Source: Pseudorhodoferax soli
GTDB lineage: Bacteria; Pseudomonadota; Gammaproteobacteria; Burkholderiales; Burkholderiaceae_C
Direction: 5' to 3'
NCBI RefSeq assembly: GCF_003337555.1
Contig: NZ_QPJK01000014.1
Coordinates: 62,001-126,000 of the forward strand
DNA: 64,000 nt
Under the pieces are notes generated by a model. It worked only from the letters and a program-made list of their open reading frames with translations, was not told the origin of the DNA and searched no databases. A program made the position numbers and the translations under genes. Below, in pieces: positions 1 through 64,000 of this stretch (its first letter is position 1; the number at the start of each line of letters is the position of its first letter).

Positions 1-183
1 CGGCGAGGGCGCCGGCGGCCGCGCCCGCATGTGCCGCTGCGGCACCGCGGCCCGCCGCCGGCAGCTTGCGCAGCGGCTGGCTGGGTGCCTCCGGCCGGAT
101 CGGGCCGCTCTGCTGCTGACGCCATGGCCGCCGCTGCCGAACCCCCGCACACCCCGGCGCACTGCAAACGGGTGCACCGATGA
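1..183 (+). CDS. Possible 3' end of an upstream gene
   Basis: The frame starting at base 1 stays open until a TGA that overlaps the ATG of the next gene as ATGA. That is the usual sign of a translationally coupled upstream gene. The visible residues are rich in Arg, Pro and Ala and match no family I recognise, so this could also be a random open frame in GC-rich DNA. The overlap is the only positive evidence. Confidence 0.3.
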   Translation, partial: RRGRRRPRPHVPLRHRGPPPAACAAAGWVPPAGSGRSAADAMAAAAEPPHTPAHCKRVHR

Positions 184-1460
184 CGGTGCACGCCACGGTC
201 CCGCCAGGGTCGGCGCCGCGCGTGCGCGTGCTCGAAGTCATGGGCAACGCGATCGTCGGCGGCATGGAGAGCACGGTGCTGCGCCTGGTCGAGCGGCTGC
301 CGCGCGCGCGCTTCCACACCACCGTGCTGGCGCCTTTCGCGAGCCCCTGCACCGAGCGGCTGCGCGCGCTGGACGTGGAGGTCATCATCGCGCCGATGCC
401 GCAGGACATGGTCTGGTCTTCGGTGCAGCTGGCCATCGCGGCCATCGCCGCCTGCCGCATCGACGTGCTGCACGCCCACCTGGGCAACGCGCACGTGCTG
501 GCGGGCCTGGCGGGCCGCCTGGCCGGCCGGCCGGTGCTGGGCACGGTGCATGCGCGCCAGGTCACGCCGCTGGAGCTGGAGGCGCACCGCGCGTTCGGCA
601 CGCACCTGCACATGGTCTGCCAGCACAGCTACCTGCACGCGCTGGGCATGGGCGCCATGCCCTCGCACCTGCACTGCGTGCCCAACGGCGTGGACACGGA
701 GCTGTTCAGGCCCGCTGGCCCGGCCGGCCCCAGCGCGGCCGGCCTGCGCGCCAGCCTGGGGATCGGCGTGCAGGTGCCGCTGGTCGGCTTCGTCGGGCGG
801 CTGTCGCCCGAGAAGGGCCCCGAGCTGTTCGTGCGCTGCGCGCAGCGCGTGCACGACGCGCAGCCGCAGGCGCACTTCGTGCTGGTGGGCGAGGGGCCGC
901 TGCGCGACGCGGTGCAGGCGCGCATCGACGGCCTCGGACTGGCCGCGCATGTGCACCTGGCGGGCCTGCGCGAGGACATGCCGGCGCTGTACCCGGAGTT
1001 CGACGTGCTGGTGTCCAGTTCGCTGACCGAGGCCATGCCGCTGGCCGTCATGGAAGCCATGGCCTGCGGGGTGCCGGTGGCGGCCACGCGTGTCGGTGGC
1101 GTGGCCGACCTCGTCGTGGAGGACTGGACGGGCCTGCTGGCCGAGCCCGGCGACATCGAGGGGCTGGCGCGCCTCGTTGCCGCGCTGGTGGCCGACCCGC
1201 AGCGCCGGCGCGAGATGGGCCGGCACAGCCGCCAGCGCATGGTCGAGCACTTCAGCCTGGCGGCCAGCGTGGACGCCACCGCGGCCCTGCTGCAAGGCCT
1301 GGCCGCCCACGCGGGCCCTGCCGCGGCGCCGGGGCAACTGGTCGACACGCCGATGCTGCCCGGCCGCGCCGCATGCTTGTCCAGCCGAGCGCGCGGGCGG
1401 GCCGACGGAACAGCCGGCGAACTGGGCGGCGAACGGAGTGGCGAGAAGGACAGCGGATAG
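180..1460 (+). CDS. Glycosyltransferase, GT4 family
   Basis: This 426-residue protein has the GT-B layout of retaining family 4 glycosyltransferases, which move a sugar from a nucleotide-sugar donor to a glycan or lipid acceptor on the inner membrane face. The N-terminal half carries a GGMES loop and a HAHLGNA segment. The C-terminal half has the donor-site motifs SPEKGPELF and a SSLTEAMPLAVMEAMACG stretch containing the E-x7-E pair. The last 30 or so residues are a Gly/Arg/Glu-rich tail not typical of the family. The start is the ATG overlapping the stop of the upstream open frame. A second glycosyltransferase lies convergently 32 bases downstream, so the pair may belong to a polysaccharide locus extending leftwards. 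The acceptor cannot be predicted. Confidence 0.85.
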   Translation: MTVHATVPPGSAPRVRVLEVMGNAIVGGMESTVLRLVERLPRARFHTTVLAPFASPCTERLRALDVEVIIAPMPQDMVWSSVQLAIAAIAACRIDVLHAHLGNAHVLAGLAGRLAGRPVLGTVHARQVTPLELEAHRAFGTHLHMVCQHSYLHALGMGAMPSHLHCVPNGVDTELFRPAGPAGPSAAGLRASLGIGVQVPLVGFVGRLSPEKGPELFVRCAQRVHDAQPQAHFVLVGEGPLRDAVQARIDGLGLAAHVHLAGLREDMPALYPEFDVLVSSSLTEAMPLAVMEAMACGVPVAATRVGGVADLVVEDWTGLLAEPGDIEGLARLVAALVADPQRRREMGRHSRQRMVEHFSLAASVDATAALLQGLAAHAGPAAAPGQLVDTPMLPGRAACLSSRARGRADGTAGELGGERSGEKDSG

Positions 1461-1492
1461 GGCGGCGAGCAAGGCGGCGAAGGCCGCGCCGG

Positions 1493-2440
1493 TTACCGGG
1501 TCACGCTGGCGAACGCGTCCATCCAGTCGGCGACGAAGCGGTCGATGTGGAAGCGCTCGTTGGCCAGGCGGCGCCCGGCCTCGCCCCAGTCGCGCGCGGT
1601 GCCGGGCTCGCGCAGCAGCATGTGCATGACCTCGGCGAGCCGCTCCGGCCGGGTGTCCACATAGCCGTTCTGGCCCGAGCGGATGACCGCCGCCAGCTCC
1701 GTGGTGGCCAGGCCGACGATGGGCAGGCCGACCATCATGGCCTCGACGATGGCCAGGCCCAGGCTGGTGTAGCGGATCGGGTTGAAGAAGAAGCGGTAGG
1801 GGGCCATGGCCCCCGGCAGCGCGGCGTTGTCGATCTCGCCCAGCCCGCCCAGCGGTTTGCTGCCCATGCCGACCAGGTCCAGCGGCACAGTGCGCGCCAT
1901 GTCGTGGTAGATGTCCAGCCCGAGCCTGCGCCCGCGCAGCTGCATGTTGTTCACGACCGTGATGCCGCGCTCCAGCCGGCCCTCGTACCGCGCGTCGGAC
2001 AGCGGCTTGACGCCGTGCTCCACCACGCGCGTGGGCGTCACGCCCGCGTCCCACATCAGCGCGTTGAACGGCGTCACATGGACCAGCAGGGCGCCGGGGT
2101 CCTGCACCCAGTGCAGCGTGCCGGTCGGGCTCTGCAGAGGCGGGTCGTGCTCGACGTAGATGCGCGGCAGGGCGCGCTGCGTCGGCGCCAGCAGCTGCTC
2201 GCGGTCGCTCTCCCACTCCAGGCGCGACTGGTACAGCACGACATCGAACTGCATGTTGCGCAGGTGCTCGACAGGGGCCTCGTGCACGTTGTCGCCCCAG
2301 GGCAGGCTGCCGCTGCGGCCCGAGCGGTGGGTGGAGCGGAGCTCGTCGCGCACGAGGTAGAAGTCATGCGGCACCTGGCTCAGGTAGTAGAGGTAGTTGC
2401 CGTGGACATGCCAGGTCAGGATGCGCAGGCGTTCAGGCAT
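1493..2440 (-). CDS. Glycosyltransferase (GT4-like)
   Basis: A 315-residue protein with a GT-B-like arrangement. The N-terminus (ILTWHVHGNYLYYLSQ) resembles bacterial glycosyltransferases that start with a Rossmann strand and a His-rich loop. The C-terminal domain holds FFNPIRYTSLGLAIVEAMMVG, matching the sugar-nucleotide site and the E-x7-E region, followed by a NGYVDT segment. No signal peptide or membrane segment is seen. It runs towards the preceding glycosyltransferase and ends 32 bases from it. The region upstream has no gene, so it has its own promoter. Substrate unknown. Confidence 0.75.
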   Translation of the reverse strand: MPERLRILTWHVHGNYLYYLSQVPHDFYLVRDELRSTHRSGRSGSLPWGDNVHEAPVEHLRNMQFDVVLYQSRLEWESDREQLLAPTQRALPRIYVEHDPPLQSPTGTLHWVQDPGALLVHVTPFNALMWDAGVTPTRVVEHGVKPLSDARYEGRLERGITVVNNMQLRGRRLGLDIYHDMARTVPLDLVGMGSKPLGGLGEIDNAALPGAMAPYRFFFNPIRYTSLGLAIVEAMMVGLPIVGLATTELAAVIRSGQNGYVDTRPERLAEVMHMLLREPGTARDWGEAGRRLANERFHIDRFVADWMDAFASVTR

Positions 2441-2781
2441 GGCCGGCTTCCTGGTCGCACCGCGTCGATGTGTGGGTCATGCGTTCGCCGTGGCAATCGG
2501 CATGCCCGCAACGCGACGGCAGTGGATCGGCGTCGCTCGCCGCCACCGGTGGTCCCGCTCCTGCGCGCGGCAGCGGAAAAAGTTGCCGCAAGGCAGGGGG
2601 CGCAATGCTGCCGTCTCGCGCCTCCCGGTGTCTCGAAAGACCCTGTCGGCATTCCACGCCCGGGCTGCGGCACAGGCACGCGGCTTGCCGCCCTGCGCAG
2701 GGTCGGCGCGGCGCTGCCGTCACCGGCTGACCCCACGGGCGGCGCGATGCCGCATCTTTCTTTCACACCGAGGAGATCTTC
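2441..2781. other. Intergenic region between divergent genes
   Basis: These 341 bases separate the divergent glycosyltransferase and the glycine-rich protein gene. I see no convincing gene. Just before the rightward gene there is a good ribosome-binding site (GAGGAGAT). No clear -35/-10 pair is recognisable. Confidence 0.5.
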
Positions 2782-3636
2782 ATGCACGACAGAAACCAAG
2801 GCGACTGGCGCGGCAACCGCCCGGGCGACACCTCGCAAGCTTGGGACAACCAGCAGTCCGGCTATGCGCCCTCGGGCCAGCAGCAAGGCGGCGGCTATGA
2901 GAGCGGTGGTGACCCGGGTCGCCAGGGCGGCCAGGGCAACTGGGGCAGCCAGCGCGACACGGGTGGCTATGGGGGCTATGGCGGCTATGGCGGCGGCCAG
3001 GGCAGGCGTGGCGGCGGCTACGGCGGCGAGGACCACCGCTACGGTGGCTCGGGCGGTGGCCAGGGCCATGGCAGTCGCGGCCAGGGCTACGGCGGCCGGG
3101 GCGACGGAAGCCGGGAATTCGGTGGCGAGGACTACGGCCGCAGCCAGGGCTACGGCGAGAGCGGCCAGGGCTATGGTGGCAACCACGGCTACGGCAGCAG
3201 CGGCCAGGGCTCGCAGGGCGACGGCGGCAACCAGGGATACGGCGGCAGCCAGGGCTACGGAGGAAACCAGGGCTACGGAGGAAACCAGGGCTACGGGGGC
3301 AACCAGGGCCATGGCGGCAACCAGGGCAGCCGGCAGCACCACGATCCCGACTACCACCAGTGGCGCGAGCGGCAGATCAGCCAGCTCGACAGCGACTACG
3401 ACGCCTGGCGGCAGGAGCGCTACAGCAAGTTCTCCGAGGACTTCGACAAGTGGCGGTCCCGCCGCAGCAGCCAGGGCGGCGGCAGCACGGGTGCAGGCGC
3501 CAGCGGAGCCAGCGGAACCAGCGGCGCCAGCGGCACGAGCGGCGCCAGCGGCACCTCGGGCCAGTCGGCCGGCGGCGGCATGGGCGCGTCCGCCTCCGGC
3601 ACGTCGCAGACCTCGTCGTCCAAGCAGGACAAATGA
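2782..3636 (+). CDS. Glycine-rich, low-complexity protein with charged WR module
   Basis: A 284-residue protein with no signal peptide or membrane segment. Residues 1-185 are dominated by Gly, Gln, Asn, Tyr and Ser, with GYGGNQ-type repeats. Residues about 187-226 form a charged module (DPDYHQWRERQISQLDSDYD, then WRQERY, then EDFDKWRSRR). The C-terminal 55 residues contain GASGTS repeats. Such a WR module preceded by disordered sequence is seen in uncharacterised proteobacterial proteins often linked to stress, but the function is unknown. Composition is prion-like or RNA-binding-protein-like. It lies 74 bases before an SDR of the general-stress type. Start chosen for its RBS (GAGGAGAT, 7 bases upstream). 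Confidence 0.75.
   Translation: MHDRNQGDWRGNRPGDTSQAWDNQQSGYAPSGQQQGGGYESGGDPGRQGGQGNWGSQRDTGGYGGYGGYGGGQGRRGGGYGGEDHRYGGSGGGQGHGSRGQGYGGRGDGSREFGGEDYGRSQGYGESGQGYGGNHGYGSSGQGSQGDGGNQGYGGSQGYGGNQGYGGNQGYGGNQGHGGNQGSRQHHDPDYHQWRERQISQLDSDYDAWRQERYSKFSEDFDKWRSRRSSQGGGSTGAGASGASGTSGASGTSGASGTSGQSAGGGMGASASGTSQTSSSKQDK
3229..3330 (+). repeat. 18-bp tandem repeats coding for GYGGNQ
   Basis: Five consecutive 18-base units of the form AACCAGGGCTACGGAGGA plus a partial sixth, each coding for six residues (N-Q-G-Y-G-G). Two neighbouring units are identical at the DNA level, suggesting recent slippage or unequal exchange. Confidence 0.85.
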
Positions 3637-3651
3637 AGCCGCGCGGCCCAT

Positions 3652-3674
3652 GCCGCCGGCCGCGCGCCGGCGGC
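3652..3674 (+). terminator. Hairpin between stress genes, no T-tract
   Basis: Perfect 9-bp stem (GCCGCCGGC with GCCGGCGGC) around a five-base loop, just after the stop of the glycine-rich protein gene. There is no T-run, so it may act as an attenuator or mRNA-stability element rather than an intrinsic terminator. Confidence 0.35.
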
Positions 3675-3710
3675 ACCGGCCGCACCACCCACCGACCCGG
3701 AGCCTTGCAG

Positions 3711-4595
3711 ATGCACGACACCCCTCTTGCCGACCCCCGCACCAAGTACCCCGTTCCGCCCTTTGCGCAGCAGCAGCAGACGCCGCCGGGCCAGCAGCCC
3801 GCCATGGACCCCGTGCCCGACTGCGGCGAGGACTCCTACGTGGGCGCCGGCCGGCTGGCCGGCCGCAAGGCCATCATCACGGGCGGAGACAGCGGCATCG
3901 GCCGCGCCGTGGCGATCGCCTATGCGCGCGAGGGCGCCGACGTGCTGGTTTCCTACCTCGACGAACACCAGGACGCCGAGGCCACGGCCGGCTTCGTGCG
4001 CAAGGCCGGCCGCAAGTGCGTGCTGGTGCCTGGCGACATCCAGAGCCGGGCCCATTGCCAGGCCATCGTGCAGCGCGCGGTGGACGAGCTGGGCGGCGTC
4101 GACATCCTGGTCAACAACGCGGCGTTCCAGATGTCGCACAAGAGCCTGCAGGAGCTGACGGAAGAAGAGTTCGACAAGACATTCCGCACCAACGTCTACG
4201 CCACCTTCTTCCTGACACAGGCGGCCGCGCCGCACATGCCGCCGGGCGCCTGCGTGATCAACACCGCCTCCATCAACGCCGACAAGCCGAACGCCACGCT
4301 GGTGGCCTACGCCGCCACCAAGGGCGCGCTGCAGAACCTGACCGGCGGGCTGGCGCAGCTGCTGGCCGAGCAGGGCATCCGCGTCAACTGCGTGGCGCCC
4401 GGCCCGGTGTGGACGCCGCTGATCCCGAGCACCATGGGCGCCGAGCAGGCTGCGAAGTTCGGCCAGAACGTGCCGCTCAAGCGGCCGGCCCAGCCCGCGG
4501 AACTGGCCGCACCCTACGTGATGCTGGCCAGCGAGCAAGCCTCGTACATCTCGGGCGCGAGGGTGGCCGTGACCGGCGGCGTGCCGTTCATCTGA
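3711..4595 (+). CDS. SDR family oxidoreductase, general-stress type
   Basis: A 294-residue NAD(P)-dependent short-chain dehydrogenase. The first 45 residues are the Pro/Gln-rich extension seen in the YhdF/YdaD (general stress protein 39) group. The cofactor motif is TGGDSGIG, then NNAA, then the catalytic Ser region and the YAATK active-site Tyr/Lys. The C-terminus has the usual ISGARVAVTGG end. The ATG at 3711 was chosen because it begins the typical N-terminal extension; the open frame upstream is a shadow of the glycine-rich gene. Substrate unknown; members are linked to oxidative or osmotic stress. Confidence 0.85.
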   Translation: MHDTPLADPRTKYPVPPFAQQQQTPPGQQPAMDPVPDCGEDSYVGAGRLAGRKAIITGGDSGIGRAVAIAYAREGADVLVSYLDEHQDAEATAGFVRKAGRKCVLVPGDIQSRAHCQAIVQRAVDELGGVDILVNNAAFQMSHKSLQELTEEEFDKTFRTNVYATFFLTQAAAPHMPPGACVINTASINADKPNATLVAYAATKGALQNLTGGLAQLLAEQGIRVNCVAPGPVWTPLIPSTMGAEQAAKFGQNVPLKRPAQPAELAAPYVMLASEQASYISGARVAVTGGVPFI

Positions 4596-5011
4596 CCGGC
4601 GCCGGACCGCCACGGCTTTACGCCACCACCTCGGCGGCGCAGGCTGCAGCCGGCCTGATGGCCCGCCGGCGACGCCCGCAAGCAACCGCCCCAAGGAACG
4701 CGATGCTGCTGGCGCACGGCCAGACCGCGTGCCTGGCGCCAGGAGCAGGGCGCCTGCAGGCCAGCGTGACAACGGTCTCGTGCGGCTTTGCGGCAGACGC
4801 ACCACCCGCGATGGCAAACTGTCCATTCCGCTTGCTGGGCCTGGACCTGTGTTCGACGAGCCGACATTTTTTTCAGGTCGGCCGGGCTGAGCGGTTGATC
4901 GACACTTGTCGGTCGACCACGGTGCGAAACGATCGGTTGACGGAGGTCCTCGAACCGCGTTCGAGCACGATCGTCGAACGACGGCACCTGCGAGCAGCAC
5001 AGGAGAACACA
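4596..5011. other. Intergenic region upstream of hybrid kinase
   Basis: 416 bases without a convincing gene. It is less GC-rich near 4860 and contains several TCGA-rich repeats. One is an imperfect dyad at 4959-4979 with outer arms GTTCGA and TCGAAC. The next gene has a clear RBS (AGGAGAA) at 5001. Confidence 0.5.
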
Positions 5012-8000
5012 GTGAGCACCGAGACCTTCGCCGACCCCGAGGAGACGCCCATCGCCAAGAGCCATCTGGGCTTCCCCGTCGTGGGAATTGGTGCCTCTGC
5101 AGGGGGCATCGCGGCGCTGCAGGGGCTGCTTGGAACCATCCCCGTCGACTCGGGCATGGCGTTCGTGGTGGTGATGCACCTGTCGCCCGACCACGAGAGC
5201 ATGCTCGGTCCCATCCTGGAGCGGGCCGGCAAGCTGCCGGTCACGACCGTCGTGGAACCCACGCCGATCCAGGCCAACCATCTGTACGTCATCTCGCCGG
5301 CCATGAAGCTGCAGATGACCGACGGGCACCTCCAGGTGTCGCCGCTGGTGACGGTAGAGGCGCGGCGGCAGTCGATCGACATGTTCTTTCGCAGTCTTGC
5401 CCAGGCGCATCAGGAACGGGCTGTGTGCATCGTGCTGTCCGGTACGGGCAGCGATGGTGCCCAGGGTTTGCAGCGCATCAAGGAGGTGGGTGGCGTCGCG
5501 CTGGCCCAAAGTCCGGAGGACGCCGAATTCGACGGCATGCCACGTTCGGCCCTGCAGACCGGCCTGATCGACTTCGTGCTTCCCGTGGGCGAGATGGCCG
5601 ACAAACTGGCGCTGATGTGGCACAACGCCCAGCGCATCGAGTTGCCGGCACCACCGCCGGACCTGGACGTCGAGCGGCCCACTGCCGATGCAGAGTTGCT
5701 GGCAGAGGAGGCGCTGCTGTCGATCAAGGCCGTACTGCGCGAACGCACCGGCCACGACTTTGGCCACTACAAGCGGGGCACCGTGCTGCGGCGCCTGGAG
5801 CGGCGCATGCAGGTCAACGCGCTGCCGGACCTGCCCAGCTACCGGCGCCTGCTCGACAGCGAGCCCAAGGAAACGCAGGCGCTGCTGCAGGACATGCTGA
5901 TCAGCGTGACCAACTTCTTTCGCGACCCGGAAGCGTTCTCCGCGCTGGAGGCCGCACTGCAAACCCGGCTCGCAGAGCGTCCCAGAGGCGAACCGTTCCG
6001 TGCCTGGGTCGTGGGCTGCGCCACCGGCGAGGAGGCCTACTCCGTGGCGATCGTGTTGCGGCAGCTGCTTGGCCGCGAGGGCCCCGCCATCCAGCTCTTC
6101 GCTTCGGACATCGACCAGCGGGCCATCGTCGCGGCGCGCACCGGGCTGTTTCCGCTGTCCATCGCCAACGATGTCTCGCCGGCGCGGCTGCGCGAGTTCT
6201 TTGTCGAGGAGAACGGCAGCTACCGCATCGCCAAGTCGATCCGCGAGAGCGTGGTCTTCTCGGTGCACAACGCCCTCAGCGACCCGCCGTTCACGCGCCT
6301 GGAGCTGATCTGCTGCCGCAATGTGCTGATCTACCTGGACCGGGTGGCCCAATCGCAGGTCCTGGGCACCTTCCATTTCTCGCTGAAGCCGCGTGGCGTG
6401 CTGTTTCTCGGCAGCTCCGAGACGGCCGATGCCGTCGACGGCCTGTTCCGAAGCCTCGACAAGACGCACCGCGTCTACTCCGCCAGCGCGGTGCCGACGC
6501 GGGCACGCGTGCTGCCAGCCCTGCCGCCACAGGTGCAGGTCGCGCCGCCTTGGAACGACCCCGTCGCCGAACCCTCTCCAGCCCTGGTCCCACTCGAAGC
6601 CCTGCATGAACGCGTCGTGCGCAACTACGCGCCGCCGACCATCCTCGTCGACGCCGACGACACCGTGCTGCACGTCAGCCAGCGCGCGTCGCACCTGTTG
6701 AGGTTTCCGGCGGGCGCCCCCAGCAACAAGCTGATGGCGCTCGCCCGGCCAGAGCTGCGCGCGGAACTGCGCGCGGCCATGGCGCGCGCCGCGGAGACGG
6801 GCCTGACCGTCGAGGCGCCGCGGGTCGAACTGGTCATCAACGGCCGGACCAAGACGGTCACCATGACCGTGCGGCCCGCGGTCGACGAGGTGCCCAAAGG
6901 CCTGCTGCTCGTGGTGTTCGACGAAACCGACGAGAGCCTGGCCGAGCGCGTCGAGGGCGCGGTGGTCCGCAATCCCCTGGTCGAGTCGCTGGAGGCCGAG
7001 CTGCTGCGGACCCAGGCGCGGTTGCGCACCACGGTTGGCGATTCGGCGGCGTCGACTGAGGAGCTGCGGGCGTCGAACGAAGAGCTCCAGACCATCAACG
7101 AAGAGCTGCGTTCCACGACCGAGGAACTGGAAACGAGCCGCGAGGAGCTGCAGGCCGTCAACGAGGAGCTCACCACCGTCAACGCCGAGCTGTCGCTCAG
7201 GATCGACGAGACCGGCAAGGTCAACGACGACCTTCACAACCTCATGATCCTGGCGGACATCGGCGCCGTCTTCGTGGACAAGGGCCTGGGCATCAAGCGC
7301 TTCACCCCGCAGGTGACCACGGTCTTCAACCTGCTGGCACCAGACCTGGGCCGCCCACTGCGGGACATCACGCACAAGCTCGCCTATGCGCAATTGGAAT
7401 CCGACCTGGTCGAAGTCATGCGGCACCTCAAACGCGTGGAGCGCGAGATCCGCTCACAGGATGGGCGCTGGTATCTGGCACGCGTGGCGCCGTACCGCAC
7501 GGTGGACGATCGCATCGACGGTGCGGTGCTGGTGCTGTTCGACATCACTTCACGCAAGGCAGCGGAAGATCAGTTGCGCGTGACCGAACAAAGGATGGCC
7601 CTGGTGGCGCAGAGCATGCGCGACTACGCCATCGTGACCATGAGCCCCGCGGGCCTGATCGAGACTTGGAGCGTCGGTGCCGAGCGCATCTTCGGCTATG
7701 AGGCGAAAGAGGTGCTGGGCCAGCACTTCGCGGTCCTGTTCACCGAAGAAGATCGGCTGGCGGGCAAGCCGGAGGAAGAGTTGCGCACGGCGCGCGAGCA
7801 CGGTCGGGCAGATGACGACCGCTGGCACCTGTGCAAGAACGGCGACCGCATCTATTGCAGCGGCATGACGACGCCCCTGGGCGACGATGGGTCGATCGGC
7901 TTTGCCAAGATCGCGCGCGACTTCACGGAGACCGAACTGCTCGAGCAACGGCGCAAGACCGAGTTCGCAGCCGAGCGGGCCAGCAACGGACGGCTGCAGC

Positions 8001-9112
8001 AGAACAGCGTGATGAAGGACGAATTCCTGGCGGTCATGGCGCACGAACTGCGCAATCCGCTGTCCGTGATCCATCTGAACGTGCAGCTGTGGTCCCGTTT
8101 GCCGAGCACCGTGAACGATCCGCGCGCCGCGCGGGCGGCCAAGACCATCACGGCTGCGGTGGCGAGCCAGGCACAGATCATCGAGGACTTGCTGGATGTA
8201 TCCCGCGTCAACATGGGCAAGATCGCGCTGGACCCGTCGCTGCTCGATCTGGCGGAGCTCACCCAGACCGTGGTGGACGCAGCGAACAACGATGCCCGGG
8301 CGAAGGAGCAAACGCTGGACGCACAGCTCGCCACGGCCCGCATCTTTGCCGACCCGGTGCGGATCGAGCAGATCGTCTGGAACCTGGTCTCCAACGCCGT
8401 CAAGTTCACACCGGCCAAGGGCTCGGTCAAGGTGCGGCTGTCCACCAAGGGCGGCATGGCCAGGCTGGAGGTCGCCGACACCGGCATCGGCCTGGAGCAC
8501 AAGGACCTGGACCGCGTCTTCGACATGCTGCAGCAGGTCGAAGTCGGCGGCGGCCGCCACAAGAAGGGGCTAGGCATTGGTTTGGCGCTGGTCAAGCAAC
8601 TGGCGGAACTGCACGGGGGGCGGGTGCAGGCCCAGTCCCAGGGAATCGGACATGGCTCGCGCTTCATCGTCTGGCTTCCGCTTGCCAAGGGCGACACGAC
8701 CTCGGCGCCGGTCTTGGCCGAGAACGCTGGTTTGGCCGGCCTGTCGGTGTTGGTTGTCGATGACGAGCCTGAACTGCTTTCGGCGCTGGGAGAACTGGTC
8801 GAGGCCGAGGGCGGTCGGGTGACGATGGCCAGCGACGCCGAGACGGCGCTGGAGCTGGCCCGGCGCGGTGCGTTCGACGCTGTGCTGTCCGATCTGACGA
8901 TGCCGGGGCGCGACGGCTTCTGGCTGGCGGCGCGCTTGCGCGAAGCCGAGGAAACGCGTCAGCTGCCGCTGGTGGCGGTCTCGGGGATGTCGCGCGCGGC
9001 AGACCGCATGCGGGCCATGGCATCGGGCTTCGACGCGCATGTGCGCAAGCCGCTGGACATGCCATTGCTCCGTGCCGGCATCCTGGAGGCGATGGCGCGG
9101 CGCCAGCCATGA
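5012..9112 (+). CDS. CheB-CheR-PAS hybrid histidine kinase with receiver
   Basis: A 1366-residue multidomain signalling protein. Residues about 20-200 are a CheB methylesterase domain with all three catalytic positions visible: Ser29 in GASAGG, His56 in MHLSPDH and Asp148 in GTGSDG. Residues about 220-480 are a CheR methyltransferase with a SAM loop (GCATGEEAYS). Then come PAS-like segments around a long Glu-rich coiled coil (near residues 690-730), a HisKA domain with phospho-acceptor His1011 (AHELRNPL), an HATPase (NLVSNAVKF, DTGIGL, GLGIGLAL) and a C-terminal receiver with phospho-Asp1294 (LSDLTMPG). It starts with GTG, chosen for AGGAGAA five bases upstream. No CheA or flagellar genes are near, so it is probably an independent signalling module. 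Confidence 0.92.
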   Translation: MSTETFADPEETPIAKSHLGFPVVGIGASAGGIAALQGLLGTIPVDSGMAFVVVMHLSPDHESMLGPILERAGKLPVTTVVEPTPIQANHLYVISPAMKLQMTDGHLQVSPLVTVEARRQSIDMFFRSLAQAHQERAVCIVLSGTGSDGAQGLQRIKEVGGVALAQSPEDAEFDGMPRSALQTGLIDFVLPVGEMADKLALMWHNAQRIELPAPPPDLDVERPTADAELLAEEALLSIKAVLRERTGHDFGHYKRGTVLRRLERRMQVNALPDLPSYRRLLDSEPKETQALLQDMLISVTNFFRDPEAFSALEAALQTRLAERPRGEPFRAWVVGCATGEEAYSVAIVLRQLLGREGPAIQLFASDIDQRAIVAARTGLFPLSIANDVSPARLREFFVEENGSYRIAKSIRESVVFSVHNALSDPPFTRLELICCRNVLIYLDRVAQSQVLGTFHFSLKPRGVLFLGSSETADAVDGLFRSLDKTHRVYSASAVPTRARVLPALPPQVQVAPPWNDPVAEPSPALVPLEALHERVVRNYAPPTILVDADDTVLHVSQRASHLLRFPAGAPSNKLMALARPELRAELRAAMARAAETGLTVEAPRVELVINGRTKTVTMTVRPAVDEVPKGLLLVVFDETDESLAERVEGAVVRNPLVESLEAELLRTQARLRTTVGDSAASTEELRASNEELQTINEELRSTTEELETSREELQAVNEELTTVNAELSLRIDETGKVNDDLHNLMILADIGAVFVDKGLGIKRFTPQVTTVFNLLAPDLGRPLRDITHKLAYAQLESDLVEVMRHLKRVEREIRSQDGRWYLARVAPYRTVDDRIDGAVLVLFDITSRKAAEDQLRVTEQRMALVAQSMRDYAIVTMSPAGLIETWSVGAERIFGYEAKEVLGQHFAVLFTEEDRLAGKPEEELRTAREHGRADDDRWHLCKNGDRIYCSGMTTPLGDDGSIGFAKIARDFTETELLEQRRKTEFAAERASNGRLQQNSVMKDEFLAVMAHELRNPLSVIHLNVQLWSRLPSTVNDPRAARAAKTITAAVASQAQIIEDLLDVSRVNMGKIALDPSLLDLAELTQTVVDAANNDARAKEQTLDAQLATARIFADPVRIEQIVWNLVSNAVKFTPAKGSVKVRLSTKGGMARLEVADTGIGLEHKDLDRVFDMLQQVEVGGGRHKKGLGIGLALVKQLAELHGGRVQAQSQGIGHGSRFIVWLPLAKGDTTSAPVLAENAGLAGLSVLVVDDEPELLSALGELVEAEGGRVTMASDAETALELARRGAFDAVLSDLTMPGRDGFWLAARLREAEETRQLPLVAVSGMSRAADRMRAMASGFDAHVRKPLDMPLLRAGILEAMARRQP

Positions 9113-9234
9113 CAGGCTGCCGCCGACGGTGTCAGCACCCTTGTCGCGGGTGGCCTCGCGGATAGGCCCCTGGCCTCGGCTGGCATGCAAGCACCTGCGA
9201 GCGGCGCCGTTGCCGGCCGATGCCGTCTCGCCCC

Positions 9235-9262
9235 CGGCTACGCGAGGTCGGCTACGCGAGGT
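9235..9262. repeat. 14-bp tandem duplication
   Basis: Two perfect copies of CGGCTACGCGAGGT followed by a degraded third. The duplication spans the stop codon of the P1 peptidase gene on the minus strand. Confidence 0.8.
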
Positions 9263-10310
9263 CGGCTGCGCTCGGATACCCGTCGATGCCCTTGGCGGCC
9301 CGGACGGCACGCACGACGGCGCGCGCCATGGCCTCGGCCGCCAGCATGCCCAGCAGGTTGGGGTTGCCCGTCTTGCCGGACTTGCCGGTGCCCACTGCGA
9401 AGATGGTGTCGCCATCGCTCATGGTGTGGACAGGGTTGATGCTCCGCGCAAAGCCATCGTGCGCCATCTGCGCGATCTTCTGCGCCTGTGCCTTGGTCAG
9501 CACAGCGTCGGTGGCGATCAGGCCGATGGTGGTGTTGGTGCCGGCCAACAGCCGCTCGGGAACCTGCCCCGACGCGATGGCGCGCCGCGCATCCAGCAGC
9601 CTGCGGCCGTCTTCGGTGCGCGCGCCGGCGATGGGTTGCGCCGTGTCGGGGTCGATGATGTCTCCCACCGCATTGGCCACGACGATGGCCCCGACCGTGA
9701 GGCCGGCCACCTGGATCGAGGCCATGCCGAGGCCACCCTTCATGGCGCGCCTGGCGCCGAACAGCTTGCCCACCGTGGCGCCCGCGCCGGCACCCACATT
9801 GCCTTCGGCCGGCCGGTTCGCGCTCGCGGCTTCGCATGCGCGGTAGCCGGCTTGTGCATCGGGGCGGATGCGGGCGTCGCCGACACCCAGGTCGAAGATG
9901 ATGGCCGCGGGCACGATGGGCACGTGGGTGACGCCCACGTCGAAGCCGATCTTGCGCTCCTCGAGATAGCGCATGACGCCCGTGGCCGCATCCAGCCCGA
10001 AGGCGCTGCCCCCGGACAGCATGATCGCGTGCACCTTCTCGACGAGGTTGGACGGCTGCAGCAGGTCGGTTTCGCGCGTGCCCGGTGCCGAGCCGCGGAC
10101 ATCGACGCCGCCCACCGCGCCGTCCTCGGTGACGATGACCGTGCACCCCGTGGGCCGGCGGCTGTCGGTGAAGTGGCCGACGCGGATGCCGGGCACGTCG
10201 GTGATGCTCCCGGCATCGTCCTGCCATGCGGCGCGCGGCTGCGCGAGCGCGAGGCGAAGGGGCAGGGCGCTGAGAGCGCTTGCGCCGGCAACGAAAAGGC
10301 GTCGGTCCAT
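9252..10310 (-). CDS. P1 family peptidase (DmpA/BapA type), exported
   Basis: A 352-residue member of the MEROPS S58 (P1) family, N-terminal-nucleophile hydrolases that self-cleave and act as aminopeptidases on small peptides, some on D- or beta-peptides. Visible family motifs are GSAPGTRETDL near the front, LSGGSAFGLDAATGV and EGNVGAGAGATVGK in the middle, and GTNTTIGLIATDA, where the nucleophile is expected to lie. The N-terminus starts MDRRLFVAGASALSALP and ends near ALAQ, a signal peptide that could be Tat-type. ATG at 10310 was chosen because it begins that signal peptide. It is divergent from the binding protein/kinase operon, which also leads to an exported peptidase, so both may serve peptide scavenging. 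Confidence 0.9.
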   Translation of the reverse strand: MDRRLFVAGASALSALPLRLALAQPRAAWQDDAGSITDVPGIRVGHFTDSRRPTGCTVIVTEDGAVGGVDVRGSAPGTRETDLLQPSNLVEKVHAIMLSGGSAFGLDAATGVMRYLEERKIGFDVGVTHVPIVPAAIIFDLGVGDARIRPDAQAGYRACEAASANRPAEGNVGAGAGATVGKLFGARRAMKGGLGMASIQVAGLTVGAIVVANAVGDIIDPDTAQPIAGARTEDGRRLLDARRAIASGQVPERLLAGTNTTIGLIATDAVLTKAQAQKIAQMAHDGFARSINPVHTMSDGDTIFAVGTGKSGKTGNPNLLGMLAAEAMARAVVRAVRAAKGIDGYPSAADLA

Positions 10311-10820
10311 GCGGTGTGTCCTGGTGGGGTGGGCTTCCAGGAAGTTTCGCATCATCGCGAACGCCCGATCCGTGCAGCGCCTTGCCCGGCGCTCAACCAA
10401 TCCGTGACGAACCCGGGCACGTCACCATGGTCCTTGGTCCGCGAGGTGCCGGTCTGGTCCGACGGCGTTGCCCCCCATCGTTGCGACGCGCGCGCGGCGC
10501 CGAACAAATTGTTTCCTGTCCTGGCCCCCGCACGCGCACCGCAACCTGCTGACGGGCCCGCCGCTACGCGACAATCCCGCCGCCCCGGGCAGCATGCCGT
10601 GCGCCCGGTGGCGCCGAATGCCGCCCGATGCCGTTGCACCCTTTCCTCATCCGCCGCGCCGCCGCCGCCATGGCGATGGCCGCCCCCCGCCGAACCGGCC
10701 CCCGTTGCAGATGCTTCGACGCCATGCAGGCGGCGCAGAGCCGCGTCACGACGACCGGCCAGCGGTTCAGCGGCGCCTGCGGCAGGCGGGTCGGCGTGGG
10801 CCACGCCCTGGCGCGGCGAG
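10311..10820. other. Divergent intergenic region
   Basis: No gene is supported here. A perfect 11-bp dyad, AACAAATTGTT (10503-10513), forms a small AT-rich island that could be an operator for the divergent peptidase gene. The right-hand end leads into the regulatory block described separately. Confidence 0.5.
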
Positions 10821-10866
10821 GACGGATTTCCGTTCGCGCGCAGGCGGCACGGGCGGAAATCCGTTC
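10821..10866 (+). promoter_or_regulatory. Paired dyads, probable response-regulator sites
   Basis: Two imperfect dyads starting 32 bases apart: GACGGATTTCCGTT at 10821 and GCGGAAATCCGTT ending at 10866 (its complement reads AACGGATTTCCGC). The same motif at the same spacing recurs at 15069 and 15101. They lie 45 bases upstream of a sigma-54-type promoter, the usual place for enhancer sites of a DctD-like activator. Confidence 0.65.
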
Positions 10867-10910
10867 GGCCTGCTGGCCCGTGCCCAGCGCCCATGCGGCT
10901 GCGCGGTCGT

Positions 10911-10926
10911 TGGCACGCGGCGTGCT
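10911..10926 (+). promoter_or_regulatory. Sigma-54-type -24/-12 promoter
   Basis: TGGCACGCGGCGTGCT has the perfect -24 element TGGCACG, and the GC of the -12 element lies at the required spacing (consensus TGGCACG-N4-TTGCW; the -12 has GTGCT). Transcription would start near 10937, 36 bases before the binding protein ATG, supporting the chosen start at 10973. Confidence 0.65.
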
Positions 10927-10972
10927 GCGCCCATGCAGGTCCGGCAGCCACGCGCCGACCTCTTCTTCGTCC

Positions 10973-11857
10973 ATGCCGCGTCCATTCATCGCCATCTTCT
11001 GCTTCCTGCTGGGCACCGCCGCCGTGGCGCAGCCCACAGACACGCTCAAACGCATCGCCGACTCCGGGCAGATCAACCTCGGCCACCGCGAGTCGTCTGT
11101 GCCGTTCTCCTACTACGACGAGCGGCGCCAGGTGCTCGGCTATTCGCACGAGTTGATGCTGCGTCTCCTGGAAGGCCTCAAGGCGGAGCTGGGCTTGCCG
11201 GCGCTGACGATCAAGCTGGTGCCGGTGACGCCGCAGAACCGGCTTGCACTGGTGCAGAACGGCACCGTCGACATCGAGTGCGGCTCGACCACCCACAACC
11301 GCGAGCGCGCGCGACAGGTCGCGTTCTCCGTGTCCATCTTCAAGATCGGCACGAAGCTCATGACCGCGCGCGACTCGGGCATCCGCGATTTTCCGGACCT
11401 GGCTGGCAAACGCGTGGTGGTGACGGCGGCCACCACCTCCGAGCGCTTGCTGCGGATGTTCAACGAGAGCATCGGCCGCAAGTTCACGATCGCCGTCGCC
11501 AAGGACCACGGCGAGTCCTTCGCGATGCTGGAAGCCGGCCGCGCCGACGCCTTCATGATGGACGACGCCCTGTTGTACGGCGAGCGCGCCAAGGCCCAGC
11601 AGCCCGAGCGCTGGGTGGTGGTCGGCTCGCCGATGTCGTCGGAGGTGTACGGCTGCATGATGCGCAGCGGCGATGCCGCGCTCAAGCGCATCGTGGACGG
11701 CGAACTGACCCGCCTGATGCGCTCCGGCGAAGCCATGCGCATCTACGGCAAGTGGTTCCAACAGCCGATCCCCCCGCGCGGGCTGAACCTGAACTGGCCG
11801 GCCTCGCCGGATCTGCTGGAGCTGTACCGCGAACCGAACGATCGGCCCGTCGATTGA
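10973..11857 (+). CDS. Periplasmic amino-acid-type substrate-binding protein
   Basis: A 294-residue periplasmic binding protein of the PAAT/SBP-3 type. The signal peptide is MPRPFIAIFCFLLGTAAVAQ; the mature part has the two-lobe pattern with GYSHEL, PQNRLALVQNGTVDIECG and the ADAFMMDD hinge region. No transporter permease or ATPase accompanies it. Instead it is translationally coupled to a DctB-like sensor kinase, so it probably acts as the periplasmic co-sensor feeding ligand to the kinase, as in other binding protein-kinase-regulator trios. The start at 10973 is placed where the signal peptide begins and downstream of the sigma-54 promoter; its RBS is weak. Confidence 0.85.
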   Translation: MPRPFIAIFCFLLGTAAVAQPTDTLKRIADSGQINLGHRESSVPFSYYDERRQVLGYSHELMLRLLEGLKAELGLPALTIKLVPVTPQNRLALVQNGTVDIECGSTTHNRERARQVAFSVSIFKIGTKLMTARDSGIRDFPDLAGKRVVVTAATTSERLLRMFNESIGRKFTIAVAKDHGESFAMLEAGRADAFMMDDALLYGERAKAQQPERWVVVGSPMSSEVYGCMMRSGDAALKRIVDGELTRLMRSGEAMRIYGKWFQQPIPPRGLNLNWPASPDLLELYREPNDRPVD

Positions 11858-13719
11858 CGACCTCTCGCCCAGTTGAGCTGCGCGATGCCCGGCGCGCGGC
11901 ACGTCGTCTTGTGGGCGCCGCAGCCGCGTTGTTGCTGATGGCGGGCAGCGCAATGCTGGCCTACCGCGACGGCCTGGACCAGGGGATGGAGCAGCTGCAG
12001 GCAGAGTCCAACCACCGTCTCGACCTGTTCGCATCGGCGGTCGAGGGCATGGTCAAGCGTTCCGAGCACGTCCCTGCCACGGTGCAGCTGCACCCCGACA
12101 TCGTGGCACTGCTGCGTGGGCCTGCCACGCCGGAACGCACGGCGGCGGCCAGTGCCTACCTGCGCCGCCTCAACGCGCATGTCGGCAGCCTTGCCGCGTT
12201 CACGCTGAACGACCGCGGTGTGGTCGTGGCCTCCAGCAACCTGGACCATCCGGACGACAGCCGCATCGGCAACGATGTGTCGTTCAGGCCCTACTTCCTG
12301 GAGGCGCTGGCCGGCCGGGTGGGCAGGCATTTCGCGATCGGCGTCGATGGCAAGACACCCGGCTACTTCGTGTCGCACCCGATCCATGACGGCGCCCACG
12401 TGATCGGTGTCGCCGCCATCAAGATCAGCCTGCAACCGATCGACCAGACATGGGCAATGGTCGGCGCGCCGGCGCTGCTGGCCGATGCCAACCGCGTGGT
12501 GATCCATTCCTCGCGCGTGGACTGGCGCTACACCTCGCTGGTGCCATCGACGCTGGAGCAGCGCGTGGAGCAGCAGCTCACGCGCCTGTACGACGACATG
12601 CGCATCCCGCAGTTCCCGCTGGTGCCGCAGCTCGATCCGCAGGTCGAACGCCAGCAGATCGGCGAGGAGCTGGTGCTGACCCGGCCGCTGGACGGCATGG
12701 ACTGGCGGGTGATGCTGTTCCTCGACCTGAAGGACGTGCGCCATGCCGCGTTGATGCAGGCCGCCATGTCGGCGGTGGCTGCGGCCTTCGTCGCACTGCT
12801 GGCGCTGGTCCTGGTGCAGGCGCGCCGCATCCAGCGCCAGCGCCAGGAGGCACGGCGCATGCTGGAGAGCGCCAACGCCGATCTCGAGTCGAAGATCGGG
12901 GCGCGGACCCAGGACTTGCTGGACGCCAATGCACACCTCAAGCGCGAAGTGCGCGAGCGCGAGCAGGCCGAGCAGTCGCTGCGCGACGCGCAAGTGGAGC
13001 TGGTCCACGCCGCCAAGATGGCCATGATGGGGCAGCTGGCCGCCGGCATCACGCACGAACTGACGCAACCGCTGGGCGCCATCCGGACCTTGTCCGGCAA
13101 CGCGGAGGAGTTCATGCGGCGTGGTCAGCTGGAGCCGGTGGCCAGCAACCTGTCCATCATCGCGCGGCTGACGGACCAGATGGGCAACATCATCCAACCG
13201 CTGAAGGCCTTCGCGCGCAAGTCTGAGCCCCAGCTCGTCCGCACGGACATCGGCCAGACCTTCAGCAACGCGCTGTTCCTGTACGGCTTGCGCCTGCGCA
13301 AGATGCTGGTTGCGTTGGTCAACGACTGCGCGCCGGGCACCGTCCACGCCTGGTGCGATGCGAACCGGCTCGAGCAGGTGCTGATCAATCTCATCGGCAA
13401 TGCGCTGGACGCGATGGCCGCCACGCCGGCGCCGGAGCTGGCGCTGAGGGCCGGATGTTCGGAGGGCCCCGCGGGTGGGGTTCGGTGGACATGGATCACC
13501 GTCGAGGACAACGGCGCCGGCCTCTCGCCCAAGGCACGCGAGCAACTGTTCGAACCCTTCTTCACAACCAAGGCCCCAGGCGCCGGGCTGGGCCTGGGGC
13601 TGGCCATTTCCCGCGACATCGTGCGTGGCTTCGGCGGCGACATCCAGGTCACCGACAGGGCGGGTGGCGGCACATGTTTCCGATTGCAGATCCCGTCCGA
13701 CGGGCCCAGACCGACATGA
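11854..13719 (+). CDS. DctB-like sensor histidine kinase
   Basis: About 621 residues. A first membrane helix (near residues 20-40) and a second (near 300-325) flank a periplasmic double-Cache domain, with motifs FTLNDRGVVVASS and PYFLEALAG typical of DctB sensors of organic acids. Then come a coiled coil, a dimerisation/phospho-acceptor segment (AAGITHELTQPLGAI) and an HATPase with NLIGNALDAM, DNGAGL and GLGLGLAISRDIV. The likely start is TTG at 11854, overlapping the stop of the binding protein gene. A GTG seven codons later is also possible. It ends by ATGA overlap with the regulator gene, forming a complete signalling pair. Confidence 0.9.
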   Translation: MTTSRPVELRDARRAARRLVGAAAALLLMAGSAMLAYRDGLDQGMEQLQAESNHRLDLFASAVEGMVKRSEHVPATVQLHPDIVALLRGPATPERTAAASAYLRRLNAHVGSLAAFTLNDRGVVVASSNLDHPDDSRIGNDVSFRPYFLEALAGRVGRHFAIGVDGKTPGYFVSHPIHDGAHVIGVAAIKISLQPIDQTWAMVGAPALLADANRVVIHSSRVDWRYTSLVPSTLEQRVEQQLTRLYDDMRIPQFPLVPQLDPQVERQQIGEELVLTRPLDGMDWRVMLFLDLKDVRHAALMQAAMSAVAAAFVALLALVLVQARRIQRQRQEARRMLESANADLESKIGARTQDLLDANAHLKREVREREQAEQSLRDAQVELVHAAKMAMMGQLAAGITHELTQPLGAIRTLSGNAEEFMRRGQLEPVASNLSIIARLTDQMGNIIQPLKAFARKSEPQLVRTDIGQTFSNALFLYGLRLRKMLVALVNDCAPGTVHAWCDANRLEQVLINLIGNALDAMAATPAPELALRAGCSEGPAGGVRWTWITVEDNGAGLSPKAREQLFEPFFTTKAPGAGLGLGLAISRDIVRGFGGDIQVTDRAGGGTCFRLQIPSDGPRPT

Positions 13720-15053
13720 ATCCAAGTGCGCTTTCTGTCCTGATCGTCGAGGACGATCCCCATGTGCAGCTGGGCTGCGTGCAGGCGATCCAGCTGGCCG
13801 GCCTGCCGGTCACGGCGGTGGCGTCTGCCGAGGAGGCGCATCCCCTGGTGCGGCCGGGCTTCGCCGGCGTCGTCATCACCGACATGCGGCTGCCGGGGCA
13901 GGATGGGCTGGCGTTGATCCGCTGGTGCCAGCAGCGCGACGCCGACATGCCGGTGATCATGATCACCGGCCATGGCGACGTCGGTTTGGCGGTGGAGGCC
14001 ATGCGCAGCGGTGCCTACGACTTCATCCCCAAGCCCTTCTCGCCGGAGGCCTTGGTGGAGATCGTGCGCCGCGCACTCGAAAAGCGTGCGCTGACGCTGG
14101 AAGTGGCGGCCCTGCGCAAGTCGCTGGCCAGCCGGGCCGGGCTGGAGAGCCAGCTGATCGGCAACTCGCCGCAGATGCAGCGCGTGCGCCATCTGGTCGC
14201 CGAGGTGGCGGACTCGCCGGTCGACGTGCTGGTGCACGGCGAGACCGGCACGGGCAAGGAGGTGGTGGCGCAGGCGCTGCACACCCATTCCACGCGCCGC
14301 GGCAACCCCTTCGTCGCGCTCAACTGCGGCGGCATGCCCGACAACCTGCTCGACAGCGAGCTGTTCGGCCATGAGTCCGGCGCGTTCACCGGGGCGCAGA
14401 AGCGGCGCATCGGCAAGATCGAGCATGCGCACGGCGGCACGCTGTTCCTGGACGAACTGGAGTCCATGCCTCCGGGCATGCAGATCAAGCTGCTGCGCGT
14501 GCTGCAAGAGCGGCGTGTGGAGCGGCTCGGGTCCAACGAGGGCATGCAGGTCGATGTGCGCGTGGTCGCCGCGACCAAGGAGAACCTGCTGCAGCGGGCC
14601 AGGGAGGGAGGCTTTCGGCTCGACCTCTACTACCGGCTCAACGTCGTCACGATCGAGCTTCCGGCGCTGCGCGAGCGCCGCGAGGACGTGCCGCTGCTGA
14701 CCGAGCACTTCATGCTGCTGGCGGCCAGCCGCTACAACCGGCCACACCCGGGTGTGACCCAGGAGCAGTTGCGTCGCCTGATGGCACACGACTGGCCAGG
14801 CAACGTGCGCGAGTTGCGCAACATGGCCGACTGCCTGGTGCTGGGCATACCGAGCGGGGTGCTGGGCGCTGGCGAGGTGCCAGCCGCCGACGTGCCCGTG
14901 CCTTCGCTGACCGAGATGGTCGACACCTACGAGCGCGGGCTGATCGCCGCGGAGCTGAGCCGCAACCAGGGCAACGTGGCCCACAGTGCGCGTGCGCTGC
15001 GCATCGCCAAGACCACGCTGGCCGACAAGGTGCGCAAGCACGGCCTGCTCTGA
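13716..15053 (+). CDS. DctD-like sigma-54-dependent response regulator
   Basis: A 445-residue NtrC-family activator. Residues 1-120 are a receiver with the acidic pair in VEDDPHV and phospho-Asp in ITDMRLPG. Residues about 145-375 are the AAA+ domain with Walker A GETGTGKE, an intact GAFTGA loop for contacting sigma-54 (ESGAFTGAQ), Walker B LFLDELES, and the arginine-finger region. The C-terminus has a Fis-type helix-turn-helix (NVAHSARALRIAKTTLADKV). It is coupled to the kinase by an ATGA overlap. Paired dyads and sigma-54-type promoters before this operon and before the next gene are its likely targets. Confidence 0.93.
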   Translation: MNPSALSVLIVEDDPHVQLGCVQAIQLAGLPVTAVASAEEAHPLVRPGFAGVVITDMRLPGQDGLALIRWCQQRDADMPVIMITGHGDVGLAVEAMRSGAYDFIPKPFSPEALVEIVRRALEKRALTLEVAALRKSLASRAGLESQLIGNSPQMQRVRHLVAEVADSPVDVLVHGETGTGKEVVAQALHTHSTRRGNPFVALNCGGMPDNLLDSELFGHESGAFTGAQKRRIGKIEHAHGGTLFLDELESMPPGMQIKLLRVLQERRVERLGSNEGMQVDVRVVAATKENLLQRAREGGFRLDLYYRLNVVTIELPALRERREDVPLLTEHFMLLAASRYNRPHPGVTQEQLRRLMAHDWPGNVRELRNMADCLVLGIPSGVLGAGEVPAADVPVPSLTEMVDTYERGLIAAELSRNQGNVAHSARALRIAKTTLADKVRKHGLL

Positions 15054-15068
15054 ACGGGCGAGGGGCGG

Positions 15069-15114
15069 GACGGGTTTCCGTCCGCAGCTGGCGCGCAGGG
15101 GACGGCTTTCCGTC
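15069..15114 (+). promoter_or_regulatory. Paired dyads, probable enhancer sites
   Basis: Two perfect inverted repeats, GACGGGTTTCCGTC (15069-15082) and GACGGCTTTCCGTC (15101-15114), each with GACGG/CCGTC arms and starting 32 bases apart, about three helical turns. They begin 16 bases after the regulator gene and match the pair upstream of the binding protein gene. They lie 67 bases upstream of the -24 element of the next promoter. Confidence 0.75.
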
Positions 15115-15149
15115 GCCGCCGCCACGCTGGTCAAAGCAGAAAGCTTTGA

Positions 15150-15162
15150 AATCAATGCATTT
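15150..15162 (+). promoter_or_regulatory. Probable IHF site
   Basis: AATCAATGCATTT matches 12 of 13 positions of the IHF consensus WATCAANNNNTTR and sits between the enhancer-like dyads and the sigma-54 promoter, where IHF bending usually occurs. Confidence 0.5.
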
Positions 15163-15180
15163 TTTCCTTCCCAGGGCAGC

Positions 15181-15196
15181 TGGCATATGCCTTGCA
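15181..15196 (+). promoter_or_regulatory. Sigma-54-type -24/-12 promoter
   Basis: TGGCATATGCCTTGCA contains TGGCA and TTGCA with the exact GG-to-GC spacing of the sigma-54 consensus. The predicted transcription start is near 15207, about 94 bases before the M20 peptidase gene. Confidence 0.75.
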
Positions 15197-15300
15197 AATT
15201 GCCATCCGTCATCGTGTTGCAACACGCTTGGCGTATCGGCCGCAGGACCAGGCCCAGGGCCCCCTGCGGAACCCCGCGAAGACTCGAACGGAGAGCCTCC

Positions 15301-17022
15301 ATGGCAACGCAATTCAAACTGAACCTGATGGCCTGCTCAGTGGCCGTGCTGATCGCCGGCTGCGGCGGCGGTGGCGACGACCCGCCGGCGCCGCCCCCGG
15401 AGCCCGGCAACCCCAACGTGCCCGCCATCTCTGCCGAAGTGCAGGCCGCCTCGCAAAAGATCGTGGCCGATGCGAACGTGCGCGCCGCCGTGGCCGAGTG
15501 GGACACCGCTGTCAACGCGCAGGAGCGTTTCCACCAGCACATGGAGCTGGTGCGCATCGCCTCGCCCTCGCGCGAGGAGTACAACCGCGCCCGCGAGATC
15601 AAGCGCCGCATGGTGCAGGAATGGGGCTTCGCCGAGAGCGAGATCCGCACCCGGGAAGACGGCAATCTGCCCGGCTCGGACGTGCAGCTCGTCGATGGCC
15701 TGCCCGTCTACAACATCTGCGCCGAGATCAAGGGCAGCTACTCCAGCTCCGCCGGCGCCCAGAGCTACCGCGGCCAGTACCCCAAGGTGCTGGTCGAGGG
15801 CCACATCGACACCGTCAACCCGGAGCGGCTGACCTACTTCTATGAGCCGGTGAAGTTGCAGCCCATCTCGCTGCCCATCGTCGAGACGCCGGCGCAGCTG
15901 GCCGCGGTCCCGGACGAGCTGGCCTTCGATGCCGCCGGCCGCATCGTGCAGGACGCCAACTACGCGCGCGCCCGCCGGTACTTCGACACCGCCGAGGCCG
16001 CGACGGCAGGTGGTGCAATGCGCATCTATGTGCCTGGCTACGGCGATGCCATGGGCAACGTCTCGGGCGTGCTGAACATCGCCAAGGCGATGAAGAAGTA
16101 CAACATCAAGCCGGTCTACGACATGTGGTTCTGCGGCACTGCCGGCGAAGAAGGCAAGGGCAACCTGGCCGGCATGAAGCAGCTGTACGGCTACGACCAG
16201 AACAAGGGCACCGGCACCAACCCGCTGAACTTCGTCACCAACTTCGGCATCGACGGCGGCAGCGGCACCATCAACTTCATCGGCAGCTACCGCTTCGAGA
16301 TGAAGTACTCGGCACCTGCGGGCCCCGGCACGAACCAGCCCAGCGCCTTGGAGGCCGCAGCGGCTTCGATCGCCAAGATCGCCGACATCAAGACCCCATG
16401 GGACGACAACAAGGAGGCGCTGAAGACCACCTACACGGTGGGCGTTGTCAGCTGCGAGGAGCCAGCCGCCGGCAGCACCGTGGTGCCCAGCTGCACCGTG
16501 CAGGTGGACATGCGCTCGCCGCGCCTGGAGCCGCTCAACGAGATCCGCAGCCGCATCGAACCGCTGTTCCAGGCCGGCGTGAGCGAGGAGAACGCGCGCT
16601 ACAGCCTGGCCGACGCATCGGCGCAGGCCGTGAAGATGGAACTCACCTGGTTCGGTGACCGCCCGCCGCACGAGCGCACCAACCTGTCCGACGTGTCGAT
16701 CCAGGCAGCCTGGCAGTCCGCCGAGATCGTGGGCGTGGACAAGCGGACCGAGGTTTCCACGGCGGCCAGCAGCCTGAACGACAACGTGCCCGCCGCCATC
16801 GGCGTTCCGACCATCAACCTGAACATCGCGACGTCTGCCACCGGTGGCGGCGGCCACGCCTTCTGGGAATGGGGCATCCCCGGCAACCAGGCCACCGAAG
16901 TCCTGCGCATGAAGCGCGTGATGGCCGCAGCGCTGATCGCCTCTGGCTTCCACGCCGCCGACGGCAGCGTGACGCCGCCGGCGGCCGGCCCGATCGGCAA
17001 GCGCACCGCCGAAGTCCAGTGA
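15301..17022 (+). CDS. M20 family metallopeptidase, lipoprotein
   Basis: A 573-residue exported peptidase. A lipoprotein signal ends in the lipobox IAGC near residue 20, followed by a Gly/Pro linker. All M20 metal-site residues are visible: His168 and Asp170 (EGHIDTV), bridging Asp249 (GYGDAMGN), Glu283/Glu284 (AGEEGKGN), Asp318 (IDGG) and His519 (GGGHAF). The M20 dimerisation or lid domain lies about residues 325-450 but is degenerate: the family GxxH motif reads GPGTN (Asn345), so the histidine usually given across the dimer is missing. The following small gene codes for a separate lid-like protein that keeps that histidine. Expression is probably controlled by sigma-54 and the upstream DctD-like regulator. 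Confidence 0.9.
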   Translation: MATQFKLNLMACSVAVLIAGCGGGGDDPPAPPPEPGNPNVPAISAEVQAASQKIVADANVRAAVAEWDTAVNAQERFHQHMELVRIASPSREEYNRAREIKRRMVQEWGFAESEIRTREDGNLPGSDVQLVDGLPVYNICAEIKGSYSSSAGAQSYRGQYPKVLVEGHIDTVNPERLTYFYEPVKLQPISLPIVETPAQLAAVPDELAFDAAGRIVQDANYARARRYFDTAEAATAGGAMRIYVPGYGDAMGNVSGVLNIAKAMKKYNIKPVYDMWFCGTAGEEGKGNLAGMKQLYGYDQNKGTGTNPLNFVTNFGIDGGSGTINFIGSYRFEMKYSAPAGPGTNQPSALEAAAASIAKIADIKTPWDDNKEALKTTYTVGVVSCEEPAAGSTVVPSCTVQVDMRSPRLEPLNEIRSRIEPLFQAGVSEENARYSLADASAQAVKMELTWFGDRPPHERTNLSDVSIQAAWQSAEIVGVDKRTEVSTAASSLNDNVPAAIGVPTINLNIATSATGGGGHAFWEWGIPGNQATEVLRMKRVMAAALIASGFHAADGSVTPPAAGPIGKRTAEVQ

Positions 17023-17039
17023 ACCTCAGGAGAGAACCC

Positions 17040-17474
17040 ATGAAGAAGACGATCGCATCCCTCTTGTGCCTGGCAGCGCTGGGCATGGCGTCTGCGCATG
17101 CTGCAGGCCAGACCAGCATCGTGGTCGAGTTCCAGGGCCCCGGCGGCCACAGCAACGGCGCCTATGGCCGCACCAGCGCCGTCCACGCCGCTGGTCGGGC
17201 ACTGGTGAAGCTCAAGGGCGCCGGCCTGCCGGTGGGCTCGTACAGCGTGTCGGGCCTGAACGGAGGCAACTCGGTCAACAGCATCGCCAGCGACGCGCGC
17301 TACACGGTGACGGCCCTGAGCTCCGATCCAGGCGTGCAGGCCGCCATCGCCCAGCAGGTGGCGGCCACGGCGAAGGCCGGTGCCGACGCGGAGAACGCCT
17401 TCCGCGGCGTGAAGGAGGGCGACACCGCGGGTGGCGCGCGGGCGGACATCCGCTACACCGTGGCGCCGCAGTAG
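17040..17474 (+). CDS. Small exported protein resembling a free M20 lid domain
   Basis: 144 residues with a clear Sec signal peptide ending near AHAAG. The mature part resembles the peptidase M20 dimerisation domain: a strand ending GPGGHSNGAYG (His37), a helix TSAVHAAGRALVKL, then a strand and turn SVSGLNGGNSVNSIAS, matching the family patterns G-x-x-H-s and G-G-x-x-x-N-x-I. No catalytic domain follows. It starts 17 bases after the M20 lipoprotein gene with RBS CAGGAGAG, so the two are co-transcribed. I infer that it docks on the M20 lipoprotein and supplies the histidine its own lid lacks. Alternatively it could be an inhibitor or scaffold. Confidence 0.8.
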   Translation: MKKTIASLLCLAALGMASAHAAGQTSIVVEFQGPGGHSNGAYGRTSAVHAAGRALVKLKGAGLPVGSYSVSGLNGGNSVNSIASDARYTVTALSSDPGVQAAIAQQVAATAKAGADAENAFRGVKEGDTAGGARADIRYTVAPQ

Positions 17475-17499
17475 GCAGCCCGCCGCCGCAGCACGGCGT

Positions 17500-18510
17500 T
17501 CAGTCCAGCCGGATCCCGGCGACCTGGACGATGCGGCGCCACCTCGCCATGTCGGCCGCGAGGTGGTCGCGCAGGCTTTCCGGGGTTCCCCCGCCGGGCA
17601 TGACGCCGTGCTGGGCCAGGCGCTGCCGGACATCCGGTGCGGCGAGAACCCTGCTGCACTCCGCGTGCAGCCGGGCGATGACGGCCGGCGGCGTCCTGGC
17701 CGGTGCGAACAGCCCGAACCAGGCGTTGACCTCGAAGCCGGGGAGCCCTGACGCGTCGAGCGTGGGCACCTGCGGCAGCTCGGGCACGCGGCTGCCCGAC
17801 GTGACCGCCAGCGCACGGAGCTTGCCGCTCTCGATGTGCGGCAGCGCTGCGGGAATGGTCGAGAAGTAGACCTGCACGTGGCCGCCCAGCAGGTCGGACA
17901 GGGCAGGGCCGCCGCCCTTGTACGGCACGCTGAGCATGCGCGTGCCCGCCATGTGGTTGAACAGTTCGCCGGCCAGGTGCGCCGTGGTGCCCGTGCCCGA
18001 GTTGGCAAAGGTCACCGGCGACGCCGCCGTGTTGGCCAGCTGGACCAGTTCCCTCGCATTGGTTGCAGCGACCTTCGGGTGCACCACCAGGACCAGCGGC
18101 AGCGTTCCCACCAGCAACACGGGCGCGAGATCGCGGACCGTGTCGAAGCCCAGCTTGTACAGGCTCGGGTTGATGGGGAACGAGGTGATCGGCATCACCA
18201 GCGTGTAGCCGTCGGGCGCGGCATCCACGACATGCTGGACCCCCAGGTTGCCGGCACCGCCGGGCCGGTTCTCGACGACCACGGGCTGCCCGAGGGCATT
18301 GCCCAGGCGCTCGGCCAGCAGCCGCGCCGTGAAGTCGGTGCCGCCTCCTGGCGCGACAGGGACGACGATCCGGATGGGGCGGCTGGGGTAGCCGTCGGCA
18401 GCGCGGGCCGTGCCCGCCGCCATGCCGATCAAGGCCAGCGCGCGCTGCAGGACGGCGCGGCGCGAGCGGGGCAGGGGCGCCCCGGGCCGGGGGCGTGCGC
18501 AGTCTGTCAT
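17500..18510 (-). CDS. Bug/TctC-family periplasmic binding protein
   Basis: A 336-residue extracytoplasmic solute receptor of the tripartite tricarboxylate transporter (Bug) family. A long N-terminal signal containing SRRAVLQRALALIG leads to the mature start ADGYPSRPIRIVVPVAPGGG. Other family marks are GQPVVVENRPGGAGN, DGYTLV and PELPQVPTL. No TctA/TctB membrane genes are near, which is usual for Bug proteins. The ATG at 18510 has RBS GGAGACC and overlaps the stop of the upstream small gene. Ligand probably a carboxylate, not predictable. Confidence 0.9.
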   Translation of the reverse strand: MTDCARPRPGAPLPRSRRAVLQRALALIGMAAGTARAADGYPSRPIRIVVPVAPGGGTDFTARLLAERLGNALGQPVVVENRPGGAGNLGVQHVVDAAPDGYTLVMPITSFPINPSLYKLGFDTVRDLAPVLLVGTLPLVLVVHPKVAATNARELVQLANTAASPVTFANSGTGTTAHLAGELFNHMAGTRMLSVPYKGGGPALSDLLGGHVQVYFSTIPAALPHIESGKLRALAVTSGSRVPELPQVPTLDASGLPGFEVNAWFGLFAPARTPPAVIARLHAECSRVLAAPDVRQRLAQHGVMPGGGTPESLRDHLAADMARWRRIVQVAGIRLD

Positions 18511-18833
18511 GGAGGTCTCCGAAGTGTGGAATGGGCGGCGTGCGCTGCTGCCGTGGCCGGTGTGCGCGGCGCCTGGCCGCTGGTCGCCGCGGCGGCGGGG
18601 GCTGAAGGGGCGGCCGCGCCGGCCGCGTGGCGCGCGCTGGCCGCCGAGGTGGCGCGCGGGGCGGCGCACTCCACCGCAGGCGACGCGGGCTCCAGCCAGA
18701 ACAGCACCTGGTTCACGACATAGCAGGCCGGGTCTGCCTGCGCCCGTGCGTGGACGGTGGCGCCTGCCAGCGCGGCGCAGAACAAAGCCCGCACCGCCAG
18801 CAGGCTGCGGGACTGCTTGGTCTTCCTTGCCAT
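18507..18833 (-). CDS. Small exported protein of unknown function
   Basis: 108 residues: a basic N-terminus and hydrophobic segment like a signal peptide (LLAVRALFCAALAGATVHARAQA), a short mature region with two cysteines (ADPACYVV, VECAAP), then an Ala/Pro-rich tail. It has a good RBS (GGGAGG), follows the CaiB gene by 33 bases and overlaps the Bug gene start as ATGA. That context supports a real gene, although the Ala-rich tail could also arise from open GC-rich sequence. Confidence 0.5.
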   Translation of the reverse strand: MARKTKQSRSLLAVRALFCAALAGATVHARAQADPACYVVNQVLFWLEPASPAVECAAPRATSAASARHAAGAAAPSAPAAAATSGQAPRTPATAAAHAAHSTLRRPP

Positions 18834-18866
18834 GTCGCCTCCCAGGCCGATTGCAGTGGGGGCGGC

Positions 18867-20096
18867 TCAGGCAGAGGCGCGCACGGGTGCCCAGGCGAAG
18901 CTGTCGGGCTCGTCGGTGCCGACCGCTCCGCTCGCCACCAGGGCCGCGCATTCGGCGGCCGAGAGCCCCGCCTGCTCCAGCACCTCCAGCGTGTGCTGGC
19001 CGAGCGCGGCAGGGGGCAGGGTGGGGGCTGCATCGCCCGCGCCGGGGTGCCTCGGGAATTCCGGCACCTGGAACTGCAGGCCGCGGAAGGCCACATCGCG
19101 CAGCTTGCCGGCCGACCGGGCCTGCGGCGCATCCAGCACGCGCTCCAGCGGCAGCACCTCGGTGCAGCCGACGCCGGCGGCCTTGAGCCGGGCCACGGCG
19201 TCGTCGAAGGGCAGGGCGGCGATGGCGCGCCGGACCAGCGCCTCCACCTGCGTGCGCGCCTTCTTGCGGTCCTTGAGCCTGGCGAGCGAGGCGTCGGCGG
19301 CTTCGGGCAGGTCCAGCGCCTGGCAGAACTTGAGCCAGTGCCCATCGGTCAGCATCAGCAGGTAGAGCCAGCGTTCGTCCGCGGTCATGTAGGCGCCGTA
19401 GCCCGGCATGGCGAACTCGCCATGCGGTTCGCGCTCGGCCCGCCCCAGCAACTGGGTCTTGAGCTGCACGCCGACCAGGTCGCGCGCCGCGACATGCAGG
19501 CCGGTCTCGTACAGGCCGATCTCGACATGCCGGTCCGCGCCGCCGGCCTTGGCCTGCAGCAGCGATGCGAGCACACCGATCACGGCATAGGCCCCCGCGA
19601 ACTGGTCGTGGTAGGAGGGGCCGAGCCGGCTCGGCCTGCCGTCGACCCGGTTGCCTTCCATGACGCCCGTCGCGGCCTCCGCCACGGGGTTGGAGGCCAG
19701 GTCGTCCTCCTGCGGGCCGGCGGCGTAGCCGCGGATGTGGCAGTACACGAGGTCTGGATTCAGCGCCGCGCAGTCCTCGCGGCGGACACCCAGCTTGCGC
19801 GCCGCCTTGGGCGCGAGGTTGTGGACCAGCGCATCCGACCGCGCCAGCAGCTGGTGCAGCGCGGCGCGGCCGCCCGGCGTGGACAGGTCGATGCAGGCGC
19901 TCTTCTTGCCGTGGCTGTAGGCAATGAAGGTGCCGCTCGGGCCGCCGCGCACCAGGCTGCGCGTGGGGTCGCCGGCCGGTGGCTCGACCTTGATCACCTC
20001 GGCGCCGAGCTGGGACAGGATGTGGGTGGCGAATGGCGCGGCGAGCATGGTGCCGATCTCGACGACCCGCAGTCCGCGCAACGGGGAATGGCTCAT
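18867..20096 (-). CDS. CaiB/BaiF (class III) CoA-transferase
   Basis: A 409-residue family III CoA-transferase, which moves CoA between carboxylic acids or racemises acyl-CoA. The N-terminus LRGLRVVEIGTMLAAPF and LSQLGAEVIKVEPP are the family signature; IGLYETGL covers the usual catalytic acidic position, with Glu instead of the more common Asp. ATG at 20096 chosen for RBS GAAAGGGC. It runs divergently from the Liv-type transporter operon, and a perfect operator-like dyad lies between its RBS and the divergent region. It probably activates the imported acid or belongs to the same degradative pathway. Confidence 0.88.
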   Translation of the reverse strand: MSHSPLRGLRVVEIGTMLAAPFATHILSQLGAEVIKVEPPAGDPTRSLVRGGPSGTFIAYSHGKKSACIDLSTPGGRAALHQLLARSDALVHNLAPKAARKLGVRREDCAALNPDLVYCHIRGYAAGPQEDDLASNPVAEAATGVMEGNRVDGRPSRLGPSYHDQFAGAYAVIGVLASLLQAKAGGADRHVEIGLYETGLHVAARDLVGVQLKTQLLGRAEREPHGEFAMPGYGAYMTADERWLYLLMLTDGHWLKFCQALDLPEAADASLARLKDRKKARTQVEALVRRAIAALPFDDAVARLKAAGVGCTEVLPLERVLDAPQARSAGKLRDVAFRGLQFQVPEFPRHPGAGDAAPTLPPAALGQHTLEVLEQAGLSAAECAALVASGAVGTDEPDSFAWAPVRASA

Positions 20097-20109
20097 GGAT
20101 GCCCTTTCA

Positions 20110-20130
20110 AAGAATGCATGTTGCATTCTT
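20110..20130. promoter_or_regulatory. Operator dyad for a GntR-type regulator
   Basis: A perfect inverted repeat of AAGAATGCA and TGCATTCTT with a 3-base centre, just upstream of the RBS of the minus-strand CaiB gene. Closely similar sequences precede two further transcription units of this island (20328 and 28616). The likely binder is the GntR protein coded at 33250. Confidence 0.65.
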
Positions 20131-20327
20131 ATGAGGGGCGGCGCGGCGGGAGTCGCCCGGCGCTGCTTTTGTTCATCCCATGAAAACCTTGGCGTTGCGC
20201 GTGCTCTCTTGCCCTGCGCCTCCCGCTAACGTTCGCTCCATCGGCCCTGCAGTCGCGGTGATCCAGGCGGTTGCAAAGCAGACAAACCGGGTGCAAGGCC
20301 CGTGCAAAGCGCCATTGCATCGGTTTA

Positions 20328-20337
20328 AAGAATGCAT
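20328..20337 (+). promoter_or_regulatory. Half-site of the same operator
   Basis: AAGAATGCAT, identical to one arm of the 20110 dyad, 24 bases before the ATG of the binding-protein gene. The second arm is not conserved, so it is a half-site or a weak operator. Confidence 0.45.
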
Positions 20338-20361
20338 TTTATTTAATGAATCGGAGACACC

Positions 20362-21573
20362 ATGCGCAGACGTAGCTTTCTCTCCCACGCCGCGGCGGCC
20401 GCCGCGGTGACGGCGCCCGCCCTCGGCCGGGCCCAGCAGGCGGCCCCGGGCATCGACCTGGCGAGCAAGACGGTGACGGTGGGGGCCTTCACGCCCATCA
20501 CCGGGCCGGTGCCCTTCTACGCCATCCTCACGCACGGTGCGGATGCCTGCTTCAAGTGGGCCAACGAGACCAACGCGCTGAACGGCTGGAAGATCAACTA
20601 CGTCACCTACGACGACGGCTACGAGCCCGCGCGCAGCGTGGCCGTCACCCGCCGGCTGGTGGAAGAGAGCAAGGTCTTCGCGCTGGCCGCGCCCATCGGC
20701 ACCGCACAGTCCGTGGCCGTCATCCCCTATGCCAAGGAGGTCGGCCTGCCGATGGTCGCGCCCATCGGCGGTGCCACGGCGCTGTTCTCCGAACGGCTGG
20801 TGTTTCCGCTGCTGCCCGACTACGGCTGGTCCGCCGCGTCGACGCTGGACTATGTCGCCGGCGCGCCCCTGAACGCCGGACGCGTCAGCCTCCTGTGGCA
20901 GAACGACGAGGTCGGCCGCTCGGCCAAGCGCGGCTTCGACATGCATTGCGCGGCGCTCAAGAAGGAGGCCGCCGAATCCATTCCCTTCGAGATCCGCACC
21001 ACCGACTTCACCGCACAGGTGCGCCGGCTGGCAAATGCCAAGTCGGACGCCGTGGTCTTCTTCGGCTCCAACGCCAACCTCGCGGCGGCGCTGAAGACGG
21101 CCGAGCGCATCGGCTTCACCACCAAGTGGCTGGCGCCGTTCTACACGGCCGATCCGACCACGCGCAAGCTGGCCGGGCCGCTGCTGAACGGGGTGTACTT
21201 CTCGTCCTGGCTGCTGCCTGTGGATGCCGACGACGCCGAGGTCAAGGCCTACCGCGCCAGCGTGGCCAAGTACTGGCCGAACGATCCCATCGGTGTGCTG
21301 GGCCTGAACGGCTGGACCAACGGCGCGCTGTTCGTCAAGGGCTTCCAGATGCTGCTGGCCAGCGGCAAGCCCCTGACCCGCCAGAGCCTCGTGGACGTCA
21401 TGGAGACCATGAACAACCAGAACTTCGGTGGCGCACGCAACGTGGGCTTCAAGCCGAACGACCACCGCGGCACGCGGCAGGAATGCATCATCCAGGCGAC
21501 GGCCGATGCCTTCAAGCTCGAGCGCGATTTCAAGGCCTTCCCGGCGGAGGTGTTCGATGCCAAGCTCGCCTGA
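20362..21573 (+). CDS. Branched-chain-type ABC transporter binding protein (LivK-like)
   Basis: A 403-residue periplasmic binding protein of the Peripla_BP_6 type. The N-terminus MRRRSFLSHAAAAAAV resembles a Tat signal. The mature part has the typical VTVGAFTPITGP start, the DDGYEPARSVAVTRRLVE segment and APIGTAQSVAV. It is first in an operon that continues with a hydratase, two dehydrogenases and the LivHMGF membrane and ATPase genes, so it supplies their substrate specificity. In catabolic islands such proteins often bind aromatic or dicarboxylic acids rather than amino acids. Confidence 0.9.
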   Translation: MRRRSFLSHAAAAAAVTAPALGRAQQAAPGIDLASKTVTVGAFTPITGPVPFYAILTHGADACFKWANETNALNGWKINYVTYDDGYEPARSVAVTRRLVEESKVFALAAPIGTAQSVAVIPYAKEVGLPMVAPIGGATALFSERLVFPLLPDYGWSAASTLDYVAGAPLNAGRVSLLWQNDEVGRSAKRGFDMHCAALKKEAAESIPFEIRTTDFTAQVRRLANAKSDAVVFFGSNANLAAALKTAERIGFTTKWLAPFYTADPTTRKLAGPLLNGVYFSSWLLPVDADDAEVKAYRASVAKYWPNDPIGVLGLNGWTNGALFVKGFQMLLASGKPLTRQSLVDVMETMNNQNFGGARNVGFKPNDHRGTRQECIIQATADAFKLERDFKAFPAEVFDAKLA

Positions 21574-22426
21574 AGCCGCCACCATGGGCAGCGACCACCA
21601 TGAGGCCTGGATCGGCCGCGAAGAAGAGCGCAGCGAGCGCCTGCACCTCTCCGTCGCCCAGACCATGGCCGCCACGCTGGACCTGGAGACCGCGCCGGCT
21701 GCCGGCACCGCCCTGCCACCCGGCTGGCAATGGCTGTTCTTCAACCCGGCCCTGCGGCGCAGCCAGCTGGGCGTGGACGGCCACCCGCAGCGTGGCGGCT
21801 TCCTGCCGCCGATCGCCCTGCCGCGGCGCATGTGGGCCGGCAGCCGCATCCAGTACCTGGCCGACCTGCCCGTCGATGCCGTGGCCACGCGCCGCAGCCT
21901 GATCCAGAAGGTCGAGCAGAAGGTCGGCAAGCGGGGATCGCTGTGGTTTGTCACGGTGCAGCACCGCATCGGCTGCGGCGAGCGCGCCTGCATCGTCGAG
22001 GAGCAGGACATCGTCTACCGCGAGGCCAGCCCCGTCGGTGCGCCCCAGGCCAAGGCCGAGCCGCATCCGGACGAGGCCCGCTGGAGCCAGCGCGTGCGGC
22101 CCGACACCACGCTGCTGTTCCGCTACTCCGCGCTGACCTTCAACGGCCACCGCATCCATTACGACCAGGCCTATGCGCAGGGCGAGGAGGGCTACCCCGA
22201 CCTCGTCGTGCACGGCCCGCTGACGGCGACGCTGCTGCAGCAGTTCGCTCTCGCGCAGGGCGACGGCCGGCCGCTGGCGCGCTTCGACTTCCGCGGCGTC
22301 AACCCGCTGTTCGTGGGCCGCGAGTTCCGGCTGGAAGGCAAGCCGCTGGCCGATGGCTCGCTCGCCCTGTGGGCCCGTGGGCCGGACGGCGAACTCGCCA
22401 TGTCCGCCACGGCGGCGTTCCGCTGA
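21557..22426 (+). CDS. Hot-dog acyl-CoA hydratase (FAS1-like/mesaconyl-C4-CoA hydratase type)
   Basis: A 289-residue protein with the two hot-dog halves of the HTD2/FAS1-like dehydratase family. The N-terminal half has QWLFFNP and RMWAGS; the C-terminal half has the active-site stretch SALTFNGHRIHYD and the VHGPLTATLLQQ helix typical of mesaconyl-C4-CoA hydratases. It would add water to, or remove it from, an unsaturated acyl-CoA. The ATG at 21557 was chosen because GGCGGAGGTG precedes it, giving a 17-base overlap with the binding-protein gene. An internal ATG at 21584 is the alternative. Confidence 0.8.
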   Translation: MPSSPEAATMGSDHHEAWIGREEERSERLHLSVAQTMAATLDLETAPAAGTALPPGWQWLFFNPALRRSQLGVDGHPQRGGFLPPIALPRRMWAGSRIQYLADLPVDAVATRRSLIQKVEQKVGKRGSLWFVTVQHRIGCGERACIVEEQDIVYREASPVGAPQAKAEPHPDEARWSQRVRPDTTLLFRYSALTFNGHRIHYDQAYAQGEEGYPDLVVHGPLTATLLQQFALAQGDGRPLARFDFRGVNPLFVGREFRLEGKPLADGSLALWARGPDGELAMSATAAFR

Positions 22427-22461
22427 ATTTCCTTCCAGCATCCACCCAGGAGACTTTTCAC

Positions 22462-23208
22462 ATGGCACAGCACCTGAGCGGCCCGGCCAACCTGCAAGGC
22501 CAGGTGGCCTTGATCACGGGCGGCGCCGGCGGCATGGGCCGCGCGATCTCTCGCGCCTTCCGCGCCGCGGGCGCGCAGGTCGTCGCGACCGACCGGGCCG
22601 AGCACGCCGACATCGGCGAGGGCATCGACTACCGCCCCTACGACGTGACCTCGCGTGCGCAGACCGACAGGGTCGTGGACGCCGTCATCGCCGCGCACGG
22701 CAAGGTCGACATCCTCGTGCTGTGCGCCGGCACCATCGCGCGCACCCCGCTGGCCGACAGCACCGACGAGGAGTGGGACGCCATCCTCGACGTGAACCTG
22801 CGCGGCGTCGTCAATCCCGCGCGCAAGCTGTTCCCGCTGATGTGCGGGCAGGGCTTCGGCAAGATCCTGGCCGCCGGTTCCATCGCGGCCAAGAACGGCG
22901 GCGTCGCCTCGGGCCCGGCCTATGTGTCGGCCAAGGCGGCCGTGCACGGCCTCATGCGCTGGATCGCCAAGGCCGGCGCGCCCCACGGCGTGTACGCCAA
23001 CACGCTGGCACCCGGCCCGGTCGAGACGGCCATGTGGGCCAACGTGACGGGCAGCACCGGCGCACCCGCGGCCAACGCCACCGTGCCGCTGGGCCGCTAC
23101 GGCAACGCCGAGGACATCGCCCAGGCCGCGCTGTTCCTGTGCTCGCCGGCCTCCAACTGGATCACCGGCACCTCGCTGGACATCAGCGGCGGCATGTGGA
23201 TGGACTGA
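22462..23208 (+). CDS. SDR family oxidoreductase (3-hydroxyacyl/ketoreductase type)
   Basis: A classical 248-residue SDR: cofactor loop TGGAGGMG, CAGTIA in place of NNAG, Ser in AAGSIA and the YVSAKAAVH active site, ending with the LDISGG motif. It probably oxidises a hydroxy group of a pathway intermediate using NAD(P). It sits 35 bases after the hydratase gene with RBS CAGGAGAC, inside the transporter operon. Confidence 0.88.
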   Translation: MAQHLSGPANLQGQVALITGGAGGMGRAISRAFRAAGAQVVATDRAEHADIGEGIDYRPYDVTSRAQTDRVVDAVIAAHGKVDILVLCAGTIARTPLADSTDEEWDAILDVNLRGVVNPARKLFPLMCGQGFGKILAAGSIAAKNGGVASGPAYVSAKAAVHGLMRWIAKAGAPHGVYANTLAPGPVETAMWANVTGSTGAPAANATVPLGRYGNAEDIAQAALFLCSPASNWITGTSLDISGGMWMD

Positions 23209-23243
23209 AGGTCCCCACCAGAACAACGACAGGAGACACCGAC

Positions 23244-24167
23244 ATGACACCATCCACCACCCCGACGCTCGGCTTCGTCGGCTTTGGCAACATCGGCGGC
23301 CCCATGTGCCGCAACATGGCCTTAAAGCACACCGGCGACGTGCTGGTGTTCGACCGCAACCCGGCCGCCTATGCGGTGTTGGACGGTACCCAGGCGCGGC
23401 AGGCCGCGTCGCTGCAAGCCCTGGCGGCCGAGGCCGACATCGTCTTCATGTCGCTGCCCGGCGGCCCCCAGGTCGAGGCCGTTTGCCTGGGCGAAGGCGG
23501 GCTCGCCAGCGGCGCGCGCCGGCCGCAGATCATCGTGGACCTCAGCACCACGACGGTGGCCACGGCGCGCAGCATGGCCGCGCGGCTCGCGCCGCTGGGC
23601 GTGGCCTTCGCCGATGCGCCGGTGGCGCGCACGGTGGAGGCCGCGCGCCGCGGCGAGCTGGCCATCATGGTCGGCGCCGACGAAGCGCTGTTCGCGCGCA
23701 TCGAGCCGCTGCTGCGCTTCATCGGCTCGGACGTCACGCGCTGCGGCGGCGTCGGCTGCGGGCAGGTCGTCAAGCTCATCAACAACGCGCTGGTGTTCGA
23801 GAACACGCTGGCGGTGGCCGAGATGATGGTGCTGGGCGAACGTGCCGGCGTGGAACCCGCGCTGCTGCTCGATGCCGTGGCCAAGGGCTCGGGCGACAGC
23901 TTCGTGCTGCGCAACCATGCACGCCGCGCGATGCTGCCGCGCGAGTTCCCGGCCGGCGGCTTCCCGCCCGAATACGCGCTCAAGGACATCGGCTACGTGC
24001 TGGAGCTCGCGCAGCAGAGCGGCGTGGCCGCGCACGCCACCGAGCTGGCCCGGCGCTACTACAGCGCCGCCGTGGCGCACGGCCTGGGCGGGCGCTACTT
24101 TCCCAATGTGATCGAACTCGTCGACCGCAACCTGGGCATCGCGGCGGCGCAAGGGCAGGGGGCCTGA
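23244..24167 (+). CDS. Beta-hydroxyacid dehydrogenase (3-HIBADH family)
   Basis: A 307-residue NAD(P)-dependent enzyme: dinucleotide-binding GFVGFGNIGGPM, the substrate-site region DAPVART (family DAPVSGG-like) and the catalytic lysine in GQVVKLINN. Family members oxidise 3-hydroxyisobutyrate, tartronate semialdehyde, threonate and similar small hydroxyacids. It is a close paralogue of the protein at 38610, with most residues identical. RBS AGGAGACACC precedes the ATG. Confidence 0.88.
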   Translation: MTPSTTPTLGFVGFGNIGGPMCRNMALKHTGDVLVFDRNPAAYAVLDGTQARQAASLQALAAEADIVFMSLPGGPQVEAVCLGEGGLASGARRPQIIVDLSTTTVATARSMAARLAPLGVAFADAPVARTVEAARRGELAIMVGADEALFARIEPLLRFIGSDVTRCGGVGCGQVVKLINNALVFENTLAVAEMMVLGERAGVEPALLLDAVAKGSGDSFVLRNHARRAMLPREFPAGGFPPEYALKDIGYVLELAQQSGVAAHATELARRYYSAAVAHGLGGRYFPNVIELVDRNLGIAAAQGQGA

Positions 24168-24171
24168 AGCC

Positions 24172-25050
24172 ATGGCCGATTTCCTGGGCCTGGTCTGGGC
24201 CGGCGTCATCAGTGGCTGCCTGTATGCCATGGGCGCGGTCGGCCTGGTGCTGATCTACAAGAGCTCCATGGTCGTGAACTTCGCGCACGGCAACCTGGCC
24301 GGGCTGGCCGCCTTCCTGGTGTTCGGCTTCACGGCCGGGCACTTCGCGCAGATGGCCTGGCTGCCCGCGGTGCTGCTCACGCTGGCCATCATGGTCGCGG
24401 TGATGGCGCTCAGCTACCTGCTGATCGCGCCGCTGGTCTTCAAGTCCGACCTGACCAGCACCATCGCCACGCTGGGCGTCGGCCTGGTCGCGCAGGGCAT
24501 CACCCAGCTGACCTTCGGCTCCGACGTGGTGGCGCTCGACCTCCCGCTGCCGGCGTGGCAGGGCCAACTGGGCCCGGTGCGGATGGGCTCCTACGACCTG
24601 GCCGTGCTGGCCGCCACGGCGGTGTCGGTCGGCGCGCTCTATGTGCTGATCGAACGCACCCGGGTGGGCATCGCGTTCCGGGCGGTGTCGGCCAACCCGT
24701 TCGCCAGCCGCGTGTGCGGTTTGAACCTGCGGCGCATCCACCTCCTGTCGTGGGTCGTCGCCGGTCTGTTCGGGTTGATCGCCTCGCTGCTGATCGTGCC
24801 GACGAGCTTCCTCTCGTCGACCTCGGTCGCGTCCTTCATGCTGCAGGCCTTCGCCGGCGCGGTGGTGGGCGGCTTCAGCAGCCTGGCGGGCGCGGTGGTG
24901 GGCGGCATCTTCATCGGCGTGCTCATGAACCTGCTGTCGTTCTACGTGGCGGCGGAGTTCAGCAACACCTATGTGCTGCTGACCATCCTCGTCGTGCTCA
25001 ACCTGTTCCCGAGCGGCGTGCTGGCCGTGCGAAAGGGCGCCCGTGTCTGA
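24172..25050 (+). CDS. livH: Branched-chain-type ABC transporter permease (LivH)
   Basis: A 292-residue inner-membrane permease with about eight hydrophobic helices. The LivH-type signatures are GVISGCLYAMGAVGLVLIYK at the start, NFAHGNLAG, and the coupling region RAVSANPFASRVCGLN, the EAA-like loop contacting the ATPase. It starts 4 bases after the dehydrogenase stop and overlaps the next permease gene, giving tight co-translation. With LivM, LivG, LivF and the binding protein at 20362 it forms a complete importer. Confidence 0.9.
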   Translation: MADFLGLVWAGVISGCLYAMGAVGLVLIYKSSMVVNFAHGNLAGLAAFLVFGFTAGHFAQMAWLPAVLLTLAIMVAVMALSYLLIAPLVFKSDLTSTIATLGVGLVAQGITQLTFGSDVVALDLPLPAWQGQLGPVRMGSYDLAVLAATAVSVGALYVLIERTRVGIAFRAVSANPFASRVCGLNLRRIHLLSWVVAGLFGLIASLLIVPTSFLSSTSVASFMLQAFAGAVVGGFSSLAGAVVGGIFIGVLMNLLSFYVAAEFSNTYVLLTILVVLNLFPSGVLAVRKGARV

Positions 25051-26035
25051 GGCCTCCATCTCCTCCGGCGTGCTGCCGGCAACACACCGGCCCGCACAGG
25101 CCCCCACAGGCATGGCCTGGCGGCAGGGCGCAGCCGGCGCCTTGTGCCTGGCCGTGCTGGCTGCGCTGCCCTTCGTGGCGGGTGGCTACTGGACCTTCAC
25201 GCTGGGCCTGTGCTTTGCCAATGCGATCGCGATCCTGGGCGTGAGCTTCCTGGTGCGCTACGGCGGCGAGGTGTCGATCGGGCACGGCGTCTTCGCCGCG
25301 GCCGGTGCCTACACCGTGGCGCTGGTCGAGAAGTACCTGGGCCTGTCGGTGCTGGCCAGCCTGCCGGTCGCCGCCGTGGTGGGGGCCTTGCTGGGCATCG
25401 CCTTCGCGTTCCCGTCGCGCAACCTGGCGGGCATCTACCTCGCGGTGGCGACCATGGCGCTGGCCCTGGCGCTGCCCGAGGTGCTGCTGCACTTCCCCAC
25501 CGTGACGGGCGGGTTCGAAGGCCTGTACGTGAAGCTGGACGCCTTGCCCGGCATCTCCAAGTCCATGCAGCGCTACTACCTGCCGCTGGCCGGCCTGGTC
25601 GCGGTGGTGCTGCTGCTGAACCAGTTCCGGCGCTCGCGCCAGGCCACGGCGCTGCTGTTGATCCGCACCTCGGCCCATGCGGCGGAGTCCTTCGGCATCC
25701 GGCGCAGCTGGGCGCGGCTCTCGTGCATGGCGCTCAGCGCGGCGGTGGCAGCGGTCGGCGGCGCGCTGCTGGCGTTCAGCTCGTCGACGGTCTCGCCGAA
25801 CAGCTTCACGCTGTGGACCTCGATCTTCCTGCTGGTCGGCTCGGTGGTGAGCCTGTACTCGCTCTCGCTGGTCGGTGCTGTGCTCGGCGGCATGTTCCTG
25901 ACGCTGATGCCGCTGCTGCTGGCCGGTGCCGGCGACTGGGTGCCGATCCTGTATGGCGCGGCGCTGCTCGCAGTGGTGCTGGGCTTCAACGCACTGCCGC
26001 CGCATCTGCAGGCGCGCCTGCAAGGGGGCAAGTGA
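25043..26035 (+). CDS. livM: Branched-chain-type ABC transporter permease (LivM)
   Basis: A 330-residue multispanning permease that starts with GTG inside the end of livH. Family marks are GVSFLVRYGGEVSIGHGVFAAAGAY, FPSRNLAGIYLAVATMALAL and the ATPase-coupling helix IRTSAHAAESFGI. It lacks the long N-terminal extension of the E. coli LivM. Its stop overlaps the livG start as TGATG, so all four components are made together. Confidence 0.88.
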   Translation: MSEASISSGVLPATHRPAQAPTGMAWRQGAAGALCLAVLAALPFVAGGYWTFTLGLCFANAIAILGVSFLVRYGGEVSIGHGVFAAAGAYTVALVEKYLGLSVLASLPVAAVVGALLGIAFAFPSRNLAGIYLAVATMALALALPEVLLHFPTVTGGFEGLYVKLDALPGISKSMQRYYLPLAGLVAVVLLLNQFRRSRQATALLLIRTSAHAAESFGIRRSWARLSCMALSAAVAAVGGALLAFSSSTVSPNSFTLWTSIFLLVGSVVSLYSLSLVGAVLGGMFLTLMPLLLAGAGDWVPILYGAALLAVVLGFNALPPHLQARLQGGK

Positions 26036-26859
26036 TGAGCGCCGTGCTGTCATCGCCCGTTCTGGCCATGCCGCCGACAGCGCCTGCCGACCGGGGCGAG
26101 TCGCTCGAGGTGAAGAACCTCGCGCTGTCCTTCGGCGGCATCCAGGTGCTGCAGGACATGAACGTGCGCCTGCGTGCGGGCGAGATCACGGGCTTGATCG
26201 GCCCCAATGGCGCCGGCAAGACCAGCTTCTTCAACTGCCTGACGGGCCTGTACACGCCGCAGCAGGGCAGCATCCAGCTGGGTGAACGCCGGCTGGAAGG
26301 CGTGCCGCCCACGGGCCGCGCGGCGCTGGGGTTCTCGCGCAGCTTCCAGCATGTGGCGCTCTGCCCGGAACTGAGCATCGTCGAGAACGTGATGATCGGC
26401 CTGGACCGCCAGGCGCACGCCGGCTGGCTGGACGCCTTCCTGCCACTGGGCCGCGGCCGGCAGGAGCGCGCCGCGCACCGGGCGCAGGCCCTGACCGCGC
26501 TGGCCCGGCTCGGCATCGCACAGGTGGCGGAGCAGGCGCCTTCGGCCCTGCCACCTGGCGTACTGCGCCTGGCCGAGATCGCCCGCGCCATCGCCGGGTC
26601 GCCCCGCGTGCTGCTGCTCGACGAGCCCGCGGCCGGCCTGAACTCGCTCGAGACGGCGGAGCTGTCTGCCGCGCTCAAGCGCCTGCGCGCACCCGGCCTC
26701 GTGCTGGTGGTCGTGGAGCACGACATGGACCTGATCATGGACGTCTGCGATGTGATCCACGTGCTCAACAGCGGCCGGATGCTGGCCACGGGCAGCCCGG
26801 CGCAGATCCAGGCGAACCCCGAGGTGGTGCGTGTCTACCTGGGAGACGACGATGCGTGA
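26035..26859 (+). CDS. livG: Branched-chain-type ABC transporter ATPase (LivG)
   Basis: A 274-residue ABC ATPase: Walker A GPNGAGKT, Q-loop in SRSFQH, Walker B VLLLDEP and switch His in VVEHDMD. The LivG C-terminal end VRVYLGDDDA is present. The signature motif is unusual: the position of LSxGQ reads LPPGV (ALPPGVLRLAEIARAI). It powers import together with LivF. Confidence 0.9.
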   Translation: MSAVLSSPVLAMPPTAPADRGESLEVKNLALSFGGIQVLQDMNVRLRAGEITGLIGPNGAGKTSFFNCLTGLYTPQQGSIQLGERRLEGVPPTGRAALGFSRSFQHVALCPELSIVENVMIGLDRQAHAGWLDAFLPLGRGRQERAAHRAQALTALARLGIAQVAEQAPSALPPGVLRLAEIARAIAGSPRVLLLDEPAAGLNSLETAELSAALKRLRAPGLVLVVVEHDMDLIMDVCDVIHVLNSGRMLATGSPAQIQANPEVVRVYLGDDDA

Positions 26860-27619
26860 ATCACTCCACACCGCCGCGGCCCACTTGCTGGAGGTCGAGG
26901 GCCTGACGGTGCGCTACGGCGCCGGCCCGGTCGTCCACGGCATCGCGCTGGCGGTGCCGGACGGCAGCGTGGCCGCGCTGCTGGGCGCCAACGGCGCCGG
27001 CAAGTCCAGCACGCTGCGGGCCATCGCCGGCCTGGAACCGGCGCAAGGGCGTCTGCGCTTCGACGGCCACGACATCACGCGCCTGTCGGCCGCGCAGCGC
27101 TTTCGCGCCGGCATCGTCTACGTGCCCGAGGGGCGTGCCATCGTGAGCGACCTCAGCGTGGAGGAGAACCTCACGCTGGGCGGCTACTTCGCTGATGCCG
27201 CCACGCGTGCGCAGCGCCAGCGCATGGTGCTGGACTTCTTCCCCGAGATCGCGAACCGGCTGCGCGCGCCGGCCGGCCTGCTCAGCGGCGGCGAGCAGCA
27301 GATGCTGGCGATCGGCCGCGGCCTCATGTCGGGCCCGCGCCTGCTGCTGCTGGACGAGCCCTCGCTGGGCCTGGCGCCCCTGCTGGTGGCCCGGGTCTAC
27401 GAGCGGCTGGCGCTGGTCCAGCGCGAGCAACAGCTCACCGCGCTGCTGGTCGAGCAGAGCTTCCATGCGGCAGCCAGGCTGGCCTCGCGCGCCTGGGTCA
27501 TGCGCCATGGCCACCTGGTGGGCGAACTCGACGCAGACGCCCTGCACAGCCGCGAGGGGCGCCAGCAGGCCATCGACGCCTACCTGGGCGCGCGCCATGC
27601 GGCGCCGGCGGTGGCATGA
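26852..27619 (+). CDS. livF: Branched-chain-type ABC transporter ATPase (LivF)
   Basis: A 255-residue second ATPase of the importer: Walker A GANGAGKS, Q-loop region, normal signature LLSGGEQQ, Walker B LLLLDEPS and switch-region VEQSF, as usual for LivF. The ATG at 26852 was preferred over an upstream ATG in livG because it follows GGGAGACGAC. It overlaps the livG stop and is coupled to the SMP-30 gene by ATGA. Confidence 0.9.
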   Translation: MRESLHTAAAHLLEVEGLTVRYGAGPVVHGIALAVPDGSVAALLGANGAGKSSTLRAIAGLEPAQGRLRFDGHDITRLSAAQRFRAGIVYVPEGRAIVSDLSVEENLTLGGYFADAATRAQRQRMVLDFFPEIANRLRAPAGLLSGGEQQMLAIGRGLMSGPRLLLLDEPSLGLAPLLVARVYERLALVQREQQLTALLVEQSFHAAARLASRAWVMRHGHLVGELDADALHSREGRQQAIDAYLGARHAAPAVA

Positions 27620-28551
27620 ACAAGGACAACACCATGAAGTTGCAAGCTGAAGTGATCGCGACCGGGCTGCGTTTCCCGGAAGGCCCGGTCGCCCTGCCGG
27701 ATGGCAGCGTGCTGGTCGTCGAGATCGAAGGCGCGCGGCTGCTGCGCATCCAGGCCGGCCGCACGCCGCAGGTCGTCGCCGAACTCGGTGGCGGCCCCAA
27801 CGGCGCCGCCCTGGGCCCCGATGGGCACTGCTACGTGTGCAACAACGGCGGCTTCAGCTGGCGCACCGATGCGGGCTTCACGCGGCCGACCGGGCCGAAG
27901 GCGGGCTACGCGGGCGGCGCCATCCAGCGCGTCGACCTGGCCAGTGGCGCGGTCGAGACGCTCTACACCCACTGCGACGGTGCGCCGCTGCACGGACCCA
28001 ACGACCTCGTGTTCGACGGGCAGGGCGGCTTCTGGTTCACCGACTTCGGCAAGTTCTTCGAGGACCGCTACCTGCGCGGCGGGGTGTTCTACGCCCGCAC
28101 CGACGGCAGCCTGGTGCGCCGCGTGGCCCACCCGGTGCTGACACCCAACGGCATCGGCCTGTCGCCGGACGGCCGCACGCTGTACGTGGCCGAGACCGAG
28201 ACCAGCCGGCTGTGGGCCTACCCGGTCGAGGCGCCCGGGCAGCTCGGCATGGAGGCCTGGCCTTCGCCCAATGGCGGGCGGCTGCTGCATGGCCTGCCCG
28301 GCTACCAGCGCTTCGACTCGCTGGCGGTGGAGGAGAGCGGCAACATCTGCGTCGCCACCCTGGTCCGCGGCGGCATCCATGTGTTCTCGCCGGCCGGCGC
28401 GCTGCTGGAGTTCCACGAGGCGCCCGAGGGCTACTGCACCAACATCTGCTTCGGCGGCCCCGACCGCCGCACTGCGTTCATCACCCTGTCGGGCACCGGC
28501 CAGCTGCTGGCCGCGCGCTGGCCGCGGCCCGGCCTGGCGCTGATGCACTGA
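27616..28551 (+). CDS. SMP-30/gluconolactonase/LRE family protein
   Basis: A 311-residue six-bladed beta-propeller hydrolase of the lactonase family. The Glu in RFPEGP, Asn in HGPNDLVF and Asp near the LAVEESG blade match the metal-binding pattern. It has no signal peptide, so it is cytoplasmic, and would open a lactone. As last gene of the transporter operon, coupled to livF by ATGA, it suggests the imported compound or a pathway product is a lactone or spontaneously lactonises. A related protein lies at 48115. Confidence 0.82.
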   Translation: MNKDNTMKLQAEVIATGLRFPEGPVALPDGSVLVVEIEGARLLRIQAGRTPQVVAELGGGPNGAALGPDGHCYVCNNGGFSWRTDAGFTRPTGPKAGYAGGAIQRVDLASGAVETLYTHCDGAPLHGPNDLVFDGQGGFWFTDFGKFFEDRYLRGGVFYARTDGSLVRRVAHPVLTPNGIGLSPDGRTLYVAETETSRLWAYPVEAPGQLGMEAWPSPNGGRLLHGLPGYQRFDSLAVEESGNICVATLVRGGIHVFSPAGALLEFHEAPEGYCTNICFGGPDRRTAFITLSGTGQLLAARWPRPGLALMH

Positions 28552-28615
28552 TTCCGTCCCACCGATCCGTGCGTGGCCGACAAGGCCACCAGCGACGGGG
28601 CGGTGGATTCCTCAA

Positions 28616-28636
28616 AAGAATGCATTCTGCATTGTT
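28616..28636 (+). promoter_or_regulatory. Operator dyad, third copy
   Basis: AAGAATGCA, three bases, then TGCATTGTT: one mismatch from the perfect 20110 dyad. It lies in the 115-base gap upstream of the MaoC-type gene and marks the start of the second rightward operon of the island. Confidence 0.6.
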
Positions 28637-28666
28637 CCCCTGTTTTGCCACCCTAGGAGAGTCACC

Positions 28667-29908
28667 TTGAGCACCGCCACCCTGACCGAAGCCCCTGTGA
28701 AAACCCAGCCCGCGCCGCAAGGCGAGGTCGGCCACGCACCTGCGGAAGGCCGCATCACCGACCAGGCCATCGCCGATGCGCGGGCCATGATCGGCCTGCA
28801 CCTGCGCCCGGAAGGCCCGTACCTGCAGGACGCCACGGCCGACACGCTGCGCAACTGGTGCAACGGCATCGGCGACCTGAATCCGCTGTACCGCGACGTG
28901 GGCTACGGCGCCACCACGCGCTATGGCTCGCTGCTGGGCCACCCGATGTACCCCATGGCCTTCGGCTGGCTGGGCCGCACGCGCTGGGGCCTGCCCGGCG
29001 TGCACGGCTTCTATGCCGGCAACGACTGGGAGCTGTTCCGCCATGTGCGGCCGGGTGACCGCATCACGGCCATCGAGCGCGTGGTCGGCGTGGAAGAGAA
29101 GGAGAGCAAGTTCTCCGGCCGCCTGGTGCTGCAGTACGTCGAGGCCTGCTACTACAACCAGCGCAGCGAACTGGTCGCACGCGCTCTGGGCACCTGCACG
29201 CGCCATGAGCGCAAGGCCGCCCGCGACACCGGCAAGTACAAGGAGATCGAGCAGTACCAGTACAGCAACGAGGAGCACGACCGCATCGACGAGATCGTGC
29301 TCAACGAGCCGAAGAACATCCGCGGCGCCAACGTGCGCTATTGGGAAGAGGTGCAGGAGGGCGAGGAGCTGCCGACCATCGCGCGCGGCCCGCTGTCGCT
29401 GATGGACACCATGGGCTTCCTGGTCGGTTGCGGCCGCGGCCACACGCACGGCGTGGTGCTGCAGGCGGCCGTGAAGCACCCGGGGCACTTCTTCCGCAAC
29501 CCCGAGGCGGGCGGCGGCGTGGAGTACACCGGCATCGGCCACCACCGCGAATCGGTGGCCAAGGAGGTCGGCGTGCCCGGCACCTACGACTACGGCCCGC
29601 AGCGTTCGTCGTGGATGGCCACGCTGGTCACCAACTGGATGGGCGATGCCGGTGTCCTCAAGCGCGTGCGCACCGAGATGCGGCGCTTCAACATCGTCGG
29701 CGACACCACCTTCTGCAAGGCCAAGGTCGTGCGCAAGTACGTGAAGGACCAGGTCGGCCTGGTCGACATCGAGATCGCGGCCGAGAACCAGCGCGGCGAG
29801 GTCACGACGCCGGGCCTGGCCACCGTGGCGCTGCCCTCGCGCAACGTCAAGCTGCCCGCCTTCATCGATGGCGCGGCCATCGACCTGGAGCTGCCGGTCA
29901 CCCGCTGA
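28667..29908 (+). CDS. MaoC-like/FAS1-like acyl-CoA hydratase
   Basis: A 413-residue double hot-dog protein. Residues about 50-190 contain GDLNPLYRD and GHPMYPMAFG, an FAS1-like dehydratase half; a second hot-dog half covers about 230-400. It probably hydrates an unsaturated acyl-CoA such as a mesaconyl- or itaconyl-type ester. It begins with TTG preceded by a strong AGGAGAG. It opens an operon with two CoA-transferases and a CitE-type lyase, the gene set of Ict-Ich-Ccl-like pathways that split C5 dicarboxylyl-CoA to acetyl-CoA and pyruvate. Exact substrate inferred only from context. Confidence 0.78.
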   Translation: MSTATLTEAPVKTQPAPQGEVGHAPAEGRITDQAIADARAMIGLHLRPEGPYLQDATADTLRNWCNGIGDLNPLYRDVGYGATTRYGSLLGHPMYPMAFGWLGRTRWGLPGVHGFYAGNDWELFRHVRPGDRITAIERVVGVEEKESKFSGRLVLQYVEACYYNQRSELVARALGTCTRHERKAARDTGKYKEIEQYQYSNEEHDRIDEIVLNEPKNIRGANVRYWEEVQEGEELPTIARGPLSLMDTMGFLVGCGRGHTHGVVLQAAVKHPGHFFRNPEAGGGVEYTGIGHHRESVAKEVGVPGTYDYGPQRSSWMATLVTNWMGDAGVLKRVRTEMRRFNIVGDTTFCKAKVVRKYVKDQVGLVDIEIAAENQRGEVTTPGLATVALPSRNVKLPAFIDGAAIDLELPVTR

Positions 29909-29919
29909 AGACGGACGCC

Positions 29920-31104
29920 ATGCCCCTGCACCCCTCCCCACCAACCGAGGCGCCACCGTCCGGCGCCAGCCTCCCCCTCGCGGGCTGCCTGGTCGTCGAA
30001 CGCGCGCGCACCGTGGCCGGCGCCTATGCGGGGCGCCTGCTGGCCTCCATGGGCGCGCAGGTCATCATGGCCGAGCCGGCCGGCGGCTCACCGTTGCGCG
30101 GTGCGCCCCCCTGGCTGGACGACGGCGGCACCAGTGCGCTGTTCGCCCACCTGGGCGCAGGCAAGCGCAGCCTGGTCTGCGACCTGGCGGACGAGGGAGG
30201 GCGTGCCAGCCTGGACGCGGAACTGGCGCGTGCGGACATCTTCATCGACGACACGGCGCTGCGCGAGCGCGCAGCGCTGGGGATCGACGCGGATGCCGTG
30301 GCCGCGCGCCACCCGCATCTCGTGCACGTGAGCGTGCTGCCGTTCGGTGCCAGCGGCCCCAAGGCCCACTGGGACGGCGAGGAGGTGAACCTGCTGCATG
30401 CCAGCGGCGAAGGCTTCCTGCTGCCCAACGGGCTCTCGCACGAGCTGTTCCCCGACAGGCCGCCGCTCAAGATCTACGGCCACTTCGCCGGCTACCAGGG
30501 CGGCGCCACGGCGGCCATGGCCGGGCTGGCCGCCTGGTGGGCGCGGCCCGTGGCGGGCGGGCAGTTCGTCGACGTGGCGGTGCAGGACGCCAACCTGTGC
30601 GTGGGCGCGTTCGCATTGCAGCGCCTGGGCGACGGTTCGCTGGAGCACCGCGCCACGCGCAGCTTCCGCTACGGTGGCGTGTTCCAGGCGGCCGATGGCT
30701 ACCTGGAGCTGCTCACGCTGGAAGACCGCCAGTGGCAGGCGCTGGTGGAGATGCTGGACCGCCCCGCCTGGGCGCTGGAGCCCGCCCTGGCGGACCCGCT
30801 GGAGCGCAGCCGGCGCGGCGACGAGATCAACGGCCACATCCGTGCCTGGATGGCGCTGCACGCGGTGGACGACATCGTGCGCCGGGCCCAGTCCCTGGGC
30901 GTGCCGGCCGGCAGGTACCGCACGCCGGCCGAGGTCGCGGCCGGCGCGCATGAACGCGAGCGCGGCCTGTTCGCCCAGGCGCAGCTCGCAGATGGCCGCC
31001 AGGTGTCGGTGCTGCGCGCGCCCTTCCAGTTCCGCTGCACGCCGCTGGCCGACACCGTGGCCGTGCCCGCGCTCGACGAAATGGCCAAGGAGGCCACGGC
31101 ATGA
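29920..31104 (+). CDS. CaiB/BaiF (class III) CoA-transferase, subunit-like
   Basis: A 394-residue family III CoA-transferase. The N-terminal Rossmann region (LLASMGAQVIMAEPAGG) is somewhat divergent, with a Pro/Ser-rich leader. The catalytic position is Asp223 in VAVQDANL. It overlaps the next CoA-transferase gene as ATGA. Two adjacent, unequal family III genes suggest a heteromeric enzyme, as known for BbsEF, in which subunits differ at the active site. It would activate the pathway acid by CoA transfer. Confidence 0.85.
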   Translation: MPLHPSPPTEAPPSGASLPLAGCLVVERARTVAGAYAGRLLASMGAQVIMAEPAGGSPLRGAPPWLDDGGTSALFAHLGAGKRSLVCDLADEGGRASLDAELARADIFIDDTALRERAALGIDADAVAARHPHLVHVSVLPFGASGPKAHWDGEEVNLLHASGEGFLLPNGLSHELFPDRPPLKIYGHFAGYQGGATAAMAGLAAWWARPVAGGQFVDVAVQDANLCVGAFALQRLGDGSLEHRATRSFRYGGVFQAADGYLELLTLEDRQWQALVEMLDRPAWALEPALADPLERSRRGDEINGHIRAWMALHAVDDIVRRAQSLGVPAGRYRTPAEVAAGAHERERGLFAQAQLADGRQVSVLRAPFQFRCTPLADTVAVPALDEMAKEATA

Positions 31105-32309
31105 CCACCACCACAGCTGCGCGCGCGCCCCTGGCCGGCGTGCGCATCGCCGACTTCACGATCCACGCGGCCGGCCCGTTCTGCACGCACCTGCTCTCGC
31201 AGCTGGGCGCCGAGTGCATCAAGGTCGAGAGCCGCACGCGGCCGGACGCGTTCCGCAAGCCGCATGCGGTCTACGGCCGCATGCAGGCCGCGACCTTCGA
31301 CCAGGTCTCGGCCAACAAGCTCTCGGTCCGCCTGAACCTCAAGCATCCCGAGGCCGTGGCATTGGCCAAGCGCCTCGTCGTGGCATCCGACGTGGCCGCC
31401 GAGAGCTTTCGGCCCGGCGTCATGCAGCGCCTCGGGCTGGACTTCGCGTCGCTGCGGCAGGCCAAGCCCGACGTGGTGCTGCTGTCGCTGTCGTCCTGCG
31501 GCCAGAGCGGCCCCGACTCGCACTTCGCAGGCTATGCGCCGCTGTTCGGCGCCTGGGGGGGCCTCGGGTGGATGAGCGGCTACAGCGATGGGCCGCCCGT
31601 CGAGATGCGGCATGTGATGGACCACTCGGCCGGCCTGCACGCGGCGCTGGCCACGATCGCGGCGCTGCACCAGCGCCGTCGCACCGGGCAGGCCCAGCAT
31701 GTGGACCTCGCGGCACGCGAGGTTGCCTCGGCCATGGTCGGCGACGCGCTCGTGCTCGCGGGCGCCGGCCTGGTGCCGCCGCGGCCCGGCAACGCCGACG
31801 CGCTGCTCGCGCCGCACGGGGTCTACGCCACGGCGCAGCCGGACCGCTGGCTCACGCTGGCCGTGCGCGACGATGCGCAGTGGCGCGCCTTGCTGGGCGT
31901 GCTGGGCCAGCCCGATGCGGACGCGCGCTTTGCCAGCGCGGCCGGCCGGCGGCAGCACCGCGAGGCGCTGGATGAACAACTCGGTGCCTGGCTGTCCGTG
32001 CAGGACGGCGATGCGCTGGCGGTGCGCCTGCAACAGGCCGGCGTCTGCGCCCATGTGTCCTGGAACATGCAGGACATCGCAAGCGACCCGCACCTGAATG
32101 CCCGGCGCGCGCTGACGCCGGTCGAAGGCCCCGGCATCGACCCACGCCTGGCGGTCGGGGCGCCGGCGCGCTTCAGCCGCACGGGGGAGGTCGGCATCCG
32201 GCGGCTGACGCCGACGCTGGGCCAGGACGAGGACTACGTGTTCGGCGAGCTGCTGGGCCTGAGCCGATCGCAGCGCGACGCACTCGAGCAGCGCGAGGTG
32301 ATCCTGTGA
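31101..32309 (+). CDS. CaiB/BaiF (class III) CoA-transferase
   Basis: A 402-residue family III CoA-transferase with the standard N-terminus LAGVRIADFTIHAAGPFCTH and LSQLGAECIKVE. The position matching the catalytic Asp holds Glu207 (LAAREVAS). It is translationally coupled to the transferase before it and the lyase after it. Together the two may form one heteromer, or act on different donors and acceptors. Confidence 0.87.
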   Translation: MTTTTAARAPLAGVRIADFTIHAAGPFCTHLLSQLGAECIKVESRTRPDAFRKPHAVYGRMQAATFDQVSANKLSVRLNLKHPEAVALAKRLVVASDVAAESFRPGVMQRLGLDFASLRQAKPDVVLLSLSSCGQSGPDSHFAGYAPLFGAWGGLGWMSGYSDGPPVEMRHVMDHSAGLHAALATIAALHQRRRTGQAQHVDLAAREVASAMVGDALVLAGAGLVPPRPGNADALLAPHGVYATAQPDRWLTLAVRDDAQWRALLGVLGQPDADARFASAAGRRQHREALDEQLGAWLSVQDGDALAVRLQQAGVCAHVSWNMQDIASDPHLNARRALTPVEGPGIDPRLAVGAPARFSRTGEVGIRRLTPTLGQDEDYVFGELLGLSRSQRDALEQREVIL

Positions 32310-33121
32310 AGGCCACCCGCGCCGACCGCAGCCTCTTGTTCGTGCCGGGCCACCGCCCCGAGCGCTTCGACAAGGCCGCGGCCAGCGGCGCGCATGCGCT
32401 CGTGCTGGACCTCGAGGACGCCGTCGCGCCCGACGACAAGCCACGCGCCCGCGATCTGGTGGCCACCTGGCTGGCGGCCGGGCATGCCGCCTTCGTGCGC
32501 GTCAACGCGGTGGACACGCCCTGGCACGCCGACGACCTGCGCATGCTCGCCGCCGCACCCCGGGCCGGCGTGATGCTGCCCAAGGCCGACGCTGCGGCCA
32601 TGGTGGCGGTGCTGCAGGCCCTGCCGGGCCGGCGCGCCATCGCACTGCTGGAAAGCGTGGCCGGCTACCAGGAACTGGCCTGGCTCGCGGCCGCGCCTGG
32701 CCTGGAGCGCATCGCCTTCGGCAGCGTGGACTTCTCCGCCGAGACCGGCATCGCCGACGAGGGCGAGGCCCTCACGGCCGTGCGCACCCAGATCGTGCTG
32801 CAGTCGCTGGCGGCCGGCCTGGCGCCGCCGGTCGACGGCGTGAGCCTGGGCTTCACCGATGCGCAGCTGCTGCGCGCCGAGGCGCGCCGCTCGCGCGCGC
32901 TGGGGTTCGGCGGCAAGCTCTGCATCCATCCGGCGCAGCTGGCGGCCGTGCACGCGGCCTTCGCGCCGAGCGCGGCGGAGCAGGCCTGGGCAGCGCGCGT
33001 GCTCGCCGCCTTCGAGGCCAGCGGCGGCGGCGCGACGGCCGTGGACGGCAAGATGGTCGACAAGCCCGTGGTCGAGCGCGCCCGCCGGCTGCTGGCCGAA
33101 CCCGCTGCAGCGGACCTCTAG
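32306..33121 (+). CDS. CoA ester lyase, CitE/HpcH-type
   Basis: A 271-residue TIM-barrel lyase of the CitE family: SLLFVPGHRPERFDKA at the start, Glu/Asp metal ligands in LDLEDAVAP, Arg-binding RVNAVDT, LLESV and FGSVDFSAE, and the KLCIHPAQL end. Such enzymes cleave citramalyl-, malyl- or methylmalyl-CoA to acetyl- or propionyl-CoA plus a 2-oxoacid. It starts with GTG overlapping the previous stop (GTGA). As last enzyme of the operon it fits a retro-aldol-type final step after hydratase action. Confidence 0.87.
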   Translation: MKATRADRSLLFVPGHRPERFDKAAASGAHALVLDLEDAVAPDDKPRARDLVATWLAAGHAAFVRVNAVDTPWHADDLRMLAAAPRAGVMLPKADAAAMVAVLQALPGRRAIALLESVAGYQELAWLAAAPGLERIAFGSVDFSAETGIADEGEALTAVRTQIVLQSLAAGLAPPVDGVSLGFTDAQLLRAEARRSRALGFGGKLCIHPAQLAAVHAAFAPSAAEQAWAARVLAAFEASGGGATAVDGKMVDKPVVERARRLLAEPAAADL

Positions 33122-33249
33122 AATGCGCGCGCAGCGGCCGGCTCACCCGACGGGGCACCTCCTGCCACACCGACGCGCGGTGTCGCTGGCCAATCGACAG
33201 GCCCACCGGGGCGATGCCTGGGCCAGCCCAGGCCCACAGGCGACGGCAC

Positions 33250-33891
33250 ATGGATTACCGAACCAAGGAAGAACAGGTCGCCGACTACCTGCGCGAGCGC
33301 ATCCTGTCCGGCGTCTACCCGCGCGGCTCGCGGCTCAAGCAGGCCGAGATCGCGGAGCAGCTGCACCTGAGCATCACGCCCGTGCGCGAGGCGCTCAAGC
33401 TGCTGGAGGCCGAGGGCTACATCGGTGGCGACTCCTACCGCGGTGCCCGCGTGGCGGACTTCGACGCCGCGGCCACGGGCGAAATCCTGCAGTTGCGCCT
33501 GCTGCTGGAGACGCAGCTCGTGCGCGCCTGCGCCGAGCGGGTGAGGGCCCAGGACATCACCGAGCTGCGCCAGCTGGCCGACGCGTTCGCCGAGGCCTTC
33601 CGCTCGGGCGACCGGGCCACCGCCCGCGGCATCAACTACCGCCTGCACCGCCGCATGTACGACATCGCGGCCCTGCCGCAGACGCTGCACTTCGTGCAGA
33701 TCCTGTGGGCACGCTACCCGTTCGACCTGATCAACGCGGCCCAGGACCGGGGCCAGGGCGCGGTCGAGGAGCACGAAGAGATCCTGCAGGCCCTGACCAC
33801 GGGCGACAGCGCGGGCGCCATGCTGGCCATGCGCCGGCACATCGAATCGGGCTGGACGGTGCTCAAGGCCGTGCAGCCGACCGAAGGCTAG
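33250..33891 (+). CDS. GntR family regulator (FadR/FCD type)
   Basis: A 213-residue repressor-type protein. Residues 1-70 are a winged helix-turn-helix (EEQVADYLRERILSGVYPRG, then ITPVREALKLLEAEGYI). The rest is an all-helical FCD ligand domain with the Asp/His metal-site pattern (RLHRRMYD, EEHEEIL, MRRHIE). It follows the lyase gene and is the obvious candidate to bind the AAGAATGCA-type operators of this island. The inducer is probably a pathway acid or its CoA ester. RBS is weak. Confidence 0.88.
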   Translation: MDYRTKEEQVADYLRERILSGVYPRGSRLKQAEIAEQLHLSITPVREALKLLEAEGYIGGDSYRGARVADFDAAATGEILQLRLLLETQLVRACAERVRAQDITELRQLADAFAEAFRSGDRATARGINYRLHRRMYDIAALPQTLHFVQILWARYPFDLINAAQDRGQGAVEEHEEILQALTTGDSAGAMLAMRRHIESGWTVLKAVQPTEG

Positions 33892-33970
33892 GGCCTTCAC
33901 CGCCGCCCGGCGCCGCCACGGCCATGGCGGGCGCCGCCGCGTGCCTGAACGATTTCACAAGGAGACCAGC

Positions 33971-34963
33971 ATGACCTCTCGCCCGTCGCTGCGCGTTCGC
34001 CGCAGCCTGTTGGCCACCGTGGCGGCCGTTGGCCTGGGCACGCTGTGCCCGGTGCACGCCACACCGGCGTGGCCCGACAAGCCCATCCGCATCCTCGTGC
34101 CCTACGGCGCCGGCCAGGGCGCCGACATCCTGGCGCGGGTGATGGCGCAGGAACTCGGCAAGTCGCTGGGCCAGACGGTCTATGTCGAGAACAAGGCCGG
34201 TGCCGGCGGCAACATCGGCACGGCACTGGCGGCCAAGGCGCCAGCCGATGGCTACACCTTCCTGCTCGGCACCAACGCGACGAACGCTGCCAACGGCTAC
34301 CTCTACGCGCACCCGGGCTTCGACGCGGCCGCCGATTTCGATGCGGTGGCCATGCTGGGCCTCTTGCCCATGGTGGTCTGCAGTTCGGCGCCCGACCTGC
34401 CGGCCAACGGCATCGCGCAGCTGGTCGAGAAGGCGCGTGCCAGGCCAGACAGCCTCAACGTCGGCCTGCCCAGCACCTCGTCGGCCGTGATCTTCGCCCA
34501 CTTCGTCAAGACCGCGCAGGCGCCGCTGTTCGGCGTCAAGTACAAGGCCTCGGCGCAGTCGATGACCGACGTGCTGGGCGGCCAGATCCCGCTCGTCATC
34601 GACACCGTGATCGCGGCACGGCCGCACCTGGCGTCAGGCAGGCTGAAGGCGCTGGGCGTCACCACGCTCAAGGAAAGCGAGGTGCTGCCGGGCGTGAAGT
34701 CGCTGGCCGAGCAGGGCGTGCAGGGCTTCGAGTTCGTGCCTTGGGACGCGTTCTTCGCGCCGCGCGGCACGCCCGCGCCGGTGGCGCAGAAGTTCGCCGA
34801 GCATGTGCAGCGCGCCATGGAACAGCCCGAGCTGCGCCGCAAGCTGCTCGACACGGGCCTGGAGCCGCGCTACATGGGGCCGGCCGAGCTGCAGGCCTTC
34901 GTGGCGGCAGAGCGCCAGCGCTGGGGCGACATCATCAAGGCCGCCGGCATCCGCGCGGATTGA
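33971..34963 (+). CDS. Bug/TctC-family periplasmic binding protein
   Basis: A 330-residue Bug receptor: Sec signal ending near VHATPAWPDKPI, then IRILVPYGAGQGADI, GQTVYVENKAGAGGN and DGYTFL. RBS GGAGACC before the ATG at 33971. It follows the GntR gene by 79 bases and precedes an isochorismatase-like gene. It may capture the same class of carboxylate as the neighbouring enzymes handle, or serve as a sensor. Confidence 0.9.
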   Translation: MTSRPSLRVRRSLLATVAAVGLGTLCPVHATPAWPDKPIRILVPYGAGQGADILARVMAQELGKSLGQTVYVENKAGAGGNIGTALAAKAPADGYTFLLGTNATNAANGYLYAHPGFDAAADFDAVAMLGLLPMVVCSSAPDLPANGIAQLVEKARARPDSLNVGLPSTSSAVIFAHFVKTAQAPLFGVKYKASAQSMTDVLGGQIPLVIDTVIAARPHLASGRLKALGVTTLKESEVLPGVKSLAEQGVQGFEFVPWDAFFAPRGTPAPVAQKFAEHVQRAMEQPELRRKLLDTGLEPRYMGPAELQAFVAAERQRWGDIIKAAGIRAD

Positions 34964-34995
34964 CCTCTTTCAACCACTTCGACCAGGAGCGCAAT

Positions 34996-35577
34996 GTGAG
35001 CACCTCGATCTATCTCGTGCTGGACATGGAGAACGACCTCGTGCATGCCGACGGTGCCAACTACAAGGCCGCCTATGCCGAGCAGGTGGAGGCGCGCCGC
35101 ATCGTGCCGAACACGCGCGCCGCCATCGACAAGGCGCGCGCAGCGGGCCTGCGCATCGGCTTCGTGCGCGTCGGCTTCTCGCCCGACTACCGCGAATGCC
35201 CGCCGAACTCGCCGATCTTCTCGGCCGCGCGCACGCGCGGCGTGTTCCAGCTCGGCACCTGGGGCACGCAGACCCACCCCGACCTGGGCCAGCAGGCGGG
35301 CGACTTCGACATCGTCAAGCACCGCGTGAGCCCGTTCTACGCCACCAGCCTGGAGGCCATCCTGCGCGCGCAGGGCACCACGCGCATCTACTGCTCTGGC
35401 GTGTCGACCAACGCCGTCGTGCAGGCCATGGTGCGTGAGGGCCACGACCGCGATTTCGAGATGGTGCTGCTGGAGGACTGCTGCTGCGCGCCCAGCGCCG
35501 AGGAGCATGCGAACGCGGTGCAGGGCCTCAAGCGCTTCTGCCAGCTCAGCAGTTCGCGCGAGGTGGCGTTCTCCTGA
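34996..35577 (+). CDS. Isochorismatase-like hydrolase lacking the Cys nucleophile
   Basis: A 193-residue Rossmann-fold member of the isochorismatase/cysteine-hydrolase family. The catalytic Asp (LVLDMENDL) and Lys (VKHRVSPF) are present, but the usual Cys in the G-x-S/T-T-x-x-C-V motif is replaced: the sequence reads GVSTNAVVQ. So it cannot use the amidase mechanism and may act like true isochorismatases, which hydrolyse an ether, or may be inactive. It starts with GTG (RBS CCAGGAGC) and converges with the IclR gene, 3 bases apart. Confidence 0.8.
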   Translation: MSTSIYLVLDMENDLVHADGANYKAAYAEQVEARRIVPNTRAAIDKARAAGLRIGFVRVGFSPDYRECPPNSPIFSAARTRGVFQLGTWGTQTHPDLGQQAGDFDIVKHRVSPFYATSLEAILRAQGTTRIYCSGVSTNAVVQAMVREGHDRDFEMVLLEDCCCAPSAEEHANAVQGLKRFCQLSSSREVAFS

Positions 35578-35580
35578 GCG

Positions 35581-36402
35581 TCAGCCCGGCGCGCGGAAGC
35601 ACTGCGCGGCGTCCGCCGCGATGTCCTGCACGGTCTCGGCCAGTTGGGCATGGGCCTGCGACAGCCAGCCTTCGCTGAGCGTGCTCTCGCTGCCGGACAG
35701 TGTCAGCGCCCCCAGGGGCTGGCCGCCGCCGTCCAGCACCGCTTCGGCCATGGCCCAGATGCCGGGTGCGAGTTCGCCGCGCGTGAGCCCGTAGCCCGCC
35801 TGGGCGCTGCGCGCGCGCATGCGGTCCAGCGCTTCGAGCCGGCGCGGGCCGCGGCGCGCGATCTCCTCGCGCCGGTTGCGCGCGAGGATCTCCTCGGACG
35901 CATGCGCCGGCATGCGTTGCAGCATGGCCAGGCCGGCCACGGCCGAGAACAGGGGACGCCAGGAGCCGATCCGGATCAACATGCCGGGCAACTCCACCTC
36001 GCCGCGCTTCTGGAAGGCGCAGACCATCTCGTCGCCACTGCGCAGCAGGAAGCTGGCAACGCTGTCGGTGGCGCGGGCCAGGCGCTCCATGCGCGGCTCG
36101 ATCCGCTCGCGGAAGGCGTGGTAGGCCGGCATGCCCAGCCCCAGCTCGTAGAGCCGCTGGCCGGGGTAGTACTTCACGTCGCCGGGATGGCGGCTCGCAA
36201 AGCCCTCGCGCACGAAACAGGCCAGCAGGCGGTGGCAGGTACCGCGGTCCAGCCCCACCTGTTCGGCCAGGTCCGTCAGGCGCCAGCCGAAGTCGCCGCG
36301 GTGGCTCAGCTCGCGCAGCAGGGTCAGCGTGCGCTCGACGCTGCGCGTGCCGTGCATGGCGTCGCCAGGGGAAGCGGGAGGGTTTGCGGCGTTGTCGTGC
36401 AA
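35581..36402 (-). CDS. IclR family transcriptional regulator
   Basis: A 273-residue IclR protein: helix-turn-helix (LTDLAEQVGLDRGTCHRLLACF) and C-terminal ligand domain (YHAFRERIEPRM, RPLFSAVAGLAML, YGLTRGELAPGIWA). A TTG at 36402 follows a moderate GAGAGA site; an ATG at 36357 is the alternative start. It is divergent from the large operon starting at 36603, whose promoter has an IclR-like dyad in the intervening gap, so it is one candidate regulator of that operon. Confidence 0.87.
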   Translation of the reverse strand: MHDNAANPPASPGDAMHGTRSVERTLTLLRELSHRGDFGWRLTDLAEQVGLDRGTCHRLLACFVREGFASRHPGDVKYYPGQRLYELGLGMPAYHAFRERIEPRMERLARATDSVASFLLRSGDEMVCAFQKRGEVELPGMLIRIGSWRPLFSAVAGLAMLQRMPAHASEEILARNRREEIARRGPRRLEALDRMRARSAQAGYGLTRGELAPGIWAMAEAVLDGGGQPLGALTLSGSESTLSEGWLSQAHAQLAETVQDIAADAAQCFRAPG

Positions 36403-36505
36403 GTCGTTGTCTCTCGGGCCGGTGGGGCCTTTTTGTGCGCGAAATTATCGGCCCCGGCCATGCTGCCGCGCGTGCCGGCCCGCACCGGGGGCCGACGGCA
36501 CAGAA

Positions 36506-36567
36506 GTTCACAGGTTGAAAAAGTGCTGGCCACCGCGAGGCGGCGGCGCGCCCTGCGGGACTATGGT
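36506..36567 (+). promoter_or_regulatory. IclR-like operator and -10 element
   Basis: The dyad GTTCACAGGTTGAAAA (36506-36521) starts exactly 56 bases before TATGGT (36562-36567), the same geometry as three other promoters in this island. Transcription would start near 36574, upstream of the TTG at 36603. Confidence 0.6.
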
Positions 36568-36602
36568 TGCAGCAGCCAAACCACAACGCATGGAGACAAG
36601 CC

Positions 36603-37487
36603 TTGGCGCCGCACACCCCGGACGACATCCTGGTCGAAGACATCGCCTACCAGCGGCAGGGCGATGCGCCCTTGCTGCTGCGCCTGTACCGGCCGCGCGG
36701 CCCCGGCCCGTTCCCGCTGCTGGCCGAGGTGCACGGCGGCGCCTGGTGCCGCGGCGACCGGCTCGACGAAGACCGGCTGAACTGCGCACTGGCCGCACGC
36801 GGCATCGTCGTCGCGGCGCTGGACTTCCGCATGCCGCCGCAGGCGGCGTATCCGGCCTCGCTGGCCGACATCAACCTGGCCGTGCGCTGGCTCAAGGCGC
36901 AGGCCGCGACCTGGGGCTGCGACGCCGCCGGGCTGGGCCTCATGGGCCTGTCCAGCGGCGCGCACCAGGCCATGCTCACGGCCATGCGGCCGCACGACCC
37001 GCGCTACGCCGCCCTGCCGCTGGAAGGTGGCGAGGGGCTGGATGCGCGCGCCGCCTTCGCGGTGCTGTGCTGGCCGGTGATCGACCCGCTGGGCCGCTAC
37101 CGCTATGCGCGCGAATGGCAGGACAGCGGCCGCCCCGTGCCCGAGACCATCGGCCGCGTGCTGCCCGACCACCTGCGGTACTGGGGCGGCGAAGACGCCA
37201 TGGCCGAGGGCAACCCCGTGCTGGCACTGGAGCGCGGCGAGGCCGTCGCGCTGCCGCCCGTGCTGGTCCTGCAGGGCGATGCCGACCTGGTGCACCCGCG
37301 CGCGCAGCTCGAGCGCTTCGCACAGGCCTACGGCCGGGCCGGTGGCGAGATCGCGCTGCAGTGGTTCGAGGGCGAGGCCGAGGGCTTCGTCAACAAGAAG
37401 CCCGACGCGCCGTCCACGGCGCGCGCCATCGATGCCATCGCGCATTTCGTCCACCAACGCAGCGGCAGCACGGTGCCCGCGCCATGA
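36603..37487 (+). CDS. Alpha/beta hydrolase with atypical catalytic triad
   Basis: A 294-residue esterase-type hydrolase: oxyanion HGGAWC, nucleophile GLSSGAHQA and acid QGDADLVHP. The last motif, normally G-x-x-H-x-F, reads GEAEGF, so Glu stands where the catalytic His is expected. It may be a non-hydrolytic or altered enzyme. The TTG at 36603 was chosen because GGAGACAAG precedes it and the predicted transcript starts after the earlier in-frame TTG. It is first in the IclR-controlled operon. Confidence 0.78.
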   Translation: MAPHTPDDILVEDIAYQRQGDAPLLLRLYRPRGPGPFPLLAEVHGGAWCRGDRLDEDRLNCALAARGIVVAALDFRMPPQAAYPASLADINLAVRWLKAQAATWGCDAAGLGLMGLSSGAHQAMLTAMRPHDPRYAALPLEGGEGLDARAAFAVLCWPVIDPLGRYRYAREWQDSGRPVPETIGRVLPDHLRYWGGEDAMAEGNPVLALERGEAVALPPVLVLQGDADLVHPRAQLERFAQAYGRAGGEIALQWFEGEAEGFVNKKPDAPSTARAIDAIAHFVHQRSGSTVPAP

Positions 37488-37510
37488 CTAGAAGACAGGA
37501 GACACATTCC

Positions 37511-38512
37511 ATGTTCCAGAACATCCTTCGCCGGGCCCGCAAGGCCTGCAGCCATTGCCTGGGCGCCACGCTGGCCGCCGCCGCGCTGGGCGCCGCGGCA
37601 CAGGGCACGCCGTATCCGGCCAAGCCGGTCAAGCTCATGGTGGCGGCCGGCACCGCGAGCAGCCCCGACGCCATCGCGCGCCTGCTGGCCAGCCACCTGG
37701 GCGCGGCCTGGAAGCAGTCCGTCGTGGTGGAGAACGTGCCCGGCATGGGCGGCATCACGGGCACCGAGCGCGGCGCGCGCCAGCCTGCGGACGGCTACAC
37801 GCTGGTGCTGAGCACGAGCGCGGGCATGGCGGTGGGCTCCAGCATCCTGGAGAAGATGCCCTACGACCCCGTGAAGGATTTCGAGCCCATCGCGCTGCTG
37901 ATGCAGCTGCCCAACCTGCTGGTCATCCATCCCAGCGTGCCGGCGAAGAACCTGCAGGAGTTGATCGCCTACGCGAAACAGAACCCGGGCAAGCTGCGCT
38001 ACGGCCATCCCGGCGGCGGCACCACGCCGCACCTGTCGGCCGTGCTGCTGAACCAGAGCGCGGGCATCGCCATGGAAGGCATTCCGTACAAGGCCAGTTC
38101 GCAGATGACGACCGACCTGCTGGCCGGCCACTACGAGGTGCTGTTCCACAACAGCTCGGTGCTGCTGCCCCATGTGCAGGCCGGCGCCGTGCGCGCCATG
38201 GGCATCACGGGTGCCCAGCGCACGCCGCAGCTGCCCGAGGTGCCGACCGTGGCCGAAGCCGGCAAGCTGCCCGGTTTCGAGGTCAGCGCCTGGTGGGGCC
38301 TGTATGCGCCGGCCGGCACGCCGCCGGCAGTGCTGGCCAAGGTCAGCGCCGACGTGGCGGCGGCACTGGCCAGCCCGGAGATCAAGGGCTGGATCGAGAA
38401 GCAGGGCGGCCAGGCCGGCAGCGGCTCGCCTCAGGCCCTGCGCGAGTTCCAGGCGGCCGAGACGCGCAAGTGGCGCGACATCGTCAAGGCGGCGCAGATC
38501 AAGATGGAATAG
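37511..38512 (+). CDS. Bug/TctC-family periplasmic binding protein
   Basis: A 333-residue Bug receptor with a signal peptide ending near LGAAAQG, then PYPAKPVKLMVAAGTASSPD, VVVENVPGMGG, DGYTLVLSTS and the PQLPEVPTVAEA end. RBS ACAGGAGACA. It lies 23 bases after the hydrolase gene within the same operon. Ligand probably a carboxylate. Confidence 0.9.
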   Translation: MFQNILRRARKACSHCLGATLAAAALGAAAQGTPYPAKPVKLMVAAGTASSPDAIARLLASHLGAAWKQSVVVENVPGMGGITGTERGARQPADGYTLVLSTSAGMAVGSSILEKMPYDPVKDFEPIALLMQLPNLLVIHPSVPAKNLQELIAYAKQNPGKLRYGHPGGGTTPHLSAVLLNQSAGIAMEGIPYKASSQMTTDLLAGHYEVLFHNSSVLLPHVQAGAVRAMGITGAQRTPQLPEVPTVAEAGKLPGFEVSAWWGLYAPAGTPPAVLAKVSADVAAALASPEIKGWIEKQGGQAGSGSPQALREFQAAETRKWRDIVKAAQIKME

Positions 38513-38609
38513 CGCGCCCCCGCGCTCCGTCCCGCGCGGCCTGCGCCGCAACTTCCCATTCCATGCCGGCTGCGCCAGCAGGCCGGCCTGCACCCCGGAG
38601 AACCTCCGC

Positions 38610-39512
38610 ATGACCACGCAACCCCCGCCCGTGCTCGGCTTCGTCGGCCTGGGCAACATCGGCGGCCCCATGGCCTGGAACATGGCCGGCAAGCACGCGG
38701 GCGACTTCATCGCCTTCGACGCCGACCCGGCCGCCTGCGCGGTGCTGGACGGCACGCGCGCGCGCCGTGCCACCTCGCTGGCCGCCCTTGCGCAGGAGGC
38801 CGACATCGTCTTCCTGTCGCTGCCCGGCAGCGCCCAGGTGGAGGCCGTGTGCCTGGGGCCCGAGGGGCTGGCCGCCGGTGCGCGCTGGCCCGCCACCATC
38901 GTGGACCTCAGCACCTGCACCGTGGCCATGGCGCGCAGCGTCGCGGCGCGGCTGGCCGAACGCGGCATCGCCTTCGCCGACGCCCCCGTGGCGCGCACGG
39001 CGGAGGCCGCGCGCCGCGGCGAACTGAGCATCATGGTCGGCGCCGACGAAGCGCTGTTCGCGCGGATCGCGCCGTGGCTGCACTACATCGGCTCGGACGT
39101 CACGCGCTGCGGCGAGGTCGGCTGCGGCCAGGTCGTCAAGCTGGTCAACAACGCGCTGGTGTTCGAGCACACGGCCGCGCTGGCCGAGATGATGGTGCTG
39201 GGCCAGCGCGCCGGTGTCGAGCCCGCACTGCTGCTGGATGCCGTGGCCAAGGGCTCGGGCGACAGCTTCGTGCTGCGCAACCACGGCCGCAAGGCCATGT
39301 TGCCGCGCGTGTTTCCCCAAGGCGGCTTTCCGCCCGAGTACGCGCTCAAGGACATCGACTACCTCATGGAGCTGGCCGCGCAGACCGGCACCGCGACCGC
39401 CTTCGCGGGCCTGGCGCGGCGCTACTACGCGGCGGCTGCGGCGCATGGCTTCGGTGGCCGCTACTTCCCCACCGTGATCGAGGTGGTGGACCGCAACCTG
39501 GATGTGGCGTAA
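38610..39512 (+). CDS. Beta-hydroxyacid dehydrogenase (3-HIBADH family)
   Basis: A 300-residue paralogue of the dehydrogenase at 23244, with nearly the same motifs: GFVGLGNIGGPM, DAPVARTAEAARRG, GQVVKLVNN and GSGDSFVLRNH. It would oxidise a small hydroxyacid using NAD(P). The 97 bases before it hold no gene, but the order suggests it belongs to the same operon. The presence of one copy in each island suggests related chemistry in both. Confidence 0.88.
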   Translation: MTTQPPPVLGFVGLGNIGGPMAWNMAGKHAGDFIAFDADPAACAVLDGTRARRATSLAALAQEADIVFLSLPGSAQVEAVCLGPEGLAAGARWPATIVDLSTCTVAMARSVAARLAERGIAFADAPVARTAEAARRGELSIMVGADEALFARIAPWLHYIGSDVTRCGEVGCGQVVKLVNNALVFEHTAALAEMMVLGQRAGVEPALLLDAVAKGSGDSFVLRNHGRKAMLPRVFPQGGFPPEYALKDIDYLMELAAQTGTATAFAGLARRYYAAAAAHGFGGRYFPTVIEVVDRNLDVA

Positions 39513-39520
39513 GGGCCGGC

Positions 39521-40393
39521 ATGCACGACAAGACCACCCTGCAGCTGCCCGCGGGCGCCTGCGACTGCCACACGCATGTCTTCCTCGACCCGCGCACCTA
39601 CCCCTGGTCGCCCGCGCGGCGCTACACCCCGCCGCCGGCCTCCACCGAGGCGCTGGCGGCCTGGCACGACACGCTGGGCCTGGCGCGCGTGGTGGTGGTT
39701 CAGCCCAGCGTGTACGCGGCCGACAACGCCGCCACCCTGCAGGCGCTGCGCGTGCTCGGTCCGGCGCGCGCGCGGGGGGTGGCCGTGCTCGATGCCGCCA
39801 CCACCGAGGGGGACCTTGAGGCCATGCACGCCCTGGGCGTGCGCGGCGTGCGCGTGAACCTAGAGATCGACCACGCCAGCGATGCGGTCGCCGCAACCAC
39901 CCAGCTGCGCGAGACCGCCGCGCGCGTGGCGCCGCTGGGCTGGCATGTGCAGGTCTACGCCAACCTGCCGCTGCTGGCGGCCTGCCGGTCGGTGCTGCGG
40001 GCGCTGCCCGTGCCGGTGGTGCTGGACCACTACGCCGGTGCGCATGCCCAGGGCGGGCCGGCCCAGCCGGGATTGCGCGAGGTGCTCGCCCTGGTGGCCG
40101 AAGGGCGCGCCTACGTGAAGCTCTCCGCGCCGTACCGCCTGTCCGCCGCGGTGGGCTACGCCGACATGGCGCCCATCGCGCGCGCCTTCATCGCGGCCGG
40201 GCCCGATTGCATGCTCTGGGGCAGCGACTGGCCGCACCCGCAGCCCGGCACCCGGCCGGATCCGCACGACACCAGCCCGCCGTTCGCGGTCGACTCGGCG
40301 CAGGTGCTGGCCGGGCTGCGCAGCTGGGCGCCGGATGCGCGCACCTTCGACCGCATCCTGGCCGACAACCCGGCCCGCCTGTACGGCTTCTGA
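39521..40393 (+). CDS. Amidohydrolase, 2-pyrone-4,6-dicarboxylate hydrolase type
   Basis: A 290-residue TIM-barrel metal-dependent hydrolase: CDCHTHVF near the N-terminus (metal His pair), DHYAG with another His, and WGSDWPHP with the catalytic Asp. This matches the LigI-like amidohydrolase-2 group, which opens lactones such as 2-pyrone-4,6-dicarboxylate in lignin-derived aromatic pathways. It is 8 bases after the dehydrogenase stop. The exact lactone is not certain; related enzymes act on other small lactones. Confidence 0.82.
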   Translation: MHDKTTLQLPAGACDCHTHVFLDPRTYPWSPARRYTPPPASTEALAAWHDTLGLARVVVVQPSVYAADNAATLQALRVLGPARARGVAVLDAATTEGDLEAMHALGVRGVRVNLEIDHASDAVAATTQLRETAARVAPLGWHVQVYANLPLLAACRSVLRALPVPVVLDHYAGAHAQGGPAQPGLREVLALVAEGRAYVKLSAPYRLSAAVGYADMAPIARAFIAAGPDCMLWGSDWPHPQPGTRPDPHDTSPPFAVDSAQVLAGLRSWAPDARTFDRILADNPARLYGF

Positions 40394-40427
40394 CCACCCA
40401 CCACCAGACCACCCCTCGGAGACACGC

Positions 40428-41420
40428 ATGCGCACCAGACATTTCCTCCAGGCCGCAGCGCTGGCCCTGTGCTGCGCGGCCACCGGCGCCGCGCAGGCCC
40501 AGCAGCCCACCACGCTCAAGCTGGGCTGGCCCACCTCCGACGGCGCCACCGACCCGCTGGCCATCGGCGCGCGGGCCTTCAAGCAGGCGCTGGAGAAGCA
40601 GTCCGGCGGGGCCATGCAGGTGCAGCTCTACCCGAACCGGCAGATCGGCGACGACAAGCAGCTCGTCGAAGGCGTGCGCTTCGGCACCGTGGACGCGGCC
40701 GTGGTCACCAATGCCGTCACGGCGCAGACCGAGCCGGCCTTCGGCGTGCTGGAACTGCCCTTCCTGTTCGAAAACGATGCCCATGTGCAGCGCGTGCTGG
40801 ACGGCCCCGTCGGCGCCGACCTGGCCAAGCGCCTGGCCGCCAGGGGCGCCGTGGTGCTGGGCTACTTCGAGGGCGGCTTTCGCAGCCTCATCAACAACAA
40901 GCGCCCGGTGACGCAGCCCGCGGACATGGGCGGCGTCAAGGTCCGCGTGATGCAGAACCCGGTCTACATCGACCTCGTCAACGCGTTGGGCGGGGCGGCC
41001 GTGCCCATGGCATGGGGCGAGACCATCACGGCGATCCAGCAGGGCACCATCGACGGGCTGGAGCTGCCCGTCGCGCTGATCGAGCCGCTCAAGGTCAACG
41101 AGTTCGCCAAGTACCTGTCGCTGACGCAGCACACCTTCACCGCCTACGAGCTGCTGATCGGCAAGCGCCTGCTGGACCGGCTGCCGGCGCAGCAGCAGGC
41201 CTGGGTGCAGGCCGCGGCCAAGGAGGCCGTGCTGGAGCAGCGCCGCGCCATGGCCGGCCAGACGCCCAAGGCGCTGGAAAGCCTGCAGAAGGCGGGCATG
41301 CAAGTCAACGCCATCGGCGACGTGGCGAACTTCCGCAAGGCCGTGGCGCCGGTCTACGACAAGGCCCGCAAGGCCGGGCAGGGCGCCCTGATCGACGCCG
41401 TGCTGGCCGCCGGAAAATGA
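40428..41420 (+). CDS. TRAP transporter binding protein (DctP-type)
   Basis: A 330-residue TRAP binding protein: signal peptide ending ATGAAQAQ, then TTLKLGWPTSDGATDPLA, YPNRQIGDDKQLVEGVRFG and the carboxylate-binding Arg region VKVRVMQNPVY. Coupled to the small membrane subunit by ATGA. It binds a carboxylate in the periplasm for sodium-driven import. Confidence 0.92.
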   Translation: MRTRHFLQAAALALCCAATGAAQAQQPTTLKLGWPTSDGATDPLAIGARAFKQALEKQSGGAMQVQLYPNRQIGDDKQLVEGVRFGTVDAAVVTNAVTAQTEPAFGVLELPFLFENDAHVQRVLDGPVGADLAKRLAARGAVVLGYFEGGFRSLINNKRPVTQPADMGGVKVRVMQNPVYIDLVNALGGAAVPMAWGETITAIQQGTIDGLELPVALIEPLKVNEFAKYLSLTQHTFTAYELLIGKRLLDRLPAQQQAWVQAAAKEAVLEQRRAMAGQTPKALESLQKAGMQVNAIGDVANFRKAVAPVYDKARKAGQGALIDAVLAAGK

Positions 41421-41914
41421 GGACCGCGGCGCACGACCTGGTGGAGGCGCTGGCGACGGCCACGCGCTGGAGCGTGCAGGCGCTCACGCTGCTGATGCTG
41501 GCCGCGCTGGCCATCCAGGTGCTGATGCGCTCGGTCTTCAACGCGCCGCCGTCCTGGTCCGAGGAACTGGCGCTGCTGGCCTTCAGCTGGACGGCGCTGC
41601 TGGCGCTGGCCTACGGCGTGCGCGAGGGCATCCATGTGCGCATGGACATGCTGCTCGATGCGCTGCCGCGGGCCTTGCGCCGCGGGGCCGAGCGCCTGGT
41701 GCTGGCCGCCGTGGCGGGCATCGGCCTGTACCTGGCGGTGGCCGGCTGGCACTACACCGAGAGCGCCGTCGGCACCACATCAGCCGCCATCGGCTACCCC
41801 ATGCCGCTGCTCTATGCGAGCTGCGTGGCCTGCGGAGCGCTGGTGGCGCTGTTCGCGGCCGAGCGCCTGTTGCTGGGCCTGCCGGCGTGCGGCGAGCCGG
41901 AGGCCGCTGCATGA
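41417..41914 (+). CDS. TRAP transporter small permease (DctQ-type)
   Basis: A 165-residue four-helix membrane protein with the DctQ pattern: VFNAPPSWSEELALLAFSW after helix 1 and YGVREGIHVRMDMLLDALP after helix 2. It links the binding protein and the large DctM subunit. Its stop forms ATGA with a 26-codon mini-ORF that bridges to dctM. Confidence 0.9.
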   Translation: MRTAAHDLVEALATATRWSVQALTLLMLAALAIQVLMRSVFNAPPSWSEELALLAFSWTALLALAYGVREGIHVRMDMLLDALPRALRRGAERLVLAAVAGIGLYLAVAGWHYTESAVGTTSAAIGYPMPLLYASCVACGALVALFAAERLLLGLPACGEPEAAA

Positions 41915-41991
41915 GCGCCGCGCCGCGCCGCCGCAAGCCAGCGCGCTCCCCCTTGGCGGGACAGGCCGCAGGCTGCAGGGTGCACAGGTGA
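41911..41991 (+). repeat. Possible degenerate interspersed repeat with a 26-codon bridging ORF
   Basis: Between dctQ and dctM lies a GC-rich stretch similar in type to the palindromic repeats at 56835 and 62887. It holds an open frame whose ATG overlaps the dctQ stop (ATGA) and whose TGA overlaps the dctM GTG start (GTGA). So ribosomes could pass across it by coupled translation. The Arg/Ala-rich peptide itself is unlikely to matter. Confidence 0.45.
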
Positions 41992-43259
41992 GCGCCGTCG
42001 CCGCCATCCTGTCGCTGGGCTTCGCCGCGCTGGTGCTGCTCGGCGTGCCGTTCGCCTTTGCCCTCGCGCTGTGCGTGGTGGGCGCCATCGCCGTGACCGG
42101 CATGGACCCCATGCTGCTGCCGCAGACACTGGTCGCCGGCACGCAGAGCTTCAGCCTGCTGGCGATTCCATTCTTCATGCTGGCCGGCGAGATCATGTCC
42201 GCGGGCGGGCTGTCGCGCCGGCTCGTCAACGTGGCCGATGTCTTCGTGCGGCACCTGCCGGGCGGGCTGGGCCTGGTCGCCATCCTGGCGGCCCTGGTGT
42301 TCGCGGCCATCAGCGGCTCGGCGCCGGCCACCACGGCCGCCATCGGCGCGGTCATGGTCCCGGCCATGGCCGAGCGCGGCTACTCCAGGGCCTATGCCAC
42401 GGCGCTGTGCGTGTCGGCCGGCGTGCTGGCGCCGCTGATCCCGCCGTCCATCGCGTTCGTGATCTGGGGCGTGATCGCCGAGCAGTCCATCGCCAAGCTG
42501 TTCCTGTCGGGCGTGCTGCCCGGCTTGCTGATGGCCGTGGGCATGGTGGCGCTGGTGCTCTGGCATGCGCGCCGCAGCGGCGTGGCGCGCAGCCCGCGTG
42601 CCAGCCTGCGCGAGATCGCCACCGCGCTGCGCGCAGGTGTGTGGGTGCTGCTGGCGCCCGTCATCGTGCTGGGCGGCATCTACCTCGGCATCTTCACGCC
42701 GACCGAGGCCGCCGTCGTGGCCTGCCTGTACGCGCTGTTCGTGGCCCTGTGCATCGAGCGTTCGCTCAAGCCCGCGCAGCTGGGCGGCAGCATCACGCGG
42801 GCGATGTCGACCACGGCCATGGTGCTGGCCATCGTCGGCTTCTCGCAGGGCTTCGGCGTGCTGGTGGCGCAGGAGCAGCTGGCACCCGCGCTGACGGGCT
42901 GGCTGGCCGCGCACATCCACACCAAGTGGCTGATGCTGGCCGCGCTGAACATCGGCTTCTTCCTGCTGGCGGCCGTCATGGACGAGGTGGCCATCATGGT
43001 CATCCTGGGGCCCATGCTGATCGCCATCGCGCGCCAGTACGGCGTGGACCCCATCCACTTCGGCAGCATGATCGTGACCAATGTCGCCATCGGCATGGCC
43101 GCGCCGCCGATCGGCTATTGCCTGTTCGTCGGCATGGCGATTGCCAAGCTCAAGCTCTGGGAGGTGGCGCGCGCCATCATGCCGTTCGTGCTCATGATGG
43201 TCGCGGTGCTGTTCCTCGTGACGTACGTGCCGGCCTTCTCGCTGGCCTTCGTGCGGTGA
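41988..43259 (+). CDS. TRAP transporter large permease (DctM-type)
   Basis: A 423-residue membrane protein with about twelve helices and DctM marks: IPFFMLAGEIMSAGGLSRRLVN, ISGSAPATTAAIGAVM, LIPPSIAFVIWG and FTPTEAAVVA. It starts with GTG at 41988, which fits the family N-terminus. It is the sodium-coupled channel of the first TRAP system. Its stop overlaps the following IclR gene (GTGA). Confidence 0.9.
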   Translation: MSAVAAILSLGFAALVLLGVPFAFALALCVVGAIAVTGMDPMLLPQTLVAGTQSFSLLAIPFFMLAGEIMSAGGLSRRLVNVADVFVRHLPGGLGLVAILAALVFAAISGSAPATTAAIGAVMVPAMAERGYSRAYATALCVSAGVLAPLIPPSIAFVIWGVIAEQSIAKLFLSGVLPGLLMAVGMVALVLWHARRSGVARSPRASLREIATALRAGVWVLLAPVIVLGGIYLGIFTPTEAAVVACLYALFVALCIERSLKPAQLGGSITRAMSTTAMVLAIVGFSQGFGVLVAQEQLAPALTGWLAAHIHTKWLMLAALNIGFFLLAAVMDEVAIMVILGPMLIAIARQYGVDPIHFGSMIVTNVAIGMAAPPIGYCLFVGMAIAKLKLWEVARAIMPFVLMMVAVLFLVTYVPAFSLAFVR

Positions 43260-44059
43260 CGGCCCGCGCCGCGTCCGCCGAGGCCGGCGTGGAGCGCCTG
43301 GGCACGCGCAGCCTGGGCCGCGGCATCAAGCTGCTGCGCCTGGTGGCTGCGCGGCCGCAGTTCGGCTGGCGGCTGTCGGACCTGGCCGCGGCCAGCGGCA
43401 TCGACCGCGGCACCGTGCACCGCATGCTGGCCTGCCTGGTGGCCGAGCGGCTGGTGTTGCAGCGCGCGGGCGACCGCCACTACCTGCCCGGGCCGCTGCT
43501 GTTCGAGTTGGGCCTGGCGCTGCCCGACCACCAGCAGTTCCAGCGCCGCGCCGAGCCGCAGCTGGCGGCCTTCGCGCGGCGCATGGCCGGCGTGGCCGTG
43601 CTGGTGCTGCGCAGCGGCAACGAATACGTGTGCTGCCTGCGCGCGGGCAGCCTGCCGCTCACGGGCTCGGTGCTCTACCCGGGCAACCGCCGCCCGCTGT
43701 TCACCACGGCGGCCGGCGTGGCCATCCTGCAGACGCTGGGCGCGGCCGAGCAGCGCGCCGTGCTGCTGGACAACGTGGCGCAGGAGATTGCGCGCTGCGG
43801 CAGCGAGCGGCTGGCGGCGCTGCAGCGCATGCGCGAGCGCTCGGACCGCCATGGCTTCGGCGTGAACCTGGGCGACGTGGTGCCCGGCGTGCACGCCTTC
43901 GCGGTGCCGCTGCGCGGCAGCGGCGGCGAGGCCTTCGCGGCGCTGTGCCTGCTGGGGCCGCCGGGGCTGTACGGCGAGGAGCGGCTGCCGGCCATCCATG
44001 CCGAGCTGCTGGCCGCGCAGGATCGCCTGGCCACCGAGGCGCAGCGCTGGGGTTTTTGA
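43256..44059 (+). CDS. IclR family transcriptional regulator
   Basis: A 267-residue IclR regulator that starts with GTG overlapping the dctM stop. Helix-turn-helix WRLSDLAAASGIDRGTVHRML; ligand domain with RRPLFTTAAGVAIL and HGFGVNLGDVVPGVHAF. It is a very close paralogue of the protein at 49099. Its position at the end of the TRAP operon suggests autoregulated control of the four dyad-containing promoters. Confidence 0.88.
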   Translation: MTARAASAEAGVERLGTRSLGRGIKLLRLVAARPQFGWRLSDLAAASGIDRGTVHRMLACLVAERLVLQRAGDRHYLPGPLLFELGLALPDHQQFQRRAEPQLAAFARRMAGVAVLVLRSGNEYVCCLRAGSLPLTGSVLYPGNRRPLFTTAAGVAILQTLGAAEQRAVLLDNVAQEIARCGSERLAALQRMRERSDRHGFGVNLGDVVPGVHAFAVPLRGSGGEAFAALCLLGPPGLYGEERLPAIHAELLAAQDRLATEAQRWGF

Positions 44060-44072
44060 CAAGGAGGTCGAC

Positions 44073-45125
44073 ATGACGAGGGTATGCATCGTGGGAGCGG
44101 GGGCGGTGGGCGGCTACGTGGGCGCGCACATGGCCAAGGCCGGGGTGGACGTGACGCTGGTCGACGCCTGGCCCGAGCATGTGGAGGCCATGCGCCGCGA
44201 TGGCCTGCGCGTGGAGGGCATGGATGGCGCCGGTGCGGTGCACACGGCAGTGCGCGCGCTGCATGTGGGCGAGCTGCAGCGCTGCGTGCGCGAGCAGCCC
44301 TTCGACGTGGCTTTCATCGCGGTGAAGTCCTACGACACGCGCTGGGCCACGGAACTGGTGCTGCCCTACCTGGCGCCCACGGCCTGCCTGGTGTCCTTGC
44401 AGAACGGCATCCACGAGGACGTGATCGCCAGCGTGGCCGGCTTCGGCCGCGTGCTCGGCGTGTCGGTCAGCGCGCTGGCGGCCGAGCTCGTGGCGCCGGG
44501 CCGCATCGTGCGCAACTCGCCGCTGGGCGACGAGAAGAAGGCCGGCATGCGGGTGGGCGAGATGCACGGCCAGGTCACGCCGCGCGCCCAGCTGCTGGCC
44601 GCGCTGCTGGCCCATGGCGACAGCTGCAAGCTCACCAGCAACCTGTGGGGCGAGCGCTGGTCCAAGCTGACGATCAACGCCATGCGCAACGGCGTGTGCG
44701 CGCTGACCGGGCTGACCGGGCGCCAGCGCGACCTCGACGAGGTGGCGCGCGATCTCACGGTGCGCCTGGGCAGTTCCTGCATCCGCGTGGGCCGCGCGCT
44801 GGGCCTGGCGCTGGAGCCGGTGGGGGGCCTGGACCTGGAGGTGCTCGCCCGCGCCGAGGAGGACCGCGCGGCCTACGACGCCATCACGCAGCAGATCATG
44901 GCGGTGGCCTACTCGCGCAGCGACGCGCAGCGCCCCTCCATGGGCCAGGACATCCAGAAGGGCCGGCGCACCGAGACCGAGGCCATCAACGGCCTGGTCG
45001 CGCGGCGCGGCGAGGAGGTGGGCGTGGACGTGCGCCTGCACCGCCGCGTGAACGGCGTGATCGGGCGCATCGAGCGCGGCGAGGCCGTGCCCAGCCCCTC
45101 GCACCTCGCGCAGATCCTCGCCTGA
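44073..45125 (+). CDS. 2-Dehydropantoate 2-reductase family (PanE/ApbA-like)
   Basis: A 350-residue NADP-dependent reductase: GAGAVGGYVGAHMA cofactor motif, VKSYDT, LQNGIHED and the catalytic Lys region RWSKLTINAMRN, then the C-terminal helical domain with RPSMGQDIQKGRRTE. Preceded by a perfect RBS (AAGGAGGT). In a catabolic operon it more likely reduces or oxidises another 2-oxo/2-hydroxy acid than serves pantothenate synthesis. Confidence 0.85.
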   Translation: MTRVCIVGAGAVGGYVGAHMAKAGVDVTLVDAWPEHVEAMRRDGLRVEGMDGAGAVHTAVRALHVGELQRCVREQPFDVAFIAVKSYDTRWATELVLPYLAPTACLVSLQNGIHEDVIASVAGFGRVLGVSVSALAAELVAPGRIVRNSPLGDEKKAGMRVGEMHGQVTPRAQLLAALLAHGDSCKLTSNLWGERWSKLTINAMRNGVCALTGLTGRQRDLDEVARDLTVRLGSSCIRVGRALGLALEPVGGLDLEVLARAEEDRAAYDAITQQIMAVAYSRSDAQRPSMGQDIQKGRRTETEAINGLVARRGEEVGVDVRLHRRVNGVIGRIERGEAVPSPSHLAQILA

Positions 45126-45131
45126 CGCGAA

Positions 45132-45193
45132 GTTCAACATGTGGAACCGCCGCCGGCGCGGTGGTTCTCCGGTGCAGGCCTGCCACGTAAGGT
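45132..45193 (+). promoter_or_regulatory. IclR-like operator and -10 element
   Basis: GTTCAACATGTGGAAC (45132-45147), a near-perfect dyad with seven of eight pairs matching, starts 56 bases before TAAGGT (45188-45193). With the -10 at -12, the dyad is centred near -60, typical for class I activation. It precedes the second TRAP operon. Confidence 0.7.
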
Positions 45194-45248
45194 TGCCGCC
45201 ACCCGCTGCTGCGCTGCAGGGGCGGCATCCAACGACAAGGAGACAAGC

Positions 45249-46244
45249 ATGTTGAACATCGAGCGCATCGCCCGGCGCTGGGGCGCTGCCGGCCTGCTGG
45301 CCGCGGCCTTCGCCGCCGTGCCCGCCCAGGCCAGCGAACGCTGGCGCGCCTACACCTACAACGCCGTGGCCACGGTGACGGCCGTGAAGGGGCTCAACGC
45401 GCTGTTCGAGGCGGTCGACAAGGAGACCGAGGGCGCGCTCAAGGTGCGGCTGCACCTGGGCGGCACGCTGCCGATCACGGCCACCAACATCACGCAGGCC
45501 GTGGCCGACAACGTGGTGCAGATGGGCGACGACGCCTTCTTCATCGGTAGCGTGCCGGTCGGCGGCGTGGTGCGCCTGCCGATGCTGTTTCCGCAGCGCG
45601 CCCAGTTCGAGAAGGCCTGGGACGCGGAGGCGCCGTTCCTGCGTGCCGACTACGACCGGAAGGGCGTGGTGCTGCTGGGCCGCTACATCTTTCCCGAGAA
45701 CGTGTTCTGGTCGCGCAAGAAGCTGACCTCGCTGGCCGACATCGCGGGCCAGAAGATCCGCGTGGTCTCGCCCGAGCAGGCCGAGTTCATCCAGCGCCTG
45801 GGCGGCATCCCGGTCACGCTGGGCACCTCGGAAGTCGCGGCCGGCATCGACCGCGGCGTGATCGACGGCGCGCTGACGGCCAGCTCGGGCTACGGCTATG
45901 TCTGGCGCGACCTGCTCAAGTACAGCTACCGGCTCAACGTGAGCTTCGTCGACTCGCTGGTGCTGGTGAACAAGGAGGCCTGGAACAAGCTCGCGCCGGC
46001 CGTGCGCGGCAAGGTGCAGGCGCTTGTGGACGCGCACACGGCGCGCATGACGGCGGCCATGGCGGCCGAGGACGAGGAGCTCACGAAGAAGCTCGCGGCC
46101 GCCGGCATGGTCGTGACCGAACCCACGGCGGCCGACCTGGCCGAGGCAGAGAAGCGCATCACGCCGTACTGGACGGAGTGGGGCGAGAAGCGGCCGGCCG
46201 CGCAGGATGCGCTGCGCAAGGCGCGTGCGGCGGCGGGGCGCTGA
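45249..46244 (+). CDS. TRAP transporter binding protein (DctP-type)
   Basis: A 331-residue TRAP binding protein of a different subgroup from the one at 40428: signal peptide ending PAQASERW, then a diagnostic WRAYTYN start, HLGGTLPITATNI, DDAFFIGS and the IRVVSPEQAEF ligand region. RBS AAGGAGACAAG. First gene of the second TRAP operon, under the operator at 45132. Confidence 0.9.
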   Translation: MLNIERIARRWGAAGLLAAAFAAVPAQASERWRAYTYNAVATVTAVKGLNALFEAVDKETEGALKVRLHLGGTLPITATNITQAVADNVVQMGDDAFFIGSVPVGGVVRLPMLFPQRAQFEKAWDAEAPFLRADYDRKGVVLLGRYIFPENVFWSRKKLTSLADIAGQKIRVVSPEQAEFIQRLGGIPVTLGTSEVAAGIDRGVIDGALTASSGYGYVWRDLLKYSYRLNVSFVDSLVLVNKEAWNKLAPAVRGKVQALVDAHTARMTAAMAAEDEELTKKLAAAGMVVTEPTAADLAEAEKRITPYWTEWGEKRPAAQDALRKARAAAGR

Positions 46245-46246
46245 GC

Positions 46247-46810
46247 ATGGGCGCGCATGGGACGCTGCCGGCCATCGATGTCGATGGCGCCAGCCAGGAC
46301 GCAGACGCGTTCAGTTCCGGCGAGGACCTGCCCGCGCGGCTGGGCCGCTGGGCCACGCAGGGCATCGTGCTGGGCCTGGTGGTGATGATGGGCCTGGAGA
46401 TGCTGGTGCGCTCGGCCTTCGGCTGGTCCATCCAGTTCAGCAACGAGATCGGCGGCTATGCGCTGGTGGCCGTCACCTTCTTGTCGCTGGCCTCGGGCCA
46501 GCTGCTGCACGCCTACCACCGCGTGCACTTCCTGGACAGGCAGCTCGGCCCGGTGGGGCGCGCGCGGTTGCGGCTGGGCTTCGACCTGGCCACGGCCGCG
46601 GTGGCCGCGGTGCTGGCGGCCGAACTGGTCCGCTTCGAATGGCTGACCTGGCAGTCCGGCGATGTCGCGGCCACCAGCCTCATGACGCCGCTGTGGCTGC
46701 CGCGCCTGGTCATGCCGCTGGGCGCCCTGGCGCTGTGCTGGGCGCTGCTGCGCACGCTGGCCGGCGACTGGCGCCGCCTGCGGGCCGCGCACGGCCTGCT
46801 GGGGAGCTGA
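46247..46810 (+). CDS. TRAP transporter small permease (DctQ-type)
   Basis: A 187-residue small TRAP membrane subunit with a 45-residue cytoplasmic leader, then four helices; SFGWSIQFSNEIGGYAL-type segment and AYHRVHFLDRQL loop. It starts 2 bases after the binding protein stop. The hydrophobic pattern and place between DctP and DctM support the call. Confidence 0.85.
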   Translation: MGAHGTLPAIDVDGASQDADAFSSGEDLPARLGRWATQGIVLGLVVMMGLEMLVRSAFGWSIQFSNEIGGYALVAVTFLSLASGQLLHAYHRVHFLDRQLGPVGRARLRLGFDLATAAVAAVLAAELVRFEWLTWQSGDVAATSLMTPLWLPRLVMPLGALALCWALLRTLAGDWRRLRAAHGLLGS

Positions 46811-46811
46811 C

Positions 46812-48113
46812 ATGGCCGAGTACCAGATCGTCTTCATCTTCGCGTTGTTCATCGGCCTGCTGGCCGCGGGCATGGCCGTGCCCTTCGCCATCCTGCTGCC
46901 GGGCATGCTGTACCTGTACCTGCAGGGCGGCGTGGCCGCGCTGCACAGCCTGGGCCTGGTGAGCTGGGGCAGCATGGACAGCTACACGCTGACATCGATC
47001 CCGCTGTTCGTGCTGATGGCCGAGATCCTGCAGGGCAGCGGCCTGGGCATGCGCGTGTACCGCGGCCTGTCCAGCCTTGTGCGCAAGGTGCCGGGCGGGC
47101 TGCTGCAGACCAACATCGCGGGCTGTGCGGTGTTCGCCGCGGTCAGCGGCTCCAGCATCGCCACGGCGGCGTCCATCGGCCAGGTGGCGCTGCCGCAACT
47201 CAAGGCCCGGCAGTACGACCCGCGGCTGGCGGCAGGCTCGCTGGCCGCCGGCGGCACGCTGGGCATCCTGATCCCGCCGTCGATCGCGATGATCGTCTAC
47301 GCGACCTTCACCGACACCTCGGTGGCCCGGCTGTTCATGGCCGGCGTGGTGCCGGGCATCGTGCTGACCCTGATGTTCATGGGCTATGTGGCGGTGGCCG
47401 CGGTGCTGCGCCCCGGCATCGCCCCGCCCGAGCGCGGCGAACTCACGCGGGCCATGGTGCTGCGCGCGCTGGTGGACATCGTGCCTTTCCTGCTGCTGAT
47501 CGGCGGCATCATGGGCGCGATCTACACCGGCATCGCCACGCCGACCGAGGCGGCGGCGGCCGGTTGCATCTTCGCGCTGGCCATCGCGCTGGTGTTCGGC
47601 GAGCTGTCGTGGCGCACGTTCGGCGACTGCCTGCGGCGCTCCACGCTGATGGTGGCCAACATCCTGCTGATCACCTACGCGGCCTTCGTCTTCTCCTATG
47701 CCATGAGCTATGCCGGCGTGGGCGAGCAGATCACGGAGTTCATCGTCGGGCTGCAGCTGGGCAAGCTGGAGTTCTTCGTCGCGCTGCTGGTGCTGTTCAC
47801 GGTCCTGGGTGCGCTCGTGGAGAGCCTGGGCATGATCGTGATCACGGTGCCGCTGCTGTACCCGCTGCTGGCCAACTACGGCATCGACCCGGTGTGGTTC
47901 GGCATCGTCGTGGTGCTGTTCATCGAGATGGGCCAGATCACGCCGCCCATCGGCATCAACCTGTTCGTGATCCAGAGCATCGCGCGCGGCAAGCTGTCCG
48001 ACGTGGTCATGGGCACGGTTCCGTTCCACCTGCTCATGTTCGTGCTGCTGGGCATGCTGGTGGCCTGGCCCGGCATCGCACTGTGGCTGCCGGGCCGCCT
48101 GTCTGGAGGTTGA
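46812..48113 (+). CDS. TRAP transporter large permease (DctM-type)
   Basis: A 433-residue multispanning permease: IPLFVLMAEILQGSGLGMRVY, VSGSSIATAASIGQVALPQL, LIPPSIAMIVYATFTDTSVAR and IATPTEAAAAGC are classic DctM motifs. It starts one base after the dctQ stop codon. Completes the second TRAP system. Confidence 0.92.
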   Translation: MAEYQIVFIFALFIGLLAAGMAVPFAILLPGMLYLYLQGGVAALHSLGLVSWGSMDSYTLTSIPLFVLMAEILQGSGLGMRVYRGLSSLVRKVPGGLLQTNIAGCAVFAAVSGSSIATAASIGQVALPQLKARQYDPRLAAGSLAAGGTLGILIPPSIAMIVYATFTDTSVARLFMAGVVPGIVLTLMFMGYVAVAAVLRPGIAPPERGELTRAMVLRALVDIVPFLLLIGGIMGAIYTGIATPTEAAAAGCIFALAIALVFGELSWRTFGDCLRRSTLMVANILLITYAAFVFSYAMSYAGVGEQITEFIVGLQLGKLEFFVALLVLFTVLGALVESLGMIVITVPLLYPLLANYGIDPVWFGIVVVLFIEMGQITPPIGINLFVIQSIARGKLSDVVMGTVPFHLLMFVLLGMLVAWPGIALWLPGRLSGG

Positions 48114-48114
48114 C

Positions 48115-49038
48115 ATGTTCGCTCCCCCTGAGAAATGCAAGGCCGAGGTCTTCACGCGCATCCCCGAGCGCTTCCACGTGAAGGACCGCCAGAGCGAATG
48201 GGCCCGCACGCAGCTGCACGGGGCGCCGGCGCCGGTGTTCCTCGAAGGCCCCTCGTTCGACCGCGACGGCAACCTGTGGGTGGTCGACATTCCGTGGGGC
48301 CGCATCTTCCGCATCGACCCGCAGGGCGGCGTGGAACTCGCGGCCGAATACGACGGCGAACCCAACGGCCTGAAGTTCCACTCCGACGGCCGCGCCTTCA
48401 TTGCCGACTACCGGCGCGGCATCATGGTGCTGGACCCGCGCACGGGCCGCGTGGAGCCCTACCTGGAGCGCGCCCGGCTGGAGCGCTTCAAGGGCTGCAA
48501 CGACCTGTTCTTCGCGTCCAACGGCGACCTGTACTTCACCGACCAGGGCCAGACCGGGCTGCACGACGCGAGCGGCCGGCTGTTCCGGCTGCGCGCCTCG
48601 GGCCAGCTCGACCTGGTGCTGCAGGGCATCCCGAGCCCCAACGGCCTGGTCATGAACCTGGACGAGACCGCGGTGTACCTGGCCGTCACCCGCGACAACG
48701 CGATCTGGCGCGTGCCGCTGATGGCCGACGGCACGGCCACCAAGGTCGGCGCCTACATCCGCATGAGCGGTGGCGGAGGGCCCGACGGCATCGCGCTGGA
48801 TGCGCAGGGCGGGCTGGCGGTCTGCCACGTGGGCTTCGGCGCGGTCTGGATCTTCAGCCCGCGCGGCGAGCCGCTCGTGCGCATCGACGCGCCCGACGGC
48901 GGCACCTACACCACCAATTGCGCCTACGGTGGCGCGGACGGCCGCACGCTGTACATGCTGGAGTCCAAGAGCGGCTGCGTGTTCACGGCGCGCGTGGCGG
49001 TGCCGGGCCGTGCCATGTACGGCCAGTCTCGGGACTAA
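48115..49038 (+). CDS. SMP-30/gluconolactonase family protein
   Basis: A 307-residue beta-propeller lactonase: FLEGPSFDRDGNLWVVD (metal Glu), KGCNDLFFASNGDLYFTD (metal Asn) and GPDGIALDAQGG (metal Asp) are well placed. No signal peptide. It is the last gene of the second TRAP operon, one base after dctM, and mirrors the lactonase that ends the Liv operon at 27616. It probably opens a sugar-acid or aliphatic lactone. Confidence 0.88.
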   Translation: MFAPPEKCKAEVFTRIPERFHVKDRQSEWARTQLHGAPAPVFLEGPSFDRDGNLWVVDIPWGRIFRIDPQGGVELAAEYDGEPNGLKFHSDGRAFIADYRRGIMVLDPRTGRVEPYLERARLERFKGCNDLFFASNGDLYFTDQGQTGLHDASGRLFRLRASGQLDLVLQGIPSPNGLVMNLDETAVYLAVTRDNAIWRVPLMADGTATKVGAYIRMSGGGGPDGIALDAQGGLAVCHVGFGAVWIFSPRGEPLVRIDAPDGGTYTTNCAYGGADGRTLYMLESKSGCVFTARVAVPGRAMYGQSRD

Positions 49039-49098
49039 CCCTGGTTTGACGCGCAAAGCACTGCGCGGCGCCGCGCAGGCGCCCAGAATGCCGGCCCC

Positions 49099-49914
49099 AT
49101 GAAGCTCGAAGACCTCGTCCTGGAAGCCGCCGCGCCCCACGGCCCGGAGCGCAGCGGCACGCAAAGCCTCGCACGGGGCATCAAGCTCTTGCGCATGGTC
49201 GCCACGCGGCCCGGTTTCGGCTGGCGCCTGTCTGATCTCGCGGCCGCCTGCGGCCAGGACAAGGCCACCGTGCACCGCATGCTGGCCTGCCTGGTGGAGG
49301 AGCGGCTGGTGCTGCAGCGCGCCAGCGACCGCCACTACCTGCCGGGCCCGCTGATGTGCGAGCTCGGCCTCGCGCTGCCCGACCGCGCGCAGTTCCTGCG
49401 GGCGGCGGAACCGCAGGTGGCGGCGTTCGCGCGGCGCATGGCGGGCATCGCGCTGCTGCTGCTGCGCAGTGGCAACGAATACGTCTGTGCCCAGCGCGCC
49501 GGCAGCCTGGTGCTGTCGGGGCTGATGGTCTACCCCGGCACGCGCCGCCCGCTGTTCACCTCGGTCGGCGGGGTGGCCATCCTGCAGACCCGGCCGGCCG
49601 CCGAGGTGCGCGCCGTGCTGCTGGACAACGTGGCGCAGGAGATCGGCCGGCGCGGCACCGGCCGGCTCGAGGCACTGCAGAAGATGCGTGAGCGCTCGGA
49701 CCGCCATGGCTTCGGCGTGAACCTGGGCGATGTGGTGCCGGGCGTGCACGCGCTGGCCGTGCCCGTGTGCGACAGCGCGGGCGATGCCTTCGCGGCGCTG
49801 TGCCTGATCGGCACGCCCGAGCTCTATGGCGAGGAACGGCTGGCGCCGTTGCAGGGCGAACTGCAGGCCGCGGCGGCGCTGCTGGCAGCCGACGCGCGCA
49901 AGTTCAACATGTAA
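49099..49914 (+). CDS. IclR family transcriptional regulator
   Basis: A 271-residue IclR regulator, close paralogue of the one at 43256: WRLSDLAAACGQDKATVHRML helix-turn-helix, RRPLFTSVGGVAIL, HGFGVNLGDVVPGVHAL. Its last codons and stop lie inside the operator of the following gene. The 60-base gap upstream suggests its own promoter, though read-through from the TRAP operon is possible. Confidence 0.88.
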   Translation: MKLEDLVLEAAAPHGPERSGTQSLARGIKLLRMVATRPGFGWRLSDLAAACGQDKATVHRMLACLVEERLVLQRASDRHYLPGPLMCELGLALPDRAQFLRAAEPQVAAFARRMAGIALLLLRSGNEYVCAQRAGSLVLSGLMVYPGTRRPLFTSVGGVAILQTRPAAEVRAVLLDNVAQEIGRRGTGRLEALQKMRERSDRHGFGVNLGDVVPGVHALAVPVCDSAGDAFAALCLIGTPELYGEERLAPLQGELQAAAALLAADARKFNM

Positions 49915-49963
49915 AACGGGCGCTGCGCCGGTGCGTGGCAGCGCGCCGGCCTGCGCTTAAGGT
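49902..49963 (+). promoter_or_regulatory. IclR-like operator and -10 element
   Basis: GTTCAACATGTAAAAC (49902-49917) begins 56 bases before TAAGGT (49958-49963). The operator overlaps the end of the upstream IclR gene (its TAA is inside the dyad). Transcription would start near 49970. Confidence 0.65.
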
Positions 49964-49970
49964 CGTGGCC

Positions 49971-49994
49971 ATGTTCTTCCATGCCACGCCATGA
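49971..49994 (+). CDS. Seven-codon upstream ORF
   Basis: ATG at or next to the predicted transcription start codes for MFFHATP, and its TGA overlaps the ATG of the oxidase as ATGA. The oxidase ATG has no clear RBS, so coupled translation from this mini-ORF is plausible. Confidence 0.3.
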   Translation: MFFHATP

Positions 49995-51217
49995 AGCTGC
50001 AATCCGCTGTCAACCTGGACGACCTGCGCCGCATGGCGCGCCGCAAGCTGCCGCGCATCGCCTTCGATTTCATCGAGGGCGGGGCCGACGACGAGCTCTG
50101 CCTGGCGCGCAACCGCGCCGCCTTCGCGCAGCACCGGCTGCTGCCGCGCTACCTGCGCGACGTGCGCCAGCGCGAGCAGTCGGTGACGCTGTTCGGGCGC
50201 CGTTACGCGAGCCCCATCGGCATCTCGCCGACCGGGCTGGCCGGGCTGTTCAGGCCCGACGCCGACCGCATGCTGGCCGCGGCCGCACGCGCCGCCGACG
50301 TGCCCTTCCTGCTGTCCAGCGCGGCCAACGCGGCGCTGGAGGACGCGCTGCCCGTGGCGCCCGAGCATGTCTGGTTCCAGATGTACTGCACGAGCGACCC
50401 GGCCATCAACGCCGACCTCGTGGCGCGCGCACGCAAGGCCCAGGTGCGGGTGCTCGTGGTGTCGGTGGATGTGCCCGTGAATTCCAACCGCGAGCGCAAC
50501 CGGCGCAATGGCTTCTCGCGCCCGTTCCGCATGACGCCGGGCGTGGCGCTGGAGGCGCTGGGCCATCCGATGTGGGTGCTGCGCTACCTGCGCACGGGCG
50601 GCGTCCCGATGATGCGCAACTGGCTGCCCTACGCCCCGGCCGGTGCCGATGCCGGCGAGGTGGCCGACCTCTACGGCACGCTGACGCCTGCGCCCATGGT
50701 CGACTGGGAGCACCTGCGCCGCATCCGCGCGGGCTGGCCCGGGCCGCTGGTCGTCAAGGGCCTGCTGCACCCGGACGATGCGCGTGCGGCGGTGGCGCTG
50801 GGCGTGGACGGCCTGGTGGTCTCCAACCACGGCGGCCGCCAGCTCGACACCGCGCCCGCGCCGCTCGAGATGCTGCCGGCCATCCGTGCAGCCGTGGGGC
50901 CGGATGTGCCGCTGCTGCTGGACAGTGGCGTGCGGCGCGGCTCGGACGCGGTGATCGCGCGCTGCCTGGGCGCCGACGCCGTGATCTTCGGCCGGCCCAC
51001 GCTGTACGGCGTGGCCGCGGCCGGGCAGGCCGGTGCATTGCATGCGCTGCAGATCATGCGGCGCGAGATCGACGCGGTGCTGGCGCAGATCGGCTGCGCG
51101 CGCTATGAGGCGCTGGACGCGGGCTACCTGTGGCCCGGCATGGCGGCCGCCACCGCAAGTTCAACATGTGAAAGCGCCGTGCCGGCCGAGGCGCCCCTGG
51201 CGAAGGTCTGGGGCTAA
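49991..51217 (+). CDS. FMN-dependent alpha-hydroxyacid oxidase/dehydrogenase
   Basis: A 408-residue protein of the L-lactate dehydrogenase/mandelate/glycolate oxidase family. AFDFIEGGADDE and SPTGLAGLFRPDADRM at the front, WFQMYC and SVDVPV for FMN, KGLLHPDDA, the catalytic His280 in VSNHGGRQLD and LDSGVRRGSD for FMN phosphate. It oxidises a 2-hydroxyacid to a 2-oxoacid. The final 25 or so residues extend beyond the conserved domain into the next gene's operator. Its own promoter has the island's IclR-like dyad. Confidence 0.9.
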   Translation: MKLQSAVNLDDLRRMARRKLPRIAFDFIEGGADDELCLARNRAAFAQHRLLPRYLRDVRQREQSVTLFGRRYASPIGISPTGLAGLFRPDADRMLAAAARAADVPFLLSSAANAALEDALPVAPEHVWFQMYCTSDPAINADLVARARKAQVRVLVVSVDVPVNSNRERNRRNGFSRPFRMTPGVALEALGHPMWVLRYLRTGGVPMMRNWLPYAPAGADAGEVADLYGTLTPAPMVDWEHLRRIRAGWPGPLVVKGLLHPDDARAAVALGVDGLVVSNHGGRQLDTAPAPLEMLPAIRAAVGPDVPLLLDSGVRRGSDAVIARCLGADAVIFGRPTLYGVAAAGQAGALHALQIMRREIDAVLAQIGCARYEALDAGYLWPGMAAATASSTCESAVPAEAPLAKVWG

Positions 51218-51220
51218 GGT
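51159..51220 (+). promoter_or_regulatory. IclR-like operator and -10 element
   Basis: GTTCAACATGTGAAAG (51159-51174) begins 56 bases before TAAGGT (51215-51220). Both lie in the 3' end of the oxidase gene: the -10 begins with its TAA stop codon. It would drive the dioxygenase gene at 51253. Confidence 0.6.
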
Positions 51221-51252
51221 TCCGGCCACCGAAGTTTGGAGACACACCACCC

Positions 51253-52131
51253 ATGACCGCGATCCGCACCACGCCACTGCATTCCGACTATGTCGTGCAG
51301 GTGCATGCCTTCATCCCCGACCTGCTGGACGATGCCGCCGCCATCGCCGAGCTCAAGGCCCAGTGGCAGCGCACGCCGGTGATGGTGTTCCGCCGCCAGT
51401 CGCTGGACGAGCACGAGCTCGTGCGCTTCACCGCGCACTTCGGCACCTGCGAGACCACGGTGCGCAAGGACATCCAGTCGCCCTACCACCCGGAGATCAT
51501 CTACTTCAGCACGCTCAAGTACCACGACGGCCGCTTCGTCGGCGGCTTCGCGGGCGGCGAGGACGTGGACTGGCATTCGGACCAGACCTTCCAGGTGCGG
51601 CCGGCCACGGGCGCCATCCTGTACGGCACCGAGGTGCCGCGCGACGGCGGCGACATCTACTGGTCCAACCAGTACGGCGCCTGGGACCTGCTGCCAGACG
51701 ATGTTCGTGCGCTCATCGATGGCCGCACCGGCGTGTACCGCTATGCCAAGCGCTACGCCATGCTCAACACCGCCGAGCTCAAGGACAAGGAGAAGGCCAA
51801 CGCGCTGCTGAGCCTGCCGGACGCCCGCCACCCCGTGGTGCTGACGCACCCGCGCACCGGCCGCAAGGCGCTGTACGCCGACCAGACCACGCTGGTGGAG
51901 ATCGAGGGCCTCACGCCGGAGCAGAACGCGCGCGTGCTGCCGATCCTGTTCGCCGCGGGCGGCGACCCCGCGCTGGTCTACCGCCACAAGGTGCACAACG
52001 GCGACGTGATGATGTGGGACAACGGCTGCGTGCTGCACCGGCGCGACCAGATGTACCTGACCCAGCCGCGCCTCATGAAGCGCACCACCTTCCGCGTACC
52101 CGCCGCCGAGCACTGCCTGCCGCATGCCTGA
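51253..52131 (+). CDS. TauD/TfdA family 2-oxoglutarate dioxygenase
   Basis: A 292-residue Fe(II)/2-oxoglutarate dioxygenase: the H-x-D iron ligands are His108 and Asp110 (WHSDQTF), the distal ligand is His262 (VLHRRDQM), and a downstream Arg in RTTFRVP can bind 2-oxoglutarate. Such enzymes hydroxylate or cleave side groups of small acids. RBS TTGGAGAC. It is followed by an RraA-like gene 10 bases later, forming a two-gene operon under the 51159 operator. Confidence 0.88.
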   Translation: MTAIRTTPLHSDYVVQVHAFIPDLLDDAAAIAELKAQWQRTPVMVFRRQSLDEHELVRFTAHFGTCETTVRKDIQSPYHPEIIYFSTLKYHDGRFVGGFAGGEDVDWHSDQTFQVRPATGAILYGTEVPRDGGDIYWSNQYGAWDLLPDDVRALIDGRTGVYRYAKRYAMLNTAELKDKEKANALLSLPDARHPVVLTHPRTGRKALYADQTTLVEIEGLTPEQNARVLPILFAAGGDPALVYRHKVHNGDVMMWDNGCVLHRRDQMYLTQPRLMKRTTFRVPAAEHCLPHA

Positions 52132-52141
52132 AAGAACGACG

Positions 52142-52852
52142 ATGACGCAATCCAATGTCTACCTGCGCGTGAACCGCGTGGCCGCTGAGCTGTGCGCGAA
52201 GGCGCGCGAGGTCACCGTGGCCGACCTGCACGAGAGCACCGCCCACCTGGGCTTCACCGGCCTGATGTCGGCGCGCATGCGGCGCATCTCGCCGGGCGCG
52301 AAGATCGCCGGCCCCGCCGTCACGGCGCTGTGCCAGCCCGGCGACAACCTCATGATGCACCGCGCGCTGCGCCTGGCGCAGCCGGGCGACGTGCTGGTCG
52401 TGCACAGCCTGGGCGAGACCTCGGCGGCGCAATGGGGCGACGTGGCCACCACTTACGCGGTCGAGAAGGGCCTGGCGGGCGTCGTCGTGCACGGCTGCGT
52501 GCGCGATGTGGACCAGGTGCTGGCCATGGGCTTCGCGGTCTGGGCGACCCACGTGTGGCCGGTGCATGCCGACAAGGGCAAGGGCGGCGGCGTGAACATT
52601 CCCATCCCTTGCGCCGACGTGCTGGTGCGGCCGGGCGACCTGATCGTGGCCGACGGCGACGGCGTGATCGCCATCCCGCGTGCCGAGGCGGCGCGCGTGG
52701 TCGACGCGGCCCAGGCCAAGATGAAGAAGGAGGCCGAGTTCGCCGCCGCCATCCGCGGCGGTGCAGCGGTCTGGGAGTTGAGCGGTGCAGACAAGGCCTA
52801 TACCCAGCTCGGCATCGTCGAGCACGAGGCGGCCTTCGACGACCCGGCTTGA
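52142..52852 (+). CDS. RraA/HMG-aldolase-like family protein
   Basis: A 236-residue member of the RraA/4-carboxy-4-hydroxy-2-oxoadipate aldolase (LigK/GalC) family: GPAVTALCQPGDNLMMH, the G-x-x-R-D substrate/metal motif in VHGCVRDVDQV, and PGDLIVADGDGVIAIP. It may cleave a 4-hydroxy-2-oxo acid to pyruvate or decarboxylate oxaloacetate. ATG at 52142 preferred; an ATG at 52124 lies within the dioxygenase gene and lacks an RBS. A lactonase of the 2-pyrone-4,6-dicarboxylate type at 39521 supports the catabolic reading. Confidence 0.82.
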   Translation: MTQSNVYLRVNRVAAELCAKAREVTVADLHESTAHLGFTGLMSARMRRISPGAKIAGPAVTALCQPGDNLMMHRALRLAQPGDVLVVHSLGETSAAQWGDVATTYAVEKGLAGVVVHGCVRDVDQVLAMGFAVWATHVWPVHADKGKGGGVNIPIPCADVLVRPGDLIVADGDGVIAIPRAEAARVVDAAQAKMKKEAEFAAAIRGGAAVWELSGADKAYTQLGIVEHEAAFDDPA

Positions 52853-52894
52853 ACGTTTCTGTGGTCTGCCGCGGAAAGGACCAAAAAGTCTGGC

Positions 52895-52900
52895 TATAAT
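52895..52900 (+). promoter_or_regulatory. -10 element of tRNA-Glu
   Basis: A perfect TATAAT ends 11 bases before the mature tRNA. The -35 region is poor. It lies in an AT-richer stretch after the RraA-like gene. Confidence 0.6.
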
Positions 52901-52911
52901 GCGGGCTGTCC

Positions 52912-52986
52912 GGAGCTATCGTCTATCGGTTAGGACATCAGATTTTCATTCTGAGAAGCGGGGTTCGACTCCCCGTAGCTCCTCCA
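52912..52986 (+). tRNA. tRNA-Glu (anticodon UUC)
   Basis: Full cloverleaf: acceptor GGAGCTA pairs with TAGCTCC, anticodon stem TCAGA/TCTGA encloses loop TTTTCAT giving anticodon TTC, T-arm GGGGTTCGACTCCCC, and CCA is encoded at the end (52984-52986). Confidence 0.95.
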
Positions 52987-52995
52987 GGATTCATC

Positions 52996-53027
52996 CGCCC
53001 TGCACCACCTGCCTGCGTCGCAGGGCG
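52996..53027. terminator. Weak hairpin after tRNA, no T-tract
   Basis: CGCCCTGC pairs with GCAGGGCG around a 16-base loop, a few bases after the tRNA. Without a T-run it could be a processing or weak termination structure between the tRNA and the convergent gene. Confidence 0.3.
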
Positions 53028-53082
53028 CGTCTTCAGCACCTCGGTGCCCCCCTCTTTCGATTGCAAGCCGCCTGACCAGGCC

Positions 53083-53589
53083 TCACTCGGCCCGTGGGCG
53101 CAGCCGCATGCTGTCGCGGTCCATGCTGACCTCGAAGTGCTGCAGGAAGTTCTGGCCCAGGAGGGCCTGGGCGTCGTTGGCGCCCAGTTGCAGCCCGACA
53201 CCCACGCGCAGGCCGCGCACGGCCGCGCCGCCTTGCAGTTCGATGCGCCCGGCCCGCACCATGCGGCCCTCGCGCACGCCGTTCGCGGTGCGAAATTGCG
53301 TGGGCTCGCCGCCTTCCAGGCCGGCGCGGCGGGCCAGTGCTTCGCTGACGCCGACCACGCTGGCGCCGGTGTCCACGAGGAACATCACCGGCTCGCCGTT
53401 GATGCTGCCGGCGATGCGGAAGTGCCCGTCGGCATGGCGCGGGATCAGCAGTTCGCCGGTGGCCGTCACACGCGCCGCACGCGGCTGCTGCCAGCGGTCC
53501 ATGGCCCAGTACAGCAGCGCCATCACCGCGAGCCAGAAGGCCACCATGGCGAGCGCGCCGCGCAGCACCATGCCGCGCTGCCGGCTCAC
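53083..53589 (-). CDS. Retropepsin-like aspartic protease, membrane-anchored
   Basis: A 168-residue single-domain aspartic protease of clan AA. An N-terminal membrane helix (GALAMVAFWLAVMALLYWAM) is followed by the periplasmic domain with catalytic VDTGAS and the later hydrophobic ALLGQNFL motif. Like retropepsins it would need to dimerise. It starts with GTG after a very strong AAGGAGG and overlaps the FtsX-type permease stop, so the two are coupled. Known relatives are processing proteases of bacterial envelopes; substrate unknown. Confidence 0.85.
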   Translation of the reverse strand: MSRQRGMVLRGALAMVAFWLAVMALLYWAMDRWQQPRAARVTATGELLIPRHADGHFRIAGSINGEPVMFLVDTGASVVGVSEALARRAGLEGGEPTQFRTANGVREGRMVRAGRIELQGGAAVRGLRVGVGLQLGANDAQALLGQNFLQHFEVSMDRDSMRLRPRAE

Positions 53590-56150
53590 CAATCCTCCTT
53601 GACGGCCATGACCGCGTCGCGCCCGGCCGCGGCACGGCCAGCGAGCCAGGCCGTCAGCGTGCCCGCAGCCACGACGGCCGCGCACAGCGCCAGCAGCCGG
53701 CCCCAGGGCGCGTGCAGGTCCATGGTCCAGTGGAAGCTCTGCGGGTTGACCACGTGCACCAGCACCACCGCCACCGCCAGGCCCAGCGCCAGGCCGGCGA
53801 TGGCGCCGATCAGCGTCCAGGCAGCGCCTTCGCCGGCCACCACCGCCAGGATCTGCCGGCGCGTCAGCCCCAGGTGGGCGAGCAGGCCGAACTCCTTGCG
53901 CCGTGCCAGCACCTGGGCGCTGAAGCTGGCGGCCACGCCGAACAGCCCGATGCCGATGGCCACGGCCTGCAGCCAGTAGGTGACGGCGAAGCTGCGGTCG
54001 AAGATGCGCAGCGAGTTGGCACGCAGGGCGCCGACCGAGGTGAACTCCAGCAGCGCGCCGGCGCCAGGGGCCTGCGCCTCGACCAGCGCGCGCAGGCGCT
54101 GCTGCAGGGCCGCGGCGTCGGTGCCCGGTGCCAGCCACAGCGCGATGTCGTTGATGCGGCGGTCGCCCGAGAGCTGCTGGTAGGCCTGCTGCGGCACCAC
54201 CACCGCGCCGAACTGGCGCACATAGTCGCGCCACACGCCGGCCACGAACAGCGGCGGCGCGGCGGCCTGCGGGAATGCCGCGGCGGCCAGCGCGTCCAGG
54301 CGGCTGCCCGGCGTGGCGCCGTACAGGTCGACCATGGGCTCGCTGACGTACACGCCCAGCATGCCCGGCGGCACCGGCAGCGCCGCGCCCACCAGCGGCA
54401 GGCTGCTGGCCGGGTCGGCGAGGCTGCGGGCCAGCAGCTGCACGGCGGGCCGCTCAGGGTTCAGCTGCACGGCGCGCTGGCGCGTCGTGGCCACGCGGGC
54501 CACGCCTTCGCTGGCGGCCACCGCGGCCACGGTTTCGGGGGAGAAGAACAGCGCGTCGCCGGCCGCCACGGCGGGGCGCAGGTACAGGTCGGCCGGCAGC
54601 ACCTGGTCCAGCCAGCCGATCATGGACTCGCGAAAGCTGGCCACCATGACCGTCAGCGCGACGGCCAGGCTCAGCGCCGCGACCACGCCGCTGACGGCCA
54701 CGGCCGCGCTCTCGCGCACGCGCCGCGCCCGCTCCACCGCGAGCAGCGGCAGCAGCCGGTGGGCGACACGCGGCTGCAGCCGGTCGTACAGCGCCTGGAT
54801 CAGCAGCGGCAGTGCCGTGATGCCGCCGACCAGCAGCAAGGCCACGGAGACATAGGCGCCGAGTGCGATGCCGCCCACCGGCGGCGCCAGCGCGAGCAGG
54901 CCGCCCAGCACCAGCAGCACGACGCTCCACAGCTGCCGGCGGCGGCCGGTCGCCGCCTGGCCCAGGCCTTTGAGGGCCTGGGCCGGCGGCAGGTTCTGTG
55001 CGGCACGGGCCGGCCACCAGCCGCCGGCCAGTGTGGCGGCGATGCCCAGCAGGCCGTAGACGGCGGCCGCCAGCGGGCGCCACTGCAGCGGTGGGGCGGC
55101 CTCGTTGAAGTAGCCGCCGCCCAGGTCGCCGCCGAGCAGCCGCAGGGCGGCGGCGGCGAGCGCCGTGCCCAGCGCCAGGCCGGCCAGGCTGCCGGCCAGG
55201 CCGAGCACCGCCGACTCGGCCAGCACCAGGCGCTGGCGCTCGCGGCCCGTGAGGCCCAGAACGCCCAGCAGCGCGAACTGCTGCGTGCGACGCGCCACCG
55301 ACAGCGACAGCACCGAGAACACCAGGAAGGCCCCCGTGAACAGCGCCACCAGCCCCAGCACCGTGAGGTTCACGCGGTAGGCGCGCGAGAGGTTGCTGAC
55401 GCGCTGCGCATCCTGCCCGGGCGTCTGCGCGCGCACCTCGGGCGGCAGGGCCAGCGCGGCCAGCACGTCCTCGCGCGGGGCCCCGGGCGCCAGCTGCACA
55501 TCGATGCGGGTGATCTCGCCCAGGCGCTCGAACAGGTCCTGCGCGGCGCCGATGTCCATCACGGCCAGCGGCGGGCCGCCGGCCGCCACCGTGCCGGCCA
55601 CGCGCACGGGCCGCAGCGCCAGGCCATGCTGCAGCTGCACGCCGTCCATGCCCAGCGCCTGCTGGGCGGCCGGGTTGAGGAACACCGTGGCCGGCGCGAA
55701 CCAGGCGTCGCGCGCGCCAGCCAGCCCGGGCGTGGGCGCGGGCAGCAGCTGCGGCGCGAAGGCCGCCACGCGCAGCGCGTCCAGGCCCAGCACGCGCAGC
55801 GGCACGCGCTGGCCGGCGCGGTCCGAGCCGGCCAGGGTCTGCAGCTCCAGCACGGGGCTGGCGTGGCGCACCTGCGGATGGGCGGCCACGCGTGCGTAGA
55901 GGTTCTCGTCGAAGCCGCCCTGCGCGGCACGCAGTTCCAGGTCGGGCTGGCCGTTGACGCTGCGCACGGCGCTGGCGAACTCGTCCAGCGCCGAGGCATT
56001 GATCAGGTGCACGGAGAAGGCCAGTGCCACGCCCAGCATGACGGCGACCACGGCGGCCGCGTTGCGCCAGGGGTGCTGGCGCAGCTCCTGCCAGGAGTAG
56101 CTGGTCAGCAGCGTGCGCAGCACGCCGGCGGGGGCGTCAGCCCTGCGCAT
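53586..56150 (-). CDS. FtsX-like ABC transporter permease (two-domain)
   Basis: An 854-residue permease with an N-terminal helix (NAAAVVAVMLGVALAFS), a large periplasmic MacB-like domain, and two FtsX-type four-helix blocks, near residues 255-400 and 720-850. Layout resembles YbbP-type transporters, which work with one ATPase and are thought to move hydrophobic compounds or lipoproteins away from the inner membrane. It overlaps the ATPase gene upstream by 14 bases and the protease gene downstream. Confidence 0.87.
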   Translation of the reverse strand: MRRADAPAGVLRTLLTSYSWQELRQHPWRNAAAVVAVMLGVALAFSVHLINASALDEFASAVRSVNGQPDLELRAAQGGFDENLYARVAAHPQVRHASPVLELQTLAGSDRAGQRVPLRVLGLDALRVAAFAPQLLPAPTPGLAGARDAWFAPATVFLNPAAQQALGMDGVQLQHGLALRPVRVAGTVAAGGPPLAVMDIGAAQDLFERLGEITRIDVQLAPGAPREDVLAALALPPEVRAQTPGQDAQRVSNLSRAYRVNLTVLGLVALFTGAFLVFSVLSLSVARRTQQFALLGVLGLTGRERQRLVLAESAVLGLAGSLAGLALGTALAAAALRLLGGDLGGGYFNEAAPPLQWRPLAAAVYGLLGIAATLAGGWWPARAAQNLPPAQALKGLGQAATGRRRQLWSVVLLVLGGLLALAPPVGGIALGAYVSVALLLVGGITALPLLIQALYDRLQPRVAHRLLPLLAVERARRVRESAAVAVSGVVAALSLAVALTVMVASFRESMIGWLDQVLPADLYLRPAVAAGDALFFSPETVAAVAASEGVARVATTRQRAVQLNPERPAVQLLARSLADPASSLPLVGAALPVPPGMLGVYVSEPMVDLYGATPGSRLDALAAAAFPQAAAPPLFVAGVWRDYVRQFGAVVVPQQAYQQLSGDRRINDIALWLAPGTDAAALQQRLRALVEAQAPGAGALLEFTSVGALRANSLRIFDRSFAVTYWLQAVAIGIGLFGVAASFSAQVLARRKEFGLLAHLGLTRRQILAVVAGEGAAWTLIGAIAGLALGLAVAVVLVHVVNPQSFHWTMDLHAPWGRLLALCAAVVAAGTLTAWLAGRAAAGRDAVMAVKEDW

Positions 56151-56871
56151 CGGCGATGCCCTGCGCCGTCAGGTGCAGCACGCGGTCGGCGCGTGCGGCA
56201 GCGGCCTCGGAATGCGTCACGAGCACGAGCGCGGTGCCGTGCGCGCGCACCTGGGCGACCAGCAGGTCCATCACCCGCGCGGCCGTGGCCGGGTCCAGGT
56301 TGCCGGTGGGCTCGTCGGCCAGCAGCAGGGCCGGGCGGTGCACCAGTGCCCGCGCGATCGCCACGCGCTGCAGCTGGCCGCCGCTGAGCTGCTGGGGCAG
56401 CCTGGTGCCCAGCCCCTGCAGGCCGACGGCGTCCAGCATGGCGGCCACGGTGGCGTCGGTGCCGTGCCGGCCCAGCAGCATCAGCGGCAACGCCACGTTC
56501 TGCGCCACGTCCAGGTGCGGCAGCACGTGGAAGGCCTGGAACACGAAGCCCAGGGCCTGCCGGCGCAGCCGTGCGCGCGCGTCATCGTCCAGCGCCGAGA
56601 GGTCCTGGCCGCCCACCAGCACGCGGCCGGCGTCCCAATGGTCCAGGCCGGCCATGCAGTTGAGCAGCGTGGACTTGCCCACGCCGGATTCGCCGACGAT
56701 GGCGACGAACTCGCCCGGTGCCACGCGCAGCGTGACATCGGCGAACACCGTGGTCTCGCCGTAGCGCTTGGCCAGCCCGTCCACGGCCAGGGCCGGGGCC
56801 GGGGGCACTGGAGTACCTTCGCGCTGCGCGCTGCGGTGCTGAGCACCTTGGGGCGGCCCGGCGGTGCTCAT
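56137..56871 (-). CDS. ABC transporter ATPase (LolD/YbbA-type)
   Basis: A 244-residue ABC ATPase: Walker [11 protein letters not shown]-loop [11 protein letters not shown], signature LSGGQLQR, Walker [13 protein letters not shown] and the switch His in VLVTHSE. Family MacB/LolD. The first 24 residues are non-homologous and are coded by a copy of a GC-rich palindromic repeat. Its start overlaps the miaA stop (ATGA). Confidence 0.9.
56835..56868 (-). repeat. Palindromic interspersed repeat copy
   Basis: On the minus strand a GC-rich element with arms AGCACCGCC and GGTGCTCAGCACC. It matches, with few differences, the plus-strand element at 62887-62922. Here it forms the first codons of the ABC ATPase. 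Confidence 0.6.
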
Positions 56872-57809
56872 GCGATGCGCTCCAGCACCTGGGCCAGCGC
56901 GTCGGGTGCGTCGCAGGGCACGGTCTCGCGCGCCGGCATGGAGCGCAGCCAGGTGATCTGCCGCTTGGCCAGCTGGCGCGTGGCGGCGATGCCCTGCTCG
57001 CGCAGCGCAGCCAGCGCGGCCGGTGGCAGCGGCGCGCCGAGGGCGGGCAGGGCGTCCAGGGCCTGCCAGGCCTGGCGGTAGCCCACGCAGCGCATGGACG
57101 GCAGATCGGCATGCAGGTCGCCGCGGGCGCGCAGGGCGCGGACCTCGTCGAGGAAGCCGCCGGCCAGCATGGCGTCGAAGCGCTCGGCGATGCGCGCATG
57201 CAGCCAGCCGCGCTCGCGTGGCTCCAGCGCGATGAGGCGGTGGCGCGGCGCGGCCTGGGCGTCGCGCACGCCGTGGAAGGACGACAGCGGCCGGCCGGTC
57301 GAGCGCCAGACCTCGAGCGCGCGCTGGATGCGCTGCGAATCGTTGGGGGCCAGCCGGGCAGCGGTGGCGCTGTCGTACAGGGCCAGCTCGGCATGCATGG
57401 CGGGCCAGCCGCGCGCGGCGGCCTCGGTCTCCAGCGCGGCGCGCAAGCCGGGATCGGCGGGGGGCATCGCGTCCAGCCCGTCGATGAGCGCCTTGAAGTA
57501 CAGCATGGTGCCGCCCACCAGCAGCGGCAGTGCACCGCGCGCGCGGATCTCGGCCACCAGCCGCGTGGCATCGGCCACGAAGCGCGCCGCGCTGTAGGCC
57601 TCGGCCGGGTCGAGGATGTCGATCAGGTGGTGCGGCGCGGCCGCGCGCTCGGCGCGCGTGGGCTTGGCGGTGCCGATGTCCATGCCGCGGTAGACCAGGG
57701 CCGAATCCACGCTGACGATCTCCACCGGCCGGCGCGCGGCGATGGCCAGCGCGGCGGCGGTCTTGCCGGAGGCGGTCGGGCCGGCCAGGCCGATCCAGTC
57801 GATGTCCAC
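56868..57809 (-). CDS. miaA: tRNA dimethylallyltransferase
   Basis: A 313-residue MiaA: P-loop [26 protein letters not shown] (catalytic Asp), [13 protein letters not shown] and the C-terminal RCVGYRQAW and KRQITWLRS tRNA-contact motifs. It isopentenylates A37 of tRNAs that read codons starting with U. In many proteobacteria miaA lies next to mutL; here the two are separated by the chemoreceptor and a hydrolase gene. Confidence 0.96.
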
Positions 57810-57921
57810 GGTGGTGGCGGCCTCAGCGCCGCGCTGCGGCAGCGGGCGGCAGGCAGGGCAGGGCGGTGGTCAGGTTGGGGGTCGGAGCGGGGTGGGGCAG
57901 GCGCATGGTGTCGAAGACGGG

Positions 57922-57940
57922 CGGCACGCCTTGCGTGCCG
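57922..57940. terminator. Hairpin downstream of chemoreceptor gene
   Basis: A perfect 8-bp stem CGGCACGC/GCGTGCCG with a 3-base loop in the 225-base gap after the minus-strand chemoreceptor gene. It is followed by only a short pyrimidine-rich stretch. Possible terminator. The rest of this gap shows no gene. Confidence 0.4.
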
Positions 57941-58034
57941 GTGCCGCGATTGTGGCAAAGCCACGCTGCATGCCGCCCATTTCCGTACGCGGCGCACGCG
58001 CCGCATGCGCCGCTCGCGCGGCGCGTTCACCCGC

Positions 58035-59801
58035 TCAGAAGCTCTCCCACTCGCCTTCTTCGTTCTTGGCAGCGGCCTTGGCGGCCGGCAGTGCCCTGGG
58101 GGTGGCGGCGACCGGCCTGGGCCGCACGCCGGCCGGCGCGGGGGCGGCCTTCGCGGCCACACGCGGCTGCGGGGCGGCGGCGGGGCGGGCCGCCAGCGCC
58201 GGGGCCCGGACCGGGGCGCGGGCTGGCGCCGGGGCTGCACGCGGCGCCATCCCCGCACCGTCGCGCAGCTGGAACACCGCCATGGCCTGCACCAGTTGCT
58301 GGGCCTGGTGGCGCAGGCTGTCAGCCGCGGCTGCGGACTGCTCGACCAGGGCGGCGTTCTTCTGCGTGGTCTGGTCCATCTCGGTGATGGCCTGGCCGAT
58401 CTGCTCGACGCCCGAACTCTGCTCGCTGCTGGCGGCGCTGATCTCGCCCACGATGTCGGTGACGCGGCGGATTGCGGCGACGACATCCTCCATGGTGCTG
58501 CCGGCCTGGTCCACCAGCGTGGTGCCCTGCTGCACGCGCTCCACGCTCGCGCCGATCAGCGTCTTGATCTCGCGCGCCGCCTCGGCCGAGCGGCCGGCCA
58601 GGCTGCGCACCTCGGTGGCCACCACGGCGAAGCCGCGGCCCTGTTCGCCCGCGCGCGCTGCCTCCACCGCCGCGTTCAGCGCCAGGATGTTGGTCTGGAA
58701 GGCGATGGAGTCGATCACGCCGATGATGTCGGCGATGCGGTCGGAGCTTTCGTGGATGCCCTTCATGGTCGCCACCACGCGCGAGACGACTTCGCCGCCC
58801 TTGGTCGCGACGGACGAGGCATTGGCCGCCAGCGCATTGGCCTGGCGCGCGTTGTCGGCGTTCTGGCGCACGGTGGAGCTGAGCTCCTCCATGGAGGCGG
58901 CCGTCTCCTCCAGTGCCGAGGCCTGCTGCTCGGTGCGGCCGGACAGGTCGTTGTTGCCTGCCGCGATCTCGCTGCTGGCCGTGGACACGCCCTCGGCGCT
59001 GCTCCGCACGCCCGAGACCACGGTGGCCAGTTGTTGCTGCATCTCCTTGAGTGCAGCCAGCAGCGCGGTGGCTTCGTCGCGGCCATGCACCTGGATGTCT
59101 TCTGTCAGATCGCCTGCCGCCACGCGGCGCGCCGCGCTGCCGGCCTGCGCCAGCGGGACGGTGATGCTGCGCGTGAGCAGCCAGGCGAAAAGGGCGACCA
59201 GGCCCAGCGCCACGACCGCGAAGCCGACCAGGATGGACTGGCCCAGCGCCGCCTGGTCGGCGGTCGCGCGCAGAGAGCTTTCGTAGATCTTGTGCTGGCC
59301 CTCCTCGAAGCGCTGCAGCGCGGCGTCGTACTGGTCGGCCAGCGGGCGCAGCTGGGTGCCGAGCAGTGCCGCCACATCCTCACCGCCCTGGCGCCGCTTG
59401 ATGAGCTCGGCGCGCGGGCCGCGGTAGGCCTCGCGCCGGGCGTTGATCTCGGCGATCAAGGCCTTCTCTTCGGGCGTCGCGGCCAACTGGCCGATGCGCT
59501 CGCTGACCTCGGAGATGCGCTTGGAGGTGCGGTCCATCTGCGCGATCCAGGCGGGGATGCGGCCCGGATCGGCCTCGAGCAGCGTGGATTGGGTGCGCAC
59601 CCAGTTCATCTCGATGTTCTGGCGCCAGCGTTCGGCCAGGCGCAGCTTCTCGTTGTCCACGGTCCCGAGCCGCTGGGCATCGGCGGCGGTCTGCTGCAGC
59701 CGCCAATAGCCAACGGCGGCGCTCACGGCAATGACCAGCAGCAGGATGCTGAAGGCGAGGGTCAGCCGGGCGCCGATGCGCAGTTGACGCAGTCCGCTCA
59801 T
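58035..59801 (-). CDS. Methyl-accepting chemotaxis protein
   Basis: A 588-residue chemoreceptor: membrane helix near residues 11-31, a periplasmic four-helix-type ligand domain, second helix near 190-210, HAMP, and a cytoplasmic hairpin with the conserved tip [17 protein letters not shown]. The C-terminus has an Ala/Pro-rich linker and ends EWESF, matching the xWxxF pentapeptide that tethers CheR/CheB. ATG at 59801 chosen for RBS GGGAGCG. The pocket ligand is unknown. Confidence 0.93.
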
Positions 59802-60000
59802 GCTGCGCTCCCGTTGGCTGTGGCTTGCGCGCCGCGAGGCAGCGCAGAACCGTTCCGGACACAAACTTCTTCTTGGTGCACAACAAGCCTCCCGAGAGCC
59901 TACGGTGCGCCGATTATGGGCATTCGTACGCTATGGGTATGTACTGGCTTGCCCCAGCTGTACGAGAACTGAGCGAAAGAACAACACTCCGGGTGGCCGG

Positions 60001-60891
60001 CTACTCGCCGGCCTGGGCCAGCGTGCCGGCCGGCGGCCAGCCGAACAGCTGGTGCAACGCCGTGCGGTACTGCGCCTGGCCGCGCAGGATGGTGTTGTGG
60101 TGCGTGCCGCCGTCGACCACGACGAAGGCCTTGGGCTCCTGCGCTGCGTCGTACAGGCGCCGGCCCAGGTCGGGCTTGATCAGGCTGTCGTTGGACCCAT
60201 GCACCACCAGCAGGGGGGCGCCGATGTAGGGCACCTTGCGGATGGATTCCATGCGCTGCGTGATGAGCCAGCCGATCGGCAGCCAGCCCCATTTCATGCT
60301 GGCCGCCACCTCGGGGATGGAAGTGAACGTGCCTTCGACGAGCACGCCGCGCTCGTCTTGCACCTTGGAGGCCAGATCGATGGCGATGGCGCCGCCCAGC
60401 GAGTGGCCGAAGATGTAACGCGGCCGGTCGGGGTAGCGGGCGGCCAGCCAATCCCAGGCGGCACGGGCGTCCTCGAAGGCGCGGTCTTCGGAGGGCAGCT
60501 CCGCTGTGCTCTTGCCGAAGCCGCGGTAGTCGATGGCCAGCACCGAGAAGCCCAGCTGCTGCATGGCGCGCATGCGCGGTGCCGAGCCCTGCACATTCCA
60601 GCGCGCGCCATGCAGGTACAGCAGGATGGGCGCCTGCGCGGCACCGGTGTGCAGCGCCGGTTCGTTCTCCAGCCACAGGCCGTGCAGGCGCACGGCTTCC
60701 CTGGAAACCTTGGAGTCGAAGTCGATCCAGACCTCGTCCATGCCCTCGGCGCTGGCGGCGCTACCGCCCCAGGCGCGGTCGCCGGGCTGGAAGATCCAGT
60801 CGCGTTGGCGTTCGTCGAGCAGACTGCAACCCGTGACCGCGCCCAGGGACAGGGTCGAGCACAGCAAGGCGATCAGAGAAAGGCGGCGCAT
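60001..60891 (-). CDS. Alpha/beta hydrolase, lipoprotein
   Basis: A 296-residue serine hydrolase: lipoprotein signal with lipobox VTGC, oxyanion LYLHGARW, GFSVLAIDYRGFGKS, nucleophile GHSLGG, acid HGSNDSLI and catalytic His in DGGTHHN. It fits the family of membrane-anchored hydrolases like YfhR/BEM46. A GTG at 60900 three codons earlier is an alternative start. It follows mutL by 82 bases on the same strand. Confidence 0.88.
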   Translation of the reverse strand: MRRLSLIALLCSTLSLGAVTGCSLLDERQRDWIFQPGDRAWGGSAASAEGMDEVWIDFDSKVSREAVRLHGLWLENEPALHTGAAQAPILLYLHGARWNVQGSAPRMRAMQQLGFSVLAIDYRGFGKSTAELPSEDRAFEDARAAWDWLAARYPDRPRYIFGHSLGGAIAIDLASKVQDERGVLVEGTFTSIPEVAASMKWGWLPIGWLITQRMESIRKVPYIGAPLLVVHGSNDSLIKPDLGRRLYDAAQEPKAFVVVDGGTHHNTILRGQAQYRTALHQLFGWPPAGTLAQAGE

Positions 60892-60972
60892 GGCAGGCAC
60901 TGACTTCGTTTGTGCGGCGTAAGTTCAATCCTACGCAGCGCAAGCACGATCGAGGCCAGGCCCTGCGACCGT

Positions 60973-62883
<1,911 letters not shown>

Positions 62884-62965
62884 TGCAGCACCGCCCGGCC
62901 GCCCGAAGGTGCTGAAGCACCCCCTCGGGGGGCAGCGATGCACGCAGCGATGAGCGTGGGGGCTT
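62884..62965 (+). repeat. Palindromic interspersed repeat copy
   Basis: The 82-base gap between mutL and the zinc-ribbon protein gene is filled by GC-rich palindromes: GGTGCTGAAGCACC, CCCCCTCGGGGGG and flanks that match the repeat copy at 56835. It resembles a repeat class I associate with Comamonadaceae intergenic regions. Confidence 0.65.
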
Positions 62966-63997
62966 TCATTGCAAGGGGTGGCCGCAGGCGGCGCACTGGG
63001 TGTCGCTGGCGCGCACGTTGGTCGCGCAGTTGGGACAGATCGCCGGCGGCCTGGGCGGCTCGGCCGGCTGCGCGGCATTGGCGGCCGCGGCGCGCGCGCG
63101 CTCGGCCACGCGCTGGGCGCGCGCCTGGGCCTGTTCCTGCATGCCGCGCGCCCGGTCGACAGCGTAGGCCAGGTGGGCGTCCACATGGGCCTGCTCGGCC
63201 GCCAGGTCCAGGCCGTCCAGCGCGCGCAGGTAGACGCTGCTCACGCCGCGCAGGTAGACGAGGCCCGGCAGCGTGCAGGCGGCTGCGAACAGCACACCGC
63301 TGCCGAAGCCGGCCGCGGCCGCATGCGCGCCGCCACTGCCCATGCCGAAGCTGCCCATGTCGATGTTGCCCAGGATGGGCGCGGAGATGCCCGCCGTGAT
63401 GGCCACGCCGCCGAACAGCATGGTGCCGATCAACAGGCCGATGAGGCCGGCAATGAAGGACACCACCAGCATCAGCAGCAGCACCATGCCGAGCCGGCGC
63501 CGCGCGATCGCGATGAGCTGGCTCATGCATTCCATGGCTGTGGCGCCGTTCCACACCGAGGGCGCCGACAGCGGGAACACCACCATGGGCAGCGCGAAGA
63601 GCGCCACGCCGGTCAGCACCACGGCCACCGGGAACACGAAGGCATACAGCAGCGGCCCCAGCAGCGGCAGCTTGCACAAAAACACCACCACCATCAGCGC
63701 CAGCACGCCGGCCAGGTACAGGCCTGCGATCCACAGGTAGACCAGCAGCAGGCGGTGCGAATGCGTGAGCGAATGCGAGACGGCTTCGACGATGGAACGC
63801 GAGCGCACGCCATGGGCCTCGTCCATCAGCATCACGCCGGCGGCATTGACGCCGTAGAACAGCACGGCATAGGCCGCCACCGCGAACAGCGCGACGAAGA
63901 AGTAGCTGACGCCGGCCAGCAACGTGCCCAGGCCCATGACCATGGCGCCCGCGACGAGCGTGACGAGCAGCAGCACGAGCGCGCGCCAGTTGCGCAT
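62966..63997 (-). CDS. Membrane protein with C-terminal zinc ribbon, probably 5'-truncated
   Basis: 343 residues visible. Several hydrophobic helices fill residues 1-240, followed by an Ala/Gln-rich linker and a zinc ribbon with two CxxC pairs (CPNC and CAAC) at the C-terminus. The start at 63997 lies three bases from the window edge and the open frame probably continues, as related proteins have an extra N-terminal segment before the first helix. Function unknown; BPSS1780-like membrane proteins are a possibility. Confidence 0.7.
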   Translation of the reverse strand: MRNWRALVLLLVTLVAGAMVMGLGTLLAGVSYFFVALFAVAAYAVLFYGVNAAGVMLMDEAHGVRSRSIVEAVSHSLTHSHRLLLVYLWIAGLYLAGVLALMVVVFLCKLPLLGPLLYAFVFPVAVVLTGVALFALPMVVFPLSAPSVWNGATAMECMSQLIAIARRRLGMVLLLMLVVSFIAGLIGLLIGTMLFGGVAITAGISAPILGNIDMGSFGMGSGGAHAAAAGFGSGVLFAAACTLPGLVYLRGVSSVYLRALDGLDLAAEQAHVDAHLAYAVDRARGMQEQAQARAQRVAERARAAAANAAQPAEPPRPPAICPNCATNVRASDTQCAACGHPLQ

Positions 63998-64000
63998 GGC

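Follow-up and report, generated by a model that had tools for sequence, protein, structure and literature searches.

The locus examined here raises the question of whether the active site of an M20 peptidase can be divided between two genes. In the window (the whole 64,000-nucleotide stretch of DNA that was analysed), a gene for an exported M20-type lipoprotein (L) is followed by a gene for a small protein (S) resembling a detached M20 lid, and a preliminary description of the locus proposed that S supplies in trans a histidine that L has lost. Both open reading frames are present in the window sequence where that description placed them, with 17 bases between them. The features of the locus are collected in Table 1.

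Table 1. Features of the L-S locus and its upstream region, in window coordinates
Feature	Position	Strand	Basis
Sensor histidine kinase, start approximate; dCache_1 below curated cut-off	11854..13719	+	family matches
Sigma-54-dependent response regulator, start approximate	13716..15053	+	family matches
Sigma-54-type promoter TGGCATATGCCTTGCA, begins 120 bases ahead of L	15181..15196	+	TGGCAY-N5-TTGCW pattern
L, exported M20 metallopeptidase lipoprotein, putative catalytic subunit, 573 aa	15301..17022	+	ORF, Pfam, PDB and fold matches, alignment
Lipobox IAGC of L, residues 18-21	15352..15363	+	by eye
H168-x-D170 metal-ligand motif of L	15802..15810	+	alignment
Asp249 metal ligand of L	16045..16047	+	alignment
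Glu283-Glu284 catalytic/ligand pair of L	16147..16152	+	alignment
Asp318 metal ligand of L	16252..16254	+	alignment
Degenerate lid loop of L, residues 338-346, APAGPGTNQ; GPGGHS in single-chain relatives	16312..16338	+	alignment
Second degenerate lid motif of L, residues 383-399; GGxSVNxI in single-chain relatives	16447..16497	+	alignment
Arg405 of L (D-x-R-S motif), retained cis Arg	16513..16515	+	alignment
His519 metal ligand of L	16855..16857	+	alignment
AGGAGAG, ribosome-binding site ahead of S	17028..17034	+	sequence reading
S, exported, predicted free M20 lid protein, 144 aa	17040..17474	+	ORF, Pfam, PDB profile, AlphaFold, Foldseek
His37 of S (GPGGHS), proposed trans His	17148..17150	+	alignment
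Asn80 of S (GGNSVN), proposed trans Asn	17277..17279	+	alignment
Leu93 of S, at cis Arg position of single-chain relatives	17316..17318	+	alignment

L retains the M20 metal site

L matches the Pfam family Peptidase_M20 above its curated cut-off (26.2 bits against 24.6) and M20_dimer exactly at the cut-off (21 bits against 21), and its closest sequence match in the PDB is PahZ2 (7ljh), over L residues 240-524 (E 8.3e-17). The metal ligands, all of which were described as kept, are found at the positions given for them and are conserved in 24 L rows (H168, D170, D249, E283/E284, D/E318, and H519), of which two partial rows end short of H168/D170 and one ends short of D249. Position 318 is Asp in 5/24 rows and Glu in 19/24, and we take it to be the Asp/Glu position that is linked to substrate class in M20 enzymes. 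At that position, Asp is associated with amino- and dipeptidases and Glu with aminoacylases and carboxypeptidases, according to an M20 review (PMC6271292). Near the metal site, L departs from its single-chain relatives at A167 (→ G/S), T492 (→ L), and D493 (→ N; L003 numbering).

In proteobacterial records, all 13 full-length L proteins have a lipobox-like Cys (matched by pattern in 11 and recognized by eye in L012 and L014); none of the eight full-length L proteins of other MAGs has one. Two further cysteines, Cys385 and Cys398, lie at the former GGxSVN site and are invariant in L (27/27), with none of the single-chain relatives containing them; a disulfide between them in exported L is plausible.

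S is a predicted free M20 lid

S was described as an exported, lid-like protein of 144 residues that begins 17 bases downstream of L and carries GPGGHS with His37, and each of these points agrees with the open reading frame, the Pfam match, and the alignment. S scores 25.6 bits against M20_dimer (cut-off 21), and its signal peptide was recognized by eye, with no predictor. Residues 23-130 of S align to the lid region of 7ljh (217-327) in a PDB sequence search (E 1.6e-10), and 7ljh is also the best match in a profile search (E 2.5e-14). A match to 4xhp in the profile search (E 0.004) is at chance level and was disregarded. The AlphaFold model of S alone (pLDDT 87.8, pTM 0.83) is organized as strand-helix-strand-strand-helix-strand, and Foldseek with this model returns 7ljh first (TMq 0.70, E 2.4e-7) and 38 matches at E ≤0.001, all of which are M20-type hydrolases by title. 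By Pfam, PDB profile search, AlphaFold, and Foldseek, S is a predicted free M20 lid, as its preliminary assignment called for.

No catalytic domain is present in the S chain, and the S open reading frame is separate from L in 20/20 loci. The window's genome has 21 M20_dimer matches, of which the one in S lies in the shortest open frame (271 codons, for a gene of 144 aa); the other 20 frames are at least 389 codons in length. In a lid-domain tree of 89 rows, S (24 rows) and the L lids (21 rows) each form one group (100/100 for both); the tree is built on few columns and rooted at the midpoint, its bootstrap had not settled, and the branches leading to the S and L-lid groups are very long. A fused L-S chain, obtained from L012 by translating across the natural stop codon, yields a model with a pLDDT of 78.4 and a pTM of 0.70 (whole-chain scores only), in which the L lid and the S part have their main elements in the same order. 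A Foldseek search with the fused model recovers the catalytic and lid fold of L, with 7ljh first (E 1.0e-15, 18% identity); the 50 of 108 matches (E ≤0.001) that were listed are M20-type by title.

Lid residues are partitioned reciprocally between L and S

Three lid motifs, GPGGHS, GGxSxN, and DxRS, are presumably those of CPG2 His229, Asn275, and Arg288, and their distribution differs between the two proteins. In an alignment of distinct sequences, the trans His is found in 0/27 L, 29/29 S, and 44/44 single-chain relatives; the trans Asn in 3/27, 29/29, and 44/44, respectively; and the cis Arg in 27/27, 0/29, and 44/44. The 27 L and 29 S sequences represent 38 rows each, with near-identical rows collapsed and the partial L rows L001, L013, and L017 removed, and six later loci (L099 to L104), which are outside these counts, agree with them. 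The 44 single-chain relatives are the 45 ORFs with fetched loci minus one duplicate, with weaker single-chain matches without loci left out, and in 45/45 of these ORFs the S-HMM match lies inside the protein's own lid. There are 26 columns that are at least 95% conserved in the 44 single-chain relatives but lost in 21 L, and 11 of the 26 are within the two partner-facing motifs.

The preliminary description reported Asn345 in L where His is expected. The loss of the lid His is confirmed throughout L, but the loop is shortened and variable, and the change is therefore not assignable to a single residue. Column 345 contains Asn, Gly, Asp, or His (N12/G8/D3/H1) in one alignment, and in another the His column falls on Pro, Arg, or Ala; L013, L040, and L023 have a stray, unconserved His in this loop. 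The term "split" peptidase is likewise apt in that there are two genes, but L keeps a whole lid domain, lacking only the two partner-facing motifs. Loss of GGxSxN from L with its retention in S, and retention of the Arg in L with its absence from S, go beyond what had been described; this reciprocal loss, which was not foreseen, is a close fit to completion of the site in trans. The alignments support the proposal that S would supply the His in trans within a two-part peptidase.

The gene pair is conserved but patchily distributed

Searching genome contigs with S identified 23 loci, each with an L match upstream (23/23) at a distance of 9 to 41 bases. Some of the seed peptides for this set contained the His and Asn motifs, which biases conservation within it, and the survey was therefore repeated with L as the query. 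With L as sole query, S is located directly downstream on the same strand in 20/20 L copies (14 from the window's family and 6 from the phylum of an Acidobacteria-labelled MAG), in agreement with the seeded set. The gaps at these 20 loci are 4 to 29 bases, with the exceptions of L040 (-4, a short overlap) and L037, which is on the same contig as L005 and has a gap of -130 from the HMM envelope start but ∼41 from the aligned start.

Among 250 genomes of the window's family there are nine L-type matches (>680 bits) in eight genomes, with the next match at 95 bits. The same eight genomes contain nine free S, all beside L (9/9), and the remaining S matches are inside open frames of at least 406 codons; co-occurrence of the two genes thus holds whether L or S is taken as the starting point. 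In a second sample, of 399 family genomes, there are 14 L copies in 12 genomes; one member of the window's own genus lacks the pair, and the distribution is therefore patchy. No L-type match was found outside the window's own genome among 398 phylum and 274 class genomes. In 396 genomes from the phylum of the Acidobacteria-labelled MAG there are six L copies, after which scores fall from 1033 to 87 bits. These genome draws overlap with each other and with the 23-locus set, and the counts are therefore not additive. Pairwise distances of L and S are correlated (r 0.93 over 21 pairs), as expected of co-inherited genes.

Two genomes contain two L-S pairs each (L038 and L103; L102 and L104). The MAGs containing L016 and L019 are labelled Cyanobacteria and Acidimicrobiia, labels that appear doubtful because the phylum sample that yielded both MAGs also yielded the Acidobacteria-labelled MAG.

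A proposed heteromeric M20 peptidase and its alternatives

L and S very probably constitute one heteromeric M20 metallopeptidase, with S standing in for the lid of the second protomer. The catalytic subunit L would contribute two metal ions, the catalytic Glu, and an Arg from its own lid, and S, a bare lid, would dock onto the L lid where the lid of a second protomer would sit, such that His37 and Asn80 of S could reach the L active site in trans. As the L lid would face no second catalytic domain, its own His and Asn motifs would be useless and could have decayed, and as S would serve no catalytic domain of its own, its Arg could have been lost. The arrangement resembles a dimer in which only the lid of the second protomer is left and, if this is true, a homodimer was made a heteromer through complementary decay. 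We infer that L and S dock with a 1:1 or L2S2 stoichiometry, that the complex contains metal, and that it acts on a peptide or an N-acyl amino acid outside the cytoplasm. It is rather unlikely, but worth stating, that S is a diffusible activator, with the membrane-anchored L of proteobacteria remaining off until soluble S docks and completes the active site; if so, the supply of free lid would set activity outside the cytoplasm.

A first alternative, which we regard as improbable, is that an M20 lid gave rise to S as a regulator of L (an inhibitor, chaperone, or targeting factor) that contributes no catalytic residues. S is a small exported protein with linkage to L in 20/20 loci, and lid-lid contacts would permit binding without catalysis; a mere binder, however, needs no His and Asn motifs, yet S keeps those that L has lost in 29/29 sequences, and L would then be without residues found in 44/44 single-chain relatives. 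A reading of L as an ex-peptidase, that is, a binding or sensing lipoprotein with an M20 fold and S as its partner, is more doubtful still, as the metal-ligand positions and both Glu residues are conserved in proteobacterial and Acidobacteria-type L alike. The divergence of L from single-chain relatives around the metal site is consistent with that reading, as is the occurrence of a family-3 solute-binding protein and a sensor kinase close to the pair at the window locus and a small number of others, but by crude gene calls the kinase is in 5/24 loci only. It is extremely improbable that S acts for the cell's single-chain M20 enzymes, with L working without trans residues: 8/19 genomes contain, at another locus, a long-ORF M20 relative whose lid is matched by S, but 11/19 have no such match at E 1e-6, the single-chain relatives keep their own His and Asn (44/44), and S is linked to L.

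Comparison of L-S with known M20 systems

The poly(aspartic acid) hydrolase PahZ2 is the top PDB sequence and fold match of both L and S, but has its catalytic domain and whole lid in one chain. The single-chain relatives (n = 44) similarly differ from L-S in having GPGGHS, GGxSxN, and DxRS all in one protein. M16 peptidases belong to a family and fold unrelated to M20. Their active-site residues are typically in one half, with both halves required, according to one report (PMC12731061).

In the CPG2 homodimer, Arg288 of one lid contacts His229 and Asn275 of the lid of the other monomer, as described in the M20 review (PMC6271292); the active site is thus completed by His and Asn of the partner lid meeting an Arg, as proposed for L-S. 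DapE is also similar in that its dimerization domain is needed, with deletion abolishing activity, although the authors ascribe this loss mainly to a loosened active-site loop and leave the role of His194 open (PMC4012986). Unlike L-S, both CPG2 and DapE are composed of two identical subunits, with no separate lid gene. PepV, the lid of which mimics a dimer, differs from L-S in being encoded by a single gene. For this monomeric enzyme, Asn217, His269, and Arg350 of its own lid are proposed substrate binders, and in PepD, in which lid residues act within one monomer, His219Ala reportedly has no effect, Asn260Ala leaves about half of the activity, and Arg369Ala abolishes it (PMC6271292).

A search of the open-access literature, in which some queries were poorly aimed, found neither a free M20 lid protein nor a described case resembling L-S. 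The chemistry and fold of M20 enzymes are known, and what appears to be new, relative to the open-access literature, is the proposed division of the active site between two genes. L-S would be a natural system in which the roles of two M20 protomers are genetically separate, and the part played by each residue is testable by mixing two proteins. Where an L-type gene is annotated as an M20 peptidase, its product should be assayed jointly with the small neighbour.

Neighbourhood and possible regulation of the L-S pair

Upstream of the pair, the window codes for a sensor kinase and a response regulator, as well as a family-3 solute-binding protein. The strict sigma-54 pattern has a single match in the window, compared to a mean of 0.09 in 100 shuffles (at least one match in 7/100), and the response regulator is probably the activator of the L-S pair. 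Of 22 sequences scanned, three (the window, L004, and L008) have a sigma-54-like site ahead of L, L009 has a weaker site, and the other 18 have none. The near-consensus sigma-54-type promoter and the adjacent sensor and activator genes point to regulated expression of L-S in the window locus and a few others. Of 24 loci surveyed, the window, L004, L008, L014, and L015 have relatives of the sensor kinase, and regulation by the kinase and sigma-54 is therefore not general; the gene calls in this survey were crude, overlooking S at several loci, and several loci were incomplete. Among the gene families found in at least three loci, the L-S pair alone is general.
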